A stretch of 64,000 bases of DNA. Source: an uncultured Clostridia bacterium. Its GTDB lineage: Bacteria > Bacillota > Clostridia > UBA1381. Location of the stretch: NCBI GenBank assembly GCA_947624485.1, contig CANQKM010000008.1:62001-126000 (forward strand), given 5' to 3'. How positions within the stretch are numbered: position 1 is the first letter of the stretch; each line of letters begins with the position of its first letter. This document shows, in pieces, positions 1 through 64,000 of the stretch. The translations under genes and the position numbers were made by a program. The notes under the pieces are model-generated. The model was not told the DNA's origin, ran no database searches, and saw nothing but the letters and a program-made list of their open reading frames with translations.

Positions 1-2
1 CC

Positions 3-209
3 CAGATGCAGCTTATCGACGAGCATGAAATTACAAAGCGCGCCTACGAGCAGGCTAATGAGCTTGTGAACGCGGCGCAGTCGAAATCCGTTGAGATTAA
101 GACCGACACCGACCAGTACGTTGACGACATCTTAAACGACGCGGAGCATCGTCTCGACCTGCTTCTCCGTAAGATCCGCGAGGACAGATCGTATTTTAAC
201 AATAACTGA
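3..209 (+). CDS. C-terminal end of a coiled-coil protein (partial)
   Basis: The reading frame is already open at the left edge of the window, so only the last 68 or so residues are visible. They are highly charged, helical and without hydrophobic segments, ending in DRSYFNNN. This resembles the short ATP-synthase-subunit-H/DivIVA-like coiled-coil proteins often found in Clostridia, but the family cannot be fixed from this fragment. The internal ATG at 6 has no ribosome site and is probably not the start. A hairpin follows the stop. Confidence 0.55.
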   Translation, partial: QMQLIDEHEITKRAYEQANELVNAAQSKSVEIKTDTDQYVDDILNDAEHRLDLLLRKIREDRSYFNNN

Positions 210-233
210 TTTTCCGCAAAAAACAACAAAAAA

Positions 234-262
234 GAGCTGAACCTATCTTCAGCTCTATTTCT
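234..262 (+). terminator. Rho-independent terminator before fhs
   Basis: GAGCTGAA (234-241) pairs with TTCAGCTC (248-255) and is followed by a T-rich stretch. It separates the upstream coiled-coil gene from fhs. Confidence 0.6.
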
Positions 263-299
263 GTTTGTATAATAAAAATTACCGCATAAGGAGGACATT

Positions 300-1970
300 A
301 TGTTATCTGATATTGAAATCGCTCAGGGAGCGGAAATGAAGCACATCCGCGACATCGCCGCGTCCGTAGGAATAACCGAGGACGAGCTTGAATATTACGG
401 CAAGTACAAGGCGAAGGTATCGGGCGAGCTGTGGAACAGAGTAAAGGACAACGACGACGGCAAGCTCGTGCTTGTGACCGCGATAAATCCGACGCCCGCC
501 GGCGAGGGTAAGACGACAACGACGATAGGTCTCGGCGACGCGCTCACGAGAATGGGTAAAAAGTGCGTGCTTGCGCTGCGCGAACCGTCTCTCGGCCCTG
601 TCATGGGCATTAAAGGCGGCGCTGCAGGCGGCGGTTACAGTCAGGTCGTGCCGATGGAGGACATCAACCTTCACTTTACCGGTGATATGCACGCAATAAC
701 AGCCGCGAACAACCTGCTTTCCGCGATGATCGACAACCACATTCACCAGGGTAACGCGCTCGATATAGACGTGAACAACATCGTGTGGAAACGCGTTCTC
801 GATATGAACGACCGCGCTTTGAGAAGCGTCGTTGTGGGACTGGGCGGCAGACTTAACGGCGTGCCGCGCGAGGACGGATTTATGATAACGGTCGCGTCGG
901 AGATCATGGCGATACTCTGTCTCGCGTCGGATCTGGAGGATTTAAAAAACCGTTTCGGCGAGATTATAATCGGCTACAACCGCTCGGGACAGCCCGTAAA
1001 AGCGTCGGATCTGAACGCGCAGGGCGCAATGGCGGCGCTTATGAAGGACGCAATCAAGCCGAACCTTGTTCAGACGCTCGAGCATACGCCCGCGTTCATT
1101 CACGGTGGCCCGTTCGCGAACATAGCGCACGGCTGCAACAGCGTTCAGGCGACAAAGCTTGCGTTAAAGCTGGGCGATTACACGATCACCGAGGCAGGCT
1201 TCGGCGCGGATTTGGGCGCGGAAAAGTTTATGGACATAAAGTGCCGCGCCGCCGGACTCAAACCCGACGCGGTAGTTATCGTCGCGACGGTGAGAGCGCT
1301 TAAATACAACGGCGGCGCCGCGAAAACAGACCTTAAAGCGGAGAACGTTGACGCGCTGCTTCGCGGTATAGGCAACCTCGAAAAGCACATAGAAAATATG
1401 AAGTCGTACGGTGTGCCTGTCGTTGTCGCGGTCAACCGTTTCGACACCGACACAGACGCGGAGCTTGACGCGGTAAAGGAACGCTGCGCCGCGCTCGGCG
1501 CAAAGTGCGCTTTGAGCGAGGTGTTCGCGAAGGGCGGCGAAGGCGGAGAGGAGCTTGCAAGGCTCGTAATCGAAGCCATGGAAAACGAAAAATCCAACTA
1601 CGCCCCCGCCTACGACGTGAACGACAGCATAAAGGATAAGATAAACACCATCGTGACGAAAATCTACGGCGGCGCGGGCGCGGTTTACAGCGCGAAGGCG
1701 AACCGTCAGATACGCGAAATAGAAGCTCTGGGACTTGACAAAAAGCCGGTATGTATGGCAAAAACGCAGTATTCGCTGTCCGACGACGCGTCGCTTCTCG
1801 GCAGACCGAAGGACTTTACCGTCACAGTGAACACCGTAAGAGTATCGAACGGCGCAGGCTTTATCGTCGCGGAAACAGGCAATATTATGGTAATGCCCGG
1901 ACTTCCCAAGGTACCAGCCGCAAACAACATCGACATCGACGCAGACGGAGTTATTACGGGACTGTTCTAA
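300..1970 (+). CDS. fhs: Formate--tetrahydrofolate ligase
   Basis: Cytoplasmic enzyme that joins formate to tetrahydrofolate using ATP, giving 10-formyl-THF for purine synthesis or the methyl branch of the Wood-Ljungdahl/glycine pathways. The 556-residue length is normal for the family. The P-loop is visible as [13 protein letters not shown] near residue 65, and the whole sequence reads as a standard Fhs. The ATG is preceded by AAGGAGG at good spacing. Four tandem copies of the GGGGACACTAAA word begin at the base after the stop codon. With pta and ackA nearby it fits an organism that makes acetate and ATP from acetyl-CoA, but no other Wood-Ljungdahl genes are in view. Confidence 0.97.
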
Positions 1971-2038
1971 GGGGACACTAAAACCCGTGGGGACACTAAA
2001 GCTACGGGGACACTAAAATATATAAAGGGACACTAAAA
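1971..2038 (+). repeat. Four tandem copies of the GGGGACACTAAA word
   Basis: Copies start at 1971, 1989, 2006 and 2027 (the last lacks one G), with short different spacers. The array fills the whole fhs-tsaE gap. The last copy runs into the tsaE start codon, so its AAAGGGA acts as the only visible Shine-Dalgarno sequence for tsaE, about 7 nt from the ATG. Confidence 0.9.
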
Positions 2039-2466
2039 TGCAATTTATTTCAAACAGCCCCGACGAAACGCAGACCTTTGCCGCCGATATGGCAAAGAGG
2101 CTACGGGCGGGCGACGTACTGTGCCTTTACGGCGATCTCGGCGCGGGCAAAACGGCATTCGTGCAGGGACTTGCAAAGGGACTCGGAATAGACGAGCCTA
2201 TCACAAGCCCGACATTCACGATAGTGAACGAGTACGAGGGACGGCTGCCGCTCTACCATTTCGATGTGTACCGAATAGCGGACAGCGATGAGATGTACGA
2301 GGTCGGCTTTGACGAATACGTGTACGGCGAAGGCGTGTCGGTTATCGAGTGGCCGCAGCTTATAGCGGACATTCTGCCCGAAAGGCGGTACAACATAGAG
2401 ATAAAAAAAGACCTCGAAAAGGGCGAAAACTACAGGGAGATAACGGTAAAGGAGTGTGTGCGATGA
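2038..2466 (+). CDS. tsaE: tRNA t6A threonylcarbamoyladenosine ATPase TsaE
   Basis: Small ATPase (142 residues, normal length) that works with TsaB and TsaD to make threonylcarbamoyl-adenosine 37 in ANN-decoding tRNAs. Walker A is seen as YGDLGAGKTAF near residues 31-41, and SPTFTIVNEYEG is the conserved switch segment. The stop overlaps the tsaB start (ATGA), so the two are translationally coupled. The ribosome site is supplied by a GGGACACTAAAATG repeat copy, which is unusual. tsaD is not in the window. Confidence 0.95.
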   Translation: MQFISNSPDETQTFAADMAKRLRAGDVLCLYGDLGAGKTAFVQGLAKGLGIDEPITSPTFTIVNEYEGRLPLYHFDVYRIADSDEMYEVGFDEYVYGEGVSVIEWPQLIADILPERRYNIEIKKDLEKGENYREITVKECVR

Positions 2467-3167
2467 GAGTTCTGGCGGTGGAAACGTCCGCGAACGCCGC
2501 GTCGGCGGCTGTAATGGAGGACGATTTGCTTCTGGGCGAATATATACTTAACCACAAAAAAACGCACTCGCAGAAGATAATGCCGATGATCGACGCGCTC
2601 CTTACGGATTTGGAGCTTACGCCCCGGGACATCGACGTGTACGCGGCAAGCGTAGGCCCCGGCTCGTTTACGGGACTCAGGATAGGCGTTGCGACCGTTA
2701 AGGCTCTCGCGCACGCGGCGGACAAGCCCGTTGTGAGCGTCGGAACGCTCGAAGTGCTCGCGTGGAACGTGCCGCACGCGGAGCATATAATCGTACCCGT
2801 AATAGACGCGCGCGGCAATAACGTGTACGCCGCGAGCTATATCTGGGACGGCACTCTTAAGGAGCTTGGCGCGCCCGAGGCTATGACGATCGAGGAATGT
2901 GTTGAAAGCTGCGGCAATTTCCTCGACACGATTTTTGTCGGCGACGGCGCGGCTGCGCACAGAGAATATATAACGGAAAAGCTCGGCGATAAGGCGTTTT
3001 TCCCGCACGGCGCGGCGTTAAATCCGCGTGCGTCGTCGGTCGCGGCTGCCGCGCTGTACAAGGCGAAAAGAGGGGAAACGCAGAATTACGCGGACATGAA
3101 ACCGTACTATATCAAAAAGTCGCAGGCTGAAAAAGAGCTTGAAGAACGCGAAAAGCGGGGACACTAA
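2463..3167 (+). CDS. tsaB: tRNA t6A biosynthesis protein TsaB
   Basis: Actin-fold partner of TsaD/TsaE in tRNA t6A37 synthesis, 234 residues. The start was placed at the ATG overlapping the tsaE stop; a longer upstream frame merely shadows tsaE. The N-terminal MRVLAVETSANAAS and the VGPGSFTGLRIG motif are typical of TsaB. Oddity: the last three residues and stop (RGH-stop) are encoded by a GGGGACACTAA repeat copy, so the repeat appears to have trimmed or rewritten the C-terminus. The next repeat copy forms the ribosome site of rpiB. Confidence 0.95.
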   Translation: MRVLAVETSANAASAAVMEDDLLLGEYILNHKKTHSQKIMPMIDALLTDLELTPRDIDVYAASVGPGSFTGLRIGVATVKALAHAADKPVVSVGTLEVLAWNVPHAEHIIVPVIDARGNNVYAASYIWDGTLKELGAPEAMTIEECVESCGNFLDTIFVGDGAAAHREYITEKLGDKAFFPHGAALNPRASSVAAAALYKAKRGETQNYADMKPYYIKKSQAEKELEEREKRGH

Positions 3168-3186
3168 AATAAGGGGGACACTAAAA
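3157..3186 (+). repeat. Two GGGGACACTAAA copies across tsaB stop and rpiB start
   Basis: Copies at 3157-3169 and 3174-3186. The first encodes the tsaB stop codon; the second ends in the rpiB start codon and gives it its GGGGG Shine-Dalgarno-like run. Confidence 0.9.
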
Positions 3187-3623
3187 TGATAGCGATAGGA
3201 AGCGACCACGGCGGTTACGAGCTTAAGGGACACATAATAAAGCACCTCACCGAGCGCGGCATAGAGGTAAAGGATTTCGGAACGTACACTGAGGACAGCG
3301 TGGATTATCCCGACTGCGCGAAGCCGGTGTGCGAAGCGATTCTCAAAGGCGAGTGCGAGAGAGGAATACTCATCTGTGGCACAGGCATAGGCATATCCAT
3401 GGCAGCGAACAAGTACAAGGGCATACGCGCCGCGCTGTGCGGAGACGTGTTCAGCGCGAAAATGGCGAAGGAGCATAACAACGCGCACATCGTCTGCCTC
3501 GGCGGACGCGTGACTGGCAGAGAGCTTGCGTTTATGATTGTGGACACGTTCCTCGACGCGGAATTTCTCGGCGGCAGACACCAAAAACGAATAGATAAAA
3601 TCCACGTGATAGAAAACGAATAA
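3186..3623 (+). CDS. rpiB: Ribose-5-phosphate isomerase B
   Basis: Interconverts ribose 5-phosphate and ribulose 5-phosphate in the non-oxidative pentose phosphate pathway. Length 145 residues is normal for the RpiB/LacAB fold. Motifs seen: GSDHGGYELK at the N-terminus, ILICGTGIGISMAANK with the catalytic Cys, and AKMAKEHNNAHIVCLGGR. The start ATG directly follows a GGGGGACACTAAA repeat copy. A strong terminator follows, so fhs-tsaE-tsaB-rpiB may form one transcription unit. Confidence 0.96.
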   Translation: MIAIGSDHGGYELKGHIIKHLTERGIEVKDFGTYTEDSVDYPDCAKPVCEAILKGECERGILICGTGIGISMAANKYKGIRAALCGDVFSAKMAKEHNNAHIVCLGGRVTGRELAFMIVDTFLDAEFLGGRHQKRIDKIHVIENE

Positions 3624-3633
3624 CGCGTATTTT

Positions 3634-3684
3634 CGGCGGTTTTTCTTCTCTTTGAAACAAGAGCGGGAAAACCGCCGTTTTTTT
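3634..3684 (+). terminator. Terminator after rpiB
   Basis: CGGCGGTTTT (3634-3643) pairs with AAAACCGCCG (3668-3677), followed by a run of seven T. Confidence 0.85.
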
Positions 3685-3695
3685 GCAATATATAC

Positions 3696-3724
3696 TTGAA
3701 AAATTTAGTAAAAAAGTATATAAT
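3696..3724 (+). promoter_or_regulatory. Promoter of pta
   Basis: TTGAAA (3696-3701), 17-bp spacer, TATAAT (3719-3724), about 40 bp upstream of the pta start. Confidence 0.75.
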
Positions 3725-3748
3725 ATAATTTACGGAAAAACCAAATGA

Positions 3749-4765
<1,017 letters not shown>

Positions 4766-4792
4766 AATATGAGATAAATTATGATTTAGCTA

Positions 4793-4913
4793 CGTGAGGC
4801 TCCCCTTGAGGGGAGCTGTCGGCGGAGCCGACTGAGAGGTGGTTTTCTAAAATTCGTTGCCACCTCTCCGTCATCGCTTCGCGATGCCACCTCCCCTCGA
4901 GGGGAGGCTCACG
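4793..4913. repeat. Palindromic MITE/REP-like element, copy 1
   Basis: About 121 bp with imperfect inverted ends CGTGAGGCTCCCC / GGGGAGGCTCACG. Nested smaller hairpins (GTCGGCGGAGCCGAC and CATCGCTTCGCGATG) and inner arms GAGAGGTGG / CCACCTCTC lie inside. It has no coding capacity. Related copies are at 13877-13995 and 19607-19729. Confidence 0.85.
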
Positions 4914-4928
4914 AGATACGTCGTCCGT

Positions 4929-5052
4929 CGTTAGCCTCCCTTGTCAAAGGGAGGGGGACCGCCGAAGGCGGTGGAGGGATTCATAGTAAAAATCAAAAAG
5001 GAATCCCCCAGTCAGCTACGCTGACAGCCCCCTTTAACAAGGGGGCCTTACG
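4929..5052. repeat. Palindromic MITE/REP-like element, second family
   Basis: About 124 bp, ends CGTTAGCCTCCCTT / AAGGGGGCCTTACG, with nested hairpins CCGCCGAAGGCGG and GTCAGCTACGCTGAC. The architecture matches the neighbouring element but the sequence differs. Together the two fill the 320-bp pta-ackA gap, leaving only the ackA ribosome site. Confidence 0.8.
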
Positions 5053-5085
5053 CGCAACACACAAAAACAGAAAGGAAGCAAAACC

Positions 5086-6282
5086 ATGAAAATATTAGTA
5101 ATAAACGCGGGAAGTTCGTCCTTGAAGTACCAGCTTATCGACATGGACAGCGAAACCGTTCTCGCGAAGGGTTTATGCGAAAGAATAGGCATAGACGGCT
5201 CGAATCTTCAGCACACGAACATTGCGAAGGACGAAAAGACAAAGATAGAAAAGCCGATGAAGGATCACGGCGACGCGATACAAATGGTTATCGACGCGCT
5301 TGTTGACAGTGAAATCGGCGTTATCTCGTCGATGGACGAGATAGGCGCGGTGGGACACAGAGTGGTACACGGCGCGGAGGAGTTCGCGGACTCGTGCGTG
5401 ATAACGGACGCGGTAATGAAGGCGCTCGAAAAGTGCGTGCCGCTCGCGCCGCTGCACAATCCGCCGAACCTGATCGGTATCGAGGCTTGCACAAAAATCA
5501 TGCCGAACGTTCCGCAGATAGCGGTATTCGACACGGCGTTCCACCAGACGATGCCGCCGAAGGCGTTTATGTACGCGCTTCCGTACGAATACTACGAGAA
5601 CGACGGAATAAGAAAGTACGGCTTCCACGGCACGAGCCACAAGTACGTTTCGCAGAAGGCTGCCGAGTTTCTGGGTAAGCCCGCCTCGGAGCTTAAAATT
5701 GTAACGTGCCACCTCGGCAACGGCTCGTCAATATCGGCTGTTGACGGCGGCAAGTGCGTTGACACGTCGATGGGCTTTACGCCGCTCGACGGCGTGCCGA
5801 TGGGTACGAGAACCGGCTCTATGGATCCTGCGGTCGTAACGTACCTCATAAATCAGAAGGGTATGGACGCGAAGGCCGTTGACACGCTTATGAACAAGCA
5901 GAGCGGCGTGCAGGGCGTTTCGGGCGTGTCGTCCGACTTCCGCGATTTGAGCGCGGCGGCGGACGAGGGCAACGAGAGAGCGAAGCTCGCGCTCGATATG
6001 TTCGCGTACCAGGTCAAGAAGTATATCGGCTCGTACGCCGCTGCCATGGGCGGAATCGACGCCGTTGTGTTTACCGCCGGAGTGGGCGAGAACGACGCGC
6101 AGACGAGAGCCGCAGTTACTGACGGTCTCGGCTTCCTCGGCATCAAGGTTGACGCGGACAAGAACAACACACGCGGCACGGTCGACATTTCGGCGGCCGA
6201 CGCGGCTGTTAAGACGCTCGTCATACCGACAAACGAAGAACTTATGATAGCCATAGACACAAAGAGACTTGTCGAAGGTTAA
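5086..6282 (+). CDS. ackA: Acetate kinase
   Basis: Makes ATP and acetate from acetyl phosphate. 398 residues, normal length for the ASKHA-fold family. Signatures seen: the N-terminal [47 protein letters not shown], and the [29 protein letters not shown] nucleotide-binding region. Ribosome site AAAGGAAG precedes the ATG. It is downstream of pta and probably functions with it; whether both share a transcript across the palindromic elements is unclear. Confidence 0.97.
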
Positions 6283-6295
6283 AGACAAAAATACG

Positions 6296-6322
6296 GGGGC
6301 TGCTTGTCAGCCCCTTCTTTTT
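6296..6322 (+). terminator. Terminator after ackA
   Basis: GGGGCTG (6296-6302) pairs with CAGCCCC (6308-6314), followed by TTCTTTTT. It lies between ackA and the chosen cca start. Confidence 0.8.
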
Positions 6323-6346
6323 AGAGAAATTGTGCGGAGTGATAGT

Positions 6347-7687
6347 ATGCGTATAAGTATGCCCGACAGCGTAACAGAGATTATGAGCCGTTTGGAGGAA
6401 AACGGCTTTTCGGCGTACCTTGCGGGCGGAGCGGTGCGCGATATACTCATGGGCAAACAGCCGCACGATTACGATATTGCAACGAGCGCGCTCCCGCAGG
6501 ACGTGAAGCGGATGTTTAAGCGCACGATCGACACAGGTATAAAGCACGGCACGGTGACGGTTGTCGTGAACAAGACGGGCTACGAGGTGACGACGTTCCG
6601 CTCCGACGGAGTATACCGCGATGGCAGGCATCCCGACAGCGTGGAGTTTGTGAGCCGTCCGAAAACCGACGCCGAGCGGCGCGATTTTACCGTGAACGCT
6701 ATGATGTACAATCCCGAAAGCGGTATTCTCGACTATTTCGGCGGCAGAAACGATATTAAAAACAGGCTCATAAGGTGCGTCGGCGACGCGGAAACAAGGT
6801 TTAAAGAGGACGCGCTGAGGATGCTCAGGGCTGTGCGGTTCAGCGCGGCTCTGTCGTTCAAAATCGAGGAAAAAACGTGGCGCGCGATAAAAAAGTGCGC
6901 GGTGCTTATAAAAAAGGTGAGTGCGGAGCGCGTGCGCGAGGAAATAAACAAAATCATACTTTCCGACAACCCCGACTATATGCGCAAGCTGCACGAGTGC
7001 GGACTTCTGCAGCACATCATGCCGGAGCTTGACCGCTGCTTTGGCGAGCCGCAGCGCAACAAGTACCACATTTACGACGTCGGCGAGCATATCATGCGGA
7101 CGGTAAAGAACACGCCGCCCGATCTGACGGTCAGGTGGGCGGCGCTGATGCACGACATAGGAAAGCCGCTCTGCTCGTCAACCGACCAGAACGGTACGAT
7201 CCATTTTTACGGTCACCACCGCGAAAGCGGCTCGATAGCCGTTGACCTTATGCACCGCCTGCGCATGGACAGCGATATTATACGCGATGTGGCTGTGCTT
7301 GTCGAGAACCACGACGTGCGCGTCGAGCCGGCGAGAGCGCCGGTAAAGCGCATGATGGCGCGCACGGGCGAGACGCTGTTTGAAAAGCTTCTGCAGCTGC
7401 AGACAGCCGACAATATGGCGAAGAACCCGATATATTTCCCCGAAAAGAAAAAGCGTATAGACGACGCGTACACGCTGTACAAGGAAATTCTCGCGGAGCG
7501 TCAGCCGTATCTTGTATCGCACCTCGCGGTGAACGGCAAGGATCTGATAAAGCTCGGCTACCGCCCCGGCAGGGAGATAGGCGACGTTTTGAAAAAGCTG
7601 ATCGACGAGGTTATAATAGATCCGAAGCTCAACAACCGCGAGTTTCTGCTCAAGCGCGCGAGGGAGTACAGAGTAAGCAGAAGATAA
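6347..7687 (+). CDS. cca: CCA tRNA nucleotidyltransferase with HD domain
   Basis: Adds or repairs the 3'-CCA of tRNA. About 446 residues. Class II nucleotidyltransferase head with GGAVRDILMGKQPHDYDIATSA near residues 25-45 (metal-binding DxD) and RRDFTVNAM, then the RNA-binding middle and a C-terminal HD phosphohydrolase domain (MHDIGKP and GHHRES). The open frame extends 26 codons upstream into ackA, but the ATG at 6347 has a GGAG site and lies after the ackA terminator, so it was chosen. An internal alternative ATG lies four codons later. Confidence 0.93.
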   Translation: MRISMPDSVTEIMSRLEENGFSAYLAGGAVRDILMGKQPHDYDIATSALPQDVKRMFKRTIDTGIKHGTVTVVVNKTGYEVTTFRSDGVYRDGRHPDSVEFVSRPKTDAERRDFTVNAMMYNPESGILDYFGGRNDIKNRLIRCVGDAETRFKEDALRMLRAVRFSAALSFKIEEKTWRAIKKCAVLIKKVSAERVREEINKIILSDNPDYMRKLHECGLLQHIMPELDRCFGEPQRNKYHIYDVGEHIMRTVKNTPPDLTVRWAALMHDIGKPLCSSTDQNGTIHFYGHHRESGSIAVDLMHRLRMDSDIIRDVAVLVENHDVRVEPARAPVKRMMARTGETLFEKLLQLQTADNMAKNPIYFPEKKKRIDDAYTLYKEILAERQPYLVSHLAVNGKDLIKLGYRPGREIGDVLKKLIDEVIIDPKLNNREFLLKRAREYRVSRR

Positions 7688-7717
7688 ATTTACCGCCATA
7701 CACATCCGATCGCTCAT

Positions 7718-7730
7718 GGGGACACTAAAA
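7718..7730 (+). repeat. GGGGACACTAAA copy after cca
   Basis: Single direct copy immediately before the palindromic pair at 7727-7766. Confidence 0.85.
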
Positions 7731-7766
7731 AACGGGGACACTAAAATTTTAGTGTCCCCGTTTTTT
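7727..7766. terminator. 40-bp perfect palindrome built from two opposed repeat copies
   Basis: Bases 7727-7746 and 7747-7766 are exact reverse complements. The half-site is AAAAAACGGGGACACTAAAA. A-run and T-run flank the GC stem on both sides, so it can terminate transcription in both directions between the converging cca and DUF6591-like genes. It is made of one direct and one inverted copy of the GGGGACACTAAA word. Confidence 0.9.
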
Positions 7767-7775
7767 GCTGCGCGA

Positions 7776-8492
7776 TTATCCCAAACCGTTGAACTTTTGT
7801 AAAATTTCTCCCATCCTTTTTGTGTATTCGGCAACGTCGGCGGGAGACATATCCTTTAAGCCGTCCTCATATTGTTTGGCTTTTTCCGACCATTCGGCTG
7901 TATCGCCCGCGAATTCCGCGTATTCGGATATTAACGCGGTATCGGTCGGATTTTCCTTATATTTTTTCATAAATGCAATGTAGGAATCCACCCAATCCTC
8001 GTAATCGTCAAGGAACTGTTTCCAGTCCGAGGAAACATCGGACGTACTTGCGGTTTCACCGCCGGTGTCCGCCGCCGCGGGAACCGGCGTCGGCGTCGGC
8101 TCGGCTTCGATGTATGTATAGTCGTCCTGCGCATAATATATGGTGACCTTCTTGGTTTTTGTCGTTTTGTAAGTGTAATCGGGGTTTGTTTCGTTGTTGA
8201 CCTTAAACACTTCGCCCTTTTTCACGCTTCTGTCATATATGCCGTCCGCTAAAATACTTCCGGCGTCGGCTTCGACTGTGGTTACCTTAAATCCGTTTTC
8301 ATTCAGCACCGTTTCCGCGTCCGTGTAATTTATGCCCATTACATTCGGGATTTCCTTTGTCCTCGCTTTGTCTACGGATGTACTCACTATGCGGAATATA
8401 ATCAGAAGAGCGATAAGTCCGATAACCCATATCCACCATCTTTGATAAAGTTTTTTCTCTTTCTTCGTATTGTTGTTTGTCTGTTCGCTCAT
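7776..8492 (-). CDS. Membrane-anchored DUF6591-like protein with a PASTA-like region
   Basis: 238 residues. A charged N-terminus (KKEKKLYQR) is followed by one membrane segment (WWIWVIGLIALLIIF, about residues 18-32), so the rest is probably outside the cell. Next comes a PASTA-like repeat (IPNVMGINYTDAETVLNENGFKV), a Pro/Thr linker (EPTPTPVP) and a C-terminal helical domain beginning SDWKQFLDDYEDWVDSY that I associate with DUF6591 from memory. Function unknown. It is divergent from an XRE repressor and probably under its control through the inverted repeats between them. Confidence 0.75.
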   Translation of the reverse strand: MSEQTNNNTKKEKKLYQRWWIWVIGLIALLIIFRIVSTSVDKARTKEIPNVMGINYTDAETVLNENGFKVTTVEADAGSILADGIYDRSVKKGEVFKVNNETNPDYTYKTTKTKKVTIYYAQDDYTYIEAEPTPTPVPAAADTGGETASTSDVSSDWKQFLDDYEDWVDSYIAFMKKYKENPTDTALISEYAEFAGDTAEWSEKAKQYEDGLKDMSPADVAEYTKRMGEILQKFNGLG

Positions 8493-8531
8493 AACAGAAC
8501 CTCCTTTGTAAATATATTGACAACAATATTA

Positions 8532-8594
8532 TAGTAAATATTTTTACTAAAGTCAATAGTAAATATATTTATTAGGATAAAATATTTATATCCT
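8532..8594. promoter_or_regulatory. Three inverted-repeat operators between divergent genes
   Basis: 8532-8549 is a perfect 7-4-7 inverted repeat, TAGTAAA-TATT-TTTACTA. 8557-8574 repeats the same layout with one mismatch, 25 bp on. 8574-8594 is a different inverted repeat with arms AGGATA/TATCCT. They sit in an AT-rich gap between the DUF6591-like gene and the XRE gene, the expected place for autoregulation. Confidence 0.7.
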
Positions 8595-8614
8595 GATAAA
8601 ATGAGGCGTTTGCT

Positions 8615-8935
8615 ATGAAGTATATTAAAAGAATACGTGATTTGCGTGAAGATAACGATAAAACACAAACTGAAATCGCCGAATATCTCGGCACATCTCA
8701 GACAATGTACGCGCGTTATGAGCGGGGTGCAAACGAGCTGCCGATACGCCATTTGCTTGCGCTGTGTAAGTATTATAATGTGTCGGCGGACTATTTGCTG
8801 TGCATCAGCGACGTGAAACAAAGGGCTGACAATATCTCGGACAATGAAAGAAAATTACTGAACACCCTCCGTTCCCTGCCGCGCGGCAAACAAAATCAGG
8901 CGTTCGGAATGATTTCCGAGCTTTCAAACACATGA
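8615..8935 (+). CDS. XRE-family helix-turn-helix regulator
   Basis: 106 residues. The Cro/CI-type HTH covers residues 1-65 (KRIRDLREDNDKTQTEIAEYLGTSQTMYARYERG, then LLALCKYYNVSADYLLCIS), the usual arrangement of small repressors in Firmicutes. The short C-terminal tail (NERKLLNTLRSLPRGKQNQAF) is a common regulatory helix. It probably represses its own promoter and the divergent membrane protein gene via the TAGTAAA inverted repeats. Target and inducer are unknown. Confidence 0.85.
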   Translation: MKYIKRIRDLREDNDKTQTEIAEYLGTSQTMYARYERGANELPIRHLLALCKYYNVSADYLLCISDVKQRADNISDNERKLLNTLRSLPRGKQNQAFGMISELSNT

Positions 8936-8981
8936 ATCTTACGGGCGAACGCTGTTCATCTTTGCGAATACACCGAAGGAT

Positions 8982-9704
8982 TTACTTTCGCCGCGCTTGC
9001 TCAGTCATTTTTTCGTTCATCAGCATTTCCGTGTAGTATTTTTCAAGCTCGGGGTAGTCTAGAAGCGCCCTGCGTCCCTCGTCGGTGATACGGTAAACGC
9101 CCTTTTGTACCTTTTCGTACCAGCCGTATGAATTGTACCGCAGTATGGTCTGCGTGTTGTCCGCGCCGCCCAAGCCGCGTATCTCCTTTGGGCTAAGCTC
9201 GCCGTACATATCGAGTATACACGCTATTTTTATACACTTTTCCGTGTACGCGGTGACGATTTTCGTACCCGTTACGCCGCCTGTATTCGTGTCGATGCTC
9301 CGGCCGTCAATTTCGCGCAGTATCTCCCTGCGCTTTTTTTGATTTTTGTACGTCGACGTGTACGGCTTCGGCTCGAACACGATCTCCGCGAACGAATGCT
9401 CGCCGCGCAGCGACACGAATATAAGACCGAGTTCCAGCTTTTTCAGCACAGAAAACACCTGCCGGAACTTATTGAACGAGTAATTCTTCGGCTTCGGCAC
9501 GGCGACAAAAACATCCGCGCCCGTCCTCTGACGTTTAAGTCCCTGCGCTAAAAGCGTGACCGTCATGTTTCGCTTAAGCTCTATAATTATAAATTCATCG
9601 TCCTTTACCGCCGTCATGTCGCAGTCCTTTACCTCGGCGTTGACCTTGTAGCCGCGCTTTTCAAACAGGTCGCGGACAGGCGGATAAAGCTCCTTCTCCG
9701 TCAT
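8982..9704 (-). CDS. DUF2161-like PD-(D/E)XK-fold protein
   Basis: 240 residues, soluble. The N-terminal half carries a nuclease-like core: PPVRDLFEKRGYKV then VKDCDMTAVKDDEFIIIELKRNMTVTLLAQGLKRQ, where D...ELK is a PD-(D/E)XK-type catalytic pattern. The C-terminal half looks like a winged helix (KIACILDMYGELSPKEIRGLG through GVYRITDEGRRAL). I assign it to DUF2161 from memory. Its start overlaps the stop of the deacetylase gene (ATGA), so both are probably co-transcribed. Function unknown. Confidence 0.7.
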   Translation of the reverse strand: MTEKELYPPVRDLFEKRGYKVNAEVKDCDMTAVKDDEFIIIELKRNMTVTLLAQGLKRQRTGADVFVAVPKPKNYSFNKFRQVFSVLKKLELGLIFVSLRGEHSFAEIVFEPKPYTSTYKNQKKRREILREIDGRSIDTNTGGVTGTKIVTAYTEKCIKIACILDMYGELSPKEIRGLGGADNTQTILRYNSYGWYEKVQKGVYRITDEGRRALLDYPELEKYYTEMLMNEKMTEQARRK

Positions 9705-10516
9705 ATCTCTTTAAGCTCCCCGCCCTTTACCTCTATATGCTCGCGGTTGACCTCGATCCACACGGACGCGGCGTTCGGGTTATACACCTTATCGCAGTCG
9801 GCTGTGAATTTGAGGTTTTTCGCCGCGTTCATGTAATCGACGATCTCGATATTCGTTGCGTACCAAATGTCGTCCCTGCCGCCGATAAACCCACAGAACT
9901 CCTCTATATCGCCCCACGTGTCGTCGCGGTCAAACTCGTAGCTGTGTCCCCAGACGTACATCATGTAAAGGTACTGCGTCTTATGTAAATCGGCGAACCG
10001 CCGGGCGTTCTCCATGAGGTTGTGGCTGTGGTGGCACGTGGCTTTCCACTCAAGAAAATTGTCGGGGAAGCCGAATTCGTCGGTGTTTCCGACGACGCGG
10101 CTGTACTCTATGCCGCACGCGGGCAGAAGGTTTATTATGTCGCGGCTGTAAGAGCCGTTGGGGTAGCTTAAGCCCCTTACGGGATATCCGCAAGCCTTTT
10201 CGAGCAGCTTCCTGTCCTCGATGATCTGCTGCGCGACGAGCGTCAGCGGGCAGCGCTCTATCGTCGGGTGCGTGAGCGTGTGGCACGACACCTCATGCCC
10301 TTTGTACAAATCCTTTACCTCGTCGAGCGTTACGCGGCGCTCATCGACGCCCATAATGCCCGAATTTAAGTGAAACGTTCCCTTGATTCCGTGCCTGTTA
10401 AAAATTTCGATAAGGCGGCGGTCGAATATCTGACCGTCGTCGTAGCTCATCGTGAGTACCTTGTGCTTTCCGCCGGGGAAGCATGTGTAAATTACCTTAG
10501 GTCTTTTGTTTTCCAT
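9701..10516 (-). CDS. Polysaccharide deacetylase (CE4-like)
   Basis: 271 residues, no signal peptide, so probably cytoplasmic. The NodB fold is seen as VLTMSYDDGQIFDRRLIEIFNRHGIKGTFHLNSG, with a Tyr in place of the usual Phe before DDG, and the metal motif HxxxH in SCHTLTHPTIE. GLSYPNGSYS is the third motif. Likely removes acetyl groups from a carbohydrate. It is translationally coupled to the DUF2161-like gene and follows the metallophosphoesterase gene on the same strand. Confidence 0.85.
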   Translation of the reverse strand: MENKRPKVIYTCFPGGKHKVLTMSYDDGQIFDRRLIEIFNRHGIKGTFHLNSGIMGVDERRVTLDEVKDLYKGHEVSCHTLTHPTIERCPLTLVAQQIIEDRKLLEKACGYPVRGLSYPNGSYSRDIINLLPACGIEYSRVVGNTDEFGFPDNFLEWKATCHHSHNLMENARRFADLHKTQYLYMMYVWGHSYEFDRDDTWGDIEEFCGFIGGRDDIWYATNIEIVDYMNAAKNLKFTADCDKVYNPNAASVWIEVNREHIEVKGGELKEI

Positions 10517-10536
10517 TTTGTATATCTCCTTTGTAA

Positions 10537-11367
10537 TTAGTTTGCGTGTTTAAGCGTTATAACCGCGAGTTCGGGACGGTTAAACAGCCTCGGTATTACC
10601 ATCGGGTTGCCGATACCGCGGCTCACGAGCATTTCGCACCCCTCGGACGCGTACCGTCCCGACGTGTATTTCGGGAAGAACACGCTGCTGCTCGTCCAGC
10701 CGGATTTCGGCGCGACCATGCCGCGTCCGCCCGGCAGTCTTACCTGACCGCCGTGCATATGTCCCGACAGTATGAGGTCGAAGCCCTGATCCTTAACGCA
10801 GTCGAACAGGTTGGCGCGGTGGAACAGAAGTATATCGTAGCCGTCGTAGCCGCGTATTTTCGCAAGACATTTGCGTACGGCTTCACTTGCCTTCGCGGAA
10901 TTGAGCGTGAACGGATCGTCTATTCCCGACAGCGACACGCTCTCGCCGCCCGACTCCAATATGACGCGCTCGTTGTGCAGCGTCGTAACGCCGGCGTTTG
11001 CGATGTCGCGCTCAAAATCGTTGTAATCGTCGCGCCACACGTCATGGTTACCGGTCACGGCGTACACCGGTGCGACCGGCGCGATCCTCTCACACAGGTG
11101 CAGCGCCGGAAGGTAGCTGCCGTCGTCGTCTGCAAGGTCGCCCGTTGAAACTATAATATCGGGTTTTATATCGCGCACAGCGTCCGTAACGCCCGGTACA
11201 CTGTCATTGTGATAATCTGAAATCTGCGCTATCTTAAAGCCGTCGAAGGACATCGGTATTTTGTCGGAAGTGACGGTGTAGTTTGTGACCTCAAGCCGTC
11301 TGTCTATGCCCTGCGCCAGCATGAACGCGCCGCCCGTCATGGCGGCAAATTTGAATAACCTACCCAT
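10537..11367 (-). CDS. Metallophosphoesterase (YkuE-like)
   Basis: Calcineurin-type phosphoesterase of 276 residues. The metal motifs are all present: QISDYHND, STGDLADDDG, TGNHDVW, and SGHMHGGQ near the C-terminus. A hydrophobic N-terminal helix (LFKFAAMTGGAFMLA) suggests membrane attachment, as in YkuE/YaeI-type enzymes. An upstream in-frame ATG exists, but the ATG at 11367 follows AAAGGGG at good spacing. Substrate unknown. Confidence 0.88.
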   Translation of the reverse strand: MGRLFKFAAMTGGAFMLAQGIDRRLEVTNYTVTSDKIPMSFDGFKIAQISDYHNDSVPGVTDAVRDIKPDIIVSTGDLADDDGSYLPALHLCERIAPVAPVYAVTGNHDVWRDDYNDFERDIANAGVTTLHNERVILESGGESVSLSGIDDPFTLNSAKASEAVRKCLAKIRGYDGYDILLFHRANLFDCVKDQGFDLILSGHMHGGQVRLPGGRGMVAPKSGWTSSSVFFPKYTSGRYASEGCEMLVSRGIGNPMVIPRLFNRPELAVITLKHAN

Positions 11368-11496
11368 TCGGTTCGCCCCTTTGATGTTCTTATGTGGATA
11401 GTATACCACCTATTCGGAAGAAAAACCACATTTTCAGCGAAATTTTCAAAATTTTTTGCAATTTTCGGCACGTTTTATACGATATGCGGCGCACAC

Positions 11497-11617
11497 CGTG
11501 AGCCTCCCCTAATAGGGGAGGTGGCGGCGAAGCCGACGGAAGGGTTTTGAAATTATTATAAAATAAACCCCTCAGTCACACTACGTGTGACAGCTCCCCT
11601 AATAGGGGAGCCTTCCG
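11497..11617. repeat. Palindromic MITE/REP-like element, third family
   Basis: About 121 bp, ends CGTGAGCCTCCCC and GGGGAGCCTTCCG. The arms themselves contain CTCCCCTAATAGGGGAG, with nested hairpin GTCACACTACGTGTGAC. It lies in the 383-bp gap before the Dabb gene. The rest of that gap holds only AT-rich sequence and a promoter. Confidence 0.8.
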
Positions 11618-11684
11618 TAGGGGACGGCACCCTTATCCGTATACCTCTTTCGCATCAATTTCCCCAACATTTCTTTACAAACAC

Positions 11685-11713
11685 TTGAAAAACGCGCCGA
11701 AATATGATAAAAT
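11685..11713 (+). promoter_or_regulatory. Promoter of the Dabb-miaB unit
   Basis: TTGAAA (11685-11690), 17 bp, TAAAAT (11708-11713), 37 bp before the start codon. Confidence 0.65.
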
Positions 11714-11750
11714 AACTATATCTGTATCATATTAAAAAGAGGTAACAAAA

Positions 11751-12047
11751 ATGGTAAGACATATAGTATTATGGAAATTGGTGCCGTCGCCGGACATGGC
11801 TGAAAGGGCGGCTGCGATAAAGGAAAATCTTGAGGCGTTAAAGGACAAAATAGACGTTATTAAGGACATAGCCGTGGGCATAAACGCAAATCCCTCGGAC
11901 GACGCTTCCGACGTTGCGCTCGTGTCGGAGTTTGAGACAATGGCTGATCTCGGCGAGTACCAGAACCACCCCGCGCACAAGGCTGTTGCGGCGGCGTACG
12001 TAAGACCGTACGTCGAGGAACGCAGAGTGTGCGACTACGAGTTTTAA
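11751..12047 (+). CDS. Dabb-family stress-responsive alpha/beta-barrel protein
   Basis: 98 residues, the size of a single Dabb domain (dimeric ferredoxin-like barrel). It begins MVRHIVLWKLVP and contains the conserved FETMADLGEYQNHPAHKAV segment. The family includes stress proteins and a few enzymes; no specific reaction can be given. AGAGGT ribosome site. It is 12 bp upstream of miaB, so probably in the same transcript. Confidence 0.9.
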   Translation: MVRHIVLWKLVPSPDMAERAAAIKENLEALKDKIDVIKDIAVGINANPSDDASDVALVSEFETMADLGEYQNHPAHKAVAAAYVRPYVEERRVCDYEF

Positions 12048-12059
12048 CGGGGGAACGCT

Positions 12060-13484
12060 ATGGCAATTCATATAACCGACGACCAAATGAAGGAGCAGCG
12101 CGGCTATATTATGAAGCTCCGCGGGGACAACGCGCGCTACGCCGCAGAGTACGGTCACACGCGCTGCGCGCTCACGGAAACGTACGGCTGTCAGCAGAAC
12201 GAGAACGACACCGAGCGCATACGCGGTATGCTGCGCGACGCGGGGTTTGAGTTTACCGACGACATGAAAAACGCCGACGTTGTGATATACAACACCTGTG
12301 CGGTGCGTGAAAACGCGGAGCAAAAGGTGTTCGGCAGGCTCGGACTGTTAAAGCCCGTAAAGGAGCGGCGGCGGAACATGGTGATAGGCGTGTGCGGCTG
12401 CATGGTGCAGCAGGAGCATATAACCGAGAAAATAAAAAAGTCGCACGAGCATGTCGACCTCATTTTCGGCACGCACGCACTTTACAAAATGCCGGAGCTT
12501 CTGTATAAGGCAATTAACGAAAAAAAGACAGTGGTCGACATTGAAAACAGCGACGGCGCGATCGCCGAGGACATGCCTATAATGCGCGGCGATGCGAAAA
12601 AGGCGTGGGTATCGGTGATGTACGGCTGCAACAATTTCTGCACCTACTGCATTGTGCCGTACGTGCGCGGACGCGAAAGGAGCCGCAAGCCGGAGGCGGT
12701 AATCGCCGAGGTAAAGGAGCTTGTAAAAAACGGGTGCAGTGAAATATCGCTGCTCGGTCAGAACGTCAACTCCTACGGCAAAGACTTAAATACCGATATC
12801 GATTTCGCCGACCTCATGCGGATGGTAAACGATATTGAGGGCGTGGAGCGTATACGGTTCATGACCTCGCACCCGAAGGATCTGAGCGACAAGCTGATAA
12901 ATACAATCGCGGAGTGCGGTAAGGTGTGCAAGCAGCTTCACCTCCCGTTTCAGGCGGGCAGCGACAGGATATTAAAGCAGATGAACCGCCGCTACACAAA
13001 GGCGGAATACCTCGCGAAAATAGAGAAGGTAAAAAAAGCCGTACCCGGCATATCGCTTTCGACCGACGTAATAGTCGGCTTCCCGACCGAAACGAACGAG
13101 GATTTCGAGGAAACGCTCGACATTTTGAGAAAGGTCGAGTTTGACAATATTTTCTCGTTCATATATTCGCGCCGCGAGGGAACGCCGGCGGCAAAGCTCG
13201 ATTTTGTGCTTACCGACGAGGAAATACACAAAAATTTCAACAGGCTTTTGGAGGTGCAGAACGAAATTTCCTTAAAGAAAAACAAGGAGTATGTCGGACG
13301 CGTCGAGAGAATACTTGTTGACGGAGTGAGCAAAACAAACCCCGAAATGCTGTCGGGAAGGTGCGACAGCTCGAAAATAGTGAACTTTAAGGGAACGGAC
13401 GACCTTATAGGCAAATATATAAACGTGCGCATAACCGAGGCTCACACGTGGAGCCTTAACGGTGAAGTAATAAAGGAGAATTGA
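12060..13484 (+). CDS. miaB: tRNA-2-methylthio-N6-dimethylallyladenosine synthase
   Basis: Radical-SAM enzyme that methylthiolates i6A37 in tRNA. 474 residues. N-terminal UPF0004 domain with its three cluster cysteines (ETYGCQQNEND, NTCAVRENAEQ, GVCGCM), radical-SAM motif YGCNNFCTYCIVPYVRGRERSR near residue 195, and a C-terminal TRAM domain. It acts on the product of MiaA, whose gene lies downstream in the same run, so the two modification steps are encoded together with mismatch repair. Confidence 0.97.
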   Translation: MAIHITDDQMKEQRGYIMKLRGDNARYAAEYGHTRCALTETYGCQQNENDTERIRGMLRDAGFEFTDDMKNADVVIYNTCAVRENAEQKVFGRLGLLKPVKERRRNMVIGVCGCMVQQEHITEKIKKSHEHVDLIFGTHALYKMPELLYKAINEKKTVVDIENSDGAIAEDMPIMRGDAKKAWVSVMYGCNNFCTYCIVPYVRGRERSRKPEAVIAEVKELVKNGCSEISLLGQNVNSYGKDLNTDIDFADLMRMVNDIEGVERIRFMTSHPKDLSDKLINTIAECGKVCKQLHLPFQAGSDRILKQMNRRYTKAEYLAKIEKVKKAVPGISLSTDVIVGFPTETNEDFEETLDILRKVEFDNIFSFIYSRREGTPAAKLDFVLTDEEIHKNFNRLLEVQNEISLKKNKEYVGRVERILVDGVSKTNPEMLSGRCDSSKIVNFKGTDDLIGKYINVRITEAHTWSLNGEVIKEN

Positions 13485-13485
13485 A

Positions 13486-13866
13486 ATGAACGAAGTGCTT
13501 GACAAAACGAGAGAGCTCGGCGTGCTGATACAGGCGAGCGAGCAGATGAAGAACATGAAGAACGCCGAGATTTTACAGGCGAACGACGACAAGGCGCAGG
13601 AGCTTATGAAGGAGTATAACCTTGCGCGCCTGAACCTTGCCAGAGATATGCAGGCGGGTAAAATTTCACGCGAGGAAGCCGTAAAGAAGAACAACGAGGC
13701 TTTTGACTATATTGTTGAAAAGTCGGACACGATAAAGAAATATATAGCCGCGAAAAAGGAATTTGACACGCTTGTAAATCAGGTAAATCAGATTTTGAAT
13801 TTCTATATCACCGGACAGGATCCCAACTGCACGCATGATTGCTCGACTTGCGGCGGCTGCCATTAA
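13486..13866 (+). CDS. ylbF: YlbF/YmcA-family protein with cysteine-rich tail
   Basis: 126 residues, mostly amphipathic helix (residues 1-110), matching the YlbF/YmcA (RicF/RicA) family. In Bacillus these proteins act with RicT and RNase Y in mRNA processing and carry Fe-S clusters. The C-terminus ends with CTHDCSTCGGCH, five Cys in about twelve residues, a plausible cluster ligand set. It starts one base after the miaB stop. The miaB-ylbF-mutS order is common in Clostridia. Gene symbol is by family, not proven orthology. Confidence 0.85.
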   Translation: MNEVLDKTRELGVLIQASEQMKNMKNAEILQANDDKAQELMKEYNLARLNLARDMQAGKISREEAVKKNNEAFDYIVEKSDTIKKYIAAKKEFDTLVNQVNQILNFYITGQDPNCTHDCSTCGGCH

Positions 13867-13876
13867 AAAAGTATGC

Positions 13877-13995
13877 CGTTAGCCTCTCCTTGAGGAGAGG
13901 TGGCATCGCGAAGCGATGACGGAGAGGTGGCAGCAAATTTTAGAACCACCTCTCAGTCGCCTACGGCGACAGCTCCCCTCAAGGGGAGCCTCACG
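13877..13995. repeat. Palindromic MITE/REP-like element inside the ylbF-mutS gap
   Basis: Same family as 4793-4913, inverted orientation: starts CGTTAGCCTCTCC, ends AAGGGGAGCCTCACG, with inner hairpins GCATCGCGAAGCGATG and GTCGCCTACGGCGAC. It has pushed a spurious in-frame extension onto the mutS frame. Confidence 0.85.
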
Positions 13996-14038
13996 TAGCC
14001 ATTATATATTTACCTACCAAACAAAGGAGAAAACCACC

Positions 14039-16636
14039 ATGCCGAAAGAGCAGTTTACCCCGATGATGCAGCAGTATCTCGAAACGAAAGAAGAATACCC
14101 GGACTGTATTTTGTTTTACCGTCTGGGTGATTTTTATGAGATGTTTTTCGATGATGCGATAAAAGCGTCAAAGGAGCTTGAAATAACGCTTACAGGCAAA
14201 AACTGCGGTACGGAGGAACGCGCGCCCATGTGCGGCGTTCCTTTTCACAGCGCACCGATGTATATAGCGAAACTCATTGAGCGCGGCTACAAGGTCGCGA
14301 TTTGCGAGCAGGTGGAGGATCCGAAGCTCGCGCAGGGCATAGTAAAGCGCGAGGTAATACGCGTCGTAACGCCCGGCACGGTCGTTGACGAGGAACTTCT
14401 CGACGAAAAAACGAACAACTACCTTGCCGTTATTTACGCGCAAGGTGGCGAGTACGGCTTCGCGGTGTCGGATATTTCGACGGGTGAAATTTACGCGTCG
14501 CAGCTTTCGTCGGACGACGATGTTATGTCGGAGATAGCGCGTTACGAGCCTAAAGAAATACTTGTAAACGGCTTGGCGGCGGAGCGTCTGGGCGGACAGA
14601 TAGAGCTTCGCTTTCACGTAAAGGCGGAGGAGTGCCGCGACGACCTGTTTGAAAACGACGGCTATGAAAATAAAATATTAAACCAGTTCGCGAAATCGTC
14701 GCTTGACGAGGTAAAGCTCGCGGATAAGGAACAGGCTGTGTGCGCGGTCGGCGCGATGCTCACGTACATCGAGCATACGCAGAAAACGAGCCTGACCTAC
14801 ATGAACACGCTTACGGTTTACAATTTGAACCAATACATGGATCTTGACATAAACACGCGCCGCAACCTTGAAATCACTGAAACGATGCGCGACAAGTCTA
14901 AGCGCGGCTCGCTTCTGTGGGTACTCGACCACACGGAAACGTCGATGGGCGCGAGACTGTTAAAACAGTGGGTGGAAAAGCCGCTCGTGAACCCGATAGC
15001 GATAAACAAGAGGCTTTACTCGGTACAGGAGCTTGTTTCGGACATCATGCTGCGCGACGAGCTTAAAGGCGTGCTTTGCGATATGCGCGACATATCGCGT
15101 ATCATAACGCGCGTGTCGCTCGGCACTGTAACGCCGCGCGATTTTTCGGCTCTTCGTGAAACGCTCCTGAAGCTGCCGGAGCTTGAATACGCGTTAAGCT
15201 CGGTGAAGTCGCCGATGCTCGCGGAAATGAAAAAGGATTTCGACCTATTGGAGGACGTGGCTGATTTGCTAAGCCGCGGCATAAACGATAACCCGCCCGC
15301 GGTACTGCGTGACGGCGGCGTAATAAAAGAGGGCTTCAATGAGGAAATTGACAAGCTGCGGCTCGCGATGAACAACGGCAGCGCGTGGCTCGCGGAGGTT
15401 GAAAAAGAGGAAAAGGAAAAAACCGGCATATCAAAGCTGCGCGTGGGCTACAACAAGGTGTTCGGCTACTACATCGAGGTCACGAAGTCGTTTATGAACG
15501 ACGTGCCGGACTATTACATCAGAAAACAGACGCTCGCAAACTGCGAGAGATATATAACGCCGAAGCTCAAAGAGATAGAGAACACTATCCTCGGCGCGTC
15601 GGAAAGAGTGCTGACGCTGGAGGCGCACGTGTTTGAGGAAATACGGCTTGCCGTTGCGAAGGAAACAGAGCGCCTCAAAAGAGCGGCGAACGTTGTCGCG
15701 GTAACTGACACGCTTTTGTCGCTCGCGGAGGCTGCGGCAAAGAACGGTTATGTTATGCCCGAGATAACCGACAACGGCAAAATTGAGATAAAGGACGGCA
15801 GGCACCCCGTTGTGGAGCGTATGCTCAAAAATGCGATGTTCGTTCCGAATGATGCTGTGCTGAACACCGAAGGCGACAGAATGCTTATAATAACCGGTCC
15901 GAATATGGCTGGAAAGTCCACGTATATGCGCCAGGTCGCGCTCATAACGCTGATGGCGCAGACAGGCAGCTTTGTACCGGCGTCGTCGGCGCGTATCGGC
16001 GTTGTGGACAAGATATTCACGCGCGTCGGCGCGTCGGACGATATAGCGTCGGGGCAGAGTACGTTCATGCTCGAAATGAACGAGGTCAGCCACATACTCA
16101 AAAACGCGACTAAAAATTCGCTCATTATCCTCGACGAGATAGGACGCGGCACAAGCACCTTTGACGGACTTTCAATCGCGCAGGCGGTCGCCGAATATAT
16201 AGTAAACAAGCGCAAAATAGGCGCGAAAACGCTGTTCGCGACGCATTACCACGAGCTTACGGAGCTTGAAAACAATATCGAGGGCGTGAAAAATTACAGC
16301 ATAGCCGTCAAAAAGCGCGGCGACGATATAACGTTCCTGCGCAAGATAGTGCGCGGCGGCACGGACGACAGCTACGGTATCGAGGTCGCGGCGCTGGCGG
16401 GTGTGCCGAAGGACGTTATAAACGGCGCGAAGAAGATTTTAAGCCGTATTGAAAGCGGCGAAAGACCGAAGGAGCGCGCCGAAATCCATGTTGAGGAAAC
16501 AAATCAGATAGGCTTCGGCGATACCGCGGCAAACGAGATTGCCGACGAGCTGCGCGGCATGGACGTTACGACGTACACGCCGATAGAGGCGCTGAACAAG
16601 CTTTTCGAGCTGTCGAATAAGGCTAAGGGAAATTGA
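14039..16636 (+). CDS. mutS: DNA mismatch repair protein MutS
   Basis: Recognises mismatches and recruits MutL. 865 residues with this start (ATG at 14039, AAAGGAG upstream). An upstream frame opening at 13916 is only the palindromic element read through. The mismatch-binding domain contains the Phe-X-Glu region (FYRLGDFYEMFFDDA). The ABC ATPase shows Walker A GPNMAGKSTYMRQVA, then STFMLEMNEV and Walker B LIILDEIGRGTSTFDG. Normal length. Confidence 0.97.
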   Translation: MPKEQFTPMMQQYLETKEEYPDCILFYRLGDFYEMFFDDAIKASKELEITLTGKNCGTEERAPMCGVPFHSAPMYIAKLIERGYKVAICEQVEDPKLAQGIVKREVIRVVTPGTVVDEELLDEKTNNYLAVIYAQGGEYGFAVSDISTGEIYASQLSSDDDVMSEIARYEPKEILVNGLAAERLGGQIELRFHVKAEECRDDLFENDGYENKILNQFAKSSLDEVKLADKEQAVCAVGAMLTYIEHTQKTSLTYMNTLTVYNLNQYMDLDINTRRNLEITETMRDKSKRGSLLWVLDHTETSMGARLLKQWVEKPLVNPIAINKRLYSVQELVSDIMLRDELKGVLCDMRDISRIITRVSLGTVTPRDFSALRETLLKLPELEYALSSVKSPMLAEMKKDFDLLEDVADLLSRGINDNPPAVLRDGGVIKEGFNEEIDKLRLAMNNGSAWLAEVEKEEKEKTGISKLRVGYNKVFGYYIEVTKSFMNDVPDYYIRKQTLANCERYITPKLKEIENTILGASERVLTLEAHVFEEIRLAVAKETERLKRAANVVAVTDTLLSLAEAAAKNGYVMPEITDNGKIEIKDGRHPVVERMLKNAMFVPNDAVLNTEGDRMLIITGPNMAGKSTYMRQVALITLMAQTGSFVPASSARIGVVDKIFTRVGASDDIASGQSTFMLEMNEVSHILKNATKNSLIILDEIGRGTSTFDGLSIAQAVAEYIVNKRKIGAKTLFATHYHELTELENNIEGVKNYSIAVKKRGDDITFLRKIVRGGTDDSYGIEVAALAGVPKDVINGAKKILSRIESGERPKERAEIHVEETNQIGFGDTAANEIADELRGMDVTTYTPIEALNKLFELSNKAKGN

Positions 16637-16650
16637 GCGAGGGAGATAAA

Positions 16651-18603
16651 ATGGGCAAGATAAGGGTGCTGGACACCGAGGTTTCCAATAAGATAGCGGC
16701 GGGCGAGGTCGTTGAACGTCCATCGAGCGTCGTCAAGGAGCTTGTCGAAAACAGCATAGACGCGGGCGCGAACGTTATAACCGTCGAAATAAAAAACGGC
16801 GGAAGCTCGTATATCCGCGTGTCGGACAACGGCAGCGGCATGGGCGCGGACGACGCTAAGATATGCTTTCTGCGTCACGCGACGAGTAAAATACGTGAAA
16901 GCTCCGACCTTGACGCGATATACACGCTCGGCTTCCGAGGCGAGGCGCTGTCAAGTATCGGAGCGGTCGCGGAGGTAAGCCTGTACACGAAGCGGCGCGG
17001 GGACGAAACGGGTATCTGCGTGACGTGCCGCGGCGGAGAGATACTGTCGAGCGACGAGGCTGGCGTGCCGGACGGTACGTCCGTGACGGTCGAAAACCTA
17101 TTTTACAACACGCCCGCGCGTATGAAATTTTTGAAAAGGGACGCGACCGAGACGGGTTATATAACCGACATTATGACGCGCTTTATTTTTGCACGTCCCG
17201 AAATTTCGTTTAAGCTGATAACGGACGGCAAGGAAAAGCTGTTTTCACCCGGCGACAGCTCTCTGAAAAATTCCGTTTACACCGCCTACGGCAAGGATTA
17301 CGCGAACGGTACAATCCCTGTTGAGTACGAGGCGGACGGCATACGCGTCACAGGTCTTATAGGCAAGGGTACGCTCGCGCGTCCGAAGCGGAATTATCAG
17401 AGCTTTTTTGTGAATAAGCGTTACGTTATGAGCCGCACCGTTACAGCCGCGCTCGAAAACGCGTACAAGAACCAGATAATGATAGGCAAATTCCCGATGG
17501 CTGTTTTGAATATCGAGATAGATCCGTCGCAGATCGATATAAACGTACACCCCACCAAGCTCGAGGTGAAATTCTCGAACGAAAAAGCCGTGTATGACGC
17601 GGTGTATTACGGCGTTAAAAACGCGCTGTACGCCGTGCCGAACGTGCCGAGGATAGAACGCGGGGACACTAAAGAGGAAAACCCGTTTGTAATTGAGGGC
17701 GCAGACGAGGTCAAAAAACGTGAGCAGCTGAGTCTTTCCGATATGGCTGACGCGCTGCCGAAAAACATGACGAAAAGACCGTACACACCCGACTACAATC
17801 CGAGAGTAAATCCGTTCCTGAAAAACAACGGGGACACTAAAAGTCATATGAGCCGTTCGTGCAGCGGGGACACTAAAGTTAAAGAAGATGATTTTACTGT
17901 CCCCAAACGTGTAAGTGTCGCGTCGCCGAGAGAGGAAATAAAACCGCTTCTCAAAAATAACGGGGACACTAAAGTTAATATGAGCGGGGACACTAAAACC
18001 GAAGAAAGCGCGAATGTGTTTGCCGACGAGTATTTTAAGATCGTGGGACAGATATTCGACTCGTACATCATAGCCGAAAAGGGCGATGAGATGATGCTCG
18101 TTGACCAGCACGCGGCGCACGAGCGCTTAAACTACGAGCAGCTAAAGGAAGAAATCGCGTCGCGCCGCGCAATGTCGCAGATACTCATAGAGCCGGTCGC
18201 GGTGAATTTGACGCCGCAGGAAATGCAGTCGTACCGCGACAATGCGGAGCTTTTTGCGGACATGGGCTTTGAGTGCGGCGAGTTCGGAGAAAACGCGGTG
18301 ATTATAAGAAGCGTGCCGGGCGGCGTGGAGCTTGGCGAGGCCGAGCCGCTGTTTACGGAGCTTGTCACGCAGAGCGAAGAGCATAAAAAAGAGCTTATCA
18401 CCGACCGCCGCGAGAGGCTTTTGTACACGATTGCGTGTAAGGCGTCCGTCAAGGCGAATATGCGCATGAGCGCGGAGGAAATGGAGTCGCTCGTAAGGCG
18501 CGTGCTGCGTCTCAAAAACATAAACACCTGTCCGCACGGCAGACCGATAATAATCACAATGAGCAAAAAGGAAATCGAAAAGGAGTTTAAGCGAATTGTC
18601 TGA
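16651..18603 (+). CDS. mutL: DNA mismatch repair endonuclease MutL
   Basis: 650 residues. N-terminal GHKL ATPase (NKIAAGEVVERPSSVVKELVENSIDAGA; FRGEALSS) to about residue 330, a variable linker, then the dimerisation/endonuclease domain from about 465. The C-domain has the metal motif DQHAAHERLNYE (DQHAxxExxxxE) plus CPHGRPI, so this is the nicking type of MutL found outside E. coli-like bacteria. The ATG at 16651 follows GAGGGAG; a TTG 18 bases upstream overlaps mutS and is less likely. The linker holds five in-frame GGGGACACTAAA copies, each read as GDTK. Confidence 0.96.
   Translation: MGKIRVLDTEVSNKIAAGEVVERPSSVVKELVENSIDAGANVITVEIKNGGSSYIRVSDNGSGMGADDAKICFLRHATSKIRESSDLDAIYTLGFRGEALSSIGAVAEVSLYTKRRGDETGICVTCRGGEILSSDEAGVPDGTSVTVENLFYNTPARMKFLKRDATETGYITDIMTRFIFARPEISFKLITDGKEKLFSPGDSSLKNSVYTAYGKDYANGTIPVEYEADGIRVTGLIGKGTLARPKRNYQSFFVNKRYVMSRTVTAALENAYKNQIMIGKFPMAVLNIEIDPSQIDINVHPTKLEVKFSNEKAVYDAVYYGVKNALYAVPNVPRIERGDTKEENPFVIEGADEVKKREQLSLSDMADALPKNMTKRPYTPDYNPRVNPFLKNNGDTKSHMSRSCSGDTKVKEDDFTVPKRVSVASPREEIKPLLKNNGDTKVNMSGDTKTEESANVFADEYFKIVGQIFDSYIIAEKGDEMMLVDQHAAHERLNYEQLKEEIASRRAMSQILIEPVAVNLTPQEMQSYRDNAELFADMGFECGEFGENAVIIRSVPGGVELGEAEPLFTELVTQSEEHKKELITDRRERLLYTIACKASVKANMRMSAEEMESLVRRVLRLKNINTCPHGRPIIITMSKKEIEKEFKRIV
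17662..17998 (+). repeat. Intragenic GGGGACACTAAA cluster in the mutL linker
   Basis: Direct copies start at 17662, 17830, 17866, 17962 and 17986, all in the same phase (GGG GAC ACT AAA = GDTK at residues 338, 394, 406, 438, 446). An inverted copy with one mismatch lies at 17892-17904 and could pair with the copy at 17866. Confidence 0.9.
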
Positions 18604-19519
18604 AATCCCTTTAATAATCGTCGCCGGACCGACCGCGTCGGGCAAAACGGCGCTCGCTATAGAGCTTGCGCGTCACGTCGGCGGCGAGATCGTAAACGCC
18701 GACAGTATGCAGATTTACAAGTACATGGACATCGGCACGGCTAAGCCGACGAAGGAGGAACGCGCCGCGGCGGTGCATCACCTTATCGACTTTCTGGAGC
18801 CTGACGCAAGCTACAGCGTCGCGGACTACGCGCGTGACGCGCACAAGGTCATCGCAGATATAACGTCGCGCGGTAAAATTCCCGTAATGTGCGGCGGTAC
18901 AGGGCTTTATATAAGCTCCGTCGCGGATGACGTGACGTTCGGCGAGGTCGAAACGGATTACGCGCTGCGTGAGGAATTAAAAAAGACCGCCGGGGAAAAG
19001 GGCGGCGAATATCTTATCGAAACGCTTCGGGAGTTCGATCCCGTATCGGCTGAAAGGCTGCACCCGAACAACCTAAAGCGCGTCATACGCGCGATCGAGT
19101 TTTACCGACTTACCGGCGTTCCTATCTCCGAGCATCAGGCGGAGACGAAGCGTAAAAAAAGCCGCTACGATCCGCTAATAATGTGTATCGAGTGGGAGCG
19201 CGAAACGCTTTACGATCGTATAAACCGCCGCGTGGACATGATGTTTGACGCGGGGCTGGTTGATGAGGTAAAGCGGCTGCGCGAAATGGGTTTTACTCGT
19301 GAGCTTAACTCGATGCAGGGGATAGGGTACAAGGAGGTCATGGACTACCTCGACGGCGCGGCTACGCTCGATGAAACGAGGGAGATAATAAAGCAGTCCT
19401 CGCGCCGCTACGCGAAACGGCAGATAACGTGGTTCAGACGCGATAAGCGCGTGCGGTATATCAGCGCCGACAACGCGGCGGTTGAGGCGAAAGGGATAGT
19501 TGATGATTTTTTGAATTAA
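18596..19519 (+). CDS. miaA: tRNA dimethylallyltransferase MiaA
   Basis: Transfers a dimethylallyl group to A37 of tRNAs reading UNN codons, the substrate for MiaB. 307 residues. P-loop IIVAGPTASGKTALAIELA, NADSMQIYKYMDIGTAKP, and the C-terminal RYAKRQITWFR are typical. The start is a TTG overlapping the mutL stop by 8 bp, with AAGGAG upstream; no ATG is available nearby. mutS-mutL-miaA is a conserved gene order in many bacteria. Confidence 0.95.
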   Translation: MSEIPLIIVAGPTASGKTALAIELARHVGGEIVNADSMQIYKYMDIGTAKPTKEERAAAVHHLIDFLEPDASYSVADYARDAHKVIADITSRGKIPVMCGGTGLYISSVADDVTFGEVETDYALREELKKTAGEKGGEYLIETLREFDPVSAERLHPNNLKRVIRAIEFYRLTGVPISEHQAETKRKKSRYDPLIMCIEWERETLYDRINRRVDMMFDAGLVDEVKRLREMGFTRELNSMQGIGYKEVMDYLDGAATLDETREIIKQSSRRYAKRQITWFRRDKRVRYISADNAAVEAKGIVDDFLN

Positions 19520-19523
19520 AACG

Positions 19524-19550
19524 GCGGCTCACAGAGCCGCTGTTGTTATA
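19524..19550 (+). terminator. Hairpin after miaA
   Basis: GCGGCTC (19524-19530) pairs with GAGCCGC (19534-19540), followed by TGTTGTTATATTT. A weak T-tract, but placed as the operon terminator. Confidence 0.6.
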
Positions 19551-19606
19551 TTTATCTTTATCGTTTGCATTCCCCTTGAGGAAAGGCTATGATGCATGTT
19601 ACTCTT

Positions 19607-19729
19607 CGTGAGGCTCCCCTTGAGGGGAGCTGTCGCCGAAGGCGACTGAGAGGTGGTTTTTCGGAAATACTTGCCACCTCTCCGTCATTTGCTGCGCAAA
19701 TGCCACCTCCCCTCAAGGGGAGGCATACG
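19607..19729. repeat. Palindromic MITE/REP-like element with flanking fragments
   Basis: About 123 bp of the 4793-4913 family: starts CGTGAGGCTCCCC, ends GGGGAGGCATACG, inner hairpins GTCGCCGAAGGCGAC and CATTTGCTGCGCAAATG. Partial arms of related elements flank it (about 19568-19591 and 19745-19771), so this gap has taken several insertions. Confidence 0.85.
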
Positions 19730-19789
19730 ATGTGCACCGTACATCAGTTCCCCTATCAGGGGAGCCTTACGGGCGAACGCGGTTCACCC

Positions 19790-21421
19790 CTACTTATCCC
19801 TGCTGTATCTCGAATTTTCGCCCTTTGTGTCGCGCTGGTTACGCTCGGTGTGGGACGCGCGGCGGTCTGGGGTGCGGGAGTTTGTTTCGTTCTGCTGTCT
19901 GTTCTTCTTTATCTGCTGTATACGCTTTTGTCTTTCCTTCTTTTTCTTCTTATGCTTCGCGTAAAGCAGAATGAATATGAGCATAATCACCGGCACGAAG
20001 AAGAACGGGCTTGTGATTACTCTTATTATTATATGGAACACGTGCAGAAACTGATTTCTCGCGACGTCGTTCGTGGCGATAAGGTTCGACGAACCGATAG
20101 GCACATCGTTATAGTAATAGCTTATCGTGCCGAGAACGTCGCCCTTCGCGACCGGCGCGTCGATCTGCTCCGGCAGGTCAACGACCGTCTTAATATTATC
20201 CTTGCTGTTGTCGCCCGCGGGAATAAGCGCGCTCACGTCGTTTTCGACCGTGACGGCTACGCGCATATCGTCCTTCGCCTCATACACCTTTGAATCGGCT
20301 GCAATATCGCCGTTTTTCACGATATCCTGGTGCCTGTAATTGTTAAAGCCGTACTCGAACAGCGTTTTCGAGTCGATGTAGGAGTACGCCTGCTCGCCCA
20401 CGTCCTCGTCGGGGCAGCCCATTACGATTGCGAGAAACTCCATATTTTCGTATGCCGCCGCTGACACGAGACAGTAGCCCGACTGCGAGGTGTGACCGGT
20501 TTTAATGCCTATCGCGGGCGGATAGTAATGGTACTTCGAGCGCGACGTTCCCAAAAAGAGGTTGGTGTTGACGAGAATACGCTCCATAGTGTACTTGTTT
20601 GTCGCGGGAATTTTGTAAATCGGCATTTTGACTATATCGCGGAACGTTTCGTTTTTCATCGCGTATTTTGTGAGAATCGCAAGGTCGCGCGCGGTGGTGT
20701 AGTGGTTTTCGTCGTGCAGACCGCAGGTGTTCGCAAAATGCGTATTCGTCATACCGAGTTCCTGCGCCTTTTGGTTCATCAAATCAACGAATTTGTCGAG
20801 CGAGCCGCTTATATGCACCGCGAGAACGTTCGCGCTGTCGTTCGCGCTGTATACGAGCATGCTTTTTATAAGCTGCTCGACCGTCAGATTTTCGCCAACG
20901 AGTATACCCATCTGCGAATCCTCGAGCGTAATATCCTTAAGAGCCTCGTAGGGCGCGCTTACGGTGTCCTCCATGTTCGCGTTTTCGATTGCGAGAATAC
21001 CCGTCATTATCTTGGTCGTACTCGCGGGGTACACGCGCTCGTCGAGATTTTTGCTGTAAAGCACGCGTCCGGAGTGCATGTCCATTAAAAGCGCAGATTT
21101 CGCGTACTCGACGTCCGGCGGAGTGAGCGACGGATCCTCCATCGTTATACCGTTCGCGAGCGGAGCGGCTGTGCTTTCGGGCGCGGCGGTTTGGCTTGTC
21201 TCATCATCCGTATCGCCGCTGCCCTCGTCATCCTCGTCCTCGTCCGCCGGCGACGGCGTAACCGTTTCACCGTCCTCGTCAACGACGCGCGTCGTGCCGT
21301 CGGTCGATGTGACCGTCGAGGTTGACGGAGCGGGTGAAGCCGTCGGCGCGGCTGCGGCGGGTATTACGGACATTGCCGCTATGAGCGCCGCGATTATAAA
21401 AGTAATCAGCTTTTTATTCAT
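19790..21421 (-). CDS. D-alanyl-D-alanine carboxypeptidase (DacF-like, membrane-anchored)
   Basis: Trims the terminal D-Ala of peptidoglycan stem peptides. 543 residues. Signal peptide (LITFIIAALIAAMSVIPAAAA), an acidic low-complexity linker (residues 28-90), then the peptidase S11 domain with SxxK S134-TTK137, S192-A-N194 and K307-T-G309. A C-terminal beta domain (about 385-455) is followed by a membrane helix (FFFVPVIMLIFILLYA) and a very basic cytoplasmic tail. All catalytic residues are present. The acidic linker and long basic tail are unusual additions. Confidence 0.93.
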   Translation of the reverse strand: MNKKLITFIIAALIAAMSVIPAAAAPTASPAPSTSTVTSTDGTTRVVDEDGETVTPSPADEDEDDEGSGDTDDETSQTAAPESTAAPLANGITMEDPSLTPPDVEYAKSALLMDMHSGRVLYSKNLDERVYPASTTKIMTGILAIENANMEDTVSAPYEALKDITLEDSQMGILVGENLTVEQLIKSMLVYSANDSANVLAVHISGSLDKFVDLMNQKAQELGMTNTHFANTCGLHDENHYTTARDLAILTKYAMKNETFRDIVKMPIYKIPATNKYTMERILVNTNLFLGTSRSKYHYYPPAIGIKTGHTSQSGYCLVSAAAYENMEFLAIVMGCPDEDVGEQAYSYIDSKTLFEYGFNNYRHQDIVKNGDIAADSKVYEAKDDMRVAVTVENDVSALIPAGDNSKDNIKTVVDLPEQIDAPVAKGDVLGTISYYYNDVPIGSSNLIATNDVARNQFLHVFHIIIRVITSPFFFVPVIMLIFILLYAKHKKKKKERQKRIQQIKKNRQQNETNSRTPDRRASHTERNQRDTKGENSRYSRDK

Positions 21422-21593
21422 CGTTAATTATTTCCTCCAAAAATAAACCTTCCTTATTAAACTATTATACCGAAATAATATTTATATTGCAACATTTTTT
21501 TTATCGTTTACCGAAAAATAAAAGTATATTCAAATTGACTCACACGGTAAAAACATATTCGGTAAAATGTGCAAAATTATCTTCGCCTTGATG

Positions 21594-22958
21594 TTACGCG
21601 GTTTCCGTTTTTAACGTACGCTTTAGCTCCCTCCAAAACGGCACAAACAGCGCAGCAGCCGTCACCATCGCGAGAAAGTCCGCGGCGGGCGTCGCCCACG
21701 CGATACCGCTTACGCCTATAAGCCTGTTCAGGATAAACATTATCGGAATATCAAGTCCGCCCTTACGCATGAGCGACAAAATGAGCGGCGTGACCTTTCT
21801 GCCTACCGATTGGAAAATGGTAATGACGATCATCGTCACGGGAATACACGGACCTGTAATGCAGATAATGCGCTGGAACAGGCTGCCGTACTCGACGGTG
21901 AGCGGATCGCTTATAAACGCTTTTACGACCGGCGCGGCGCATGTGAGCAGAAAAACCGTTCCAAGCACCGCGACTATAAGGCTGTAAATAAACGTCACGC
22001 GTATAGCCGACATCATGCGCTTAAAGTTCCGCGCCGCGTAGTTGTAGCCGATAAGCGGGATCACGCCCTGTGATATTCCCATAGAAACGGCGTATGTGAG
22101 CATATCGACCTTTTTCGCTATTCCGATACCCGCGACAGCCTCGTTGCAGTACGACGCCATAAGGCGGTTCATGCACACGTTTGAAAGCACGCCCATAATG
22201 TTCATGATACAGCTCGGCAAACCGACCAGAAGTACCTCGGACGCGATTTTGTTTTTCAGTGTGTAATGCCTCGGATTAAGCGTCAGCACGGTGGCGCTGC
22301 CCTTTTTGACAATAAACACGGCAAAGTATACTGCCGCGGTCAGGTTGGACAGCATGGTGGCTATTGCCGCGCCGGTAATTTCGAGACGGAACAGGAAAAT
22401 AAAAATCGGATCGAGGATAATGTTCAAAATTCCGCCCATAGTTATTCCGAAGCTTGCCTGCTTCGCGTAACCCTCCGCGCGCACAAGATGCGCGAGAGCG
22501 GCGTTCAGAACCGTCGGCACCGCGCCGACCGTGATCGCCCAGAAAGCGTAGCTGCAGCAAAAATCGTATGTATCGTTGTCCGCTCCGACCGCCCGCAGGA
22601 TCCAGGACCTTCCAAGAAATATGAATATTCCGTACAAAAACGCGATAACTGCCGCAGTCCAGATACAAAATGCCGACACGTTTTTCGCTTTATTTCTGTT
22701 ACCCGCGCCGAGGGAGCGCGAAATAAGGCTTGCGCCGCCGATACCGAACAGGTTTGCCATGCCGGTGAGCAATATAAAAGGCGGCATACACAGAGACGCC
22801 GCCGCGACCTGATTGGGATCGCCCGTCTGACCTATAAAAAACGTGTCCGCCATATTATATATAACGGTGATAAGCTGGCTGATTACCGTCGGCACGACGA
22901 GATATATCACAGCGCGGCTCACGGGTTTTTCTTCAAAAAGCTCCTTGTTGCTGTCCAT
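21594..22958 (-). CDS. MATE-family multidrug efflux transporter
   Basis: 454 residues with about twelve hydrophobic segments, the usual MATE layout of two six-helix halves. Starts MDSNKELFEEKPVSRAVIYLVVPTVISQLITVIYNMADTFFIGQ, typical of clostridial DinF/NorM-type pumps. Exports organic cations or drugs using Na+ or H+. The ATG at 22958 has GGAGG upstream; the TTG six bases earlier is less likely. It is downstream of a SmtB-type regulator on the same strand, with a hairpin between them. Confidence 0.92.
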   Translation of the reverse strand: MDSNKELFEEKPVSRAVIYLVVPTVISQLITVIYNMADTFFIGQTGDPNQVAAASLCMPPFILLTGMANLFGIGGASLISRSLGAGNRNKAKNVSAFCIWTAAVIAFLYGIFIFLGRSWILRAVGADNDTYDFCCSYAFWAITVGAVPTVLNAALAHLVRAEGYAKQASFGITMGGILNIILDPIFIFLFRLEITGAAIATMLSNLTAAVYFAVFIVKKGSATVLTLNPRHYTLKNKIASEVLLVGLPSCIMNIMGVLSNVCMNRLMASYCNEAVAGIGIAKKVDMLTYAVSMGISQGVIPLIGYNYAARNFKRMMSAIRVTFIYSLIVAVLGTVFLLTCAAPVVKAFISDPLTVEYGSLFQRIICITGPCIPVTMIVITIFQSVGRKVTPLILSLMRKGGLDIPIMFILNRLIGVSGIAWATPAADFLAMVTAAALFVPFWRELKRTLKTETA

Positions 22959-23015
22959 AATCAATTCCTCCGGTATGTAAAATCGTCAATATTTGTCACT
23001 GTAAATATTTGATGA

Positions 23016-23047
23016 GGTGATCGGGAAAAGTAAAAGATCCGATCACC
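23016..23047 (-). terminator. Hairpin between the ArsR gene and the MATE gene
   Basis: GGTGATCGG (23016-23024) pairs with CCGATCACC (23039-23047). No clear T-run follows on the minus strand, so it may be a partial terminator or an mRNA-processing stem rather than a full stop. Confidence 0.45.
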
Positions 23048-23053
23048 CCAAGC

Positions 23054-23398
23054 TTATTCCTCCACATGGATCACCATTTGCTCTATTATTTTTTTAACGT
23101 GGTCGTCGTCAATGGAGTAAAAAGCGTTTTTACCGTCGCGGCGTGACTTTATGAGCCGCGCCTGACGGAGCGTTTTAAGCTGGTGGCTGATTGCCGACTG
23201 GCTCATGTCGAGCTTTTCCGCAATGTCGTAAACGCACATTTCCTTGTCAAACAGCGTCCACAATATACGTATTCTCGTATTATCGCCGAATACCTTGAAC
23301 ATATCCGCAAGCTTTGTCGTAAGCTCGTTGTCGGGTACTTGGTTTTTTATTTTCTCTATAACCTGCATATTATACTGGCATGACTGACACATATCCAT
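23054..23398 (-). CDS. ArsR/SmtB-family metalloregulator
   Basis: 114 residues. A winged-helix core (NTRIRILWTLFDKEMCVYDIAEKLDMSQSAISHQLKTLRQARLIKSRRDGK) is followed by a C-terminal helix with D98-x-H100, H111 and E114. That spacing exactly equals the alpha-5 zinc site of SmtB/CzrA. The N-terminus adds CQSC and helix 3 a Cys (MCVYD), as in CadC-type sensors, so it may sense Zn, Cd or Pb. Start at 23398, preceded by TGGAG; an ATG 18 bases upstream lacks a ribosome site. Likely regulates itself and perhaps the MATE gene. Confidence 0.9.
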   Translation of the reverse strand: MDMCQSCQYNMQVIEKIKNQVPDNELTTKLADMFKVFGDNTRIRILWTLFDKEMCVYDIAEKLDMSQSAISHQLKTLRQARLIKSRRDGKNAFYSIDDDHVKKIIEQMVIHVEE

Positions 23399-23411
23399 TT
23401 TTACCACTCCA

Positions 23412-23435
23412 TTCATATGTTCATATATTCATATA
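23412..23435. promoter_or_regulatory. Putative ArsR operator
   Basis: Three consecutive 8-bp units TTCATATG, TTCATATA, TTCATATA just upstream of the regulator start. ATATGAAC-type half sites resemble ArsR/SmtB operators. Confidence 0.6.
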
Positions 23436-23567
23436 TATTATATACAAATTTAACCGATTTGTCAAATTTGCTGTAATAATTTGTAAATACCCGCATATAA
23501 ATATAACATATAAAAGCAAAACTTATCATAAAATTGTAACATTTGTAATAAAATTGTAATAAAACTA

Positions 23568-23596
23568 TTGACAATGTAACAAATTTGTATTATAAT
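23568..23596 (+). promoter_or_regulatory. Consensus promoter of the YabE-like gene
   Basis: TTGACA (23568-23573), 17-bp spacer, TATAAT (23591-23596): a perfect sigma-A match. Upstream (about 23530-23565) are repeated TTGTAA units in an AT-rich tract that could bind a regulator. Confidence 0.85.
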
Positions 23597-23630
23597 GTGT
23601 GATAAGTAACGAAAGGAGTACTTACTTTTT

Positions 23631-24749
23631 ATGGTTACAAAGGAAGAAAACAGAAAGGAACTGCTGAAAGAGCTGCGCGCAAACCGCGAAAAGAAACGGC
23701 AGAAAAAAATTCGCGCAAGAGCGCGTCGGCGCGTCATAGCGCTTGTCACTGCGGTAACAGTCGTATGCGTCACTCTCGGCATAGTTTACAGTGTTTCGGC
23801 AAAGGAAGTTACCATAACGGAGATAAACGAATTTACGGGACTTAAAGAATCGCATAAGGTGGTGACGACCGGAGGGAACGTCGAGGACTTGCTGAAGGAC
23901 CGCGGTTTATACGTCGGCGAGGACGACCGTCTTAATGTGCCGCCGGACAAGCCTGTGTGCGACAATGACGATATTGTCCTTACGCGCGGCAAGCGTGTAA
24001 CGATAAAGGTCGGTGATACGGAGAGCGTTGCGACGGTTACGAAAGCCGACGCGGCAGATGCTCTTGTCGAAGCGGGATACGCGCCCGGAATGTACGACAG
24101 TATCACGACGGACGGCGACACGATAGAGCTTGTGTCGGTAAGCCATACCGAGGAAACCACGACGGAAACCATCGCCCGCGACGTGACGTACGTCGACGAT
24201 CCCGAGCTTCCGCAGGGAAGCGAGGTCGTGATAGACGAGGGTGAGGACGGCGTAAAGGAAATACAGCATAAGGTTACGTATCTGAACGGCGCGGAGTCCG
24301 AAAGGACTACGCTCGGTGAAAATGTTACCGAGCAGCCGCGCAGTAAGGTTATCGCGCGCGGAACGGCTCAGCCGGAGCAGAAAACGTCTGCGGAAAAAAC
24401 GGAGAGCGTAGGCGTGAGCGATAACGGCGGCACTGTCAACGGACACAGATACAAGAAGAAATATACCATGACAGCCACCGCTTATACCGATGATCCGAGT
24501 GAAAATGCCGGCTACACGGTAAGCGCAATGGGTAATACGTTAAGATACGGAATTGTCGCCGTAGATCCGAATATAATACCGCTCGGCTCGACCGTATACG
24601 TAACGGCGCCGGACGGCTCGTGGGTTTACGGAGTGGCGAGCGCTGAGGATACCGGCAGCGCTATAAGGGGCAACAGGATAGATTTATGCTACCCGTCGGG
24701 CGCCGAAGGCTTCGGAAGAAGAAGCTGCGTCGTTTATGTGCTTGAATAA
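23631..24749 (+). CDS. YabE-like G5/3D-domain cell-wall protein
   Basis: 372 residues. A basic N-terminus (residues 1-34), one membrane/signal segment (VIALVTAVTVVCVTLGIVYSVSA), two DUF348-type ubiquitin-like repeats (VTITEINEFTGLKESHKVVTTGG; VTIKVGDTESVATVTK), a G5 domain (about 165-245), then a C-terminal 3D domain with [23 protein letters not shown] and [15 protein letters not shown]. 3D domains carry three conserved Asp and occur in lytic transglycosylase-like enzymes, so a role in peptidoglycan turnover or spore germination is likely. The SD-to-ATG distance is rather long (about 12 nt). Confidence 0.9.
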   Translation: MVTKEENRKELLKELRANREKKRQKKIRARARRRVIALVTAVTVVCVTLGIVYSVSAKEVTITEINEFTGLKESHKVVTTGGNVEDLLKDRGLYVGEDDRLNVPPDKPVCDNDDIVLTRGKRVTIKVGDTESVATVTKADAADALVEAGYAPGMYDSITTDGDTIELVSVSHTEETTTETIARDVTYVDDPELPQGSEVVIDEGEDGVKEIQHKVTYLNGAESERTTLGENVTEQPRSKVIARGTAQPEQKTSAEKTESVGVSDNGGTVNGHRYKKKYTMTATAYTDDPSENAGYTVSAMGNTLRYGIVAVDPNIIPLGSTVYVTAPDGSWVYGVASAEDTGSAIRGNRIDLCYPSGAEGFGRRSCVVYVLE

Positions 24750-24763
24750 TAAAAGCCTTGCGC

Positions 24764-25603
24764 TCACTTTATCATTTCAATCAAGTCGCCGATGCAGTCC
24801 TCGAACATAACGCCGTACCAATGCTCTTTTTTGTGACCGAGCGTGTGTTTTATGCAGTCGACGGTAAAATCGACCGCGACCTTTATCGCTCTGCCCATGT
24901 CAAATCCCTTTACGAGCGCGCCGGAAAGCGTCGCGGAGAACACGTCGCCGGTGGAATGGAAATAACCGGGGATATTGTCGCTGAAATAAGACGAAAATTC
25001 GCCGGTGACGCGGTTGTAGGACATTACGCCCTGCGAATTTTTGTCAAAGCTCACGCCCGTGAGAACAACTATATCCGAGCCGAGCGTTGCAAGACGCGTG
25101 AGAAGCTCCTTTATGCTCTTCTCGTCATAGCTGTCGCCGAGGTAGTCCTCGCCCAGAAGCAGCGCGGCTTCGGTGAGGTTCGGCAGTATCACGTCGGCTT
25201 TTCTGCACAGCTTTTTCATCTCGTGCGCGAAGCCGTCGTTAAAGCCCTTGTAATACTCGCCCTTGTCGCCCATTACGGGATCGACGATTATAAGGTTGTC
25301 GTCTGTGCCGAAATCGTCCATGAAATCAGACACGATTTTTATCTGCTCGAAAGAGCCGAGGTAGCCGGTGCAGATCGCGTCAAGTCGGAGGTTGAGCCGC
25401 TTCCAGTGCGCCGAAATCTGAGGTATGTCGGACGTGAGGTCGCGGTACGTGTAGCCCTCGAAGCCCGTGCCGGTGTGCGTGGAAAGCACCGCCGTCGGTA
25501 TGACGCACGTCTCTATCCCCATCGCCGACGTTATCGGCAGCGCCGCCGTCAGCGAGCATTTTCCGAAGCATGATATGTCTTGTATTGATACTATTCTTTT
25601 CAT
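24764..25603 (-). CDS. Pyridoxamine/pyridoxal kinase (PdxY-like)
   Basis: Phosphorylates B6 vitamers in the salvage route to pyridoxal 5'-phosphate. 279 residues, ribokinase fold: KRIVSIQDISCFGKCSLTAALP at the N-terminus, PTAVLSTHTGTGF, IIVDPVMGDKGEYY, LPNLTEAALLLG, and the anion-hole motif HSTGDVFSATLSG with catalytic Asp. Typical of the clostridial pyridoxamine kinase group. The ATG at 25603 has GGGAG upstream and was preferred to an ATG 27 bases earlier. Confidence 0.9.
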   Translation of the reverse strand: MKRIVSIQDISCFGKCSLTAALPITSAMGIETCVIPTAVLSTHTGTGFEGYTYRDLTSDIPQISAHWKRLNLRLDAICTGYLGSFEQIKIVSDFMDDFGTDDNLIIVDPVMGDKGEYYKGFNDGFAHEMKKLCRKADVILPNLTEAALLLGEDYLGDSYDEKSIKELLTRLATLGSDIVVLTGVSFDKNSQGVMSYNRVTGEFSSYFSDNIPGYFHSTGDVFSATLSGALVKGFDMGRAIKVAVDFTVDCIKHTLGHKKEHWYGVMFEDCIGDLIEMIK

Positions 25604-25730
25604 ATATTTTCTACTCCCGTTTATTGCCAAATAATTCTACATCATTTTTACCGATATGTCAATAACAAAGTGCCTGCCGCGTTGGCGGAGGCTTATTTTT
25701 TATTCCTGCGACCGCGCGTTGGCACAGGTC

Positions 25731-25759
25731 TTGCTTTTTGCGCGCGGGAATGGTATAAT
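25731..25759 (+). promoter_or_regulatory. Promoter of the ACT-domain gene
   Basis: TTGCTT (25731-25736), 17 bp, TATAAT (25754-25759). A GC-rich hairpin with a T-rich tail at about 25674-25704 lies just upstream and may insulate it. Confidence 0.65.
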
Positions 25760-25804
25760 TCTTTTGCGCGCGTGAGCGGCAAACTGAAACAGGGGGATAC
25801 GGAT

Positions 25805-26158
25805 ATGAAGATTAAAAGGCTTGACGGGGATTTTACGATATGCAAGGTCACGGATTTTTCGGAGGCGGATTTTGAAGCGGAATACTGTTTTACGGCTAAA
25901 ACCGATGAAGAAAATTCCGTTGTGTGCCTGACGCGCGACACGCCGAAAAATACCGTCGCCCGCGAGGACGGCTGGCGCGGTTTTCGCATAGAAGGCGTGC
26001 TGGATTTCTCGCTCGTCGGCATACTGGCAAAAATTTCGTCACTGCTCGCGGAGGAGAATATAGGGTTGTTCGCGGTCTCCACGTACAACACGGATTATAT
26101 TTTTGTAAAGAAGGAAAATGAGACGGCGGCTCTGCGCAAACTGCAAAACGCTTTATAA
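25805..26158 (+). CDS. ACT-domain protein (amino-acid binding)
   Basis: 117 residues. The C-terminal half (GVLDFSLVGILAKISSLLAEENIGLFAVSTYNTDYIFVKKE) is a clear CASTOR-type ACT fold, and the N-terminal part reads as a second, degenerate one. Such small proteins are presumed amino-acid sensors; the ligand is unknown. ATG at 25805 with AGGGGGA upstream. The open frame extends 45 codons upstream through the promoter and is not believed. Confidence 0.85.
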   Translation: MKIKRLDGDFTICKVTDFSEADFEAEYCFTAKTDEENSVVCLTRDTPKNTVAREDGWRGFRIEGVLDFSLVGILAKISSLLAEENIGLFAVSTYNTDYIFVKKENETAALRKLQNAL

Positions 26159-26162
26159 AATG

Positions 26163-26191
26163 TTGATTTTTTCTTGATTTTGTGGTAGAAT
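26163..26191 (+). promoter_or_regulatory. Promoter of the LytTR regulator gene
   Basis: TTGATT (26163-26168), 17 bp, TAGAAT (26186-26191). The -35 region is TTGATTTTTTC, similar to three other promoters in the window. Confidence 0.65.
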
Positions 26192-26228
26192 ACCGTTGAA
26201 GTCCGCGGTACGGAAAGGGGCGATAAAG

Positions 26229-26948
26229 ATGTACAGGCTTGCTATATGCGACGATGACAGGGATTTTTGCTCTTCGCTTGAAAAATTCCTGCGCGGTTTT
26301 TTTGCCGCAAAAAACATGGAATGTGCAATTTCATCCTTTGCCGATACGCAGTCGCTCGACGCTTCTTTGACGGGCGGCGCGGATTACGATTTGCTGTTTC
26401 TCGACATAATGTTCAAGCAGGATAACGGTATGAACTACGCGAAATATCTGCGCGACAGGGGATATAAGCTTGACATTGTTTTTATAACCACCTCCAAGGA
26501 ATACGCGGTCGAGAGCTTTGACGTAAACCCGCTCTATTACTTGATAAAACCGATAGAGCAGCAAAAGCTGACGGCTGCGCTGCGGCGTTTCTTTGAAAAA
26601 AATGCGCCCCGGTACATATGCTTTAATTCGCTCGGCGGCACGATAAAAATAAAGCTTTCGGATATATATTACTTTGAGATTTACGGGCATCAGGTTCTTA
26701 TTCATAAAAGCGACGGAACTCAGTCGGACATCCGCGGAACGCTGAAGGATATAGAGTCACAGCTTCCGCCGGGAATGTTCATACGCCCTCACAGAAGCTA
26801 CCTCGTCAACACCGAGTACATCACCGAGATTATACACTATACCATAAAAACCACAAACGGCGACTCCATACCCGTAAGCAGGTCGCTGTATAATAAAATC
26901 CAGTACGAATTCGTGGATTACCTTGCCGAAAAGGAATTGTTTGTATAA
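26229..26948 (+). CDS. LytTR-family response regulator
   Basis: 239 residues. Receiver domain 1-120 (LAICDDDRDFCSSLEKFL; phospho-acceptor Asp in YDLLFLDIMFKQDNGM; conserved Lys in YYLIKPIEQQKL) and LytTR DNA-binding domain 135-235 (IYYFEIYGHQVLIHKSDG, FIRPHRSYLVN). AgrA/VirR-type regulators control peptide signalling, cell-wall or bacteriocin genes. The convergent GHKL sensor kinase at 27852-29744 is the likely partner; a small cassette has been inserted between them. ATG at 26229 follows AAAGGGG. Confidence 0.92.
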   Translation: MYRLAICDDDRDFCSSLEKFLRGFFAAKNMECAISSFADTQSLDASLTGGADYDLLFLDIMFKQDNGMNYAKYLRDRGYKLDIVFITTSKEYAVESFDVNPLYYLIKPIEQQKLTAALRRFFEKNAPRYICFNSLGGTIKIKLSDIYYFEIYGHQVLIHKSDGTQSDIRGTLKDIESQLPPGMFIRPHRSYLVNTEYITEIIHYTIKTTNGDSIPVSRSLYNKIQYEFVDYLAEKELFV

Positions 26949-26993
26949 AAACGCGCCTCCGGCGGGCGTCATAACCCTCATTCTTTCCATGCA

Positions 26994-27021
26994 AAAAGCA
27001 CGTCCGCTTGAACGTGCTTTT
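26994..27021. terminator. Terminator of the JAMM cassette
   Basis: AAAAGCACGT (26994-27003) and ACGTGCTTTT (27012-27021) form a perfect 10-bp stem with A/T runs on both sides, so it can work in both directions. Confidence 0.8.
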
Positions 27022-27036
27022 AAGTTGTGTCTTTTA

Positions 27037-27195
27037 TTAGCTTGCTTTCTTCTCAGCCTGCAACCGCTGTTGTTTTTTTGCTATAACCTTAGCTTCGAGA
27101 CGGGCAATTTCGGCATCTAATTCCTCACTTGTCATGTTTTTGATATAATCAGGAATTATACCCCTGTCATCTGCGACAAATACTTCTTTTTCCAT
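27037..27195 (-). CDS. Small charged 52-residue protein of the JAMM cassette
   Basis: Starts MEKEVFVADDRGIIPDY and ends KKQQRLQAEKKAS. The second half (MTSEELDAEIARLEAKVIAKKQQR) is a strongly predicted coiled-coil helix. It begins two bases after the JAMM gene stop, with GGGAGGTGG as ribosome site, so it is clearly co-expressed. No family is recognised. It could be a partner, substrate or inhibitor of the JAMM protein. Confidence 0.75.
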   Translation of the reverse strand: MEKEVFVADDRGIIPDYIKNMTSEELDAEIARLEAKVIAKKQQRLQAEKKAS

Positions 27196-27196
27196 C

Positions 27197-27766
27197 TCAT
27201 TCCACCTCCCAAAAATCTATATCACTGTTATCCTTCAATTTTGTCAAAGCCTTTATTTGTGCATCAAATTCAGAAAACCCTTGTTCTATGAATTTTTCGA
27301 TATAAGCAGTATATAACGTGTTTTCAATATTTTCATTTGCGTTATATCCAAAAATTTTACCGTTGTGACAAATAATAAAGCCTTGCTTATAGTTGTTTTT
27401 GTAACAAGCATTAAAGTCCGAAGCGCTCGGCGGCATACTATGTGGGTGTGTATGCAGAGCAATTATATTATCATGTCCTTTTAAGGCTTTCTTCATTGCT
27501 CCGGTATACGCAACCGCTCTTTCCGTTTGCTCGTTTAAGGCGCTTATAATAATCTTTCCCGTATCACCGTCAATCCAGTACATATCCTCGTACAAAGTAC
27601 CGCTCCTATGCTTTAGCATTTCCTTTGCCTTTGAATATAATACGCGGTTTACTTCGGCGTTCGGTGTTAAATTGTCAAATTTGCGCCGATAATCGCCGCT
27701 TTCGATATACGCGCTGTTTATAAGCGTTGACTTGTTTCTTCCGTATCTTTGGTTTTCGAGTGCCAC
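27197..27766 (-). CDS. JAMM/JAB-domain metalloprotease-like protein
   Basis: 189 residues from a GTG start that follows AAGGGGTGAT (an ATG 21 bases upstream has no ribosome site). The C-terminal two thirds contain the JAMM zinc motif: IIALHTHPHSMPPSASDF (HxH...S..D), with a candidate upstream catalytic Glu in ALNEQ. JAMM proteins cleave isopeptide or peptide bonds, and such domains also occur in phage head proteins and toxins. The N-terminal 60 residues are unassigned. AT-rich compared with its neighbours. Confidence 0.75.
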   Translation of the reverse strand: MALENQRYGRNKSTLINSAYIESGDYRRKFDNLTPNAEVNRVLYSKAKEMLKHRSGTLYEDMYWIDGDTGKIIISALNEQTERAVAYTGAMKKALKGHDNIIALHTHPHSMPPSASDFNACYKNNYKQGFIICHNGKIFGYNANENIENTLYTAYIEKFIEQGFSEFDAQIKALTKLKDNSDIDFWEVE

Positions 27767-27851
27767 CGTATCACCCCTTACACTCATTATATCATTTTTA
27801 ACGGAATTGTCAACAAATTTCGTCTTTTGCGTCCGCGCCTCCGGCGCGTTT

Positions 27852-29744
27852 TTATATATTTTCCTTTTTCATATAAAATCCGCTTTTTAAGGAGAAGGAC
27901 GTATTGTCGCGGTCGATTTTTACGACGCCGCCGTATTTTTCGGCGATGCGTTTCATATTTTCCAGACCGTAGCCGTGGGTGCGGCTCTTTTTTGCTTCCG
28001 CCTCGGGGTGATGCGCGCTGTTTGCGCAGCCTATAAAGAGGTAATTTCCCTTTATATACATTTTCGTCTTTATATACCGTTTCTCCGACGCGTCAACCTT
28101 CTCGCAGGCGTTCAGCGCGTTCTCGAACATATTCGTGATAAACACGCACAGATCCGTGTCGGCTATCGGCAGCGTTTCGGGCAGGTTTAAGCTGTATTCC
28201 GTTTCTACACCGAGCGACTTCGCCCGTTCAAGATACGTACCCGCGATTATATTTACCATAGTGTTTTTGCTGTAGCGCCCCTTTGGAAGCTCGTCATATT
28301 CGTCCGTCAGCGCGGCGGCGTACTCGCGTGCCTTATCGGTATCGCCCTCCTGAAGCATACCCGACAGGACGACCATGTGATGCCGCATTTCATGCCTTGC
28401 GGCATACGTCGCTTCCTCCGACGCCGCTATGCGCCTGTAGCTCTCCATCGCGTAACGGTTCTGCTCCGACAGCACATTTATAAGCTCTCTCGTGCGCAGC
28501 GTTCTTTTCACAAATTCAATTATTACAGCCGACGTGACGGTAACGGCGCAAACGTACGATACGAACAGCATCAGCGGGTAAAAATAACCTGCGAGCGGCT
28601 CCGCCAATACTTGCTGCATATATACACCTATATTGCCTCCCCATTCCGCGCTCTTTATAATTATACGGCTTATTATGGCAATTATGGCAATTCCGACGTA
28701 CACAAGGTCGGATTTTGCCGGGCGTTCCCTCTTTTTCAGCTTTATTTCAACTATTGCAAATGCCGCAGCCAGCGCATACAAAAGCAGTATTATCGGAGCG
28801 GAGGCCTGAGCGAAAAACGGTCCGTACATTATTCTGTACCGTATCAGCCTTATAAAGTCGTACACGAACCACGCTCCCGTCGCGGAAGCCAATATCCACC
28901 GCCGCCACGATGTCAGGCTGAACGCCGCGAACATCAAAAGCGGCGCCATATACAGCTCGCAGATGAAATCAAGCATATTCAGCTTATCGGTAAAAACGCT
29001 GTACGATCCCGCCAGGGAAGAAAATGCCTGCTGTATTGTCAGCATAAAATAAAACAGCGTCAGAAGCAGCACCTTTTTGTCCGGCTTGCCGTTCGATATG
29101 TCAAGGACGTATACAAGCGCTGTCAAAAAGGCGAGAATCGCGCACAGCGTCGCGCCGGCTACGGGCGGAACATTCTCCACCGACGTTATGGCAAACGACG
29201 CGTCAATGCTGGTCATGTAGGGAAAAACGGGAATTATCTGATCCGTTTCGGCAGGGAAGTACGTAATCACCGTAAGTTCCTTGCCGAGGTAATCGTCCGG
29301 CAGGAAAAACTCAGTCGTTTCCGACGATGCGGGTGCGAGACCGTCCGTAACGACGAACCCCGCCTCGTCCCTCGGCGCACCCTCAAAGCTCGTGTAAAGC
29401 ATTTCACCGCCGAGAAGCACGTCAACTCCGCAAACCGCGTCGTACAGGTATACTCCAAGCTGCGCGCCGTCCATTTGCTCATTTATCGTCCGCGACGCTT
29501 TTACCGCGCGGCACGTTTCACCGGGAAAGCCTACGGTAAAATCGTCAATAAGCTCGGGTGAGACAGGTCTTGTTTCGGAGCCGGTAATAAGCTCATATTC
29601 CCAACCCATATCGGGCGACGGGTTCATGGATATATCCTTGATATCTGTCCTGCTGAGCAGCACAAACACCGCAACAAGCATAACAAGGACGGCTGCCGCG
29701 ATAAATCCGCCGAATATGTATTGTTTTTTCTGTGCCGTATCCAT
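27852..29744 (-). CDS. Sensor histidine kinase (GHKL type) with extracytoplasmic domain
   Basis: 630 residues. N-terminal membrane helix (residues 9-31), an extracellular domain of about 170 residues, then seven or eight membrane segments (about 205-430), as in 7TMR-type sensors, and a cytoplasmic kinase. The phospho-acceptor region is YAARHEMRHHMVVLSGML and the ATPase has NMFENALNAC and HGYGLENMKRIAEKYGG. This kinase class pairs with LytTR regulators. The ATG at 29744 follows AAAGGAGGG. Convergent with the LytTR gene; the ligand is unknown. Confidence 0.88.
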   Translation of the reverse strand: MDTAQKKQYIFGGFIAAAVLVMLVAVFVLLSRTDIKDISMNPSPDMGWEYELITGSETRPVSPELIDDFTVGFPGETCRAVKASRTINEQMDGAQLGVYLYDAVCGVDVLLGGEMLYTSFEGAPRDEAGFVVTDGLAPASSETTEFFLPDDYLGKELTVITYFPAETDQIIPVFPYMTSIDASFAITSVENVPPVAGATLCAILAFLTALVYVLDISNGKPDKKVLLLTLFYFMLTIQQAFSSLAGSYSVFTDKLNMLDFICELYMAPLLMFAAFSLTSWRRWILASATGAWFVYDFIRLIRYRIMYGPFFAQASAPIILLLYALAAAFAIVEIKLKKRERPAKSDLVYVGIAIIAIISRIIIKSAEWGGNIGVYMQQVLAEPLAGYFYPLMLFVSYVCAVTVTSAVIIEFVKRTLRTRELINVLSEQNRYAMESYRRIAASEEATYAARHEMRHHMVVLSGMLQEGDTDKAREYAAALTDEYDELPKGRYSKNTMVNIIAGTYLERAKSLGVETEYSLNLPETLPIADTDLCVFITNMFENALNACEKVDASEKRYIKTKMYIKGNYLFIGCANSAHHPEAEAKKSRTHGYGLENMKRIAEKYGGVVKIDRDNTSFSLKSGFYMKKENI

Positions 29745-29783
29745 CGCACGCCCTCCTTTCCGATGTCGTTTCACTTACAGAGC

Positions 29784-30968
29784 TTATATAAATTTAAGCG
29801 TGTTGATCGCAGTGTCGATCTGCGGTATGATTACATTCCTAATGCTCTGCACCACGCCTTTCGCGCGCTCCTCATACGAGCTGACTTTGCTATTTACGAT
29901 AAGGCGCAGATACGCGTAGCGCACTTGCGCGAATACGTTCATACCGTCAATCGCAGCCTTAAACCGGTCGTCCGTCAGACCTCCGAAATATTTTTCGTTG
30001 AACTTTTCAATAAGCCTTTTGCACATATCCGCGCTTATGCCAAGATACCGCATAGTGTCGGCGTCGCCGCGCTTTGGCATTTCCGTGTACGCGTAATAAA
30101 TATTGCACAGGTCGTATATCGGGTGTCCGCACATTATCTCGTCCATGTCGATAAGCAGAAGCTCGCCGTTTTGAATCATGATATTGCGCGCGTGCAAATC
30201 GCCGTGAACCATCGTGTTCCTGTCGGGTATCGCGTCAAAAAGGCGCATAAGCTCACCGTATTCATCGTCCGTCAGATGATTTTTTATCTTGGCAAACGTG
30301 CCGCGGTACAAGTCGTTCGCGCGGACGGAAATAATATCGCTCACGTCCGTGGAATGTACCGTCCTTACCAGATTTATATACTTTTCCGCGTACTCGTCGA
30401 ATTTTTCGGGATTGGCGGTAAGCGCGTTCGCCAGCGTGTCCGACTTTATGAGCTCGAATACCACGCCGTAACGGTCGCCGCACTTTACCATATCGTACGA
30501 AATAGCCGTCGGAACGCCCTTGATAAACGCCTGCTTTGCATAATTCATCTCTCGCTTTATCGTGTCCGTTCCGGCTGACTTGTACACCTTTACGATCGTT
30601 TCGTCGTCAATGCGGTACACTATTCCGAAGCCGCCCTCGCCGATTTTTTCACAGCCGTCAACCGATATTTCGCGCAGCGCCTTCTCTACGTCGATTATTT
30701 CGGAAAAGCCCGTCATTTCAAATATCTCGTACACCTCCGGCGACGCGTTTATAACCTTTGAATCATCTATCGTCTTTTTGAGCTTTAATATAACCCTAAG
30801 TCCCGCACTCGATATGTACTCCGTGCCGGCAGCGTCGAGTATAACGCCCTTCGCGCCGCTTTTATGCGTAAGGTCAAATATCTCGTTTTCAACCTCCGCG
30901 GCGTTGTTTGAGTCCACTCTGCCGCACAATTTAACCGTTAAAATTCCGTCATTGCAAATGCTTTCCAT
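29784..30968 (-). CDS. STAS domain fused to an APH/choline-kinase-like kinase (paralogue A)
   Basis: 394 residues. Residues 1-98 are an anti-sigma-factor-antagonist STAS domain with TEYISSAGLRVIL; S53/S54 is the site normally phosphorylated by an RsbW/SpoIIAB-type kinase. From about 105 begins a eukaryotic-like kinase fold: glycine loop IGEGGFGIVY, Lys in IVKVYK, catalytic H255-GDLHARN262 and metal site LLIDMDE. I recall the kinase part as TIGR02172-like. All catalytic residues are intact. ATG at 30968 after AAGGAGAG. Paralogue B at 36550-37725 aligns along its whole length. Confidence 0.85.
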   Translation of the reverse strand: MESICNDGILTVKLCGRVDSNNAAEVENEIFDLTHKSGAKGVILDAAGTEYISSAGLRVILKLKKTIDDSKVINASPEVYEIFEMTGFSEIIDVEKALREISVDGCEKIGEGGFGIVYRIDDETIVKVYKSAGTDTIKREMNYAKQAFIKGVPTAISYDMVKCGDRYGVVFELIKSDTLANALTANPEKFDEYAEKYINLVRTVHSTDVSDIISVRANDLYRGTFAKIKNHLTDDEYGELMRLFDAIPDRNTMVHGDLHARNIMIQNGELLLIDMDEIMCGHPIYDLCNIYYAYTEMPKRGDADTMRYLGISADMCKRLIEKFNEKYFGGLTDDRFKAAIDGMNVFAQVRYAYLRLIVNSKVSSYEERAKGVVQSIRNVIIPQIDTAINTLKFI

Positions 30969-31016
30969 TTTAACTCTCCTTGCCAATTTAATTTTCTGAT
31001 ATATAACTCCATTTTA

Positions 31017-31045
31017 ATTTTATCTTATTTTGCTCAAAAAATCAA
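31017..31045 (-). promoter_or_regulatory. Promoter of STAS-kinase A
   Basis: On the minus strand: TTGATT (31045-31040), 17 bp, TAAAAT (31022-31017). Shares GTATTGATTTTTTGA with the promoter at 39398-39426. Confidence 0.65.
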
Positions 31046-31086
31046 TACCGTGGCGTGAAATGCCGTATATATGACATAAATTTATC

Positions 31087-31116
31087 TTGAAAGGCGGCGG
31101 GGAGAAGTGGTACAAT
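31087..31116 (+). promoter_or_regulatory. Promoter of the phosphatase-reductase unit
   Basis: TTGAAA (31087-31092), 18 bp, TACAAT (31111-31116), divergent from STAS-kinase A. Confidence 0.6.
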
Positions 31117-31151
31117 ATAATAAAGCAATATTAACCCAAGGAGGATTAACC

Positions 31152-32078
31152 ATGAATAATTTAGCAAAACGCGTACTTGCCGCAGTTGCCGCGTCGTCGG
31201 TTATTTTGACCGCCGCATGCTCCGGCGGCGTGACGCAGGAAAAAGAGGAACAGCCGCCGACCGTTTCACTCGAAACGCAGGCGATAGAGCTTGACGGGGT
31301 GGGCAATGCGCGTCAGCTCGGCGGCTACGTATGCGCCGACGGACGGAAGATAAAGGACGGCGTGCTTTTAAGGAGCGCCGCGCTTTCCACTCTCACGGAT
31401 GAGGGCGCGAAAACTCTGTCGGAAAAGTACCATTTAAGGTACGTGTTCGATTTCAGAACGGAAACGGAGCGTGAAGCGCAGCCCGACAAGGAGGTTGAGG
31501 GTGCGGAAAACGTATGGCTGCCGGCATTCGCGTCATCGCTGTACGACGATGAAACAGTGGCTGCGATAATGGAGGCAAGAAAAACGAACGATCCCGAACA
31601 GACGTATATAACGCTTGCGAAGCACAAGGGACTTTCAACGATATATTCAAAGATGCTCCTGACCGACGAGGGCAAAAAGGCATACTCGGAGTTTTTTGAC
31701 AAGCTGCTCACCGTCGGGGACGGCGAGGCTGTACTGTGGCACTGCACGCAGGGCAAGGACAGAGCCGGAATGGCGGCTGTGCTGCTTCTGTATGCGCTCG
31801 GCGCGGACGAGGACACGATCAAACAGGATTATCTTTTGACAAACGATTCGTACAAGGACTTGATTGCACAAAGCGAGGCACGTGCGGCGGAGCTTGGTCT
31901 TAACGAGGACGAAACAAAGGAATACGTCGGAACAGCCGCGGCGGTGTACGAGGATTTCTTTAACATTGCGGTTGACAGCGTTAAAGCGGAGTACGGCTCG
32001 GTCGAGGCTTATCTCACCGACGGTCTCGGCTTAACGGACGGCGATATAACGGCTCTGCGCGATAAATTTCTTGAATAA
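31152..32078 (+). CDS. Lipoprotein tyrosine/serine phosphatase (Y_phosphatase3-like)
   Basis: 308 residues. Signal peptide with lipobox (VILTAACSGG), so the mature enzyme should be tethered outside the membrane. The phosphatase domain begins GVGNARQLGGYV and has the CX5R loop HCTQGKDRAGMA. It belongs to the PtpB/IphP-like group acting on phospho-Tyr, phospho-Ser or phosphoinositide-like substrates. The ATG at 31152 has AAGGAGG; an upstream ATG in the promoter region is rejected. Divergent from STAS-kinase A, which may be coincidence since the phosphatase is extracytoplasmic. Confidence 0.88.
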   Translation: MNNLAKRVLAAVAASSVILTAACSGGVTQEKEEQPPTVSLETQAIELDGVGNARQLGGYVCADGRKIKDGVLLRSAALSTLTDEGAKTLSEKYHLRYVFDFRTETEREAQPDKEVEGAENVWLPAFASSLYDDETVAAIMEARKTNDPEQTYITLAKHKGLSTIYSKMLLTDEGKKAYSEFFDKLLTVGDGEAVLWHCTQGKDRAGMAAVLLLYALGADEDTIKQDYLLTNDSYKDLIAQSEARAAELGLNEDETKEYVGTAAAVYEDFFNIAVDSVKAEYGSVEAYLTDGLGLTDGDITALRDKFLE

Positions 32079-32093
32079 AAATTGGAGACGTTT

Positions 32094-32657
32094 ATGAAGA
32101 AAATTTTATTTGTAAACACATGCGTGCGAAAAGAGTCGCGCACAAACGCGCTCGCGAGCGCTCTCATTGAAACTCTTGACGGCGAGGTTACGGAGGTACG
32201 TCCCGATTTGTGCGGACTGAAGCCGCTCGATGAAAGCTCGCTCAATCGCCGTGAGGAACTGCTTGCGGCGGGAGATTTTGACGCGGCGGAGCTTGACGCG
32301 GCGAGACAGTTCGCCGCCGCCGACATAATCGTGATTGCCGCGCCGTACTGGGATCTGACGTTTCCCGCGCTGCTTAAAATTTACCTTGAAAACATTACGG
32401 TATGCGGCGTGACGTTCCGCTATACCGACGAGGGTATTCCGGAGGGCTTGTGCCGCGCGGAAAAGCTGTATTACGTCACGACCTCGGGCGGACCGATTAT
32501 ACACAATTTCGGCTTTGAATACGTCGACGCGCTCGTGAGGGAGTTTTACGGCATAAAGGAAACGCGCTTTGTTTCCGCCGAAGGACTTGACATAATCGGC
32601 GCGGACGCCGAGGGAATACTTAACGATGCGATATGTAAAATCAAAACGCAGAACTAA
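32094..32657 (+). CDS. NAD(P)H-dependent flavin oxidoreductase (azoreductase-like)
   Basis: 187 residues with the flavodoxin-like fold of NQO/AcpD enzymes: KKILFVNTCVRKESRTNALASALIE binds the FMN phosphate, APYWDLTFPALLKIYLENI is the quinone/azoreductase signature, and VTTSGGPI follows. Reduces quinones, azo dyes or similar electrophiles. The ATG at 32094 follows TGGAG; it starts 15 bp after the phosphatase gene and ends at a strong bidirectional terminator. Confidence 0.88.
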   Translation: MKKILFVNTCVRKESRTNALASALIETLDGEVTEVRPDLCGLKPLDESSLNRREELLAAGDFDAAELDAARQFAAADIIVIAAPYWDLTFPALLKIYLENITVCGVTFRYTDEGIPEGLCRAEKLYYVTTSGGPIIHNFGFEYVDALVREFYGIKETRFVSAEGLDIIGADAEGILNDAICKIKTQN

Positions 32658-32690
32658 AAAAAACAGACCGCTCCTGCGGTCTGTTTTTTT
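32656..32690. terminator. Bidirectional terminator
   Basis: CAGACCGC (32664-32671) pairs with GCGGTCTG (32676-32683), flanked by A8 and T7. It lies between converging transcription units. Confidence 0.9.
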
Positions 32691-32697
32691 AATCAGT

Positions 32698-33312
32698 TTA
32701 CGCGAATGTCTTTTTAATAACTATATCCACATTCCTGCCGATAACGCCGACGATTACGTCGTCCGCGAGGTTGGCGATTATGGACTTTTCAAGCTCATCC
32801 CATGCGTCGCTGTCCTTGTTGTCGTCGGCGCACTCCTTGTAGCTGCTCAGTGACCATGCGTGGAGCCACCTGTCGTCATACGCGTTCGCGGCGCACACGC
32901 CCATGTCGTAAAAGTCGTAATATTCGCCGCCGCCCGACACCTTTGCGGCTTCGAGGTAGCCGTCGAGCATACCCTCGGCGACAAGTCTTATCTTGTTTAT
33001 AATGCCCTTCGACGCGGCGTTTTTGCCCGACTTTGAAAGGGAAAGAATGTCCTCCTTGTCGAACATCGACAGGCGCTCCGCCTTGATCGATGCGTGAAGC
33101 TCGAAGTTATTTCCTTCATTTTCAATCCAGAACTTACCGCTGCCGACTTCGAGAAGCTCCGGCAGCATGCCCACAAGCTCCTCCGCGAGAAGCCTTAACT
33201 GCAGAGCCTGCTTTTTTGGAAGCTTGTTGTACTCGGCTGACTTTTCAACCTCGGCAAATATTGCGCCGAATGTCTCCTTATCGCTTGAAATCGTGCAAAT
33301 ATCCGTTTTCAT
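32698..33312 (-). CDS. RsbW-like degenerate ATPase or helical signalling protein
   Basis: 204 residues, soluble. The segment LRLLAEELVGMLPELL resembles the N-box helix of anti-sigma-factor serine kinases, and ENEGNNFELHASIKAE looks like the following beta hairpin. No convincing G1/G2 ATP-lid glycines are visible, so kinase activity is doubtful. It is the last gene of the partner-switching run, 23 bp after the SpoIIE-type gene. It could bind a STAS protein without phosphorylating it. Family not securely recognised. Confidence 0.55.
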   Translation of the reverse strand: MKTDICTISSDKETFGAIFAEVEKSAEYNKLPKKQALQLRLLAEELVGMLPELLEVGSGKFWIENEGNNFELHASIKAERLSMFDKEDILSLSKSGKNAASKGIINKIRLVAEGMLDGYLEAAKVSGGGEYYDFYDMGVCAANAYDDRWLHAWSLSSYKECADDNKDSDAWDELEKSIIANLADDVIVGVIGRNVDIVIKKTFA

Positions 33313-33335
33313 ATTTTTTCCTTCTTTCTGTATTT

Positions 33336-36167
33336 TTATGAGTTCAAAGCCATTACAAGCTTCAAAATATTTTTATTGTTTTCGTATTTGTAGTCCATGC
33401 TTTCTGTCATTTGCTTGACCATGAAAATGCCCAGACCGCCTATCTGCCGCTCCTCGGCTGACAGCGTTATATCGGGATCCTCCTTTTCGAGCGGATTGTA
33501 CGGCTGACCGTCGTCCTCGAACGTCAGATTCAGCTTGTTTTTCTCTATCGAATAGGAAATCTGCGCCGTTTTCGCCTTGCTGTAATTGATTATGTTCGAG
33601 GCAATTTCGTCTATCGCAATGCTCACCTTGCTCGAAATTTTCGGAAGCACGTCGAGCTTCGACGTAAGCTGCTCCGCGAAATCGCTTACCGCCGCGCCCG
33701 CGTCCTTGCCGGGGATGAACGATATTTTATCGTCGCCCTTGATGAAGTTAAGACGGAAGCTCACCATCGTAATATCGTCAAACTGCGGCGCGTCGCCGAC
33801 GAAGCGGTCTATGTCCTTCTTGACCTCCCCGCAGATCGACTTTACGTCGGTGTCGCCGAGCGAATTCAAGAAACCGACAAGTCTGTCCTCGCCGTAAAGC
33901 TGATCATTCTTGTCCGTCGCCTCGGTCACGCCGTCGGTGTAAAGATAAATCCTGTCGCCGGGGGATAGCTGTATTTCGGTCTTTCTGTATTTGATCCCTT
34001 CCATGCCGGCAAGAACAAATCCCGCGCGCATTTTTTCGTAATCGAATTTACCGTCCGCGCGCTTTATGACGGGCGGATTGTGTCCCGCGTTCGCGACGCT
34101 CATAATACCGGTTTTCAAATCGACTATCGCCATCCACGCCGTAACGAACATGCCCGCGTCGTTGTTTTCGCAGAGCTTCGCGTTTGCCTGCGTGAATATG
34201 TCGTTTACTTCGAGACCGCTTTCTGCGAGGTCTTTTATAATGGTCTTAGCCTTCATCATAAACATCGCAGCCGGTATGCCCTTGCCCGAAACATCCGCTA
34301 TAAGGAACGCGATCGTCGAGTCGTCGAGCATATAGAAGTCGTAGAAATCGCCGCCGACCTCCTTCGCCGTGTCCATCTGAGCGTATATGTCAAATTCCCT
34401 GCGGTTGGGGAACGGGGGGAACACCGACGGAAGAGCCGAGCTTTGTATCTGCTTCGCGAATTCAAGCTCCGCGTCGATCCGTGCCTCCGCCTCGGAGATG
34501 TACCGCTTTAACGTGTCGACGGTGGAGTTAATGTCGTCCGACAGCGACGCGAATTCCTCGTTGTCGCGCACGTCCACGGTAACGTTGAGGTTGCCGTTCG
34601 TGATTTTCGACAGCGCGCGGTTTACCTCGTTCAGATTGTCTATGATAAGCTTCTTTATGAGGAAGTACACGAGCGCGAACAGAGCCGCAAAAATCAGCAC
34701 CTCCATGAATGAGCTTAGATAAACCGACACGTCGCGCATAAACAGCGCCTCTTCCTCGCCGATAACGCCGACGATGTAATAGCCCTCCGCGAACTCATAT
34801 TCGCCCAGATACGGCTTGCCGTTAATCTCCGTGCCAAATATGGTATTTTCCGCGTACTTTTCGGTATCAACCCGTATGCCGAGGCTTGCGAGGTTGTAGC
34901 CGGTGTAATCCGTGCCCTCGCTCACTATGTTCCACTCCTCGTCGCAGATAACGATAAAGCCGTTTTCGCCTATGTGGCGGTTTTTTGCTATTTTTTTAAC
35001 GGTGCTGTCAATATCGGCGCGGAACTCGTTCGCGTCGTAGCCGACCTGCAGGAATCCGCCGCCCTGGAGCGACACGCCGCCGTATTTGTACGCGACGCTG
35101 CTGTCGTAGGACTGCGGGCGGTACTCCTGCGCGAACGACTTATGCGTGCCGTCAAGGAGTATGAGAAACTCCGCTGACTGCTCGCCGCTCGCCATATCGA
35201 AGCCGATATACTGCGGAACGTTTGTGTTCACGATTATGCCGTTATCGTCGATAATATGAATTTCCGCGACCTTGTATTTGTCCGCGAGCGACTGCAGAAA
35301 CTCCGCGCTTTTATCGCCCGACGCGATATATTCGCTCTTTATGAGGTTCGTTTTATTGAGCAGGTTTTCGTCCGACGTATCCTGAATATCTTGGTTCACG
35401 TCGTCGATGCTCGTCTTTATGACTGTTTCCGTCTCCGTGTTGGACATTTGACTCTGCAGCATATAGGTGTACGTGCTTGTCAGCACATACGCCACGACGA
35501 TACATATAAACAGCCACGTCTGGAAAGTCCGCGAAATATGCCTTTTCCCGAACTGCACGGTGTCCCTGTCCTTGCCGAGCAGCGATATTGCAAGCACCGC
35601 CGCGCCGACCGAAAAGCCGTTGCAGAGCATCATCGGCAGCGAGCATACCTTAACGAAGCCGAACGCGGTACTCGGATCGTTCGCGTTTGTGAAGAAAATC
35701 ATCAGCATGTGTATGACTTCACAAATCATGCCGATACCCAAGCCGTAGATCCAGCCCGGCTTTTTATCGTCGAACATGAATTTCCTAAGCGCCGCCGCGA
35801 TAAAGCCGGCAAGAGCCGTGGAAATCGAGCATGCAAGCTGCGTGTACGTTCCCGTAAGCCCGAAGAACGCCGAAATATATCGGTACAAGCCGCCTATGAT
35901 ACCGGCGATAATACCCGCCGGCGCGCCGAATATAAGACCGGCGCAGAGCGGAGCCGCGTCGCGGACGTTCATGATCGTGCCGTCGCCGATGTCCACACCG
36001 GCGATACTCGTGCTTGCGAACGACGCCATCGCTCCGAACAGAATACCTATAATTATCTGTTTCTTCTTATATCCTATCCGCCCGAACGCGGTCTTTTTTT
36101 CGGCGATATATATAAGCACCGCCAGAATCGCGTTGTAAAGAGCCGTCAGTATAAGTGTAAAAACCAT
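33336..36167 (-). CDS. SpoIIE/RsbU-type PP2C phosphatase fused to an RsbW-type kinase, membrane receptor
   Basis: 943 residues. Domains in order: LytS/YhcK-like 5TM module (about 1-200), a membrane helix, an extracytoplasmic Cache-like sensor (about 240-460), membrane helix (VLIFAALFALVYFLIKKLI), HAMP-like linker, PP2C/SpoIIE phosphatase (about 575-800; KEVGGDFYDFY, LIADVSGKGIPAAMF, NAGHNPP), and a C-terminal HATPase_c with DEIASNIINYS, FEDDGQPYNP and GGLGIFMVKQM. It could both phosphorylate and dephosphorylate STAS proteins. The ATG at 36167 has AAGGAAG 8 nt upstream; the GTG nine bases earlier is too close. Confidence 0.9.
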   Translation of the reverse strand: MVFTLILTALYNAILAVLIYIAEKKTAFGRIGYKKKQIIIGILFGAMASFASTSIAGVDIGDGTIMNVRDAAPLCAGLIFGAPAGIIAGIIGGLYRYISAFFGLTGTYTQLACSISTALAGFIAAALRKFMFDDKKPGWIYGLGIGMICEVIHMLMIFFTNANDPSTAFGFVKVCSLPMMLCNGFSVGAAVLAISLLGKDRDTVQFGKRHISRTFQTWLFICIVVAYVLTSTYTYMLQSQMSNTETETVIKTSIDDVNQDIQDTSDENLLNKTNLIKSEYIASGDKSAEFLQSLADKYKVAEIHIIDDNGIIVNTNVPQYIGFDMASGEQSAEFLILLDGTHKSFAQEYRPQSYDSSVAYKYGGVSLQGGGFLQVGYDANEFRADIDSTVKKIAKNRHIGENGFIVICDEEWNIVSEGTDYTGYNLASLGIRVDTEKYAENTIFGTEINGKPYLGEYEFAEGYYIVGVIGEEEALFMRDVSVYLSSFMEVLIFAALFALVYFLIKKLIIDNLNEVNRALSKITNGNLNVTVDVRDNEEFASLSDDINSTVDTLKRYISEAEARIDAELEFAKQIQSSALPSVFPPFPNRREFDIYAQMDTAKEVGGDFYDFYMLDDSTIAFLIADVSGKGIPAAMFMMKAKTIIKDLAESGLEVNDIFTQANAKLCENNDAGMFVTAWMAIVDLKTGIMSVANAGHNPPVIKRADGKFDYEKMRAGFVLAGMEGIKYRKTEIQLSPGDRIYLYTDGVTEATDKNDQLYGEDRLVGFLNSLGDTDVKSICGEVKKDIDRFVGDAPQFDDITMVSFRLNFIKGDDKISFIPGKDAGAAVSDFAEQLTSKLDVLPKISSKVSIAIDEIASNIINYSKAKTAQISYSIEKNKLNLTFEDDGQPYNPLEKEDPDITLSAEERQIGGLGIFMVKQMTESMDYKYENNKNILKLVMALNS

Positions 36168-36190
36168 CGGATACACTTCCTTTTATCGAA

Positions 36191-36487
36191 TTACTCGATT
36201 GTGAGAATATCAACAAAGCCGGTAATATCGAATACTTCCATGATTGTTTCGTTCACGCCGGTAATCTTCATCGTACCCTTTGTGTTCATGATTTTCTGCG
36301 CCTTTAAGAGTACGCGAAGTCCCGCCGACGAGATGTATTCGAGGTCGGTGAAGTCCAGGCAAAGCTCCGTCGCGCCGCCAAGAGCCGTGTCGAGAGCCGC
36401 TTCAAGCTCGGGCGCGGTAACCGTGTCAAGTCTGCCCGATAAAGCGAGCGTTACTTTTCCGTTTTCGTTTGTTTGATTGATTGTCAT
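36191..36487 (-). CDS. STAS anti-sigma-factor antagonist (RsbV/SpoIIAA-like)
   Basis: 98 residues, a single STAS domain. LEYISSAGLRVLLKAQK carries the conserved phospho-acceptor Ser (S53 or S54). It is presumably the free target of the kinase and phosphatase domains of the adjacent large receptor. AAGGAGAG precedes the ATG. The SSAGLR block is shared with the STAS parts of both kinase fusions. No sigma factor gene occurs in the cluster. Confidence 0.93.
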   Translation of the reverse strand: MTINQTNENGKVTLALSGRLDTVTAPELEAALDTALGGATELCLDFTDLEYISSAGLRVLLKAQKIMNTKGTMKITGVNETIMEVFDITGFVDILTIE

Positions 36488-36549
36488 AATAAATCTCTCC
36501 TTAATATTTATTATATTAAATTTTTACAAATTTAAGCGTATATCAGCGG

Positions 36550-37725
36550 TCAGAATTTCACCGCGCCTATTAAGTTCTCCGCGTTCGGGAAGAACGTCTG
36601 TCTGCTTATACCGATAAGCGTTTCCTTCAGCTGCTGCGGGTTTGACTTGTTCACGGCTGACGCGACGGTGAATTTCATCATGCCGAACGCCGTCAGAAGA
36701 CCGTTCATCTTCTTAAGCCCCTCTTCTCCGAGAGAGCCGAACCGCGCCTTTACGAGATCGTTCCACAGTCTTACGCCGGTCTCGTAGTCTATGCCCATTA
36801 TCTGTACCGCTCTCTGGGGCGCTCTGCCTCCGGCAATCACGTGCGTGAGAGCCATGCCCATGTAATCGAAAACGGGGTGACCGTATGTGATGTCCGCCAT
36901 ATCTATAAACACAAGCTCTCCGCCCTGGACCATCACGTTTTTCGGGTGAATGTCGCCGTGGACGAATGTGTTCCTGTCTGGGACACTGTTTATTATTTCA
37001 TGCAGGATCCCGATTTCATCAGCCGTGAGAAGCTCCGCCATTTCGTCAGCCCATTGGTTGTATAAGCCCTTTATGTTCGACAGACGGCTCGTGTCCGCCT
37101 CGGTCGTGTGGAGCGTGTTTACAAGCTCGATATACTTCTTTGAATATTCGTCGTACTTGTCGGGATTCTTGGCAAGTACATTTCCCAGCGTGTCGGCGTT
37201 TAAAAGCTCGAACACCGAGCCGTAGCAGCTGCCGCATTTCACCACGTCAAACGGAATAGCCGTCGGAACCCCTGCCACAAACGCGTTTCTCGCGTACTCT
37301 ATTTCACGCTCTATCTCGGCGAGCGGCTCTGTTTCGGCGTACATTTTCAAAATCGTGTCGCCGTTAAGACGGTAAACCGTGCCGTGACCGCCCTTGCCGA
37401 TTATCTCGCAGCCCTCGACCGAAATCTCGCGGAACGCTTTTTTCATGTCGATAATGTCGATAAAGCCGGTCATGCTGAAAATATCGTACACCTCCGGCGA
37501 CGCGTTTATTATTTTCGAGTCCTCGACGGTTTTTTTGAGCTTTAAGATAACTCTTAATCCCGCGCTCGAGATATATTCCGTGTCAGCCGCGTCGAGAATC
37601 ACGCTTTTTGCGCCGCACTCCCCGATCGCCGCGAACAATTCCTTATCGACGTCGGACGCGTTGTTCGAGTCGATTCTTTTTAATAATTTAACTGTCAAAA
37701 TTCCGTCACTGTAAGAGTGTTCCAT
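36550..37725 (-). CDS. STAS domain fused to an APH/choline-kinase-like kinase (paralogue B)
   Basis: 391 residues, collinear with paralogue A at 29784-30968. STAS 1-98 (TEYISSAGLRVIL), kinase from about 105: IGKGGHGTVYRLNGDTILKMY, catalytic HGDIHPKN (256-263), metal site FIDMADI. Second metal Asp differs (IDMAD here, IDMDE in A). The substrate is unknown; the STAS part should let it dock with the RsbW-type domain nearby. GGAGGT lies 11 nt before the ATG. Gap to the NlpC/P60 gene upstream is only 20 bp. Confidence 0.85.
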   Translation of the reverse strand: MEHSYSDGILTVKLLKRIDSNNASDVDKELFAAIGECGAKSVILDAADTEYISSAGLRVILKLKKTVEDSKIINASPEVYDIFSMTGFIDIIDMKKAFREISVEGCEIIGKGGHGTVYRLNGDTILKMYAETEPLAEIEREIEYARNAFVAGVPTAIPFDVVKCGSCYGSVFELLNADTLGNVLAKNPDKYDEYSKKYIELVNTLHTTEADTSRLSNIKGLYNQWADEMAELLTADEIGILHEIINSVPDRNTFVHGDIHPKNVMVQGGELVFIDMADITYGHPVFDYMGMALTHVIAGGRAPQRAVQIMGIDYETGVRLWNDLVKARFGSLGEEGLKKMNGLLTAFGMMKFTVASAVNKSNPQQLKETLIGISRQTFFPNAENLIGAVKF

Positions 37726-37745
37726 ATATGTCCATTACCTCCATA

Positions 37746-39317
37746 TTATTTTATAACCACGGCATGGCTTAAATTTCCGAGCCACGTCGAGCCGTTGCCG
37801 CGAAGTGTCGAAAGGTCGTTGACTATAACGCTTCTCGGCTTCACGATAACGCCCGGACGGTCGGGCGGCACGAGCGAGCTTACATCGTTTATCGTGTAAT
37901 ACAGCCCGTTGTCCTTGCCGAGGTAGAGCATTTCATGTCCCGGGAATATCAGTATCGCGCCCGCCGGGAGCGTGTCGAGGACGGCTTTCTTCTCGTCGTC
38001 CGTCATATCGGACATAACCGTCACGTCAGCCGGCATTGCCGACTGCCACGTCGTATTTCTCGGAATTTCGAGACCGAAGCAGCGGTACACCTCGCGCGCG
38101 TAGGACGAGCAGTCCTGTGAGTTCATCATGCCGCCCCAGCCGTAACGGTTGCCGAGCGACTTAAACGCCTGCGTGACAACGTTCGCGGTAGAGTAGGGGA
38201 GGTAGCCGACGTTCACGTCGCGGTTCGCGGGAATGAGAGCGTTCTTTTGGTAAAAGCTTCCGTCCTTGTTCCGCGCGGGCATTTTAACGACGTAATTGTT
38301 CCACGGCAGCCTGTACGACACCGTGCCGGTCTCGTCCGTAACGAGCGGCAGAACCGTTCCCATCGTGAGCATTTTCTCGTTCAGATCCGCGTCCGCGCTC
38401 GGCTCAAGGTATACCTTTTCACCCGTCACGACAAGAAATTTGTCGGGATTTAAGTATTTTTCCCACTCCGTCTTGTCGGCGCAAACACCTATATCCTCCG
38501 TCGGAACCCAGCCGGAGCAGCACCGGCTCCTTGCCATTGTGAATTTGCCGTCGCCCGTTGTGAACAGCAGCACGAGCGGCTCGTTCACTGCCACGCCGCT
38601 CGAAACGAGGTTATCCCATTCGGGATCGGACGGATCGTCGGACAGGTAATCCTCGTACGGGTACGCCTTCATGACCGTCCTGTTTACCGCGAAGCCGAAT
38701 CTGTACGGCATATTATCTGTTACCGGCGAATTGCGTATGTTTTCACGTATCGCCTCGTAATAGCTTTCCGGAACGGGTTCGCCGTTTAAGTAAAGTCCCG
38801 CGGGCGACTCAAAATCCGCGTTAAGCTCCGCAAGCATAACTCCGTTATATGTGCCTTCCACAGCGGCGAGGTCGTTTGTGTACGTTTCGGGAGTGTCAAG
38901 AACCTTGCGGTTAAACGCCGCGATTTCATCTTCCGTCATAACAATTTCGTCCGAGCAGTTTTCCTTATTGTGCCAGAACGACGCAGCGCACATCTCGCTC
39001 GTAACGTTCGGAGCTTTAACGGTGCCGTCCATATTGTTAAGCACGTCGCCCACTCCGCGCGTGTAGTCCGACATAATAACCTCACCGACGGGACGAAGAC
39101 CGCTGCTCCATTGGAACAGCTTCGCCTTTGCCGCATCGTCGGGCGCGAGCGTGTCAAGTACGTTTTTAAGCTCGCCTTCGTCAAATTTTTTCGCGTCTAT
39201 GAGCGCGCCGCTGTCGTTGTAGTACGCGCATATATACATAACGTCATCCGCCGCGTGCGATACGGGCGCAATGACTGCCGCAGCGATCAGCGCGGCGGCA
39301 ATGGCTTTAAGTTTCAT
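37746..39317 (-). CDS. Secreted NlpC/P60 peptidase with SH3-like domains
   Basis: 523 residues. Signal peptide (AIAAALIAAAVIAPVSHA), an N-terminal domain of about 230 residues, SH3-like domains (about 240-370; GWVPTEDIGVC), and an NlpC/P60 cysteine peptidase with catalytic C403 in QDCSSYAREVYRCFG and H461 in FPGHEMLYLG. Such enzymes cut gamma-D-Glu-diaminopimelate bonds in peptidoglycan (YkfC/DvlA type). It heads the co-oriented run leading into the partner-switching genes and has its own strong promoter. Confidence 0.88.
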   Translation of the reverse strand: MKLKAIAAALIAAAVIAPVSHAADDVMYICAYYNDSGALIDAKKFDEGELKNVLDTLAPDDAAKAKLFQWSSGLRPVGEVIMSDYTRGVGDVLNNMDGTVKAPNVTSEMCAASFWHNKENCSDEIVMTEDEIAAFNRKVLDTPETYTNDLAAVEGTYNGVMLAELNADFESPAGLYLNGEPVPESYYEAIRENIRNSPVTDNMPYRFGFAVNRTVMKAYPYEDYLSDDPSDPEWDNLVSSGVAVNEPLVLLFTTGDGKFTMARSRCCSGWVPTEDIGVCADKTEWEKYLNPDKFLVVTGEKVYLEPSADADLNEKMLTMGTVLPLVTDETGTVSYRLPWNNYVVKMPARNKDGSFYQKNALIPANRDVNVGYLPYSTANVVTQAFKSLGNRYGWGGMMNSQDCSSYAREVYRCFGLEIPRNTTWQSAMPADVTVMSDMTDDEKKAVLDTLPAGAILIFPGHEMLYLGKDNGLYYTINDVSSLVPPDRPGVIVKPRSVIVNDLSTLRGNGSTWLGNLSHAVVIK

Positions 39318-39397
39318 TTTATTCGCTCCTTTTGCCGCCCGCCGGCGGCAAAAAAATTTATATCAGTCTTTTATCGTGTCACAGTCAATACACAACA

Positions 39398-39426
39398 ATT
39401 ATACCACATTTTAATCAAAAAATCAA
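39398..39426 (-). promoter_or_regulatory. Promoter of the NlpC/P60-partner-switching run
   Basis: Minus strand: TTGATT (39426-39421), 17 bp, TATAAT (39403-39398). The -35 region TTGATTTTTTGA matches that of STAS-kinase A. Confidence 0.8.
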
Positions 39427-39485
39427 TACTTTGTACATGAACGCCGCCCTTTGCGGCGCGAAACGCTTTGCATTCGGACGCATAA

Positions 39486-41921
39486 TCACTCAATACCGAC
39501 CGATCTTCCGCTTACGGGGAAGTCAAAATACGTGTCGGGGTACGGCTCATCCGCGAGCGTGAAGTGCCACCACTCCGTATCGAGCGGCTTAAAGCCGTTT
39601 TCAAGCATTATATCGCGCAGAATATTTCTGTTTTGTATCTGTTCCTCCGTCAGTTCGCCCGTGTAATCGGGGTGGGAAAGCTCGCCGAAATAGTCGAACG
39701 TGCCGCCCATGTCAAGCTCCTTGCCCGTACTCATGTCAAACAGCGTGAGGTCAACCGTGCTGCCCCTGCTGTGACCTGATTTTTCGGCGATGTAGCCCTG
39801 GTCGAACAGCACCGATTTGTCAAGCTCGGGGTAGAAATACGCCTTCATACGCGTGTCGTCCGTGTCCTCCGCCCACTCGACAAAGTTTTGAACCGCCGTC
39901 TGCGGACGGTACGCGTCGTAGATTTTGAGCCTGTAACCCTTTTCCACAGCGTCGTCCGACGCGTTTTTGAGCGCGGCTGCCGCTTCCTTTGTCAAAAGCG
40001 CGCACGGCTCTTCATAGCCGTCAATTCTGTCGCCGACAAAGTTATATGTGGAATAATATCTTATTTCCATTATCGCGTCGGGAACGGCTTCCGCGAGCGA
40101 AACGAAGCCGGACGCGTCCGTTGCCGCCGTTTGCTCCGCGCCCGTGTCCGAGGTGAGCGCGACGCCGCTTATCATCGCGGCAAATTCCGCGCGCGTTATG
40201 CCCGATTTCGGAGCGAGCGTGCCGTCGCCGTAGCCGTGCATAACGCCTGTGCCGCACGCCCACTGCAAAGCGGGAAATGCGTATTCGCTTATTTCGTCCG
40301 CGTCGGTAAAGCTTAAAATATTCGTATCCTCACCGACCGACACATCCGCGCCGATGTACTGCATATATCTGTACAGTATCGCCGCGGTCTGCTCGCGCGT
40401 GACGTTTTCGCCGGGACGGAACGTGCCGTCCGTAAATCCCGACACTATGCCGTTTTCCGCCGCCCAAGCGACATACGGAGCGTAATACGCGTCCGCGTCA
40501 ATATCTGTAAACGCCGTTGAAACGTCCGCCGTTTCAGCCGCGCCCATGCGGCCTATTATCGTTGTGACCATGCCGCGCGTAAGCGCCGCCTTCGGCGCAA
40601 ATTCCGTTTCCGTTACGCCACTCATAAGTCCTTCATTATACACCGCCTTAATCACGTTATAGAACCAATCGGCTGCTTTTACGTCCGTGAACGGGAAAGC
40701 GCCCGCTTCGGGTATGTCTGTAGACTCCGGCTCAACCGATATTTTCTTTACGAGATTTCCGTCCGCGTCAACGTAGCCGTATTTTTCGCTGTCGTATGTC
40801 ACGGTCTTGCCGTCCGACACAACCGAAACGCCCGTAAGCTCCGCCAATGACGCGAATGTCGCGCCCTCCGCGGTAAATGTGCTGCTTCCGTCAATATCTG
40901 CTTCTACCTGCCCCAGGTAGGTGGGAGCGACGCCGTAGCCGGCTGCGGTGTCGCCCGCCTTTGACGTAAGCGAACCGCCGTTTGAAAGCTCTATTTTTCC
41001 GTTGCCGTAATTTTCGCCGTTGTAAATCATAAGTCCGGCGGCGTAGTATTTTTCTCCCGTGCCGGGAACCGACAAGGTCACGCTCGAATTATCCTTTATT
41101 ATAAGATGATTCACCGCGCTGCCGCAGCTTGTGCTTTCCTCCGCGTTATCACATCTGCCGCTTTTCGCGGCGACATGCGAGCCGCCGCTGACGGTAAGCG
41201 TATGAGGCTCTGTACCGGGATAGTCCGCGACTATGCCGAAGCTTCCATTGTAAGCGTTGCCGCCGACGGCGTTTAACTCGGCGATAGATATGTTAATGTC
41301 GTCGTAAGCGCCTATCGCACAAGAGGTTCCTCTCGGTCTGTCCTCCGTTACAGCCTTGTCGTACGTGATGTTTCCGCCGTAAACGGTAAGACTGCCCTTG
41401 CCCGTTATATCTATATCCTTGCCGACTCCCGCGTCGATGATGCCCCAGCTGTCTATGTTCACGCCGCCGCCCGCGGTGACGGTGAGAGAGCCGTCTACAT
41501 TTATCGTATTGTTTCCGCAGCAATATATGCCCGAAGTACCGCCGATATGTTCGCTCAGCACAATGCCGGAAACTGCGCTGTGAACCGACGGACTTGCGCC
41601 TTCGGGAACATAGAGCGTCGTGCCTTCGCCGAGAGCCAAGCCGTCCTCGCAGTTCGTGTAGAATTGGAAATCCGACGTGAGCGTCAGCTTGTTTTTCTCG
41701 CATACCGCGCCGGGTACCTCCACGGGATCCGAAAATGTTACCTCTCCTGTCGGAAAGCTGTGACTGAATTTCTTGTAGAACTTAGCCGTTTCGCCGTCGT
41801 AGTAAATCCCGTAATCGACCGCCGCGGACTGCCCGTTATCGGCGAGTACCGTTAAGGGCATGAGCGCGCAGGCGATCGCCGCGGTCAATATGTACGATAT
41901 AACTTTTTTTATTTTCTTCAT
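39486..41921 (-). CDS. Surface protein: SLH repeats fused to a VanX-type D-Ala-D-Ala dipeptidase
   Basis: 811 residues. Signal peptide (ISYILTAAIACALMPLTVLA), a beta-rich region to about 400 like carbohydrate-binding or right-handed helix proteins, three SLH domains (about 405-590; GLMSGVTETEFAPKAALTRG, GIVSGFTDGTFRPGENVTRE, GVMHGYGDGTLAPKSGITRA), and a C-terminal peptidase M15D domain. Active-site residues are present: IYDAYRP Arg, H717 and D724 in SGHSRGSTVD, E783 and H786 in TEWWHF. SLH domains anchor to pyruvylated wall polymer. The combination with a dipeptidase is unusual. Own promoter at 42021-42049. Confidence 0.9.
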   Translation of the reverse strand: MKKIKKVISYILTAAIACALMPLTVLADNGQSAAVDYGIYYDGETAKFYKKFSHSFPTGEVTFSDPVEVPGAVCEKNKLTLTSDFQFYTNCEDGLALGEGTTLYVPEGASPSVHSAVSGIVLSEHIGGTSGIYCCGNNTINVDGSLTVTAGGGVNIDSWGIIDAGVGKDIDITGKGSLTVYGGNITYDKAVTEDRPRGTSCAIGAYDDINISIAELNAVGGNAYNGSFGIVADYPGTEPHTLTVSGGSHVAAKSGRCDNAEESTSCGSAVNHLIIKDNSSVTLSVPGTGEKYYAAGLMIYNGENYGNGKIELSNGGSLTSKAGDTAAGYGVAPTYLGQVEADIDGSSTFTAEGATFASLAELTGVSVVSDGKTVTYDSEKYGYVDADGNLVKKISVEPESTDIPEAGAFPFTDVKAADWFYNVIKAVYNEGLMSGVTETEFAPKAALTRGMVTTIIGRMGAAETADVSTAFTDIDADAYYAPYVAWAAENGIVSGFTDGTFRPGENVTREQTAAILYRYMQYIGADVSVGEDTNILSFTDADEISEYAFPALQWACGTGVMHGYGDGTLAPKSGITRAEFAAMISGVALTSDTGAEQTAATDASGFVSLAEAVPDAIMEIRYYSTYNFVGDRIDGYEEPCALLTKEAAAALKNASDDAVEKGYRLKIYDAYRPQTAVQNFVEWAEDTDDTRMKAYFYPELDKSVLFDQGYIAEKSGHSRGSTVDLTLFDMSTGKELDMGGTFDYFGELSHPDYTGELTEEQIQNRNILRDIMLENGFKPLDTEWWHFTLADEPYPDTYFDFPVSGRSVGIE

Positions 41922-42020
41922 TGTTGCTGTCCTCCGTTCGCATGATTTATTTTATACAGATAACGGAAATTATGTAAACCTCCGTCGTGCCTTAATGTGC
42001 ATTTCGGCACACCCAATATA

Positions 42021-42049
42021 ATTATATCACATTTACGGACGACGCTCAA
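42021..42049 (-). promoter_or_regulatory. Promoter of the SLH-dipeptidase gene
   Basis: Minus strand: TTGAGC (42049-42044), 17 bp, TATAAT (42026-42021), about 100 bp before the start codon, leaving a 5' leader. Confidence 0.7.
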
Positions 42050-42110
42050 TTCTTTTTACGTCAAATAGTCTACATTTCATGCCATGCGTCAAAAAATACC
42101 GCATACCCTA

Positions 42111-42139
42111 TTGCAATACGCGCAGTTTTATTATATAAT
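42111..42139 (+). promoter_or_regulatory. Promoter of the second MATE gene
   Basis: TTGCAA (42111-42116), 17 bp, TATAAT (42134-42139). Confidence 0.75.
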
Positions 42140-42171
42140 GATACAGGTTATATGCAAAAGGAGAGATATTG

Positions 42172-43551
42172 ATGGAACAAGCAAGAGAAAACAAGATGGG
42201 TACGATGCCGATAAACAAGCTGCTCATCACAATGGCGCTGCCGATGGTAATATCGATGCTCGTGCAGTCGCTTTACAATATAGTAGACAGCGTATTCGTG
42301 TCGAGGCTGTCGGAGAACGCGCTCACAGCCGTGTCGATGGCGTTCCCGATGCAGAACCTCATGATTTCGGTGGGTTCCGGTTTGGGCGTAGGTATGAACG
42401 CGCTTCTGTCGCGCTCGCTCGGACAGAAAAACTACAAGGCGGCGAACAAGGTCGCGATGAACGGACTGTTCCTCGAGGCAATAGGCTGCATACTGTTTAT
42501 ACTTATAGGAATATTCTTAGTAAAGCCGTTTTTCGCGGCGCAGACAAACGACGCGGAAATAGCGAGTCTCGGCGTTTCGTACACGCAGATATGTCTTATA
42601 CTTTCGGTCGGAATATTCGGACAGTTCACCTTCGAGCGAATGCTGCAGAGTACGGGACGCACGCTGTACACGATGATAACGCAGATCACGGGCGCGGTCA
42701 TAAACATTATCCTCGATCCTATCATGATTTTCGGTCTGCTCGGTATGCCGAAAATGGGCGTTGCGGGCGCGGCTGTCGCGACGGTAACGGGACAGATCGG
42801 AGCGGGCATACTCGCGTGTATAATGAACATCAAGCGCAACCCCGACGTCAAGCTTGAATTTAAGGGCTTCCGCCCCGAAATTTCGTACATAAAGACAATC
42901 CTCGCCGTCGGCGTGCCGTCGATAATCATGGCGTCCGTCGGCTCGGTAATGACGTTCGGCATGAACATAATACTCGGTATGTACCTCGCGTCCTCGACCG
43001 CGGTCGCGGTGTTCGGCGTGTACTTCAAGCTCAACAGCTTCATATTCATGCCGATATTCGGTCTCAACAACGGCATGGTGCCTATCGTTTCCTACAACTA
43101 CGGCGCGCGCAAAAAAGACCGTATCGTAAAAACAATACGCTACTCCGCGATATACGCGGTATCGATGATGCTTATAGGCATCGCTCTGTTCTGGCTGATA
43201 CCGGACAAGCTGCTCGGACTGTTCAACGCGTCGCCCGAAATGCTAAACATAGGCACATGGGCGCTGCGCGTAATAAGCCTGAGCTTCGCGTTCGCGGGCG
43301 TGTGTATCATATTCTCATCGACATTCCAGGCGCTCGGACACGGCTTCCTCAGTATGTTCGTGTCAATCGTGCGCCAGCTCGTCGTGCTGCTGCCGTCGGC
43401 GTTCATTCTCGCGTGGCTCGGCGGTATAAACGCGGTATGGTGGTCGTACCCGATAGCGGAAATTTTCTCGCTCGCGATGAGCCTTATATGCTTCCGCTAC
43501 CTTTACAACAAAATCATTAAGCCGCTCGACCTGCCTATAGAGCAAGACTGA
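42172..43551 (+). CDS. MATE-family efflux transporter
   Basis: 459 residues, about twelve membrane helices. N-terminal NKMGTMPINKLLITMALPMVISMLVQSLYNIVDSVFVS is typical of clostridial MATE pumps. It differs clearly from the MATE protein at 21594-22958, so it is not a recent duplicate. AAAGGAGAG precedes the ATG. It is single, with its own promoter and terminator; substrate unknown. Confidence 0.93.
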   Translation: MEQARENKMGTMPINKLLITMALPMVISMLVQSLYNIVDSVFVSRLSENALTAVSMAFPMQNLMISVGSGLGVGMNALLSRSLGQKNYKAANKVAMNGLFLEAIGCILFILIGIFLVKPFFAAQTNDAEIASLGVSYTQICLILSVGIFGQFTFERMLQSTGRTLYTMITQITGAVINIILDPIMIFGLLGMPKMGVAGAAVATVTGQIGAGILACIMNIKRNPDVKLEFKGFRPEISYIKTILAVGVPSIIMASVGSVMTFGMNIILGMYLASSTAVAVFGVYFKLNSFIFMPIFGLNNGMVPIVSYNYGARKKDRIVKTIRYSAIYAVSMMLIGIALFWLIPDKLLGLFNASPEMLNIGTWALRVISLSFAFAGVCIIFSSTFQALGHGFLSMFVSIVRQLVVLLPSAFILAWLGGINAVWWSYPIAEIFSLAMSLICFRYLYNKIIKPLDLPIEQD

Positions 43552-43564
43552 ACGGCGGTATTTT

Positions 43565-43609
43565 CGGCGGCGCGCTTCCCTTACAGCAAGGAACGCGCCG
43601 CCGTTTTTT
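43565..43609 (+). terminator. Terminator after the MATE gene
   Basis: CGGCGGCGCG (43565-43574) pairs with CGCGCCGCCG (43594-43603), followed by TTTTTT. Confidence 0.88.
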
Positions 43610-43618
43610 ATATTTATA

Positions 43619-43648
43619 TTGACTAATTCCCATATTTTGTGATATAAT
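43619..43648 (+). promoter_or_regulatory. Promoter of rnj
   Basis: TTGACT (43619-43624), 18 bp, TATAAT (43643-43648), leaving a 5' leader of about 50 nt. Confidence 0.75.
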
Positions 43649-43706
43649 AATAGTGTTGTAATAATGTTCGGAAAAATACAATGAAAACAGGAGGTTTAAT
43701 TTAATA

Positions 43707-45374
43707 GTGGCAAAAGCTAAAAAACTGAAAATCATACCATTGGGCGGTCTTGACGAGATCGGAAAAAATCTGACCGCCATTGAGTACGGAAACGAGATCA
43801 TAATGGTAGATTGCGGTATGGCTTTCCCCGATGACGATATGCCCGGTATAGATATGGTTATAAACGACATAACGTATCTTGAGAAAAACTATCAGAAGAT
43901 AAAGGGCGTTTTTTTGACGCACGGACACGAGGACCACATCGGAGGACTGCCTTATTTCCTGAAGTCGATAAACGTGCCTGTATACGGCACGCGGCTTACG
44001 ATAGGACTTGTCGAACACAAGCTGAAGGAACACAATCTGCTCTCGCGCGTAAAGCTGGTGCGCGTAAAGTACGGAACGGTCGTGAAGGCGGGACAGTGCT
44101 TCACGGTCGAGTTTGTACGCACAAATCACTCCATCGCCGACAGCGCGGCTCTCGCGATTAAGACGCCGGTGGGAATGGTCGTACACATGGGCGATTTTAA
44201 AATCGACACAACGCCGATTGTCGGCGAGATGATAGACCTTGCGCGTCTGGGTGAACTCGGCAACGAGGGTGTACTCGCGCTCATGTCGGACAGCACGAAC
44301 GTGGAGCGCAAGGGCTACACGATGAGTGAGCGCACAGTCGGGGAAAAGTTTGACAACATATTCCAGAACAGCAAAAAGCGCATTATAGTCGCGACCTTCG
44401 CCTCGAACGTACACCGCGTACAGCAGATTATCGACGCGGCTGTTAAAAACGGCAGAAAGGTCGCCGTTTCCGGCAGGAGCATGGAAAATATCGTTGAAAT
44501 TTCAATACTTTTGGGTTATATGAACGTACCCGAAGGCACGCTTATAGACATTGACAACATAAAAAAATACAGACCGAATCAAGTAGTTATTATTACAACC
44601 GGCTCGCAGGGTGAGCCAATGAGCGCGCTTACGCGTATGGCGTATTCGGACCACAGAAAGGTTGAAATCACGAAGGACGATCTTATCATCATCAGCGCAA
44701 CGCCCATTCCGGGAAATGAGCGCTCCATATCGAATGTCATAAACGAGCTGTTCAAGATAGGCTGCGAGGTCGTATACAGCGCGCTTACCGACGTGCATGT
44801 GTCGGGACACGCGTGCCAGGAGGAGTTAAAGCTCATACTCGCGCTGTTAAAGCCGAAATTCTTTATACCCGTACACGGCGAACGCCGCCACCTCGTGCTG
44901 CACAAGGAGCTTGCGGAGAGCGTCGGCATACCGTCCAAAAACAGCTTCATACTCGCGAACGGACGCATATTGGAGCTTGACTCGCGAAGCGCGAAGATGA
45001 ACGGAACGGTGCAGGCGGGTAAAATACTTGTGGACGGCTTGGGCGTCGGCGACGTCGGCAACATCGTTCTGCGCGACAGAAAGCATTTGAGCGAGGACGG
45101 ACTTATTATCGTCGTTGTGACGCTGTCGCGCGACGGCAAGCAGATGATTTCGCGTCCCGACGTTATATCGCGCGGCTTTGTTTACGTGCGCGAGGCGGAA
45201 AGTCTTATGGACGGCGTGCGCGCAGTCGCCGCCGAATGTGTGAACGCGAACCTCGGCAAACGCGGCATGGACTGGTCGCTGCTCAAGAGCGGTATGCGTT
45301 CCGCGGTGTCGCACTACATCTACGAGCAGACAATGCGCTCACCGATGATACTGCCGATTATCGAAGAAATTTAA
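43707..45374 (+). CDS. rnj: Ribonuclease J
   Basis: Metallo-beta-lactamase/beta-CASP ribonuclease with 5'-exo and endonuclease activity in mRNA decay and rRNA maturation. 555 residues, normal. Motifs: LKIIPLGGLDEIGKN, FLTHGHEDHIGG (HxHxDH), NHSIADSAALAI, MGDFKID, SDSTN, SGRSMEN and TGSQGEP of the beta-CASP domain, and SGHACQEELK. Starts with GTG after AGGAGG. Whether it is J1 or J2 cannot be told from one copy. Confidence 0.95.
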   Translation: MAKAKKLKIIPLGGLDEIGKNLTAIEYGNEIIMVDCGMAFPDDDMPGIDMVINDITYLEKNYQKIKGVFLTHGHEDHIGGLPYFLKSINVPVYGTRLTIGLVEHKLKEHNLLSRVKLVRVKYGTVVKAGQCFTVEFVRTNHSIADSAALAIKTPVGMVVHMGDFKIDTTPIVGEMIDLARLGELGNEGVLALMSDSTNVERKGYTMSERTVGEKFDNIFQNSKKRIIVATFASNVHRVQQIIDAAVKNGRKVAVSGRSMENIVEISILLGYMNVPEGTLIDIDNIKKYRPNQVVIITTGSQGEPMSALTRMAYSDHRKVEITKDDLIIISATPIPGNERSISNVINELFKIGCEVVYSALTDVHVSGHACQEELKLILALLKPKFFIPVHGERRHLVLHKELAESVGIPSKNSFILANGRILELDSRSAKMNGTVQAGKILVDGLGVGDVGNIVLRDRKHLSEDGLIIVVVTLSRDGKQMISRPDVISRGFVYVREAESLMDGVRAVAAECVNANLGKRGMDWSLLKSGMRSAVSHYIYEQTMRSPMILPIIEEI

Positions 45375-45379
45375 AGAAT

Positions 45380-45405
45380 AAAGGGATTGCGTACGCAATC
45401 CCTTT
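45380..45405 (+). terminator. Terminator after rnj
   Basis: Perfect 26-bp palindrome with half-site AAAGGGATTGCGT. The T-tract is short (CCCTTT), so efficiency is uncertain. Confidence 0.65.
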
Positions 45406-45449
45406 CACATTCAATTTATAAATTTTAATAAAGAGAGGAATGATCTGCC

Positions 45450-48400
45450 ATGGTGTCAAAGAAGATTATAGCCGCTTTTTGCGCGCTGGTCATGGTCGGT
45501 TCGCTCGCGGTTCCCGCCTTAGCGGCGACGGCTGTGTCGGACGAGAACGGCTTGGCAAATGCTATCACGTCCGGCGGAGATTACGAGCTTTCGGCGGATA
45601 TTTCAGCCGCGAACGTCGGAATAAATCAAACCCCGTCAACGGGAACGCTCGACGGCAAGGGACACACGATAACCAAGAGCAATTCCAAATGGGGCGACGC
45701 AATTCTCTACCAAAACTGCGCCGGAAACTGGACGTTTTCAAACATGACGATTGACGGAAACAAGTCGGGCGGAACATTCACCGACGCAGCGCTGTGGTAT
45801 ATGGCCGGGACAGTAAAATTCGACAACGTTAACATACGTAATTTCAAAACGTCGACCGCCGCGCGCTACGCTCTAAACTGCGCCGAAACGGTAAATATGA
45901 CGCTTAACGACGTGACGTTTGAGGACAATGAAAACGCAAGCGCGGCTGTAGATCCTGCTGATGTGTACATAGACAACGGCACGCTTCATCTTTCGGGGGA
46001 CACTAAAGCGAACGTGTATTACGCGGGCGGCTCGATAGATATATTAAGTCTTACGGGCGGCTGCGATATAACTATCACGGCGAGCGACGCGGGTAGGTAC
46101 GGCGAGCTTACAAAGCTGACTGCTCCGGCGGCGGTAAAAATGACGGCGGACGAGTCGGCGAGAAAGGTGACGCTCACACCGTCGGGCGTAAAATGGGCGC
46201 TCACAGCCGAAAAATCAAAGGCGGCCGGCGGTAAAATCACGGTATATGCGTCGGCGGCAAGCTATACGGACGAGGACAAGGCGGTGGATTTGTACGCCGC
46301 CGCGTATGATGAGGATAAGCGGCTTAAATCGGTTGATGTTTATCATGGCGCGTTGGGCGCGAAGGGCGCGTTAAATGAGGAACTCACACTCGACGCGTCC
46401 GATGCGGACGAGATTGCTGTATATCTTTGGGACGCTCAAACAAAAGAGCCGCTCACAGATAAAGCGACCGTTACAAATACGCGCGCGGACGGACTTACAT
46501 ATTATTACAGCTTTGAAAATTCTGCCGATACGTCGTCGCTGCTTCACGGCGGAGCGGCGGTCGGAAGCGGAAAGGGCATTTCCGGAAACGGTCTGACGCT
46601 CGACGGAACAAACGGCTACATGCAGCTCCCGAATAACATCATGACGGACAACATGACGATCATGGCGTGGGTCAAAACGGAAGCCGTTCAGGACTGGGCG
46701 AGAATGTTCGACTTCGGCTCGGATCAGAACAATTATTTCTTCTATTCGCCGTCGAACGGACGCGTTGAATCGAGCGTCGGCGGAACGAAGGACACAATGG
46801 ACGTCACGCCGTTTACGAACACCGGCATATGGGAGCATTACGCGGTCACGCGCACCGCGAACCATGTCGCGCTCTACCGAAACGGCGCGCTCGTCGCGGA
46901 AGCGGACTGCGCGAAAGCGGTGACGGCGATAAACGAAACATCGAACTACATAGGCAAATCGCATTACGCGAGCGACAAGTATTTTAAGGGGAATATGGAC
47001 GAGATCAAAATTTACAATAAAATCTGCACCGCCGGCGAGATAAAGGCGGCATACGACGAATACGCGTCGGAACTCAGCAATGCTGCGGCTTACAAGGACT
47101 GTGCCGACCTCGGTTTCGGCACGACCGAGCTTACGGACGGCGCATCACTTCCCGTAAAGGGCGCTAACGGCAGCGATATTACATGGACGTGTACGGACAG
47201 CGGCGTGATTAAAAATAACGCGATAGCCGCGCCGGCAGCGGGTAACGCCGACAAGCGCGTAACGCTTACCGCGGCGGTTAAAAACGGCGGAGCGGTTTAC
47301 ACGAAAGCGTTTAACGTGACAATTCTCGCCGCGCCGTCAATTACGGGACTTTCCGATTACAGCATGACGGACGTTGAGATGAAGGACGATTACCTCTTAA
47401 ACGGTACGAAAAAAATGGCGGCGTATCTGAACGATTTCGATGTAAACAAGCTCGCGTCGGGCTTTCGCAGAACGGCGGGGCTGTCCTCAACGTCTGATAC
47501 ATACCCGGGCTGGGAAACGAGCCTTATCGCGGGTCATGCGGTAGGTCACTATATGACGGCTGTCGCTCAGGGCTACAATAATACGGGCGACGAAGGGCTT
47601 CTTAAAATGTCGAATGACCTGATCGACGCACTGTACGAGGCGCAGATCAAGGAGGACACTACTGTAAACGGCAATACCGTAAAGAAGGGCTATCTGTTCG
47701 CGACAACAAACGCGTGGAGCGGCGGCAGAGTGGTAACGGGCGAGATCCAGTTTGACAACGTCGAAAACAACAAAACGAATATCACAACTCAGGCGTGGGT
47801 GCCGTGGTACACGATGCACAAGATACTTGCGGGGCTTGTCGATACATATAAGCTCACCGGCAACGAAAAGGCGCTCGAAATGGCTGACGCGCTCGGAACG
47901 TGGGTTTACAACAGAGTAGGAAGCTACGATTCGACAATGCAGGCGCGTGTATTAAATATCGAGTACGGCGGCATGAACGACGCGCTTTACGAGCTTTATA
48001 AAATTACGAAAGGTCCAAATCACGCGAAGGCGGCGCATATGTTCGACGAGGTGAGCCTGTTCGACAGCATTTACAACCACAACGATGTACTCGCGAACAA
48101 GCACGCCAACACGACGATCCCGAAAATTATCGGCGCGCTTAACCGCGTAAGAGCTATCGACGCGACGGACGGTCAGCTCGAAACGGACGCTCCCGACGCG
48201 TCGCGTAACAGGGAATATTACTTGAAGGTCGCGGAGAATTTCTGGGACATAGTCGTAAACGACCACTCATACATCACCGGCGGCAACAGTGAAAACGAGC
48301 ATTTCCGCGCGGCGCACACCGAAAACGCGTTCCGCGACGAGGTAAACTGCGAGACGTGCAATACCTACAATATGCTCAAGCTCTCGCGCGAGCTTTACAA

Positions 48401-50027
48401 GCTGACGGGCGAAAAGAAGTACGAGGACTATTACGAGGGCACGTTCCTCAACGCTATCGTGTCGAGCCAAAACCCAGAAACGGGCATGACTATGTACTTC
48501 CAGCCGATGGCGACAGGATACTTCAAGGTATTCTCGACGCCGTGGAACGATTTCTGGTGCTGCACCGGCTCGGGTATGGAAAGCTTCACGAAGCTCACCG
48601 ACAGCATCTACTATAAAAAGGACGGAATGGTTGTTGTAAATCAGTACATAAGCTCCGTGCTGACGGACGAGGACAACAACATAAAGCTCACGCAAGCATC
48701 AACTCTCCCCGACGGTGAAACGTCAAATCTCACCGTCGAGCCGATTTCGGGCGATACGCAGAGCGCGGCTGTTGTGCTGCGCGTTCCCGAATGGTGCGCG
48801 TCCGCTCCGGCGATAAAGATAAACGGCGAAAATTACAGCTATACGCAGTCGGCGGGCTACGTTACAATAAGCCGCGAGTGGAAAGCGGGCGACAAAATCG
48901 AGATCACGCTTCCGATGGAAATGCGCGCGTACGGGCTTGCGGATAATGATACCGTAACGGCGTTCAAATACGGTCCGACGCTGCTGAGCGTAGGCTTGGG
49001 CAAGGAAAATATGACCGAGGAAAGCCACGGCATGGCGGTCAGAAAGCCGAAAACGAAGGCGGACGTCAACGAGTACGTTATAATCAATTCCGATTACGGC
49101 ACGCGCGAGGAGTGGCTTAATAATCTCGGCGAAAATATGGTAAAGACCGACGGCAAGCTCGAATTCACGATGCAGAATACCGACCAACAACTCGTGTTCA
49201 CGCCGCACTACAAGCGCTATGACGAGCGTTACGGCATTTATTGGTACATATCGGGCATGACCGCGGAGGAGCAGCAGGCGCAGATACTCGCCGACAAGCA
49301 AAAGGGACGCGATGAAAATATAATTATTGATTCGATCGAGCCGTCGCACGACCAGCAGGAGAACGGTCACGGCTACACGCAGGATAAATCCACAGGCGTT
49401 GAGGGAACGGGCGATATGCCAAACTACCGCGCGATTTCAAGCGGCGGCTATGTCGATTACCCGATGGCGGTTAAAAAGGGCGTTAAGAATTATCTCTCTG
49501 TGACGTATCATTCAAGCGACAGGGACACTAAAATGACGATATACATTGGGGACACTAAACTCGCCGACGTGACCGCTTCCGGCAAGGACGAAACGACGCT
49601 TTACGAAATTCCCGAAGCGTCCGTAAACGCGGCTTTGCCTGCGGCGTCGGGTACGATTGAGGGACGCGACGCGCTCCATATAGTATTCCGCGCCGACAAG
49701 GGCACGGACGCGCCGAAAATATGCGGCATGGTAAAAATCGTGACCGACTACGGCACGAACGCGTCGCTTTCGGCTCTGACGTTCGATGAGGGAACGCTCT
49801 CACCGTCGTTTGACGCGAACGTGACGGAGTACACGCTTACGCCTACGCCCGGCGCGGAGAGTGTTACGTTGAAAGCAACTCCGGCCGACAAATACGGGCT
49901 TGTGTACGTCAACGGTACGCTGATAAACGACGCCGTGCCGAAAACCGTACAGGCTTGCGGAAAAATCACAATTACGGTTTACGCCGAGGATCACGAAACG
50001 TCCAAAACGTATACGATAGAACTGTAA
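45450..50027 (+). CDS. Secreted multidomain GH127 beta-L-arabinofuranosidase-type enzyme
   Basis: 1525 residues. Signal peptide (IIAAFCALVMVGSLAVPALA), a parallel-beta region to about 290, LamG/concanavalin-like domain (about 350-545), bacterial Ig-like domain (about 550-635), GH127 catalytic module (about 640-1290), a DUF6805-like domain (about 1300-1420) and a cadherin-like beta-sandwich (about 1435-1525). The zinc/nucleophile set of GH127 is present: E968 and C970 in NCETCNTYN, C1037 and C1038 in FWCCTGSG. It should release L-arabinose from plant glycans. No transporter or other glycosidase is adjacent. Three GGGGACACTAAA copies lie in frame (45996, 49521, 49548). Confidence 0.9.
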   Translation: MVSKKIIAAFCALVMVGSLAVPALAATAVSDENGLANAITSGGDYELSADISAANVGINQTPSTGTLDGKGHTITKSNSKWGDAILYQNCAGNWTFSNMTIDGNKSGGTFTDAALWYMAGTVKFDNVNIRNFKTSTAARYALNCAETVNMTLNDVTFEDNENASAAVDPADVYIDNGTLHLSGDTKANVYYAGGSIDILSLTGGCDITITASDAGRYGELTKLTAPAAVKMTADESARKVTLTPSGVKWALTAEKSKAAGGKITVYASAASYTDEDKAVDLYAAAYDEDKRLKSVDVYHGALGAKGALNEELTLDASDADEIAVYLWDAQTKEPLTDKATVTNTRADGLTYYYSFENSADTSSLLHGGAAVGSGKGISGNGLTLDGTNGYMQLPNNIMTDNMTIMAWVKTEAVQDWARMFDFGSDQNNYFFYSPSNGRVESSVGGTKDTMDVTPFTNTGIWEHYAVTRTANHVALYRNGALVAEADCAKAVTAINETSNYIGKSHYASDKYFKGNMDEIKIYNKICTAGEIKAAYDEYASELSNAAAYKDCADLGFGTTELTDGASLPVKGANGSDITWTCTDSGVIKNNAIAAPAAGNADKRVTLTAAVKNGGAVYTKAFNVTILAAPSITGLSDYSMTDVEMKDDYLLNGTKKMAAYLNDFDVNKLASGFRRTAGLSSTSDTYPGWETSLIAGHAVGHYMTAVAQGYNNTGDEGLLKMSNDLIDALYEAQIKEDTTVNGNTVKKGYLFATTNAWSGGRVVTGEIQFDNVENNKTNITTQAWVPWYTMHKILAGLVDTYKLTGNEKALEMADALGTWVYNRVGSYDSTMQARVLNIEYGGMNDALYELYKITKGPNHAKAAHMFDEVSLFDSIYNHNDVLANKHANTTIPKIIGALNRVRAIDATDGQLETDAPDASRNREYYLKVAENFWDIVVNDHSYITGGNSENEHFRAAHTENAFRDEVNCETCNTYNMLKLSRELYKLTGEKKYEDYYEGTFLNAIVSSQNPETGMTMYFQPMATGYFKVFSTPWNDFWCCTGSGMESFTKLTDSIYYKKDGMVVVNQYISSVLTDEDNNIKLTQASTLPDGETSNLTVEPISGDTQSAAVVLRVPEWCASAPAIKINGENYSYTQSAGYVTISREWKAGDKIEITLPMEMRAYGLADNDTVTAFKYGPTLLSVGLGKENMTEESHGMAVRKPKTKADVNEYVIINSDYGTREEWLNNLGENMVKTDGKLEFTMQNTDQQLVFTPHYKRYDERYGIYWYISGMTAEEQQAQILADKQKGRDENIIIDSIEPSHDQQENGHGYTQDKSTGVEGTGDMPNYRAISSGGYVDYPMAVKKGVKNYLSVTYHSSDRDTKMTIYIGDTKLADVTASGKDETTLYEIPEASVNAALPAASGTIEGRDALHIVFRADKGTDAPKICGMVKIVTDYGTNASLSALTFDEGTLSPSFDANVTEYTLTPTPGAESVTLKATPADKYGLVYVNGTLINDAVPKTVQACGKITITVYAEDHETSKTYTIEL
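45996..46007 (+). repeat. GGGGACACTAAA copy inside the GH127 gene (N-terminal region)
   Basis: Reads GDTK at residue 183, in the same phase as the mutL copies. Confidence 0.85.
49521..49559 (+). repeat. Two GGGGACACTAAA copies inside the GH127 gene (C-terminal region)
   Basis: AGGGACACTAAA at 49521 (RDTK, residue 1358) and GGGGACACTAAA at 49548 (GDTK, residue 1367), 27 bp apart and both in phase. Confidence 0.85.
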
Positions 50028-50029
50028 AT

Positions 50030-50068
50030 ACAAAAACCCCCATAGCCTCGCGGCTGTGGGGGTTTTGT
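50030..50068 (+). terminator. Terminator after the GH127 gene
   Basis: CAAAAACCCCCATAGCC pairs with GGCTGTGGGGGTTTTG around a TCGC loop. The remaining 200 bp to the next gene show no feature. Confidence 0.88.
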
Positions 50069-50266
50069 ATATTGTGTGTAAAAATTTGTCTCTTCGAGAG
50101 TGCAGAGGTTGGGGATTCGGTGTATTTATGCAGTTTTTTTTGGGGTGTTGGTGTTGCATATTTGCCGCATACCATGTGAGTTGCTCCCCGTGTTAGGACG
50201 GATGAAATGCTATATTGCCATGCCGCTCTTCTTAGAGGTTTTCCGCTGCTATAAATTCGCTCCGAG

Positions 50267-50953
50267 TTACATCTCGATCACTTCTCCGGCTTCGACTATC
50301 AGCGCGCTGGGCGTTACAAACTGCTCCGCTCTCTCGCGGTCAAACAGCTTGCCCGGCGACATATGGATCGGAACGGTGTGCTTCGCGCCGATAAGCTCCG
50401 CGCACTCGACCGCTTCGGGTATATCCATATTAAAATGCCCGTCGATCGGCAGGAACGCATATTCGATATTTTTGTCCTTAAGCTCCGCCATTTGGTCTGT
50501 CTTTGATGTGTCACCCGCGAAATACAGCGTTTTGCCGTTCACCGTAACAAGATAGCCGACGCACTGCTTTATGTCGTGGTTCTGGTTATACGCCTGTACA
50601 GGCTCGATATGAACGCCCGCGAAATCAAGCGTTTTATAGCCGTTGTCCGTTATCGCGTCGCTGTTTTGGAAAATCACGCAGCCGTCCGACTGCGGCACCA
50701 GGTCGATTTTGTTGTGGTCGGGGTGCTGATGCGTCACAAGAATTAAATCCGCTTCCTTGTCGTAGCCTTCGCCCGCGTACGGATCAATGTAAATTACTTT
50801 ACCCTCTCCCGTTGTAAGACGGAAGCTCGCATGTCCCTGATATAAAAGCTCTGCCATATTGTTTTCCTCCTTGTTTTCCGTATTGTTTCCGCAGCCGGCA
50901 ACAAATCCGGCTATGAGACAAAGTGATAAAATTGTTGTAAATAGTTTTTTCAT
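50267..50953 (-). CDS. Lipoprotein metallo-beta-lactamase-fold hydrolase (UlaG-like)
   Basis: 228 residues. Signal peptide with lipobox (LIAGFVAGCGNN). MBL-fold domain: LLYQGHASFRL, VTHQHPDHNKID (HxHxDH), GDTSKTDQ and HTVPIHM as metal motifs. UlaG-like proteins act on small phosphate or lactone substrates, but this one is exported, so the role is unknown. The ATG at 50953 follows GGAGGG. It starts 14 bp after the end of the SDR gene, so it is co-transcribed with it. Confidence 0.88.
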   Translation of the reverse strand: MKKLFTTILSLCLIAGFVAGCGNNTENKEENNMAELLYQGHASFRLTTGEGKVIYIDPYAGEGYDKEADLILVTHQHPDHNKIDLVPQSDGCVIFQNSDAITDNGYKTLDFAGVHIEPVQAYNQNHDIKQCVGYLVTVNGKTLYFAGDTSKTDQMAELKDKNIEYAFLPIDGHFNMDIPEAVECAELIGAKHTVPIHMSPGKLFDRERAEQFVTPSALIVEAGEVIEM

Positions 50954-50967
50954 CGGATTTCCCTCCA

Positions 50968-51801
50968 TCATTCTTGCGGCTTTAACGGGCCATAATAATA
51001 ACTTGCCGTCGCGCCGCCGTCGATAAGAATAGTTGAACCGGTAATAAATGCGCCGGCAGGACTCATAAGCAACTCTGCCACATTCGCCACCTCATCGGCA
51101 GTTCCGGGACGCCCCGCAGGACATTTTGCAAACATATTCTTGTAGAAATCACCGCGTATGCCATTAAACTCATCTATGGCAAGCGGAGTAACTATTATGC
51201 CGGGTGCAATATCGTTAAGCCTTGCTCCCCGCGTACCCCATTTTACAGACTCCGCCATCACACGTTTTTCGTTGCATCGCTTTGCCAACTGATACGCATG
51301 GAGTGTGTCGCGGATGTTTTCGGGCTGAAGCATATCAAGGCTCAAAAGCTCTTCGGCAGGAGTTGTCGCAAGAAGCTCGTCCTGTTTCGGAGTAAGTGCC
51401 GGCATTCTAAATCCGCTCTGGCTTGAAATCGTCACTCCGGCTCCTCCTGTTGCTATGACTTTTCCGACCTCCTCTAACAGCACCGCAGTTCCATAGAGGT
51501 CAACCCTTAAAATAGTTTCAATCGGCGCTTGACTCGGCGACACACCCGCGGCGTTAATCAATGCAGAAATTTCACCGTATTTCCGTGCTTCACTGATTAA
51601 ACTCAATATCGACTCACGCGAAGATAAATCCATCTCAATTGGAATTGTATCAAATCCCGCATCATTCATTATTTTCGAGATGGTCTGCGCATTTTCAATG
51701 CTTTTGTCCCCGATTACAATTTTTTTCTCGAAACCAATCCTACGCGCAATTGCCATACCTATCTGACCTGCACCTGTTAAAATCATTACATCTTTTTTCA
51801 T
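50968..51801 (-). CDS. Short-chain dehydrogenase/reductase
   Basis: 277 residues. Rossmann fold with LTGAGQIGMAIAR (TGxxxGxG), LINAAGVS, and a C-terminal IDGGATASYY. The catalytic Ser and Tyr are placed as ISSQSGF and AYQLAKR (YxxxK) respectively, with a long insert between. NAD(P)H-dependent oxidoreductase of unknown substrate. ATG at 51801 after GAGGTG. Shares a transcript with the MBL lipoprotein gene. Confidence 0.9.
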   Translation of the reverse strand: MKKDVMILTGAGQIGMAIARRIGFEKKIVIGDKSIENAQTISKIMNDAGFDTIPIEMDLSSRESILSLISEARKYGEISALINAAGVSPSQAPIETILRVDLYGTAVLLEEVGKVIATGGAGVTISSQSGFRMPALTPKQDELLATTPAEELLSLDMLQPENIRDTLHAYQLAKRCNEKRVMAESVKWGTRGARLNDIAPGIIVTPLAIDEFNGIRGDFYKNMFAKCPAGRPGTADEVANVAELLMSPAGAFITGSTILIDGGATASYYYGPLKPQE

Positions 51802-51832
51802 TGTATTCACCTCATATTTTTTTGTTGATTAT

Positions 51833-51861
51833 ATTCTATCACAATATTTTGGCATTATCAA
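51833..51861 (-). promoter_or_regulatory. Promoter of the SDR-MBL unit
   Basis: Minus strand: TTGATA (51861-51856), 17 bp, TAGAAT (51838-51833). Confidence 0.65.
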
Positions 51862-51973
51862 TTCAATTTAATTATAGATTTTATAAGTTTAACTTAATAT
51901 GAATGATTTTTGTGTCATTTTACTCGGCTGAATATACCATATAATCGCAGATTATTATTTTCATTAGAAAATC

Positions 51974-52018
51974 AAAAAAATACAGCCGACGGTTTTGTCC
52001 CGTTGGCTGTATTTTTTT
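51974..52018 (-). terminator. Terminator of the flavodoxin unit
   Basis: ATACAGCC (51980-51987) pairs with GGCTGTAT (52005-52012), extended by G-T pairs, with A/T runs on both sides. Confidence 0.85.
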
Positions 52019-52020
52019 AA

Positions 52021-52533
52021 TCAAACCGACTTTTTCGCCCATGATGCAACGGTTTTTTCGGATTTAGCCGCGTCCGCGCCGTGAACGGCAAGACCTTTTC
52101 CAAATGATGCGCCCGCGCATATTTTCTTTAAATCGCGCTCGCAGCTTCCCAAGCCGCTGCCCTCGTGCGTCATAACCGCCATAACCTTTTTGCCGCTCCA
52201 GTCGAGCTTTTCAAGCTGCGTGAACACCGCCATCGGGAACGTACCCCACCAGCACGGACCGCAAACGAAAATATTGTCGTAGCTGTCAATGCCGTCAAGA
52301 TATTTTTTCAGCTCAGGTCTTGCGCCCGCGCGCAGCTCCGCCTTCGCGTCGTCAATACATTCGTAATAATCCGCCGAATATTCCTTTACGGTTTCGATTT
52401 CAAACAAGTCGCCGCCGACCGCTTTTTGAATAAACTCCGCAACGATCTCCGTGTTGCCCTTCGCAAGGTTTTCAATTCTGCCGTTCACATAGTTTTCGCC
52501 CTTGCGCGAATAGTAAATAATAAGATTTGCCAT
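52021..52533 (-). CDS. Flavodoxin-family protein
   Basis: 170 residues. LIIYYSRKGENYVNG matches the FMN-phosphate loop, VCGPCWWGTFPMAVFTQLEKLDWSGKKVMAVMTHEGSGLG is the second flavin-binding region. Small flavodoxin of the type that serves reductases. ATG at 52533 after AAAGGAG. It follows the aldo/keto reductase gene by 26 bp, so it is probably its redox partner. Confidence 0.9.
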   Translation of the reverse strand: MANLIIYYSRKGENYVNGRIENLAKGNTEIVAEFIQKAVGGDLFEIETVKEYSADYYECIDDAKAELRAGARPELKKYLDGIDSYDNIFVCGPCWWGTFPMAVFTQLEKLDWSGKKVMAVMTHEGSGLGSCERDLKKICAGASFGKGLAVHGADAAKSEKTVASWAKKSV

Positions 52534-52559
52534 TTTTTTATTCTCCTTTCTGTTTTCAC

Positions 52560-53675
52560 TCACAGCAGCGCCGCGCTTACCTTTTCAAGCTCCTCACGGA
52601 TTTTGATATGCTGCGGACACACCTGCTCGCACCTTCCGCATTTGATACATTTATCCGCGCGCTTCAAGCCATGTCCGTCCACGAGCCAGTTCATCTGACC
52701 TGCTGCCGCGTCCTTGCTGTAGAGCGTGCAGTAATTCATCGCTGTGAATGAGCCTGAAATTCCTATCTTTTCGGGACATACCTTCGCGCAGTAATTGCAC
52801 GTCGTACACGGTATCAGCGGAATTGCCGCGAGCGCCTCGCGCGCATTTTTAAGCGTTTGCTCCTCTTTTTCACTTAAGCCGTTAAAACTTTTCATAACGG
52901 CTAAATTATCAGCCATTTGCTCAACGCTGCTCATGCCCGACAGCACGGTAATTATGCCCTCGAGATTTGCCGCGAACCGAATTGCCCACGACGCGCATGA
53001 CGCGTCCGGCTCGGCTTCCTTAAACACCTTTTCCACAGGCTCCGGCGGGTTCGCGAGCATACCGCCCTTAACCGGCTCCATGATAACGACCGGCTTGCCG
53101 TGCGCCCGTGCCACCTCATAGCAGCGGCGCGACTGTACCGCGGGATTGTCCCAGTCGGCATAGTTTATCTGAAGCTGAACGAACTCCATTTCCGGGTGAT
53201 TATTCAGTATCTCGTCAAGCTCCTCCGGCGTGGAATGAAACGAAAAGCCCATGTGCTTTATTTTGCCCTCGGCTTTTTTCTCTTTTGTCCAGTCCCACAT
53301 ATTGAAATCGTCAAACACCTTCGTCCTGAACTCGCCAAGATTATGCAGAAGATAAAAATCGAAATAGCCCGCGCCGGTGTTTTTGAGCGATGTTTCAAAC
53401 TGCGCGATCGCGTCCCCGCGCGTTTTGCAGTTGATCCAAGCCGCGTTTTTCGTCGCGAGTTGATAGCTCTTGCGCGGATAGCGCTCCACGAGCGCTTGGC
53501 GTATCGCGCTCTCGCTCTCGCCGTATGCCCACGCCGTATCGAAATATGTAAATCCTGCGCCCATGAACATATCGACCATTTCCTTAGTCTGCTCAATATC
53601 GGTCGCCCCGTCCTTCTGCGGCAGACGCATCAACCCGAATCCGAGCTTTTTGATTTCTTCGCCTAAATATTTCAT
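52560..53675 (-). CDS. Aldo/keto reductase with C-terminal 4Fe-4S ferredoxin domain
   Basis: 371 residues. TIM-barrel AKR domain (residues 1-280; GFGLMRLP, FDTAWAYGESE with catalytic Asp/Tyr, LATKNAAW, YLLHNLGEF) followed by a ferredoxin-like module with CTTCNYCAKVCP and CIKCGRCEQVCP. Such fusions are common in anaerobes and can take electrons from ferredoxin or flavodoxin; a flavodoxin gene follows. ATG at 53675 after GGAGGT. Confidence 0.93.
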   Translation of the reverse strand: MKYLGEEIKKLGFGLMRLPQKDGATDIEQTKEMVDMFMGAGFTYFDTAWAYGESESAIRQALVERYPRKSYQLATKNAAWINCKTRGDAIAQFETSLKNTGAGYFDFYLLHNLGEFRTKVFDDFNMWDWTKEKKAEGKIKHMGFSFHSTPEELDEILNNHPEMEFVQLQINYADWDNPAVQSRRCYEVARAHGKPVVIMEPVKGGMLANPPEPVEKVFKEAEPDASCASWAIRFAANLEGIITVLSGMSSVEQMADNLAVMKSFNGLSEKEEQTLKNAREALAAIPLIPCTTCNYCAKVCPEKIGISGSFTAMNYCTLYSKDAAAGQMNWLVDGHGLKRADKCIKCGRCEQVCPQHIKIREELEKVSAALL

Positions 53676-53720
53676 AATCAAACCTCCGTTTCAAAAATTA
53701 TTGCGTATTTGTTTATAAAT

Positions 53721-53749
53721 ATTATATATGCTGCGCGGCAAAAAATCAA
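53721..53749 (-). promoter_or_regulatory. Promoter of the aldo/keto reductase unit
   Basis: Minus strand: TTGATT (53749-53744), 17 bp, TATAAT (53726-53721); -35 region TTGATTTTTTG. Confidence 0.75.
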
Positions 53750-53753
53750 TTAG

Positions 53754-54119
53754 AATTTTGAATGGATTTGGAGAGTATATAATCCTGATATTAAGCTTAG
53801 TAAAGATATTTTATGGACAATACGCTCAGCAGTTAATCGTGGGAATGATTTGAATCTTCCAAGATTGGTTGGCAAAACAGCGGATGAGGCAAAGATTTTT
53901 GCAGATGAATTATATAAGAAAATAGGAAATAACGGAATAGTTATTTTCTATCCCTATTTTGTTGCACATAAAAGCGGAACATTAAGTATCTCATATGATA
54001 ACATAATTGTGGAAGCAGTAAATAAGGATTTGTGGAATCTTGTCACCAATCAAGATCTTGCTGTTTCTTTATCTTACAGTTACGACGGAACATTGTTATC
54101 ATATCACGGATTTATTTGA
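53754..54119 (+). pseudogene. AT-rich remnant of an unrecognised gene
   Basis: An open frame runs from just after a TAG (53751-53753) to a stop at 54117-54119, about 121 codons. It begins without a start codon or ribosome site and reads WIWRVYNPDIKLSK, then SAVNRGNDLNLPRLVGKT and NNGIVIFYPYFVAHKSGTL. The first ATG-like position is at 53850 and would drop a third of it. Base composition is much more AT-rich than the neighbours. It looks like the C-terminal end of an acquired gene whose 5' part was lost. Family not recognised. Confidence 0.55.
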
Positions 54120-54129
54120 AGTTATAAGG

Positions 54130-55458
54130 TTATGCCGACGGCAATTCTGTTTTTATTCTCACTCCGCCGCAGTTCTCTATCGAAAACTCTCCTCCATGGG
54201 CTTTTATAATACGGTACGCCATAGGCAGTCCCAGCCCATGCGCGGATTTAGGGATCTCGGCAATATTGTCTATCACTTCCTGCGGCACGCCATTGCCGTT
54301 GTCGGCGATCTCCACGATGACACGCCCTTTTTCCTCATACTGCGTTATAGTGATTTTGCAGCCGCTTTTGTTATGCGTGATACTGTTGTTTATCAGATTA
54401 TACACCGCGCGCTCGATAAGGCTTTCGTCCGCAGATATAGTTGATTTTTCGTTCCGCAAATCAAGCTCGATCTCGCATTTGTCGGCGATGCCGCTGTTTA
54501 ATATGTCCGACACAACACGGCGCAGCAAGGGACAGATTTTGACCGCCGTTTTATTGGATGGCTGCATATCGTATTCGAGCGACGAAATTAAATTCAAATC
54601 CTCGATAAGCTTCTTTATTTTCACGCCCTGCGCGGTTATCGCTTCGGCTTTTCCGCGCTCCGTTTTTGTGAGGTTTTCCGAGTTCGCAAGCTCGTCCGAG
54701 TAGCCGACTATTACCGAAAGCGGCGTGCGGATATCGTGTGAAATACCGGAGATCCAGTTTGACCTTGCGCTGTCGCGGGCGGCGAGAGCGGCATTTTTGC
54801 GCTCGATCGCGTCCGACGCTCGGTTTATGTTCGCGGATATTTCCTTGAAAATTCCGCGCTCCGGCAAGCTGACCGGCTTTTCGTTACGCAAATCGGCTAT
54901 TCCGTCGGTGAGCGCGCGCAAGCGGCGGTAAAGACGAGAGCCGAAAATACACGCCAACAGCGCGGCGAAGCACAGGTTGACGAGAAGGATCGTCAAAATC
55001 CTTTGCGGCAGCGTGTCGAACCAGCTCATCGAATAAATCATTTCGTATTTGGCGACCGCGTTTTTCGGTATGCCGAGCACCAGCAGCCCGTAGTCCTCCG
55101 TGCGGACGTAGACGGGGTAATCGTTCAAAAACCAGTGCGTCATTCTTGCGACGTCATTTATGGAATAGTGCGAAGGAATATCGTCGGGCTTGTTTTGCGA
55201 CCATATAATACCGCCGTTTTCGTCAATCAAAATGCACCAATAGTTGTCGGGGATAACGTTTTCCGTAAGCTCAAAGCCGCGTTCCGTCCGCGTCAGATTT
55301 TCGCTTATCAGCGCGAGCGTTTTTCTCGGTCTGCCTTCTTCGCCGGGATCGCTCGCGATATATGCGTATCCCAGAAAATTCACGCACAGCAGAATAACCG
55401 CGATCACCGCCGAGGTAAGCGTAAAACAGATAAAAATTTTCAGGCTTGTTTTATTCAT
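54130..55458 (-). CDS. Sensor histidine kinase (HPK1/ResE-like)
   Basis: 442 residues. Two membrane helices (about 7-29 and 155-175) bracket an extracytoplasmic sensor of about 125 residues. Then HAMP-like linker, HisKA with SGISHDIRTPLSVIVGYSDE, and HATPase with NLINNSITHN, IADNGNGVPQ and GLGLPMAYRIIKAHGG. Its ATG overlaps the end of the regulator gene by 8 bp. With the upstream regulator and the divergent ABC genes it resembles the systems controlling lantibiotic or bacitracin immunity. Confidence 0.93.
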   Translation of the reverse strand: MNKTSLKIFICFTLTSAVIAVILLCVNFLGYAYIASDPGEEGRPRKTLALISENLTRTERGFELTENVIPDNYWCILIDENGGIIWSQNKPDDIPSHYSINDVARMTHWFLNDYPVYVRTEDYGLLVLGIPKNAVAKYEMIYSMSWFDTLPQRILTILLVNLCFAALLACIFGSRLYRRLRALTDGIADLRNEKPVSLPERGIFKEISANINRASDAIERKNAALAARDSARSNWISGISHDIRTPLSVIVGYSDELANSENLTKTERGKAEAITAQGVKIKKLIEDLNLISSLEYDMQPSNKTAVKICPLLRRVVSDILNSGIADKCEIELDLRNEKSTISADESLIERAVYNLINNSITHNKSGCKITITQYEEKGRVIVEIADNGNGVPQEVIDNIAEIPKSAHGLGLPMAYRIIKAHGGEFSIENCGGVRIKTELPSA

Positions 55459-56155
55459 TTTCAATCACCAGCTTGTATCCCAACCCCTTGACCGTCAGCA
55501 AATGCTTCGGCTTCGACGGCTCGGCTTCGATTTTCTGCCGCAGCCGCCGTATATGCACCATCAGCGTGTTTTCATACCCGTAATATTCCTCGCCCCAAGC
55601 CGCCATGCAAAGCGCGTCGGATGTGACGATTTTATTTCTGTTTTCCCACAGCTTTTTAAGCAGAATATACTCCTTCGCCGTGAGCGGGATTTCCCTGCCG
55701 TTTTTATTTACCGACGCGGTTTCAAAATCAACTGTGCAGCCCGACATACCGAACGCCGATTTTGTTTCCGCGATTCCGTAAACGCGTTTTAAAACGGCGT
55801 TTATACGCAAAATCAGCTCGTCCGCCAGAAAGGGCTTTACAATATAATCGTCCGCGCCCAAGCCGAGTCCTTTTATCCTGTCGTTCCCCTCGCCGCGCGC
55901 GGTCAGGAAAATCGCGGGAGCGGACGAGATCTCGCGGAGCTTTTCAAACAGCGCGAAGCCGTCTCCGTCGGGAAGATTTACGTCGAGCAGATACAGCGCG
56001 ATCGACTGTTCTTTCGCAATTCTAAGCGCCGCTTTACAGTCGGGCGCGGTGTAGATATTATAAAATCCGTTGTTGTATAAAATTCCCGATAAAATTTTCA
56101 ACAGCTCCGTTTCGTCGTCAACGATCAGGATTTTTTTGTTTTTCAATTCGTTCAT
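55451..56155 (-). CDS. OmpR-family response regulator
   Basis: 234 residues. Receiver (ILIVDDETELL; phospho-Asp in LYLLDVNLPDGDG; Lys in YIVKPF) and winged-helix Trans_reg_C domain (IPLTAKEYILLKKLWENRNKIVT; HIRRLRQKIE; TVKGLGYKL). The direct repeats in front of the ABC transporter genes are its likely target. Confidence 0.95.
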   Translation of the reverse strand: MNELKNKKILIVDDETELLKILSGILYNNGFYNIYTAPDCKAALRIAKEQSIALYLLDVNLPDGDGFALFEKLREISSAPAIFLTARGEGNDRIKGLGLGADDYIVKPFLADELILRINAVLKRVYGIAETKSAFGMSGCTVDFETASVNKNGREIPLTAKEYILLKKLWENRNKIVTSDALCMAAWGEEYYGYENTLMVHIRRLRQKIEAEPSKPKHLLTVKGLGYKLVIENE

Positions 56156-56179
56156 GCTTATTCTCCGATTTCTTTAATA

Positions 56180-56330
56180 GGCTTCCCCTTGAGGGGAAGC
56201 TGTCAGCGTAGCTGACTGATGAGGTGTAGCTGCGAAGCAGCGTTATTACGCTAACTTTCAAATTATAACGCCCTGACGGGCTACACCTCATCCACCGCTT
56301 CGCGGTCCCCCTTCCCCTCAAGGGGAAGGC
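56180..56330. repeat. Palindromic MITE/REP-like element, fourth family
   Basis: About 150 bp with outer arms GCTTCCCCTTGAGGGGAAGC and CTTCCCCTCAAGGGGAAGGC, inner arms GATGAGGTGTAGC / GCTACACCTCATC, and nested hairpins (GTCAGCGTAGCTGAC; GCTGCGAAGCAGC). It lies between the regulator and the divergent ABC operon. The rest of this 319-bp gap is the operator region. Confidence 0.85.
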
Positions 56331-56390
56331 TTTATTTATCTGCTATTGTATCATAATTCGTTCCGTATTGAAACCGAATTTATAAATATT

Positions 56391-56430
56391 TAAGGTTCAC
56401 GTAAGGTTTAGTTTATTTTCCCGAAAGGTT
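56391..56430 (+). promoter_or_regulatory. Phased direct repeats, probable response-regulator operator
   Basis: TAAGGTT at 56391 and 56402, then AAAGGTT at 56424: spacings of 11 and 22 bp, the usual helical phasing for OmpR-family sites. They are 45-85 bp before the ABC ATPase start. Confidence 0.65.
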
Positions 56431-56474
56431 TATATGTTAACATTAAATCATTCCAAAACGAAAGGAGAACTACC

Positions 56475-57206
56475 ATGAACGAAATTGTAAAAACAACAAA
56501 CCTCACCAAACTCTACAAGGGAGCGACGGCGGTAAGCGGTCTTAATATGCGCGTGAACGAGGGGCGCATATACGGCTTCTTAGGCCCCAACGGCGCAGGA
56601 AAAACGACTACGCTTAAAATGCTCCTGAGCCTTATCCGCCCGACGGAGGGCGAAATTGAGATAATGGGGCGGCGCATGGACACGAAAAACCGCATTGAAA
56701 TTTTGCGTGGTATCGGCTCGCTTATCGAGTCGCCGTCGTTTTACGGGCACCTTACGGGAGCGGAAAATCTGCGTATCTTGCAAACGCTTCTTGACGTGCC
56801 GAAAAGGAATATCGACAAGGTGCTGCAGATAGTCAGGCTCGACAATCAGCGCGGTAAGAAAGCGTCGGCGTACTCGCTCGGCATGAAACAGCGGCTCGGG
56901 CTCGCGGGCGCGCTTTTGTCGTTTCCTAAGCTTTTGATACTCGACGAGCCGACAAACGGGCTTGACCCGTCGGGCATACAGGAAATGCGCGAGCTAATTA
57001 AATCGCTGCCGCGTCAGTATGGTATGACGGTGATAGTGTCAAGCCACCTGCTCTCGGAAATTGACCAGATGGCGGAGGATGTGGGCATAATCGCAAACGG
57101 TAAGATGAAGTATCAGGGCGCGCTTGACAATTTGCATAATATCGACAAGTCTAAATCGCTCGAGGAAATATTCCTCGACCTTACGGGAAAGGAGCGGAGT
57201 TTATGA
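56475..57206 (+). CDS. ABC transporter ATP-binding protein (lantibiotic/bacitracin-immunity type)
   Basis: 243 residues. Walker A FLGPNGAGKTTTLKML, signature YSLGMKQRLGLAGALL, Walker B LLILDEPTNGLDPSG, switch His in SSHLLSE. The BcrA/NukF/SpaF-like group pumps antimicrobial peptides out of the membrane. It overlaps the next gene by 4 bp (ATGA). The two permeases and the divergent two-component system complete the usual set. Confidence 0.93.
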   Translation: MNEIVKTTNLTKLYKGATAVSGLNMRVNEGRIYGFLGPNGAGKTTTLKMLLSLIRPTEGEIEIMGRRMDTKNRIEILRGIGSLIESPSFYGHLTGAENLRILQTLLDVPKRNIDKVLQIVRLDNQRGKKASAYSLGMKQRLGLAGALLSFPKLLILDEPTNGLDPSGIQEMRELIKSLPRQYGMTVIVSSHLLSEIDQMAEDVGIIANGKMKYQGALDNLHNIDKSKSLEEIFLDLTGKERSL

Positions 57207-57964
57207 TAAAGTTACTCAAATGCGAGTTTATGAAAACGCGCCGCCGCTACGTATTCGTGACCGCGCTCGCAGTAACGGCGGCGATGCTGTTATGGATTTA
57301 TCCGAGAAATCATAGCGAAGATTTGCTGCGACTCGGCTGGATGGCGAATTTATACGAGCTGCCGCTTATAAACTCGATCTTTATGCCGCTGCTTTCGATA
57401 ATAGTGTCGTCGCGGTTGTGCGATATCGAGCATAAGGGCGCAATGCTAAAGCAGCTTGCGGTCACAAAAAAGCGCGGGCAAATCTACGACGCGAAGCTTT
57501 TATATGGGCTTGCTATCATGCTGTTCTGCGTGGTTTTAAGCTGGGCAGCGACGATCGCGTTCGGCTGTATCGCGGGCTTCGGCGGCGATTTGCCGATAAA
57601 GCTGTATCTTTTGTATCTGCTGTTCACCGCCGCGCCGACTGTCGCGGTGTACATTTTCCAGCACACGCTGTCGCTCTGCTTTAAAAATCAGGCGGTCACG
57701 TTTTTTTCGGGCGCGATAGGCACGTTTTTCGGGACGTTTTCGATGTTCCTGCCGCAGCTTTCGTGGCTCCGCAGGTCGCTTATCTGGGGCTATTACGCCG
57801 TGCTGATGTTTGTCGGGCTGTTTGACTGGACGAGAGATGACCGCTATAAGTACGCGCATTTCGACGTTATGGGAATTGATTGGAATTTCTTTATCGTATT
57901 GCTTTTTATATGCGTCGCTCTGTATATCATCGGGCGCGAAATATTCAAGAGAAAGGAGCTGTAA
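57203..57964 (+). CDS. ABC-2-type permease, first subunit
   Basis: 253 residues with six hydrophobic segments and no signal peptide. The N-terminal IKLLKCEFMKTRRRY and the spacing of helices match NukE/SpaE-type immunity permeases. It starts inside the ATPase gene stop and ends 3 bp before the second permease gene. Confidence 0.85.
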   Translation: MIKLLKCEFMKTRRRYVFVTALAVTAAMLLWIYPRNHSEDLLRLGWMANLYELPLINSIFMPLLSIIVSSRLCDIEHKGAMLKQLAVTKKRGQIYDAKLLYGLAIMLFCVVLSWAATIAFGCIAGFGGDLPIKLYLLYLLFTAAPTVAVYIFQHTLSLCFKNQAVTFFSGAIGTFFGTFSMFLPQLSWLRRSLIWGYYAVLMFVGLFDWTRDDRYKYAHFDVMGIDWNFFIVLLFICVALYIIGREIFKRKEL

Positions 57965-57967
57965 ATT

Positions 57968-58696
57968 ATGTTACTGAAATTATTGAAGGCGGAGCGAATG
58001 AAGCTAAAGCGCTCTCCCGTATGGCTAGCATTTTTGCTGATGCCGGTCATTCCGGCGGCTTTGGGAACGGCGAATTATCTGTATCAGAAGGAGGTTTTAA
58101 CGCGCGAATGGCTGAGCCTATGGACGCAGCACACGCTGTTTACCGATTATTTCTTCCTGCCGATAATGCTCGGTATTTACTGCGCGTATATAATGCGGCT
58201 GGAAAACGCGAACAATAACTGGAATAAGGTTTTCACCATGCCCGCGGGGCGCTCGTCGGTGTTTCTCGCGAAGCTCCTGACCGCCGCGATGATGCTGCTT
58301 TTCAGCATGATATGGATTTGCGCGCTGTTCGTGATCTCGGGATATATGGCGGGGCTTACAGATCCGCCGTGGCTCACGATCGCGCAGTGGTGCGTGTTCG
58401 GCACGCTCGGAGGAATGGTCACGGTCGCGATACAGATTTTTATCTCGATGAACATAAAAAGCTTCGCGCTGCCGATAGGAATATCGTTCGCGGGCGGACT
58501 TTCGGGGCTTGGATTTCTTGCTAAAAATATGGGACACATATGGCCCTATTCGCTTATGTCCTACGGCATGAACTCGAACGCGCCGCAGAAGATCGCCGAA
58601 AGCGGAGGATATGTTCAGTTTGCCGCTGTGTGTGTTGTGTATATCGCGATATTTACCGCGCTCGGGGCTGTTACGGCGGCGAGGAGGGATATATAA
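57968..58696 (+). CDS. ABC-2-type permease, second subunit
   Basis: 242 residues, six hydrophobic segments. LLKLLKAERMKLKRSPVWLAFLLMPVIPAALG is characteristic of NukG/SpaG-like permeases. With the first permease it would form the channel of the heterodimeric transporter. No lantibiotic structural or modification gene is nearby, so the system probably gives resistance to foreign peptides. Confidence 0.85.
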   Translation: MLLKLLKAERMKLKRSPVWLAFLLMPVIPAALGTANYLYQKEVLTREWLSLWTQHTLFTDYFFLPIMLGIYCAYIMRLENANNNWNKVFTMPAGRSSVFLAKLLTAAMMLLFSMIWICALFVISGYMAGLTDPPWLTIAQWCVFGTLGGMVTVAIQIFISMNIKSFALPIGISFAGGLSGLGFLAKNMGHIWPYSLMSYGMNSNAPQKIAESGGYVQFAAVCVVYIAIFTALGAVTAARRDI

Positions 58697-58764
58697 ATTT
58701 TCCTGCTGCAGAGGTAACGTATCGCCAAGGCGGATTGACATAGGAAACAGCCGGAGCTTCCGGC

Positions 58765-58800
58765 AATAAAAAATCCGGAAAACATATTGCTTTCCGGATT
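58765..58800 (-). terminator. Probable native terminator of the rpsI transcript
   Basis: AATCCGGAAA (58772-58781) pairs with TTTCCGGATT (58791-58800), with a T-run on the minus strand. It lies just downstream of the rpsI 3' fragment, as the original operon terminator would. Confidence 0.8.
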
Positions 58801-58817
58801 CGTTTCTTGTATAAAAT

Positions 58818-58865
58818 TTATCTCTTAGAGAACTGCGGCGCACGACGTGCTGCTTTGAGACCGTA
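58818..58865 (-). other. Duplicated 3' end of rpsI (attachment site)
   Basis: On the minus strand these bases encode YGLKAARRAPQFSKR-stop, the C-terminus of ribosomal protein S9. Upstream of the Tyr the frame loses S9 similarity and soon hits a stop, so only the last 15 codons are here. This is what remains at one end when an integrative element enters the 3' end of rpsI. The intact rpsI should lie beyond the right edge of the window. Confidence 0.85.
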
Positions 58866-58958
58866 CTGGTGCAAATTTCAGCGCCGAAACCCTTGATACA
58901 AGCGGGTTCGCGGGCTATTGCCGCTTTGTTTCACCCATCGCTTAACCCATTTGGGATA

Positions 58959-60176
58959 CTATGCTTCCGCAGCCGATTTTTTGCTTAGTGCCGCATTGAC
59001 TACTCCGATTAAATCTTCGGGTTTATTATATTTCACTTTTGCGTAAATGTCCATAGTTATTTTGCTATTTTCGTGTCCCGCAAGGTATTGAACCGTCTTA
59101 GGGTCAATTCCCATGTAAATAAGGTTGGTAATGTAGGTGTGGCGAAGCTGATGCGGAGTAACATCAAAATCCAACGCATACACTATATTAGGGTTGCTAC
59201 GCGAATGTGTGCCAAGTATAGGGTTGACAGTCCGCACAATCCTTTGACCATTCACATATTGGTAGTATTTTCTTTCCTTTGCCGTGCGAACTTTAATATA
59301 TTTCCAAACACGCTGAAATTGTGAATAGGAAAGGGGTTCACCGTTCCTGTCAGCAATAACATAATCGGAAATCGACTTCTCTTTCGCCTCTCGCAAACAA
59401 TCTGCAAGACACTTTGGAATTGGTATATCACGTTTGGCAGCGGGTGTTTTTAATACTGTGCTTATAACAGGGCGGTTATTTTCATTCCGCCATGCCCTGC
59501 GAACAGAGATATACGGTGTTTCCTCATCCAAAAAAACACAATCCCATTGCAGAGCAAGGATTTCTTCTCGCCGCAGTCCCGAATACAGTCCAATCATAAC
59601 AAATAAATACGGCGGTAAACCTTTTATTGTATGGAGCAGTGTGCTAACTTGCTCGTCACTTAGAGCCGTTTTGCTTTTCATTGCCTTTCCGCCTTTGGCA
59701 GCAAGCGTAGCAGACGGGTCATCTTCAATTATTTGATTTGCTTCAGCGGAATAGAATATACTCTTGATTAACATATTCATCTTACTATATACGCCGGAGG
59801 ACAGTTTAGATACCGGCACCATCAGCACTTTCAGGTCGTCCAGTGTTACCTCATCCATATACATTTCTCCAATAGGTTTAATTACATACTTCCGCAGCAA
59901 AAGTTCATATCCTCGCAAGGTTTGAGGGCTTACGGTTGCGGATTTCATTTTTAACCATTTCTCACAGTATTCTTCCACGGTCGGATTAACCCTGCGAAAG
60001 CGTATGTCGTCTACTTCTTTTTGAGCTTTTTTTACTTTATCATACAGTTCTTTCTGCGTTTTGCCATAAATAGCAACTCTTTTTCCGTCTGCGTCCATTA
60101 TTCTTGTTCTGTAATATTCTTTTCCGTTATGTATTACCGATTTATAATCGGGTATGACTTCCTTTTTTCTCGGCAT
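58959..60176 (-). CDS. Tyrosine integrase, copy 1
   Basis: 405 residues, Tn916/ICE type. N-terminal AP2-like arm-binding domain (EYYRTRIMDADGKRVAIYGKTQKELYDKV), SAM-like core-binding domain (about 70-170), and catalytic domain with Arg in GLRREEILALQW, HQLRHTYITNL (HxxR), GHENSKITMDIYAKV (final His and Tyr). ATG at 60176 follows AAAGGAGG; a longer frame overlaps copy 2 and is rejected. It lies next to the attachment site. Paralogous to copy 2. Confidence 0.93.
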   Translation of the reverse strand: MPRKKEVIPDYKSVIHNGKEYYRTRIMDADGKRVAIYGKTQKELYDKVKKAQKEVDDIRFRRVNPTVEEYCEKWLKMKSATVSPQTLRGYELLLRKYVIKPIGEMYMDEVTLDDLKVLMVPVSKLSSGVYSKMNMLIKSIFYSAEANQIIEDDPSATLAAKGGKAMKSKTALSDEQVSTLLHTIKGLPPYLFVMIGLYSGLRREEILALQWDCVFLDEETPYISVRRAWRNENNRPVISTVLKTPAAKRDIPIPKCLADCLREAKEKSISDYVIADRNGEPLSYSQFQRVWKYIKVRTAKERKYYQYVNGQRIVRTVNPILGTHSRSNPNIVYALDFDVTPHQLRHTYITNLIYMGIDPKTVQYLAGHENSKITMDIYAKVKYNKPEDLIGVVNAALSKKSAAEA

Positions 60177-60192
60177 CTCGTATTTCCTCCTT

Positions 60193-61425
60193 TTACGATA
60201 TATCTGCTTTATTATTCGGGTTTTCGTTCCACATAGAGAATACACCGTCCAACACGACTGCAAGCTCCTGCGGCTTATTGTATTTGACCTTTGCATATAT
60301 GTCCATCGTTATTTTACTGCTTTCGTGTCCGGCAAGATATTGAACCGTTTTCGGATCAACGGAAGCGTGTATGAGATTTGTAATGTAAGTGTGCCGAAGC
60401 TGATGGGGAGTTACGGTAAAGTCTAAACTATATACAACCTTTCCGTTGTGAGCCGCTTTTTCCCCAAGAACAGGTGTTACGGTATGCTTTACCCGCTCTC
60501 CGTTTTCATAACGATAGTAATGACGTTCTTTCGCGGTTCGAGTAACAATGTATGCCCATAGCTGCCTAAACTGCGTATATGATAGCGGATTTCCCTCTCG
60601 GTTTGATACGACATATTCCGATTTGGATTTCGCCTTTGCTTCTCTCAGGCATTCCGCCAGGCAATCGGGGAGTGGTATATCTCTGTGAGCGGCGGTTGTT
60701 TTCAGTTCATCCAATATTACGGGTCTATTGTGTTCTGTGTGCCAAGCCCTGCATACCGTTAAATATGGAGCTTCCGTGTTCAGAAACACCGAGTCCCATT
60801 TCAACGCGAGAATTTCCTCGCGGCGCAATCCGGCGTACAGCCCAATCATAACAAAAACATACGGCGGCAGGTCTTTGACCGTATTAAGCAGCTTATCTAC
60901 TTGTTCGTCTGTAAGCGGTTCTCTGTCCTCCTGCGGAATACCGCCGCCCTTTGCGGAAAGATTTAGCGTAGGGTTATTATTTATAACTTTACTTTCTTTT
61001 GCTGATGTGAAGATACATTTCAACAATATATTTACCGATTTGTAAACAGAAGCCGATTTCTTTGATACCGGGATAAGCGCCATACGAATATCATCAAGTG
61101 TCACATCGGACATATACATATTACCAAGCGGCTTAATAATATAGTTTTTAACCTTTGATGTGTAATCTGTTAATGTGGTCTGTCTCACATTTGCCGATTG
61201 CATAAGCAGCCATTTCTCACAATATTCCTTAACGGTAGGAGATGCTCTGCGGAATGTATTATTCAGTAGTTGTTCGCGCGTTTCATCAATTTTTTCTTCC
61301 AATTCCGCTATGGTTCTTGCATATAAAGCGATACGCTTCCCGTCAGAGCCTTTAATGCGGGTTCTGTAATACTCAATACCGTTCAATACAACAGTTCCAA
61401 TTTGTTTTGTTTGTTTTCTGTTCAT
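60193..61425 (-). CDS. Tyrosine integrase, copy 2
   Basis: 410 residues, collinear with copy 1 and clearly homologous over the whole length, with all catalytic residues (GLRREEILALKW, HQLRHTYITNL, GHESSKITMDIYAKV). The two genes are 16 bp apart in one transcript, so both are likely made. Divergence at many positions, including the core-binding domain, argues against a very recent duplication. Confidence 0.93.
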   Translation of the reverse strand: MNRKQTKQIGTVVLNGIEYYRTRIKGSDGKRIALYARTIAELEEKIDETREQLLNNTFRRASPTVKEYCEKWLLMQSANVRQTTLTDYTSKVKNYIIKPLGNMYMSDVTLDDIRMALIPVSKKSASVYKSVNILLKCIFTSAKESKVINNNPTLNLSAKGGGIPQEDREPLTDEQVDKLLNTVKDLPPYVFVMIGLYAGLRREEILALKWDSVFLNTEAPYLTVCRAWHTEHNRPVILDELKTTAAHRDIPLPDCLAECLREAKAKSKSEYVVSNREGNPLSYTQFRQLWAYIVTRTAKERHYYRYENGERVKHTVTPVLGEKAAHNGKVVYSLDFTVTPHQLRHTYITNLIHASVDPKTVQYLAGHESSKITMDIYAKVKYNKPQELAVVLDGVFSMWNENPNNKADIS

Positions 61426-61533
61426 ACATTTTCCCTCCTTGACAATGATTACATCTCAGTCCTTGCTCAAATGATATATTTATTTTATTTCAATCAAATA
61501 AAAAGAACAAGGATGTCAACCCGTGTCTCAGCG

Positions 61534-61752
61534 TTACCTTGCTTTACGGTAAGTTTCTTGCTTTTCAAGAGGTAAAGCCCTGTGTGTGCATTTCGCAATA
61601 TATTCTTGCAAGGCATCGTTTGTAAAATACACACAACCGTTTGGGACATATTGAACAAATGATATTGCCCCGATAGTTCGCGCCGTGTCAAGCGTCGCAA
61701 TGCTGATGCCAAGTATTGATGCTGCTTCTTTTCGGGAATATAATTTTTCCAT
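61534..61752 (-). CDS. Excisionase-like HTH protein
   Basis: 72 residues from the ATG at 61752 (GAGGAG upstream). EKLYSRKEAASILGISIATLDTAR is a MerR/Xis-type helix-turn-helix followed by YVPNGCVYFTNDALQEYIA, the usual DNA-binding wing of small excisionases. Located just upstream of the integrases, as in Tn916-type elements. It would direct excision. Confidence 0.85.
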   Translation of the reverse strand: MEKLYSRKEAASILGISIATLDTARTIGAISFVQYVPNGCVYFTNDALQEYIAKCTHRALPLEKQETYRKAR

Positions 61753-61783
61753 TGATTTCTCCTCTCTTTTGCCTTTTAACCCA

Positions 61784-61816
61784 AAACCGCCATCTGTAAA
61801 GTACAGATGACGGTTT
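61784..61816 (-). terminator. Hairpin after the 3D-domain gene
   Basis: AAACCGCCATCTGT pairs with ACAGATGACGGTTT (one mismatch). A short T-run follows on the minus strand. Confidence 0.6.
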
Positions 61817-61828
61817 GATAATAGCCTG

Positions 61829-62479
61829 TTACTGTGACGCATTATTTACCTTATAAACCTTTTTATCGCCCGTTACGGAGTAAGACTCGCTGTTGCTGCC
61901 TGTCAGAACGTCAATTCGGTTTCCCCTTATCGCGCCGCCCGTATCGTGGGCGGTTCTGTAACCGACGCCCTCTATGTAGACCGTACTGCCGAGCGGAATA
62001 ACATTCGGGTCAACCGCGATTATCTCTCCGATTTGCGGCTCTAATGCCTGCCCGAAGCAGTCAACACTGTATCCGCCGTTTTCGGACGGCGAGGAAGTAT
62101 AGCCTGTGATATAGAACGTACCTATGCAGTCGCCTATGTCGCCGCTGTTTTCCGACGTTTTCGCTTTCGTCTTTGACTTTGTTTTCGTTTTATCGGCGCT
62201 TTCAGACATATATTCGCTATACACCCACCCCTGGCGAGTGCCGTCGTAAACCTGCCACCATTTGCCGCCGTTTGTTCCTATGACCTTTAACTCCGTATGC
62301 TTCGGATACGCTGTTATAACGGAGCTTCTCGTGGTCGGTTCGGCGCGAAGGTTAAGTCCGCTCCGTGCGTTCACATACCACGTTTCAAAACCCGCGGCTG
62401 ATGCTGAAAAACTTATTGACAATGCTGCCGCCGTTAAAATAATTCCTGTATTCCTGATGATTTTCTTTTTATTCTTCAT
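61829..62479 (-). CDS. Secreted SH3/3D-domain protein of the element
   Basis: 216 residues from the ATG at 62479 (AAAGGA upstream). Signal peptide ([18 protein letters not shown]), SH3b domain ([22 protein letters not shown] to GWVYSEYM), a Lys/Thr linker, and a C-terminal 3D domain ([39 protein letters not shown]). Probably opens or binds peptidoglycan during DNA transfer. Its 3D domain is homologous to the host YabE-like protein at 23631-24749. Confidence 0.88.
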
Positions 62480-62621
62480 TAGAACTGTCCTTTCTCTTTT
62501 GCCTTTTGAGTTTTTTATTAAATGGTTTATTGCCGCCGCTGTTTTTGTAAATGTTGACAATCGCCTGATAAGCGGTTAAATCAATATAGCCCGAACCGTT
62601 GTATTTCAATCCTCTGAACAT
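62469..62621 (-). CDS. Small 50-residue protein of the element
   Basis: [21 protein letters not shown] then a basic tail ending RKDSSNEE. It starts 16 bp after the mazF stop with a GGGG ribosome site and overlaps the 3D gene by 11 bp, suggesting translational coupling. Small proteins of this look are common in such elements; function unknown. Confidence 0.6.
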
Positions 62622-62636
62622 CTGTCCGAACCCCTT

Positions 62637-63017
62637 TCACGGCACTTCCATTTCTTCGGGTATGTAAAGTCCTAAACTTTTTTCTATGCACTCGCTGATT
62701 TCGTCCATTTCAGCGCGGTTGACTTTGCCGATATATTTCTGCACCTGTCGTTTATCGATTGTGGTAATCTGCTCAAGCAGAACGAGCGACGGGTAAAGCA
62801 CAGCTTCGTGTTCAAGATAGTAGTGGGTAGGTAGGTCGCGCTTCTTGCTCACGTTCGAGGACAGCGGAGCTACAATCAAAGTCGGGGCAAAAAAATTCCC
62901 GCAGTTGTTCTGAAGAACAATTACGGGTCGCGTTCCGCTTTGGACAAATCCGATTTTCGGTGCTAATTCTGCCAAGTAAATATCGCCTCTATGAAAAATC
63001 CAATCTTCTTTTAACAT
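62637..63017 (-). CDS. MazF/PemK-type endoribonuclease toxin
   Basis: 126 residues. FHRGDIYLAELAPKIGFVQSGTRPVIVLQNN (RGDIY...G..QxGxRPVIV), APLSS and LLEQITTIDKRQV are the CcdB/MazF-fold signatures, so it should cleave mRNA at short sequences. ATG at 63017 after AGAGAGG. No MazE-like antitoxin gene is seen upstream; the next genes are a 44-codon frame and a sigma-like protein. Confidence 0.9.
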   Translation of the reverse strand: MLKEDWIFHRGDIYLAELAPKIGFVQSGTRPVIVLQNNCGNFFAPTLIVAPLSSNVSKKRDLPTHYYLEHEAVLYPSLVLLEQITTIDKRQVQKYIGKVNRAEMDEISECIEKSLGLYIPEEMEVP

Positions 63018-63417
63018 ATAAATGCCTCTCTTTCTCAAATATATATGTATAGTCCGTATTTGTCCTCGACACCCCCGGACAGGGAAATCATCAGGCGGCG
63101 ATTAGCAAAATCGCTCCATAGGGGTCTAACCTCTCCGTCTTCTTTATGACCGAGCCGCGAGTTACGGAAGTATCATTGTCCCCGACCGCTATCGTCGCGC
63201 TGTGTTTGCAATTCACAGTCTGCACACATTGAACTATCGCTCGCTATATTGCTGCATATAGGTCTTGGCGCTCAACGTGCATAGCTCCTTCGGTCGGTAA
63301 TGTACCTGATGAATGACTTATTCAGTTGTAAATTTGGGGTTTATATTTTCGCAAATTATGTTTGCCCGAAAATTATCCCCTACTATGTAGGCGTTGAAAA
63401 TGGCAATTTGTACACGC
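63018..63417. other. 400-bp mostly non-coding stretch in the element
   Basis: Contains only one possible short gene (63091-63225) and a 12-codon frame with a ribosome-site-like GAAGGAG (63244-63282, minus). A small hairpin GCGATTAGCAAAATCGC lies near 63098. It may hold an origin of transfer or a leader RNA, but nothing decisive is visible. Confidence 0.4.
63091..63225 (-). CDS. Possible 44-residue small protein
   Basis: A GTG-start frame reading VQTVNCKHSATIAVG, then DTSVTRGSVIKKTERLDPYG and ILLIAA. The mix of residues looks protein-like, but no good ribosome site precedes either GTG. Uncertain. Confidence 0.35.
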   Translation of the reverse strand: MQTVNCKHSATIAVGDNDTSVTRGSVIKKTERLDPYGAILLIAA

Positions 63418-63882
63418 CTATTTCAATAATTTTTTAATTCGTGCAATTTTATTGCAAATTGCCGAGCGGTGCTGATGCCTTTGCTTGGCAATCTCGGTTT
63501 GCGAATATCCCTCAATCAGCATTGTCAAAATTTCTATGTAATCTTTAGATAAAGCCTTTATTTTTTCAGCCAATCGAGGATTATCAATATTTTCAATCCA
63601 TGAATATTTCCCAATAAAATCTTCAATAGAGAATGACACCGATAAACTCGGATACTTGTTAAATAACCTGCTGTTTGAAGCCGTGGTCACAACATCATTG
63701 ATTTCTTCAGGTATCGTATGTGTGTGATTTTTGTAAACTCTTTCGCTGCAAAAAACAGCCCAGTCAAAATCTTTTATATTTTGTATGGCTTCTTCGCTCA
63801 TACCTTCCGAACGATACCATTCAGAATTGCGTTCCCACTGTGCGTCAAACTTTTTCTTTTCTGCTGCATAATTAAATCCCAT
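63418..63882 (-). CDS. Sigma-70-region-4-like HTH protein of the element
   Basis: 154 residues. MGFNYAAEKKKFDAQWERNSEWYRSEGMSEEAIQNIKDFDWAVF is an N-terminal block I recall from many gut-Firmicute integrative elements. The C-terminus (ALSKDYIEILTMLIEGYSQTEIAKQRHQHRSAICNKIARIKKLL) is a sigma-region-4-type HTH. Probably regulates element genes rather than acting as a full sigma factor. Confidence 0.75.
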   Translation of the reverse strand: MGFNYAAEKKKFDAQWERNSEWYRSEGMSEEAIQNIKDFDWAVFCSERVYKNHTHTIPEEINDVVTTASNSRLFNKYPSLSVSFSIEDFIGKYSWIENIDNPRLAEKIKALSKDYIEILTMLIEGYSQTEIAKQRHQHRSAICNKIARIKKLLK

Positions 63883-63892
63883 TTTTATAGCC

Positions 63893-63930
63893 TCCGATTT
63901 TGAAATTTTGGTTGAATTTTCAAAATCGGA
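63893..63930. promoter_or_regulatory. Perfect 13-bp inverted repeat upstream of the sigma-like gene
   Basis: TCCGATTTTGAAA (63893-63905) and TTTCAAAATCGGA (63918-63930) with a 12-bp loop. It could be an operator for the downstream gene or a terminator for the gene beyond. Confidence 0.55.
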
Positions 63931-64000
63931 TTTATGGATAACGAATAGGGGGCTTGTCCCATTCGCGTGCTATAAAAATACAAATATATATTGGATAAGA

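Follow-up and report, generated by a model that had tools for sequence, protein, structure and literature searches.

A partner-switching locus of an uncultured Clostridia bacterium, contained in a window of 64,000 nucleotides (the whole stretch of DNA that was analysed), probably has an enzyme as its output, with the switch gating a small-molecule kinase and not a sigma factor. The kinase occurs as two paralogues, FusA and FusB, in which a STAS domain is fused to an APH-like kinase domain. This reading is built on the gene content of the locus, its linkage in relatives, the intact residues, the predicted folds, the existence of single chains that join RsbW-type, STAS and APH-like domains, and the phosphohydrolase genes that neighbour the fusions.

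Architecture of the locus and its receptor

The locus lies on contig C8 of a 2.7 Mb genome that is 91% complete. The preliminary description had listed a free STAS protein, a 943-residue receptor, a degenerate RsbW-like protein and two fusions, and these parts were found to be correctly identified and placed. The features are as follows, with positions in the window:

37746..39317, minus strand: NlpC/P60 hydrolase (Pfam)
36550..37725, minus strand: FusA, a STAS domain (residues ~1-97) followed by an APH-like kinase domain (~100-391) (Pfam, alignment, structure model)
36191..36487, minus strand: free STAS protein of the RsbV type, 98 residues, with an SSAGL phosphosite (Pfam, sequence)
33336..36176, minus strand: receptor with 5TM-LYT, an extracytoplasmic region, a weak HAMP match, a SpoIIE phosphatase domain and an RsbW-type HATPase domain (Pfam)
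32698..33312, minus strand: P204, a protein of 204 residues with an RsbW fold
32082..32657, plus strand: flavodoxin-fold gene
31107..32078, plus strand: Y_phosphatase3 protein, encoded divergently from FusB, whose start looks by eye like that of a lipoprotein (Pfam, 4.9e-63)
29784..30968, minus strand: FusB, the second STAS-APH paralogue (Pfam, alignment)
27852..29774, minus strand: GHKL sensor, beyond FusB in transcriptional order

On the minus strand the order is NlpC/P60, FusA, free STAS, receptor and P204, followed by the two plus-strand genes and then by FusB and the GHKL sensor. The NlpC/P60 gene lies 20 bp upstream of FusA and, from synteny, adjoins FusA in several close relatives too. 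Ribosome-binding sites were recognised by eye before FusA, the free STAS gene and FusB, the last of which starts with ATG, and the receptor is 943 residues long provided that its start is the ATG at 36167. A scan for regulatory signals returned 17 promoters, against 9.9 expected by chance, and 15 terminators, against 15.5, so that terminators do not exceed chance, and it was set aside.

All three domain types that define a partner-switching module of the RsbU/RsbW/RsbV type are present. The SpoIIE (PPM) domain of the receptor matches PF07228 (4.9e-49), and its residues D610, D628, D748 and D801, which we take to be the metal ligands of the phosphatase, are invariant in an alignment of 31 receptors that leaves out the three of 33 loci having SpoIIE fragments. 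The HATPase domain is of the RsbW type, with 54.4 bits against PF13581 for a cut-off of 27.4. P204 has the RsbW fold, with an N-box asparagine and a DxG motif that are not recognisable; inspection of 21 aligned rows (18 distinct) by eye showed neither, and P204 gave no family match, no significant profile match to HATPase domains and no hit in a sequence search of solved structures. The earlier view of this protein as a degenerate RsbW-like protein is upheld, and P204 is probably a STAS-binding pseudokinase.

Two RsbW-type ATPases of the genome score above the cut-off, SpoIIAB and the receptor, with two weaker matches falling below it, and the receptor is the only non-sporulation protein of this type above the cut-off in the 91% complete assembly. 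Six STAS matches were found: a SpoIIAA-like protein, the free STAS protein, the two kinase fusions and a pair of proteins in which the STAS domain is C-terminal. The SpoIIAA-like gene adjoins an RsbW-type gene and a sigma factor gene, and was read by eye as part of a sigF operon. One of the two C-terminal-STAS proteins was scanned and carries a weak N-terminal match to Methyltransf_25 (E 5e-4, below the cut-off), and the second is a close relative of it. Given that there are two RsbW-type ATPases and that one of them is SpoIIAB, the receptor is the sole kinase found that could act on the remaining five STAS proteins, of which four are fused to other domains; another RsbW-type kinase could be absent from the incomplete assembly. 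The two methyltransferase-like fusions, encoded elsewhere in the genome, may share the receptor with the locus. In a FastTree tree of STAS domains, 87 fused domains separate from 29 free and the two methyltransferase-like ones with a split support of 1.0, the fused domains forming one lineage and the free and methyltransferase-like domains another, and the coexistence of two STAS classes fits competition for one partner.

With respect to a transcriptional output, the lack of a sigma factor noted in the preliminary description extends to the whole contig, given that none of the 16 Sigma70_r2 matches of the genome lies on C8. No GGDEF domain was matched in the nine proteins scanned with Pfam.

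The STAS-APH fusions and their linkage to the switch

FusA and FusB are 46% identical. The phosphosite of the STAS domain of FusA is predicted from alignment to be S54 (S53/S54), and this serine, together with K127, H256, D258, N263 and D275, is identical in all 86 aligned fusions. The alignment holds FusA, FusB and the 86 fusions of the 80 related loci described below, with the exception of L137 (partial) and L145 (long). Invariance of the catalytic residues K127, D258, N263 and D275 in the 86 fusions argues that the kinase domain is intact, as had been proposed. The structure model of FusA (pLDDT 95.2) superposes on RsbV and on small-molecule kinases of the APH/choline type, and it is to small-molecule kinases that the kinase domain is nearest in both sequence and fold. 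Both kinase domains belong to the APH superfamily (PF01636, 53.9 and 60.2 bits against a cut-off of 23.2, with HxD...N...D present). Their best NCBIfam match is TIGR02172, an APH-like Fibrobacter paralogous family, with 101.9 and 103.8 bits, but the cut-off of this family is 228.2 bits and both lie outside it; the model describes a 226-position kinase region without a STAS domain, whereas the fusions carry one. Models of defence systems gave marginal matches only (17-18 bits), and one relative was found among viral contigs, aligned to the STAS part only, so that there is no sign of a phage system.

At least 566 matched stretches encode a relative of the STAS domain, of the kinase or of both. 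The best-scoring 80 of them, a named and not a random sample, all encode a STAS-APH frame, and the counts of loci that follow refer to these 80. By their record titles the 80 belong to Clostridia, Erysipelotrichaceae and Coriobacteria, for the most part Firmicutes of the animal gut; one of them, L076, comes from a cultured commensal, Blautia schinkii DSM 10518. A SpoIIE gene lies within 6 kb of the fusion in 33 of the 80 and a HATPase domain in 42, as judged with a profile that also picks up other HATPase proteins; 11 of these 42 carry the domain in the fusion itself and one rests on a long HATPase protein devoid of SpoIIE. At least one of SpoIIE, HATPase and free STAS is found within 6 kb in 48. 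For the 43 loci with full flanks (a minimum of 5 kb to one side and of 4 kb to the other) the corresponding numbers are 22, 30 and 33. The chance expectation for SpoIIE is approximately 1.1%, which places the observed linkage at about 40 times chance; this expectation derives from the density of SpoIIE genes in ten fusion-bearing genomes (19 strong matches, E <=1e-35), while SpoIIE genes in the 80 loci were called with a looser custom profile. Of the SpoIIE and HATPase genes within 6 kb in these best-scoring loci, 59 of 61 are on the strand of the fusion. The conserved linkage of fusion and receptor genes that had been looked for, therefore, is kept well beyond the genus.

The arrangement varies among relatives. 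The order FusA, free STAS, receptor and P204 is retained in close relatives, even where FusB is on another contig. More distant relatives differ in layout but keep components side by side: locus L045 has STAS, SpoIIE, HATPase, an HD-like gene and the fusion together, in L049 a SpoIIE-HATPase gene adjoins a longer fusion, and in L074 a SpoIIE gene adjoins the fusion. The STAS, APH-like and RsbW-type HATPase domains form one chain in 11 of the best-scoring 80, and in L046 and L047 this chain is next to a free STAS gene; these single chains make the physical link between switch and kinase explicit. Of the 29 free STAS proteins of the 80 loci, 27 bear either SSAGL or SSSGL. The sensors of the 31 receptors, which were chosen by their SpoIIE domain, also differ (5TM-LYT in six, dCache_1 in three, a periplasmic-binding type in one), and HATPase_c_2 is present in 19 of the 31.

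At the level of genomes, the fusion was found only together with a strong SpoIIE match. In a family set of 70 genomes, strong SpoIIE is present in all 16 genomes with the fusion and in nine of the 54 others (p 8e-10), with a cut-off of 120 bits that was chosen after viewing the scores (gap from 125.9 to 117) and with genomes counted by eye. In a class-wide sample of 148 genomes, the fusion is uncommon (10 genomes), and strong SpoIIE is present in all 10 against 42 of the 138 others (p 1.6e-5); two of the 10, G203 and G226, match mainly over the kinase part, which leaves full fusions in eight. G000 and G034 are common to both samples, and at least four contigs (L075, L077, L082 and L088) are shared between the family set and the 80 loci. 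The co-occurrence is one-way, given that nine of the 25 family genomes with strong SpoIIE lack the fusion.

Some of the loci have no switch gene close by, namely 32 of the best-scoring 80, and 10 of the 43 with full flanks, where SpoIIE, HATPase and free STAS were all missing within 6 kb. In G034, no gene beside either fusion resembles the switch proteins of the source locus, and strong SpoIIE genes are located elsewhere in the genome. Such loci would suit a STAS-APH protein that is an independent enzyme, with a STAS domain that binds another ligand, for example a nucleotide, and that travels passively with signalling genes. This explanation is improbable in view of the approximately 40-fold excess of SpoIIE, the shared strand, the single-chain HATPase fusions of 11 loci, and the failure to find any fusion in sampled family and class genomes without strong SpoIIE. 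The proposal that the fusions are the enzymatic output of the switch is, thus, supported by the linkage, the invariant catalytic residues and the 11 single chains, but it does not hold as a statement about a sole output everywhere, because in G047 the unit of free STAS, receptor and P204 is kept and no kinase fusion was found.

Single-domain APH proteins (~249 residues) located ~3 kb from a SpoIIE-like gene in relatives were not counted as STAS-APH systems; in the five such loci that were followed, they are accompanied by a ferredoxin-type gene and by a SpoIIE match that is weak and of a different kind. In L156, a methyltransferase-like STAS gene lies near a SpoIIE-like gene of that same type, which is weak evidence and was set aside.

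Phosphohydrolase and transporter neighbours

Genes for phosphohydrolases adjoin many of the fusions. Within 400 bp of the fusion, the best 80 of at least 566 loci have HD_4 in 16, PHP in six and Y_phosphatase3 in six, such that 28 loci have one of the three and no locus has two. The 16 HD_4 neighbours all retain the HDxxED motif, 15 are upstream, and the frames of 11 overlap that of the fusion, an overlap that hinges on the first start codon being taken. When genes near the fusions (<300 bp, n=134) are compared with distant ones (>3 kb, n=428), the counts are 16 versus 0 for HD_4, 6 versus 0 for PHP and 6 versus 0 for Y_phosphatase3; the seeds were drawn from genes no more than 6 kb from a fusion, and one PHP member, in L139 at a distance of 868 bp, was excluded. 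The remaining adjacent genes, of which 51 of 52 were scanned after exclusion of one very long frame, include six PAP2 proteins and two histidine phosphatases, and the PAP2 motif is found in 4 of 123 near genes versus 0 of 384 far ones. Among the 25 families listed for 120 of 171 distal genes, the phosphohydrolase families are absent, so that no more than two distal genes can belong to any one of them. The placement of unrelated phosphohydrolases in one position suggests a kinase-phosphatase pair that acts on one phosphorylated compound. In the source locus, the Y_phosphatase3 protein is the only match in its genome and faces FusB, but its start resembles that of a secreted lipoprotein, and it may thus be kept apart from a cytosolic product of the kinase; no phosphohydrolase gene directly adjoins FusA.

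These neighbours bear on the direction in which the APH-like domain works. Given that it is fused to a STAS domain that is predicted to be phosphorylatable, and that 38 of the best-scoring 80 loci have no HATPase domain within 6 kb, it could serve as an input, acting beside the RsbW-type domain as a further kinase for STAS, be it the STAS of its own chain or the free one. This is considered distinctly unlikely, since the domain resembles small-molecule kinases, since an RsbW-type kinase is intact in the locus and resides in the same chain in 11 loci, where a second one would be redundant, and since such a role leaves the phosphohydrolases unexplained.

MATE-like genes are found within 6 kb of the fusion in 15 of the best 80 of at least 566 loci, in 10 of the 15 with a HATPase domain, and in the one that was tested, L121, Pfam confirms MatE and HATPase_c_2; ABC-exporter-like genes, named by eye, are found in eight. 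The closest solved structures of the kinase domain include aminoglycoside, hygromycin and capreomycin kinases. Together with the transporters, these likenesses would fit kinases that inactivate antibiotics or detoxify other compounds under control of the switch. Nonetheless, the identity to these structures is only 10-17%, all the resistance models that match the fusions do so far below their own cut-offs, and the HD_4, PHP and Y_phosphatase3 neighbours point to reversible phosphorylation, and a role in defence against toxic compounds is, for these reasons, judged improbable.

Proposed mechanism and relation to other partner switches

In the favoured reading, that of a switch with an enzyme as output, the membrane receptor would sense an outside cue. 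Its RsbW-type ATPase would phosphorylate the serine of the free STAS protein and of the STAS domains of both kinases, and its SpoIIE domain would dephosphorylate them. Unphosphorylated STAS would bind the RsbW-type ATPase, and probably also the inactive P204, so that the free STAS and the kinase-borne STAS domains would compete for one binding partner. The bound or phosphorylated state of STAS would then set the activity or the placement of the kinase, which would phosphorylate a small molecule or nucleotide, and a partner phosphohydrolase, in the source locus perhaps the Y_phosphatase3 protein, would reverse this. We infer phosphorylation, competition, small-molecule substrate, reversal and direction of control from the genes and the folds.

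Partner switches are best known for the control of sigma factors, with a few exceptions that control enzymes. In Bacillus, SpoIIAA/SpoIIAB/SpoIIE and RsbV/RsbW/RsbU have a sigma factor as output (PMC8256260, PMC11418112), whereas the STAS-APH locus has none linked. The SiaABCD system of Pseudomonas aeruginosa is closer: the PP2C-like phosphatase SiaA and the kinase SiaB control whether SiaC is phosphorylated, and SiaC in turn activates the diguanylate cyclase SiaD, an enzyme and not a sigma factor (PMC7647112, PMC8457831). The likeness lies in the proposed enzyme output. In SiaABCD the switch protein and the enzyme are different proteins, whereas here STAS and the APH-like kinase form one chain and, unlike in SiaABCD, the phosphatase and kinase domains reside in one receptor.

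A precedent for a STAS-enzyme fusion is all4160 of Anabaena, an enzyme with an N-terminal STAS domain that the consulted part of its source calls a glycosyltransferase, with no mention of a neighbouring switch receptor (PMC8256260), and which differs as an enzyme from the APH-like kinase. For Campylobacterota, the accessible portion of one study proposes that sets of STAS, PP2C and HATPase proteins act on c-di-GMP enzymes or chemoreceptors (PMC9239204); there, as here, non-sigma outputs were predicted from gene neighbourhoods, but with separate STAS proteins and other outputs, and that portion describes no fusion of STAS to a kinase. SypE of Vibrio fischeri is described as a dual kinase/phosphatase for SypA, a STAS protein of unassigned target (PMC8256260). 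The likeness to the present receptor lies in that dual activity, while SypA appears in this source as a lone STAS protein, unlike the kinase-fused STAS found here. SypE is known as a response-regulator protein, in contrast to the 5TM-LYT receptor here.

No description of STAS-APH fusions, of their HATPase fusions or of the phosphohydrolase neighbours was found in titles and abstract openings, within a scope that lies mostly outside subscription journals. In the searched literature, 'STAS domain' and 'aminoglycoside phosphotransferase' are mentioned together solely in work on dermatophytes, and the name TIGR02172 was not found. A docking domain of the switch carried directly on a kinase, therefore, appears to be new, while a partner switch with an enzyme output and a STAS-enzyme fusion are already known in kind.

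A wider reading, to which only a low probability is attached, is that in gut Firmicutes STAS-APH proteins write a phosphorylated small-molecule signal so far undescribed; the partner switch would toggle this writing, with interchangeable erasers adjoining (RSH-like HD_4, PHP, Y_phosphatase3 and perhaps PAP2) and with MatE-HATPase transporters under the same free STAS. If it were true, one receptor would govern kinases, methyltransferase-like enzymes and transport with no transcription step in between. Judging by the other STAS-tagged enzymes and the MatE-HATPase fusions, partner switching may serve these bacteria more generally as a post-translational bus. The phosphohydrolase neighbours provide a concrete handle on the substrate of the kinase, and the locus offers a testable path by which an outside cue could lead to the phosphorylation of a small molecule in poorly understood commensals.

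Genes beside the locus and variant arrangements

Two genes adjoin the locus in the window, with strands opposite:
window 26196-26948, LytTR-type regulator (read by eye)
window 27852-29774, GHKL sensor
These possibly constitute a separate two-component pair, and genes similar to them are found in some relatives near FusB, one of the two STAS-APH fusion paralogues. In genome G047 (99% complete), where no STAS-APH fusion was found, the NlpC/P60 gene is upstream of STAS, receptor and P204 (the 204-aa RsbW-fold protein), with the other paralogue, FusA, missing between them (L052). Genome G007 has an additional pair near FusB, apart from the main locus:
L064:5932-6971, second P204 and free STAS

STAS proteins elsewhere in the source genome

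Two related methyltransferase-like STAS proteins are encoded on other contigs:
L006:535-1791 (contig C2)
L004:1495-2601 (contig C1)
Their N-terminal part is weakly methyltransferase-like, and the C-terminal STAS domain, which carries an SSAGL site, clusters with the free STAS. Relatives occur in other genomes (L072, L173).

Transporters and other kinase architectures

In the vicinity of STAS-APH loci are MATE-like transporters that carry an RsbW-type HATPase domain at their C-terminal end, in further cases besides these three:
L121:12082-13815 (Pfam-confirmed)
L115:10884-12635
L118:13795-15564
The N-terminal part of another transporter may be related:
L148:7313-8923, SDF-type transporter

In the bacterial family of the source genome, APH-like kinases without STAS (about 249 aa; L158-L162) have a gene of ferredoxin type and one resembling SpoIIE in their neighbourhood. 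A further protein joins such a kinase domain to HD_4, one of the phosphohydrolase types found beside some fusions in other genomes:
L153:6434-7912, HD_4 domain and APH-like kinase
This protein is the kinase-hydrolase pairing in one-chain form.
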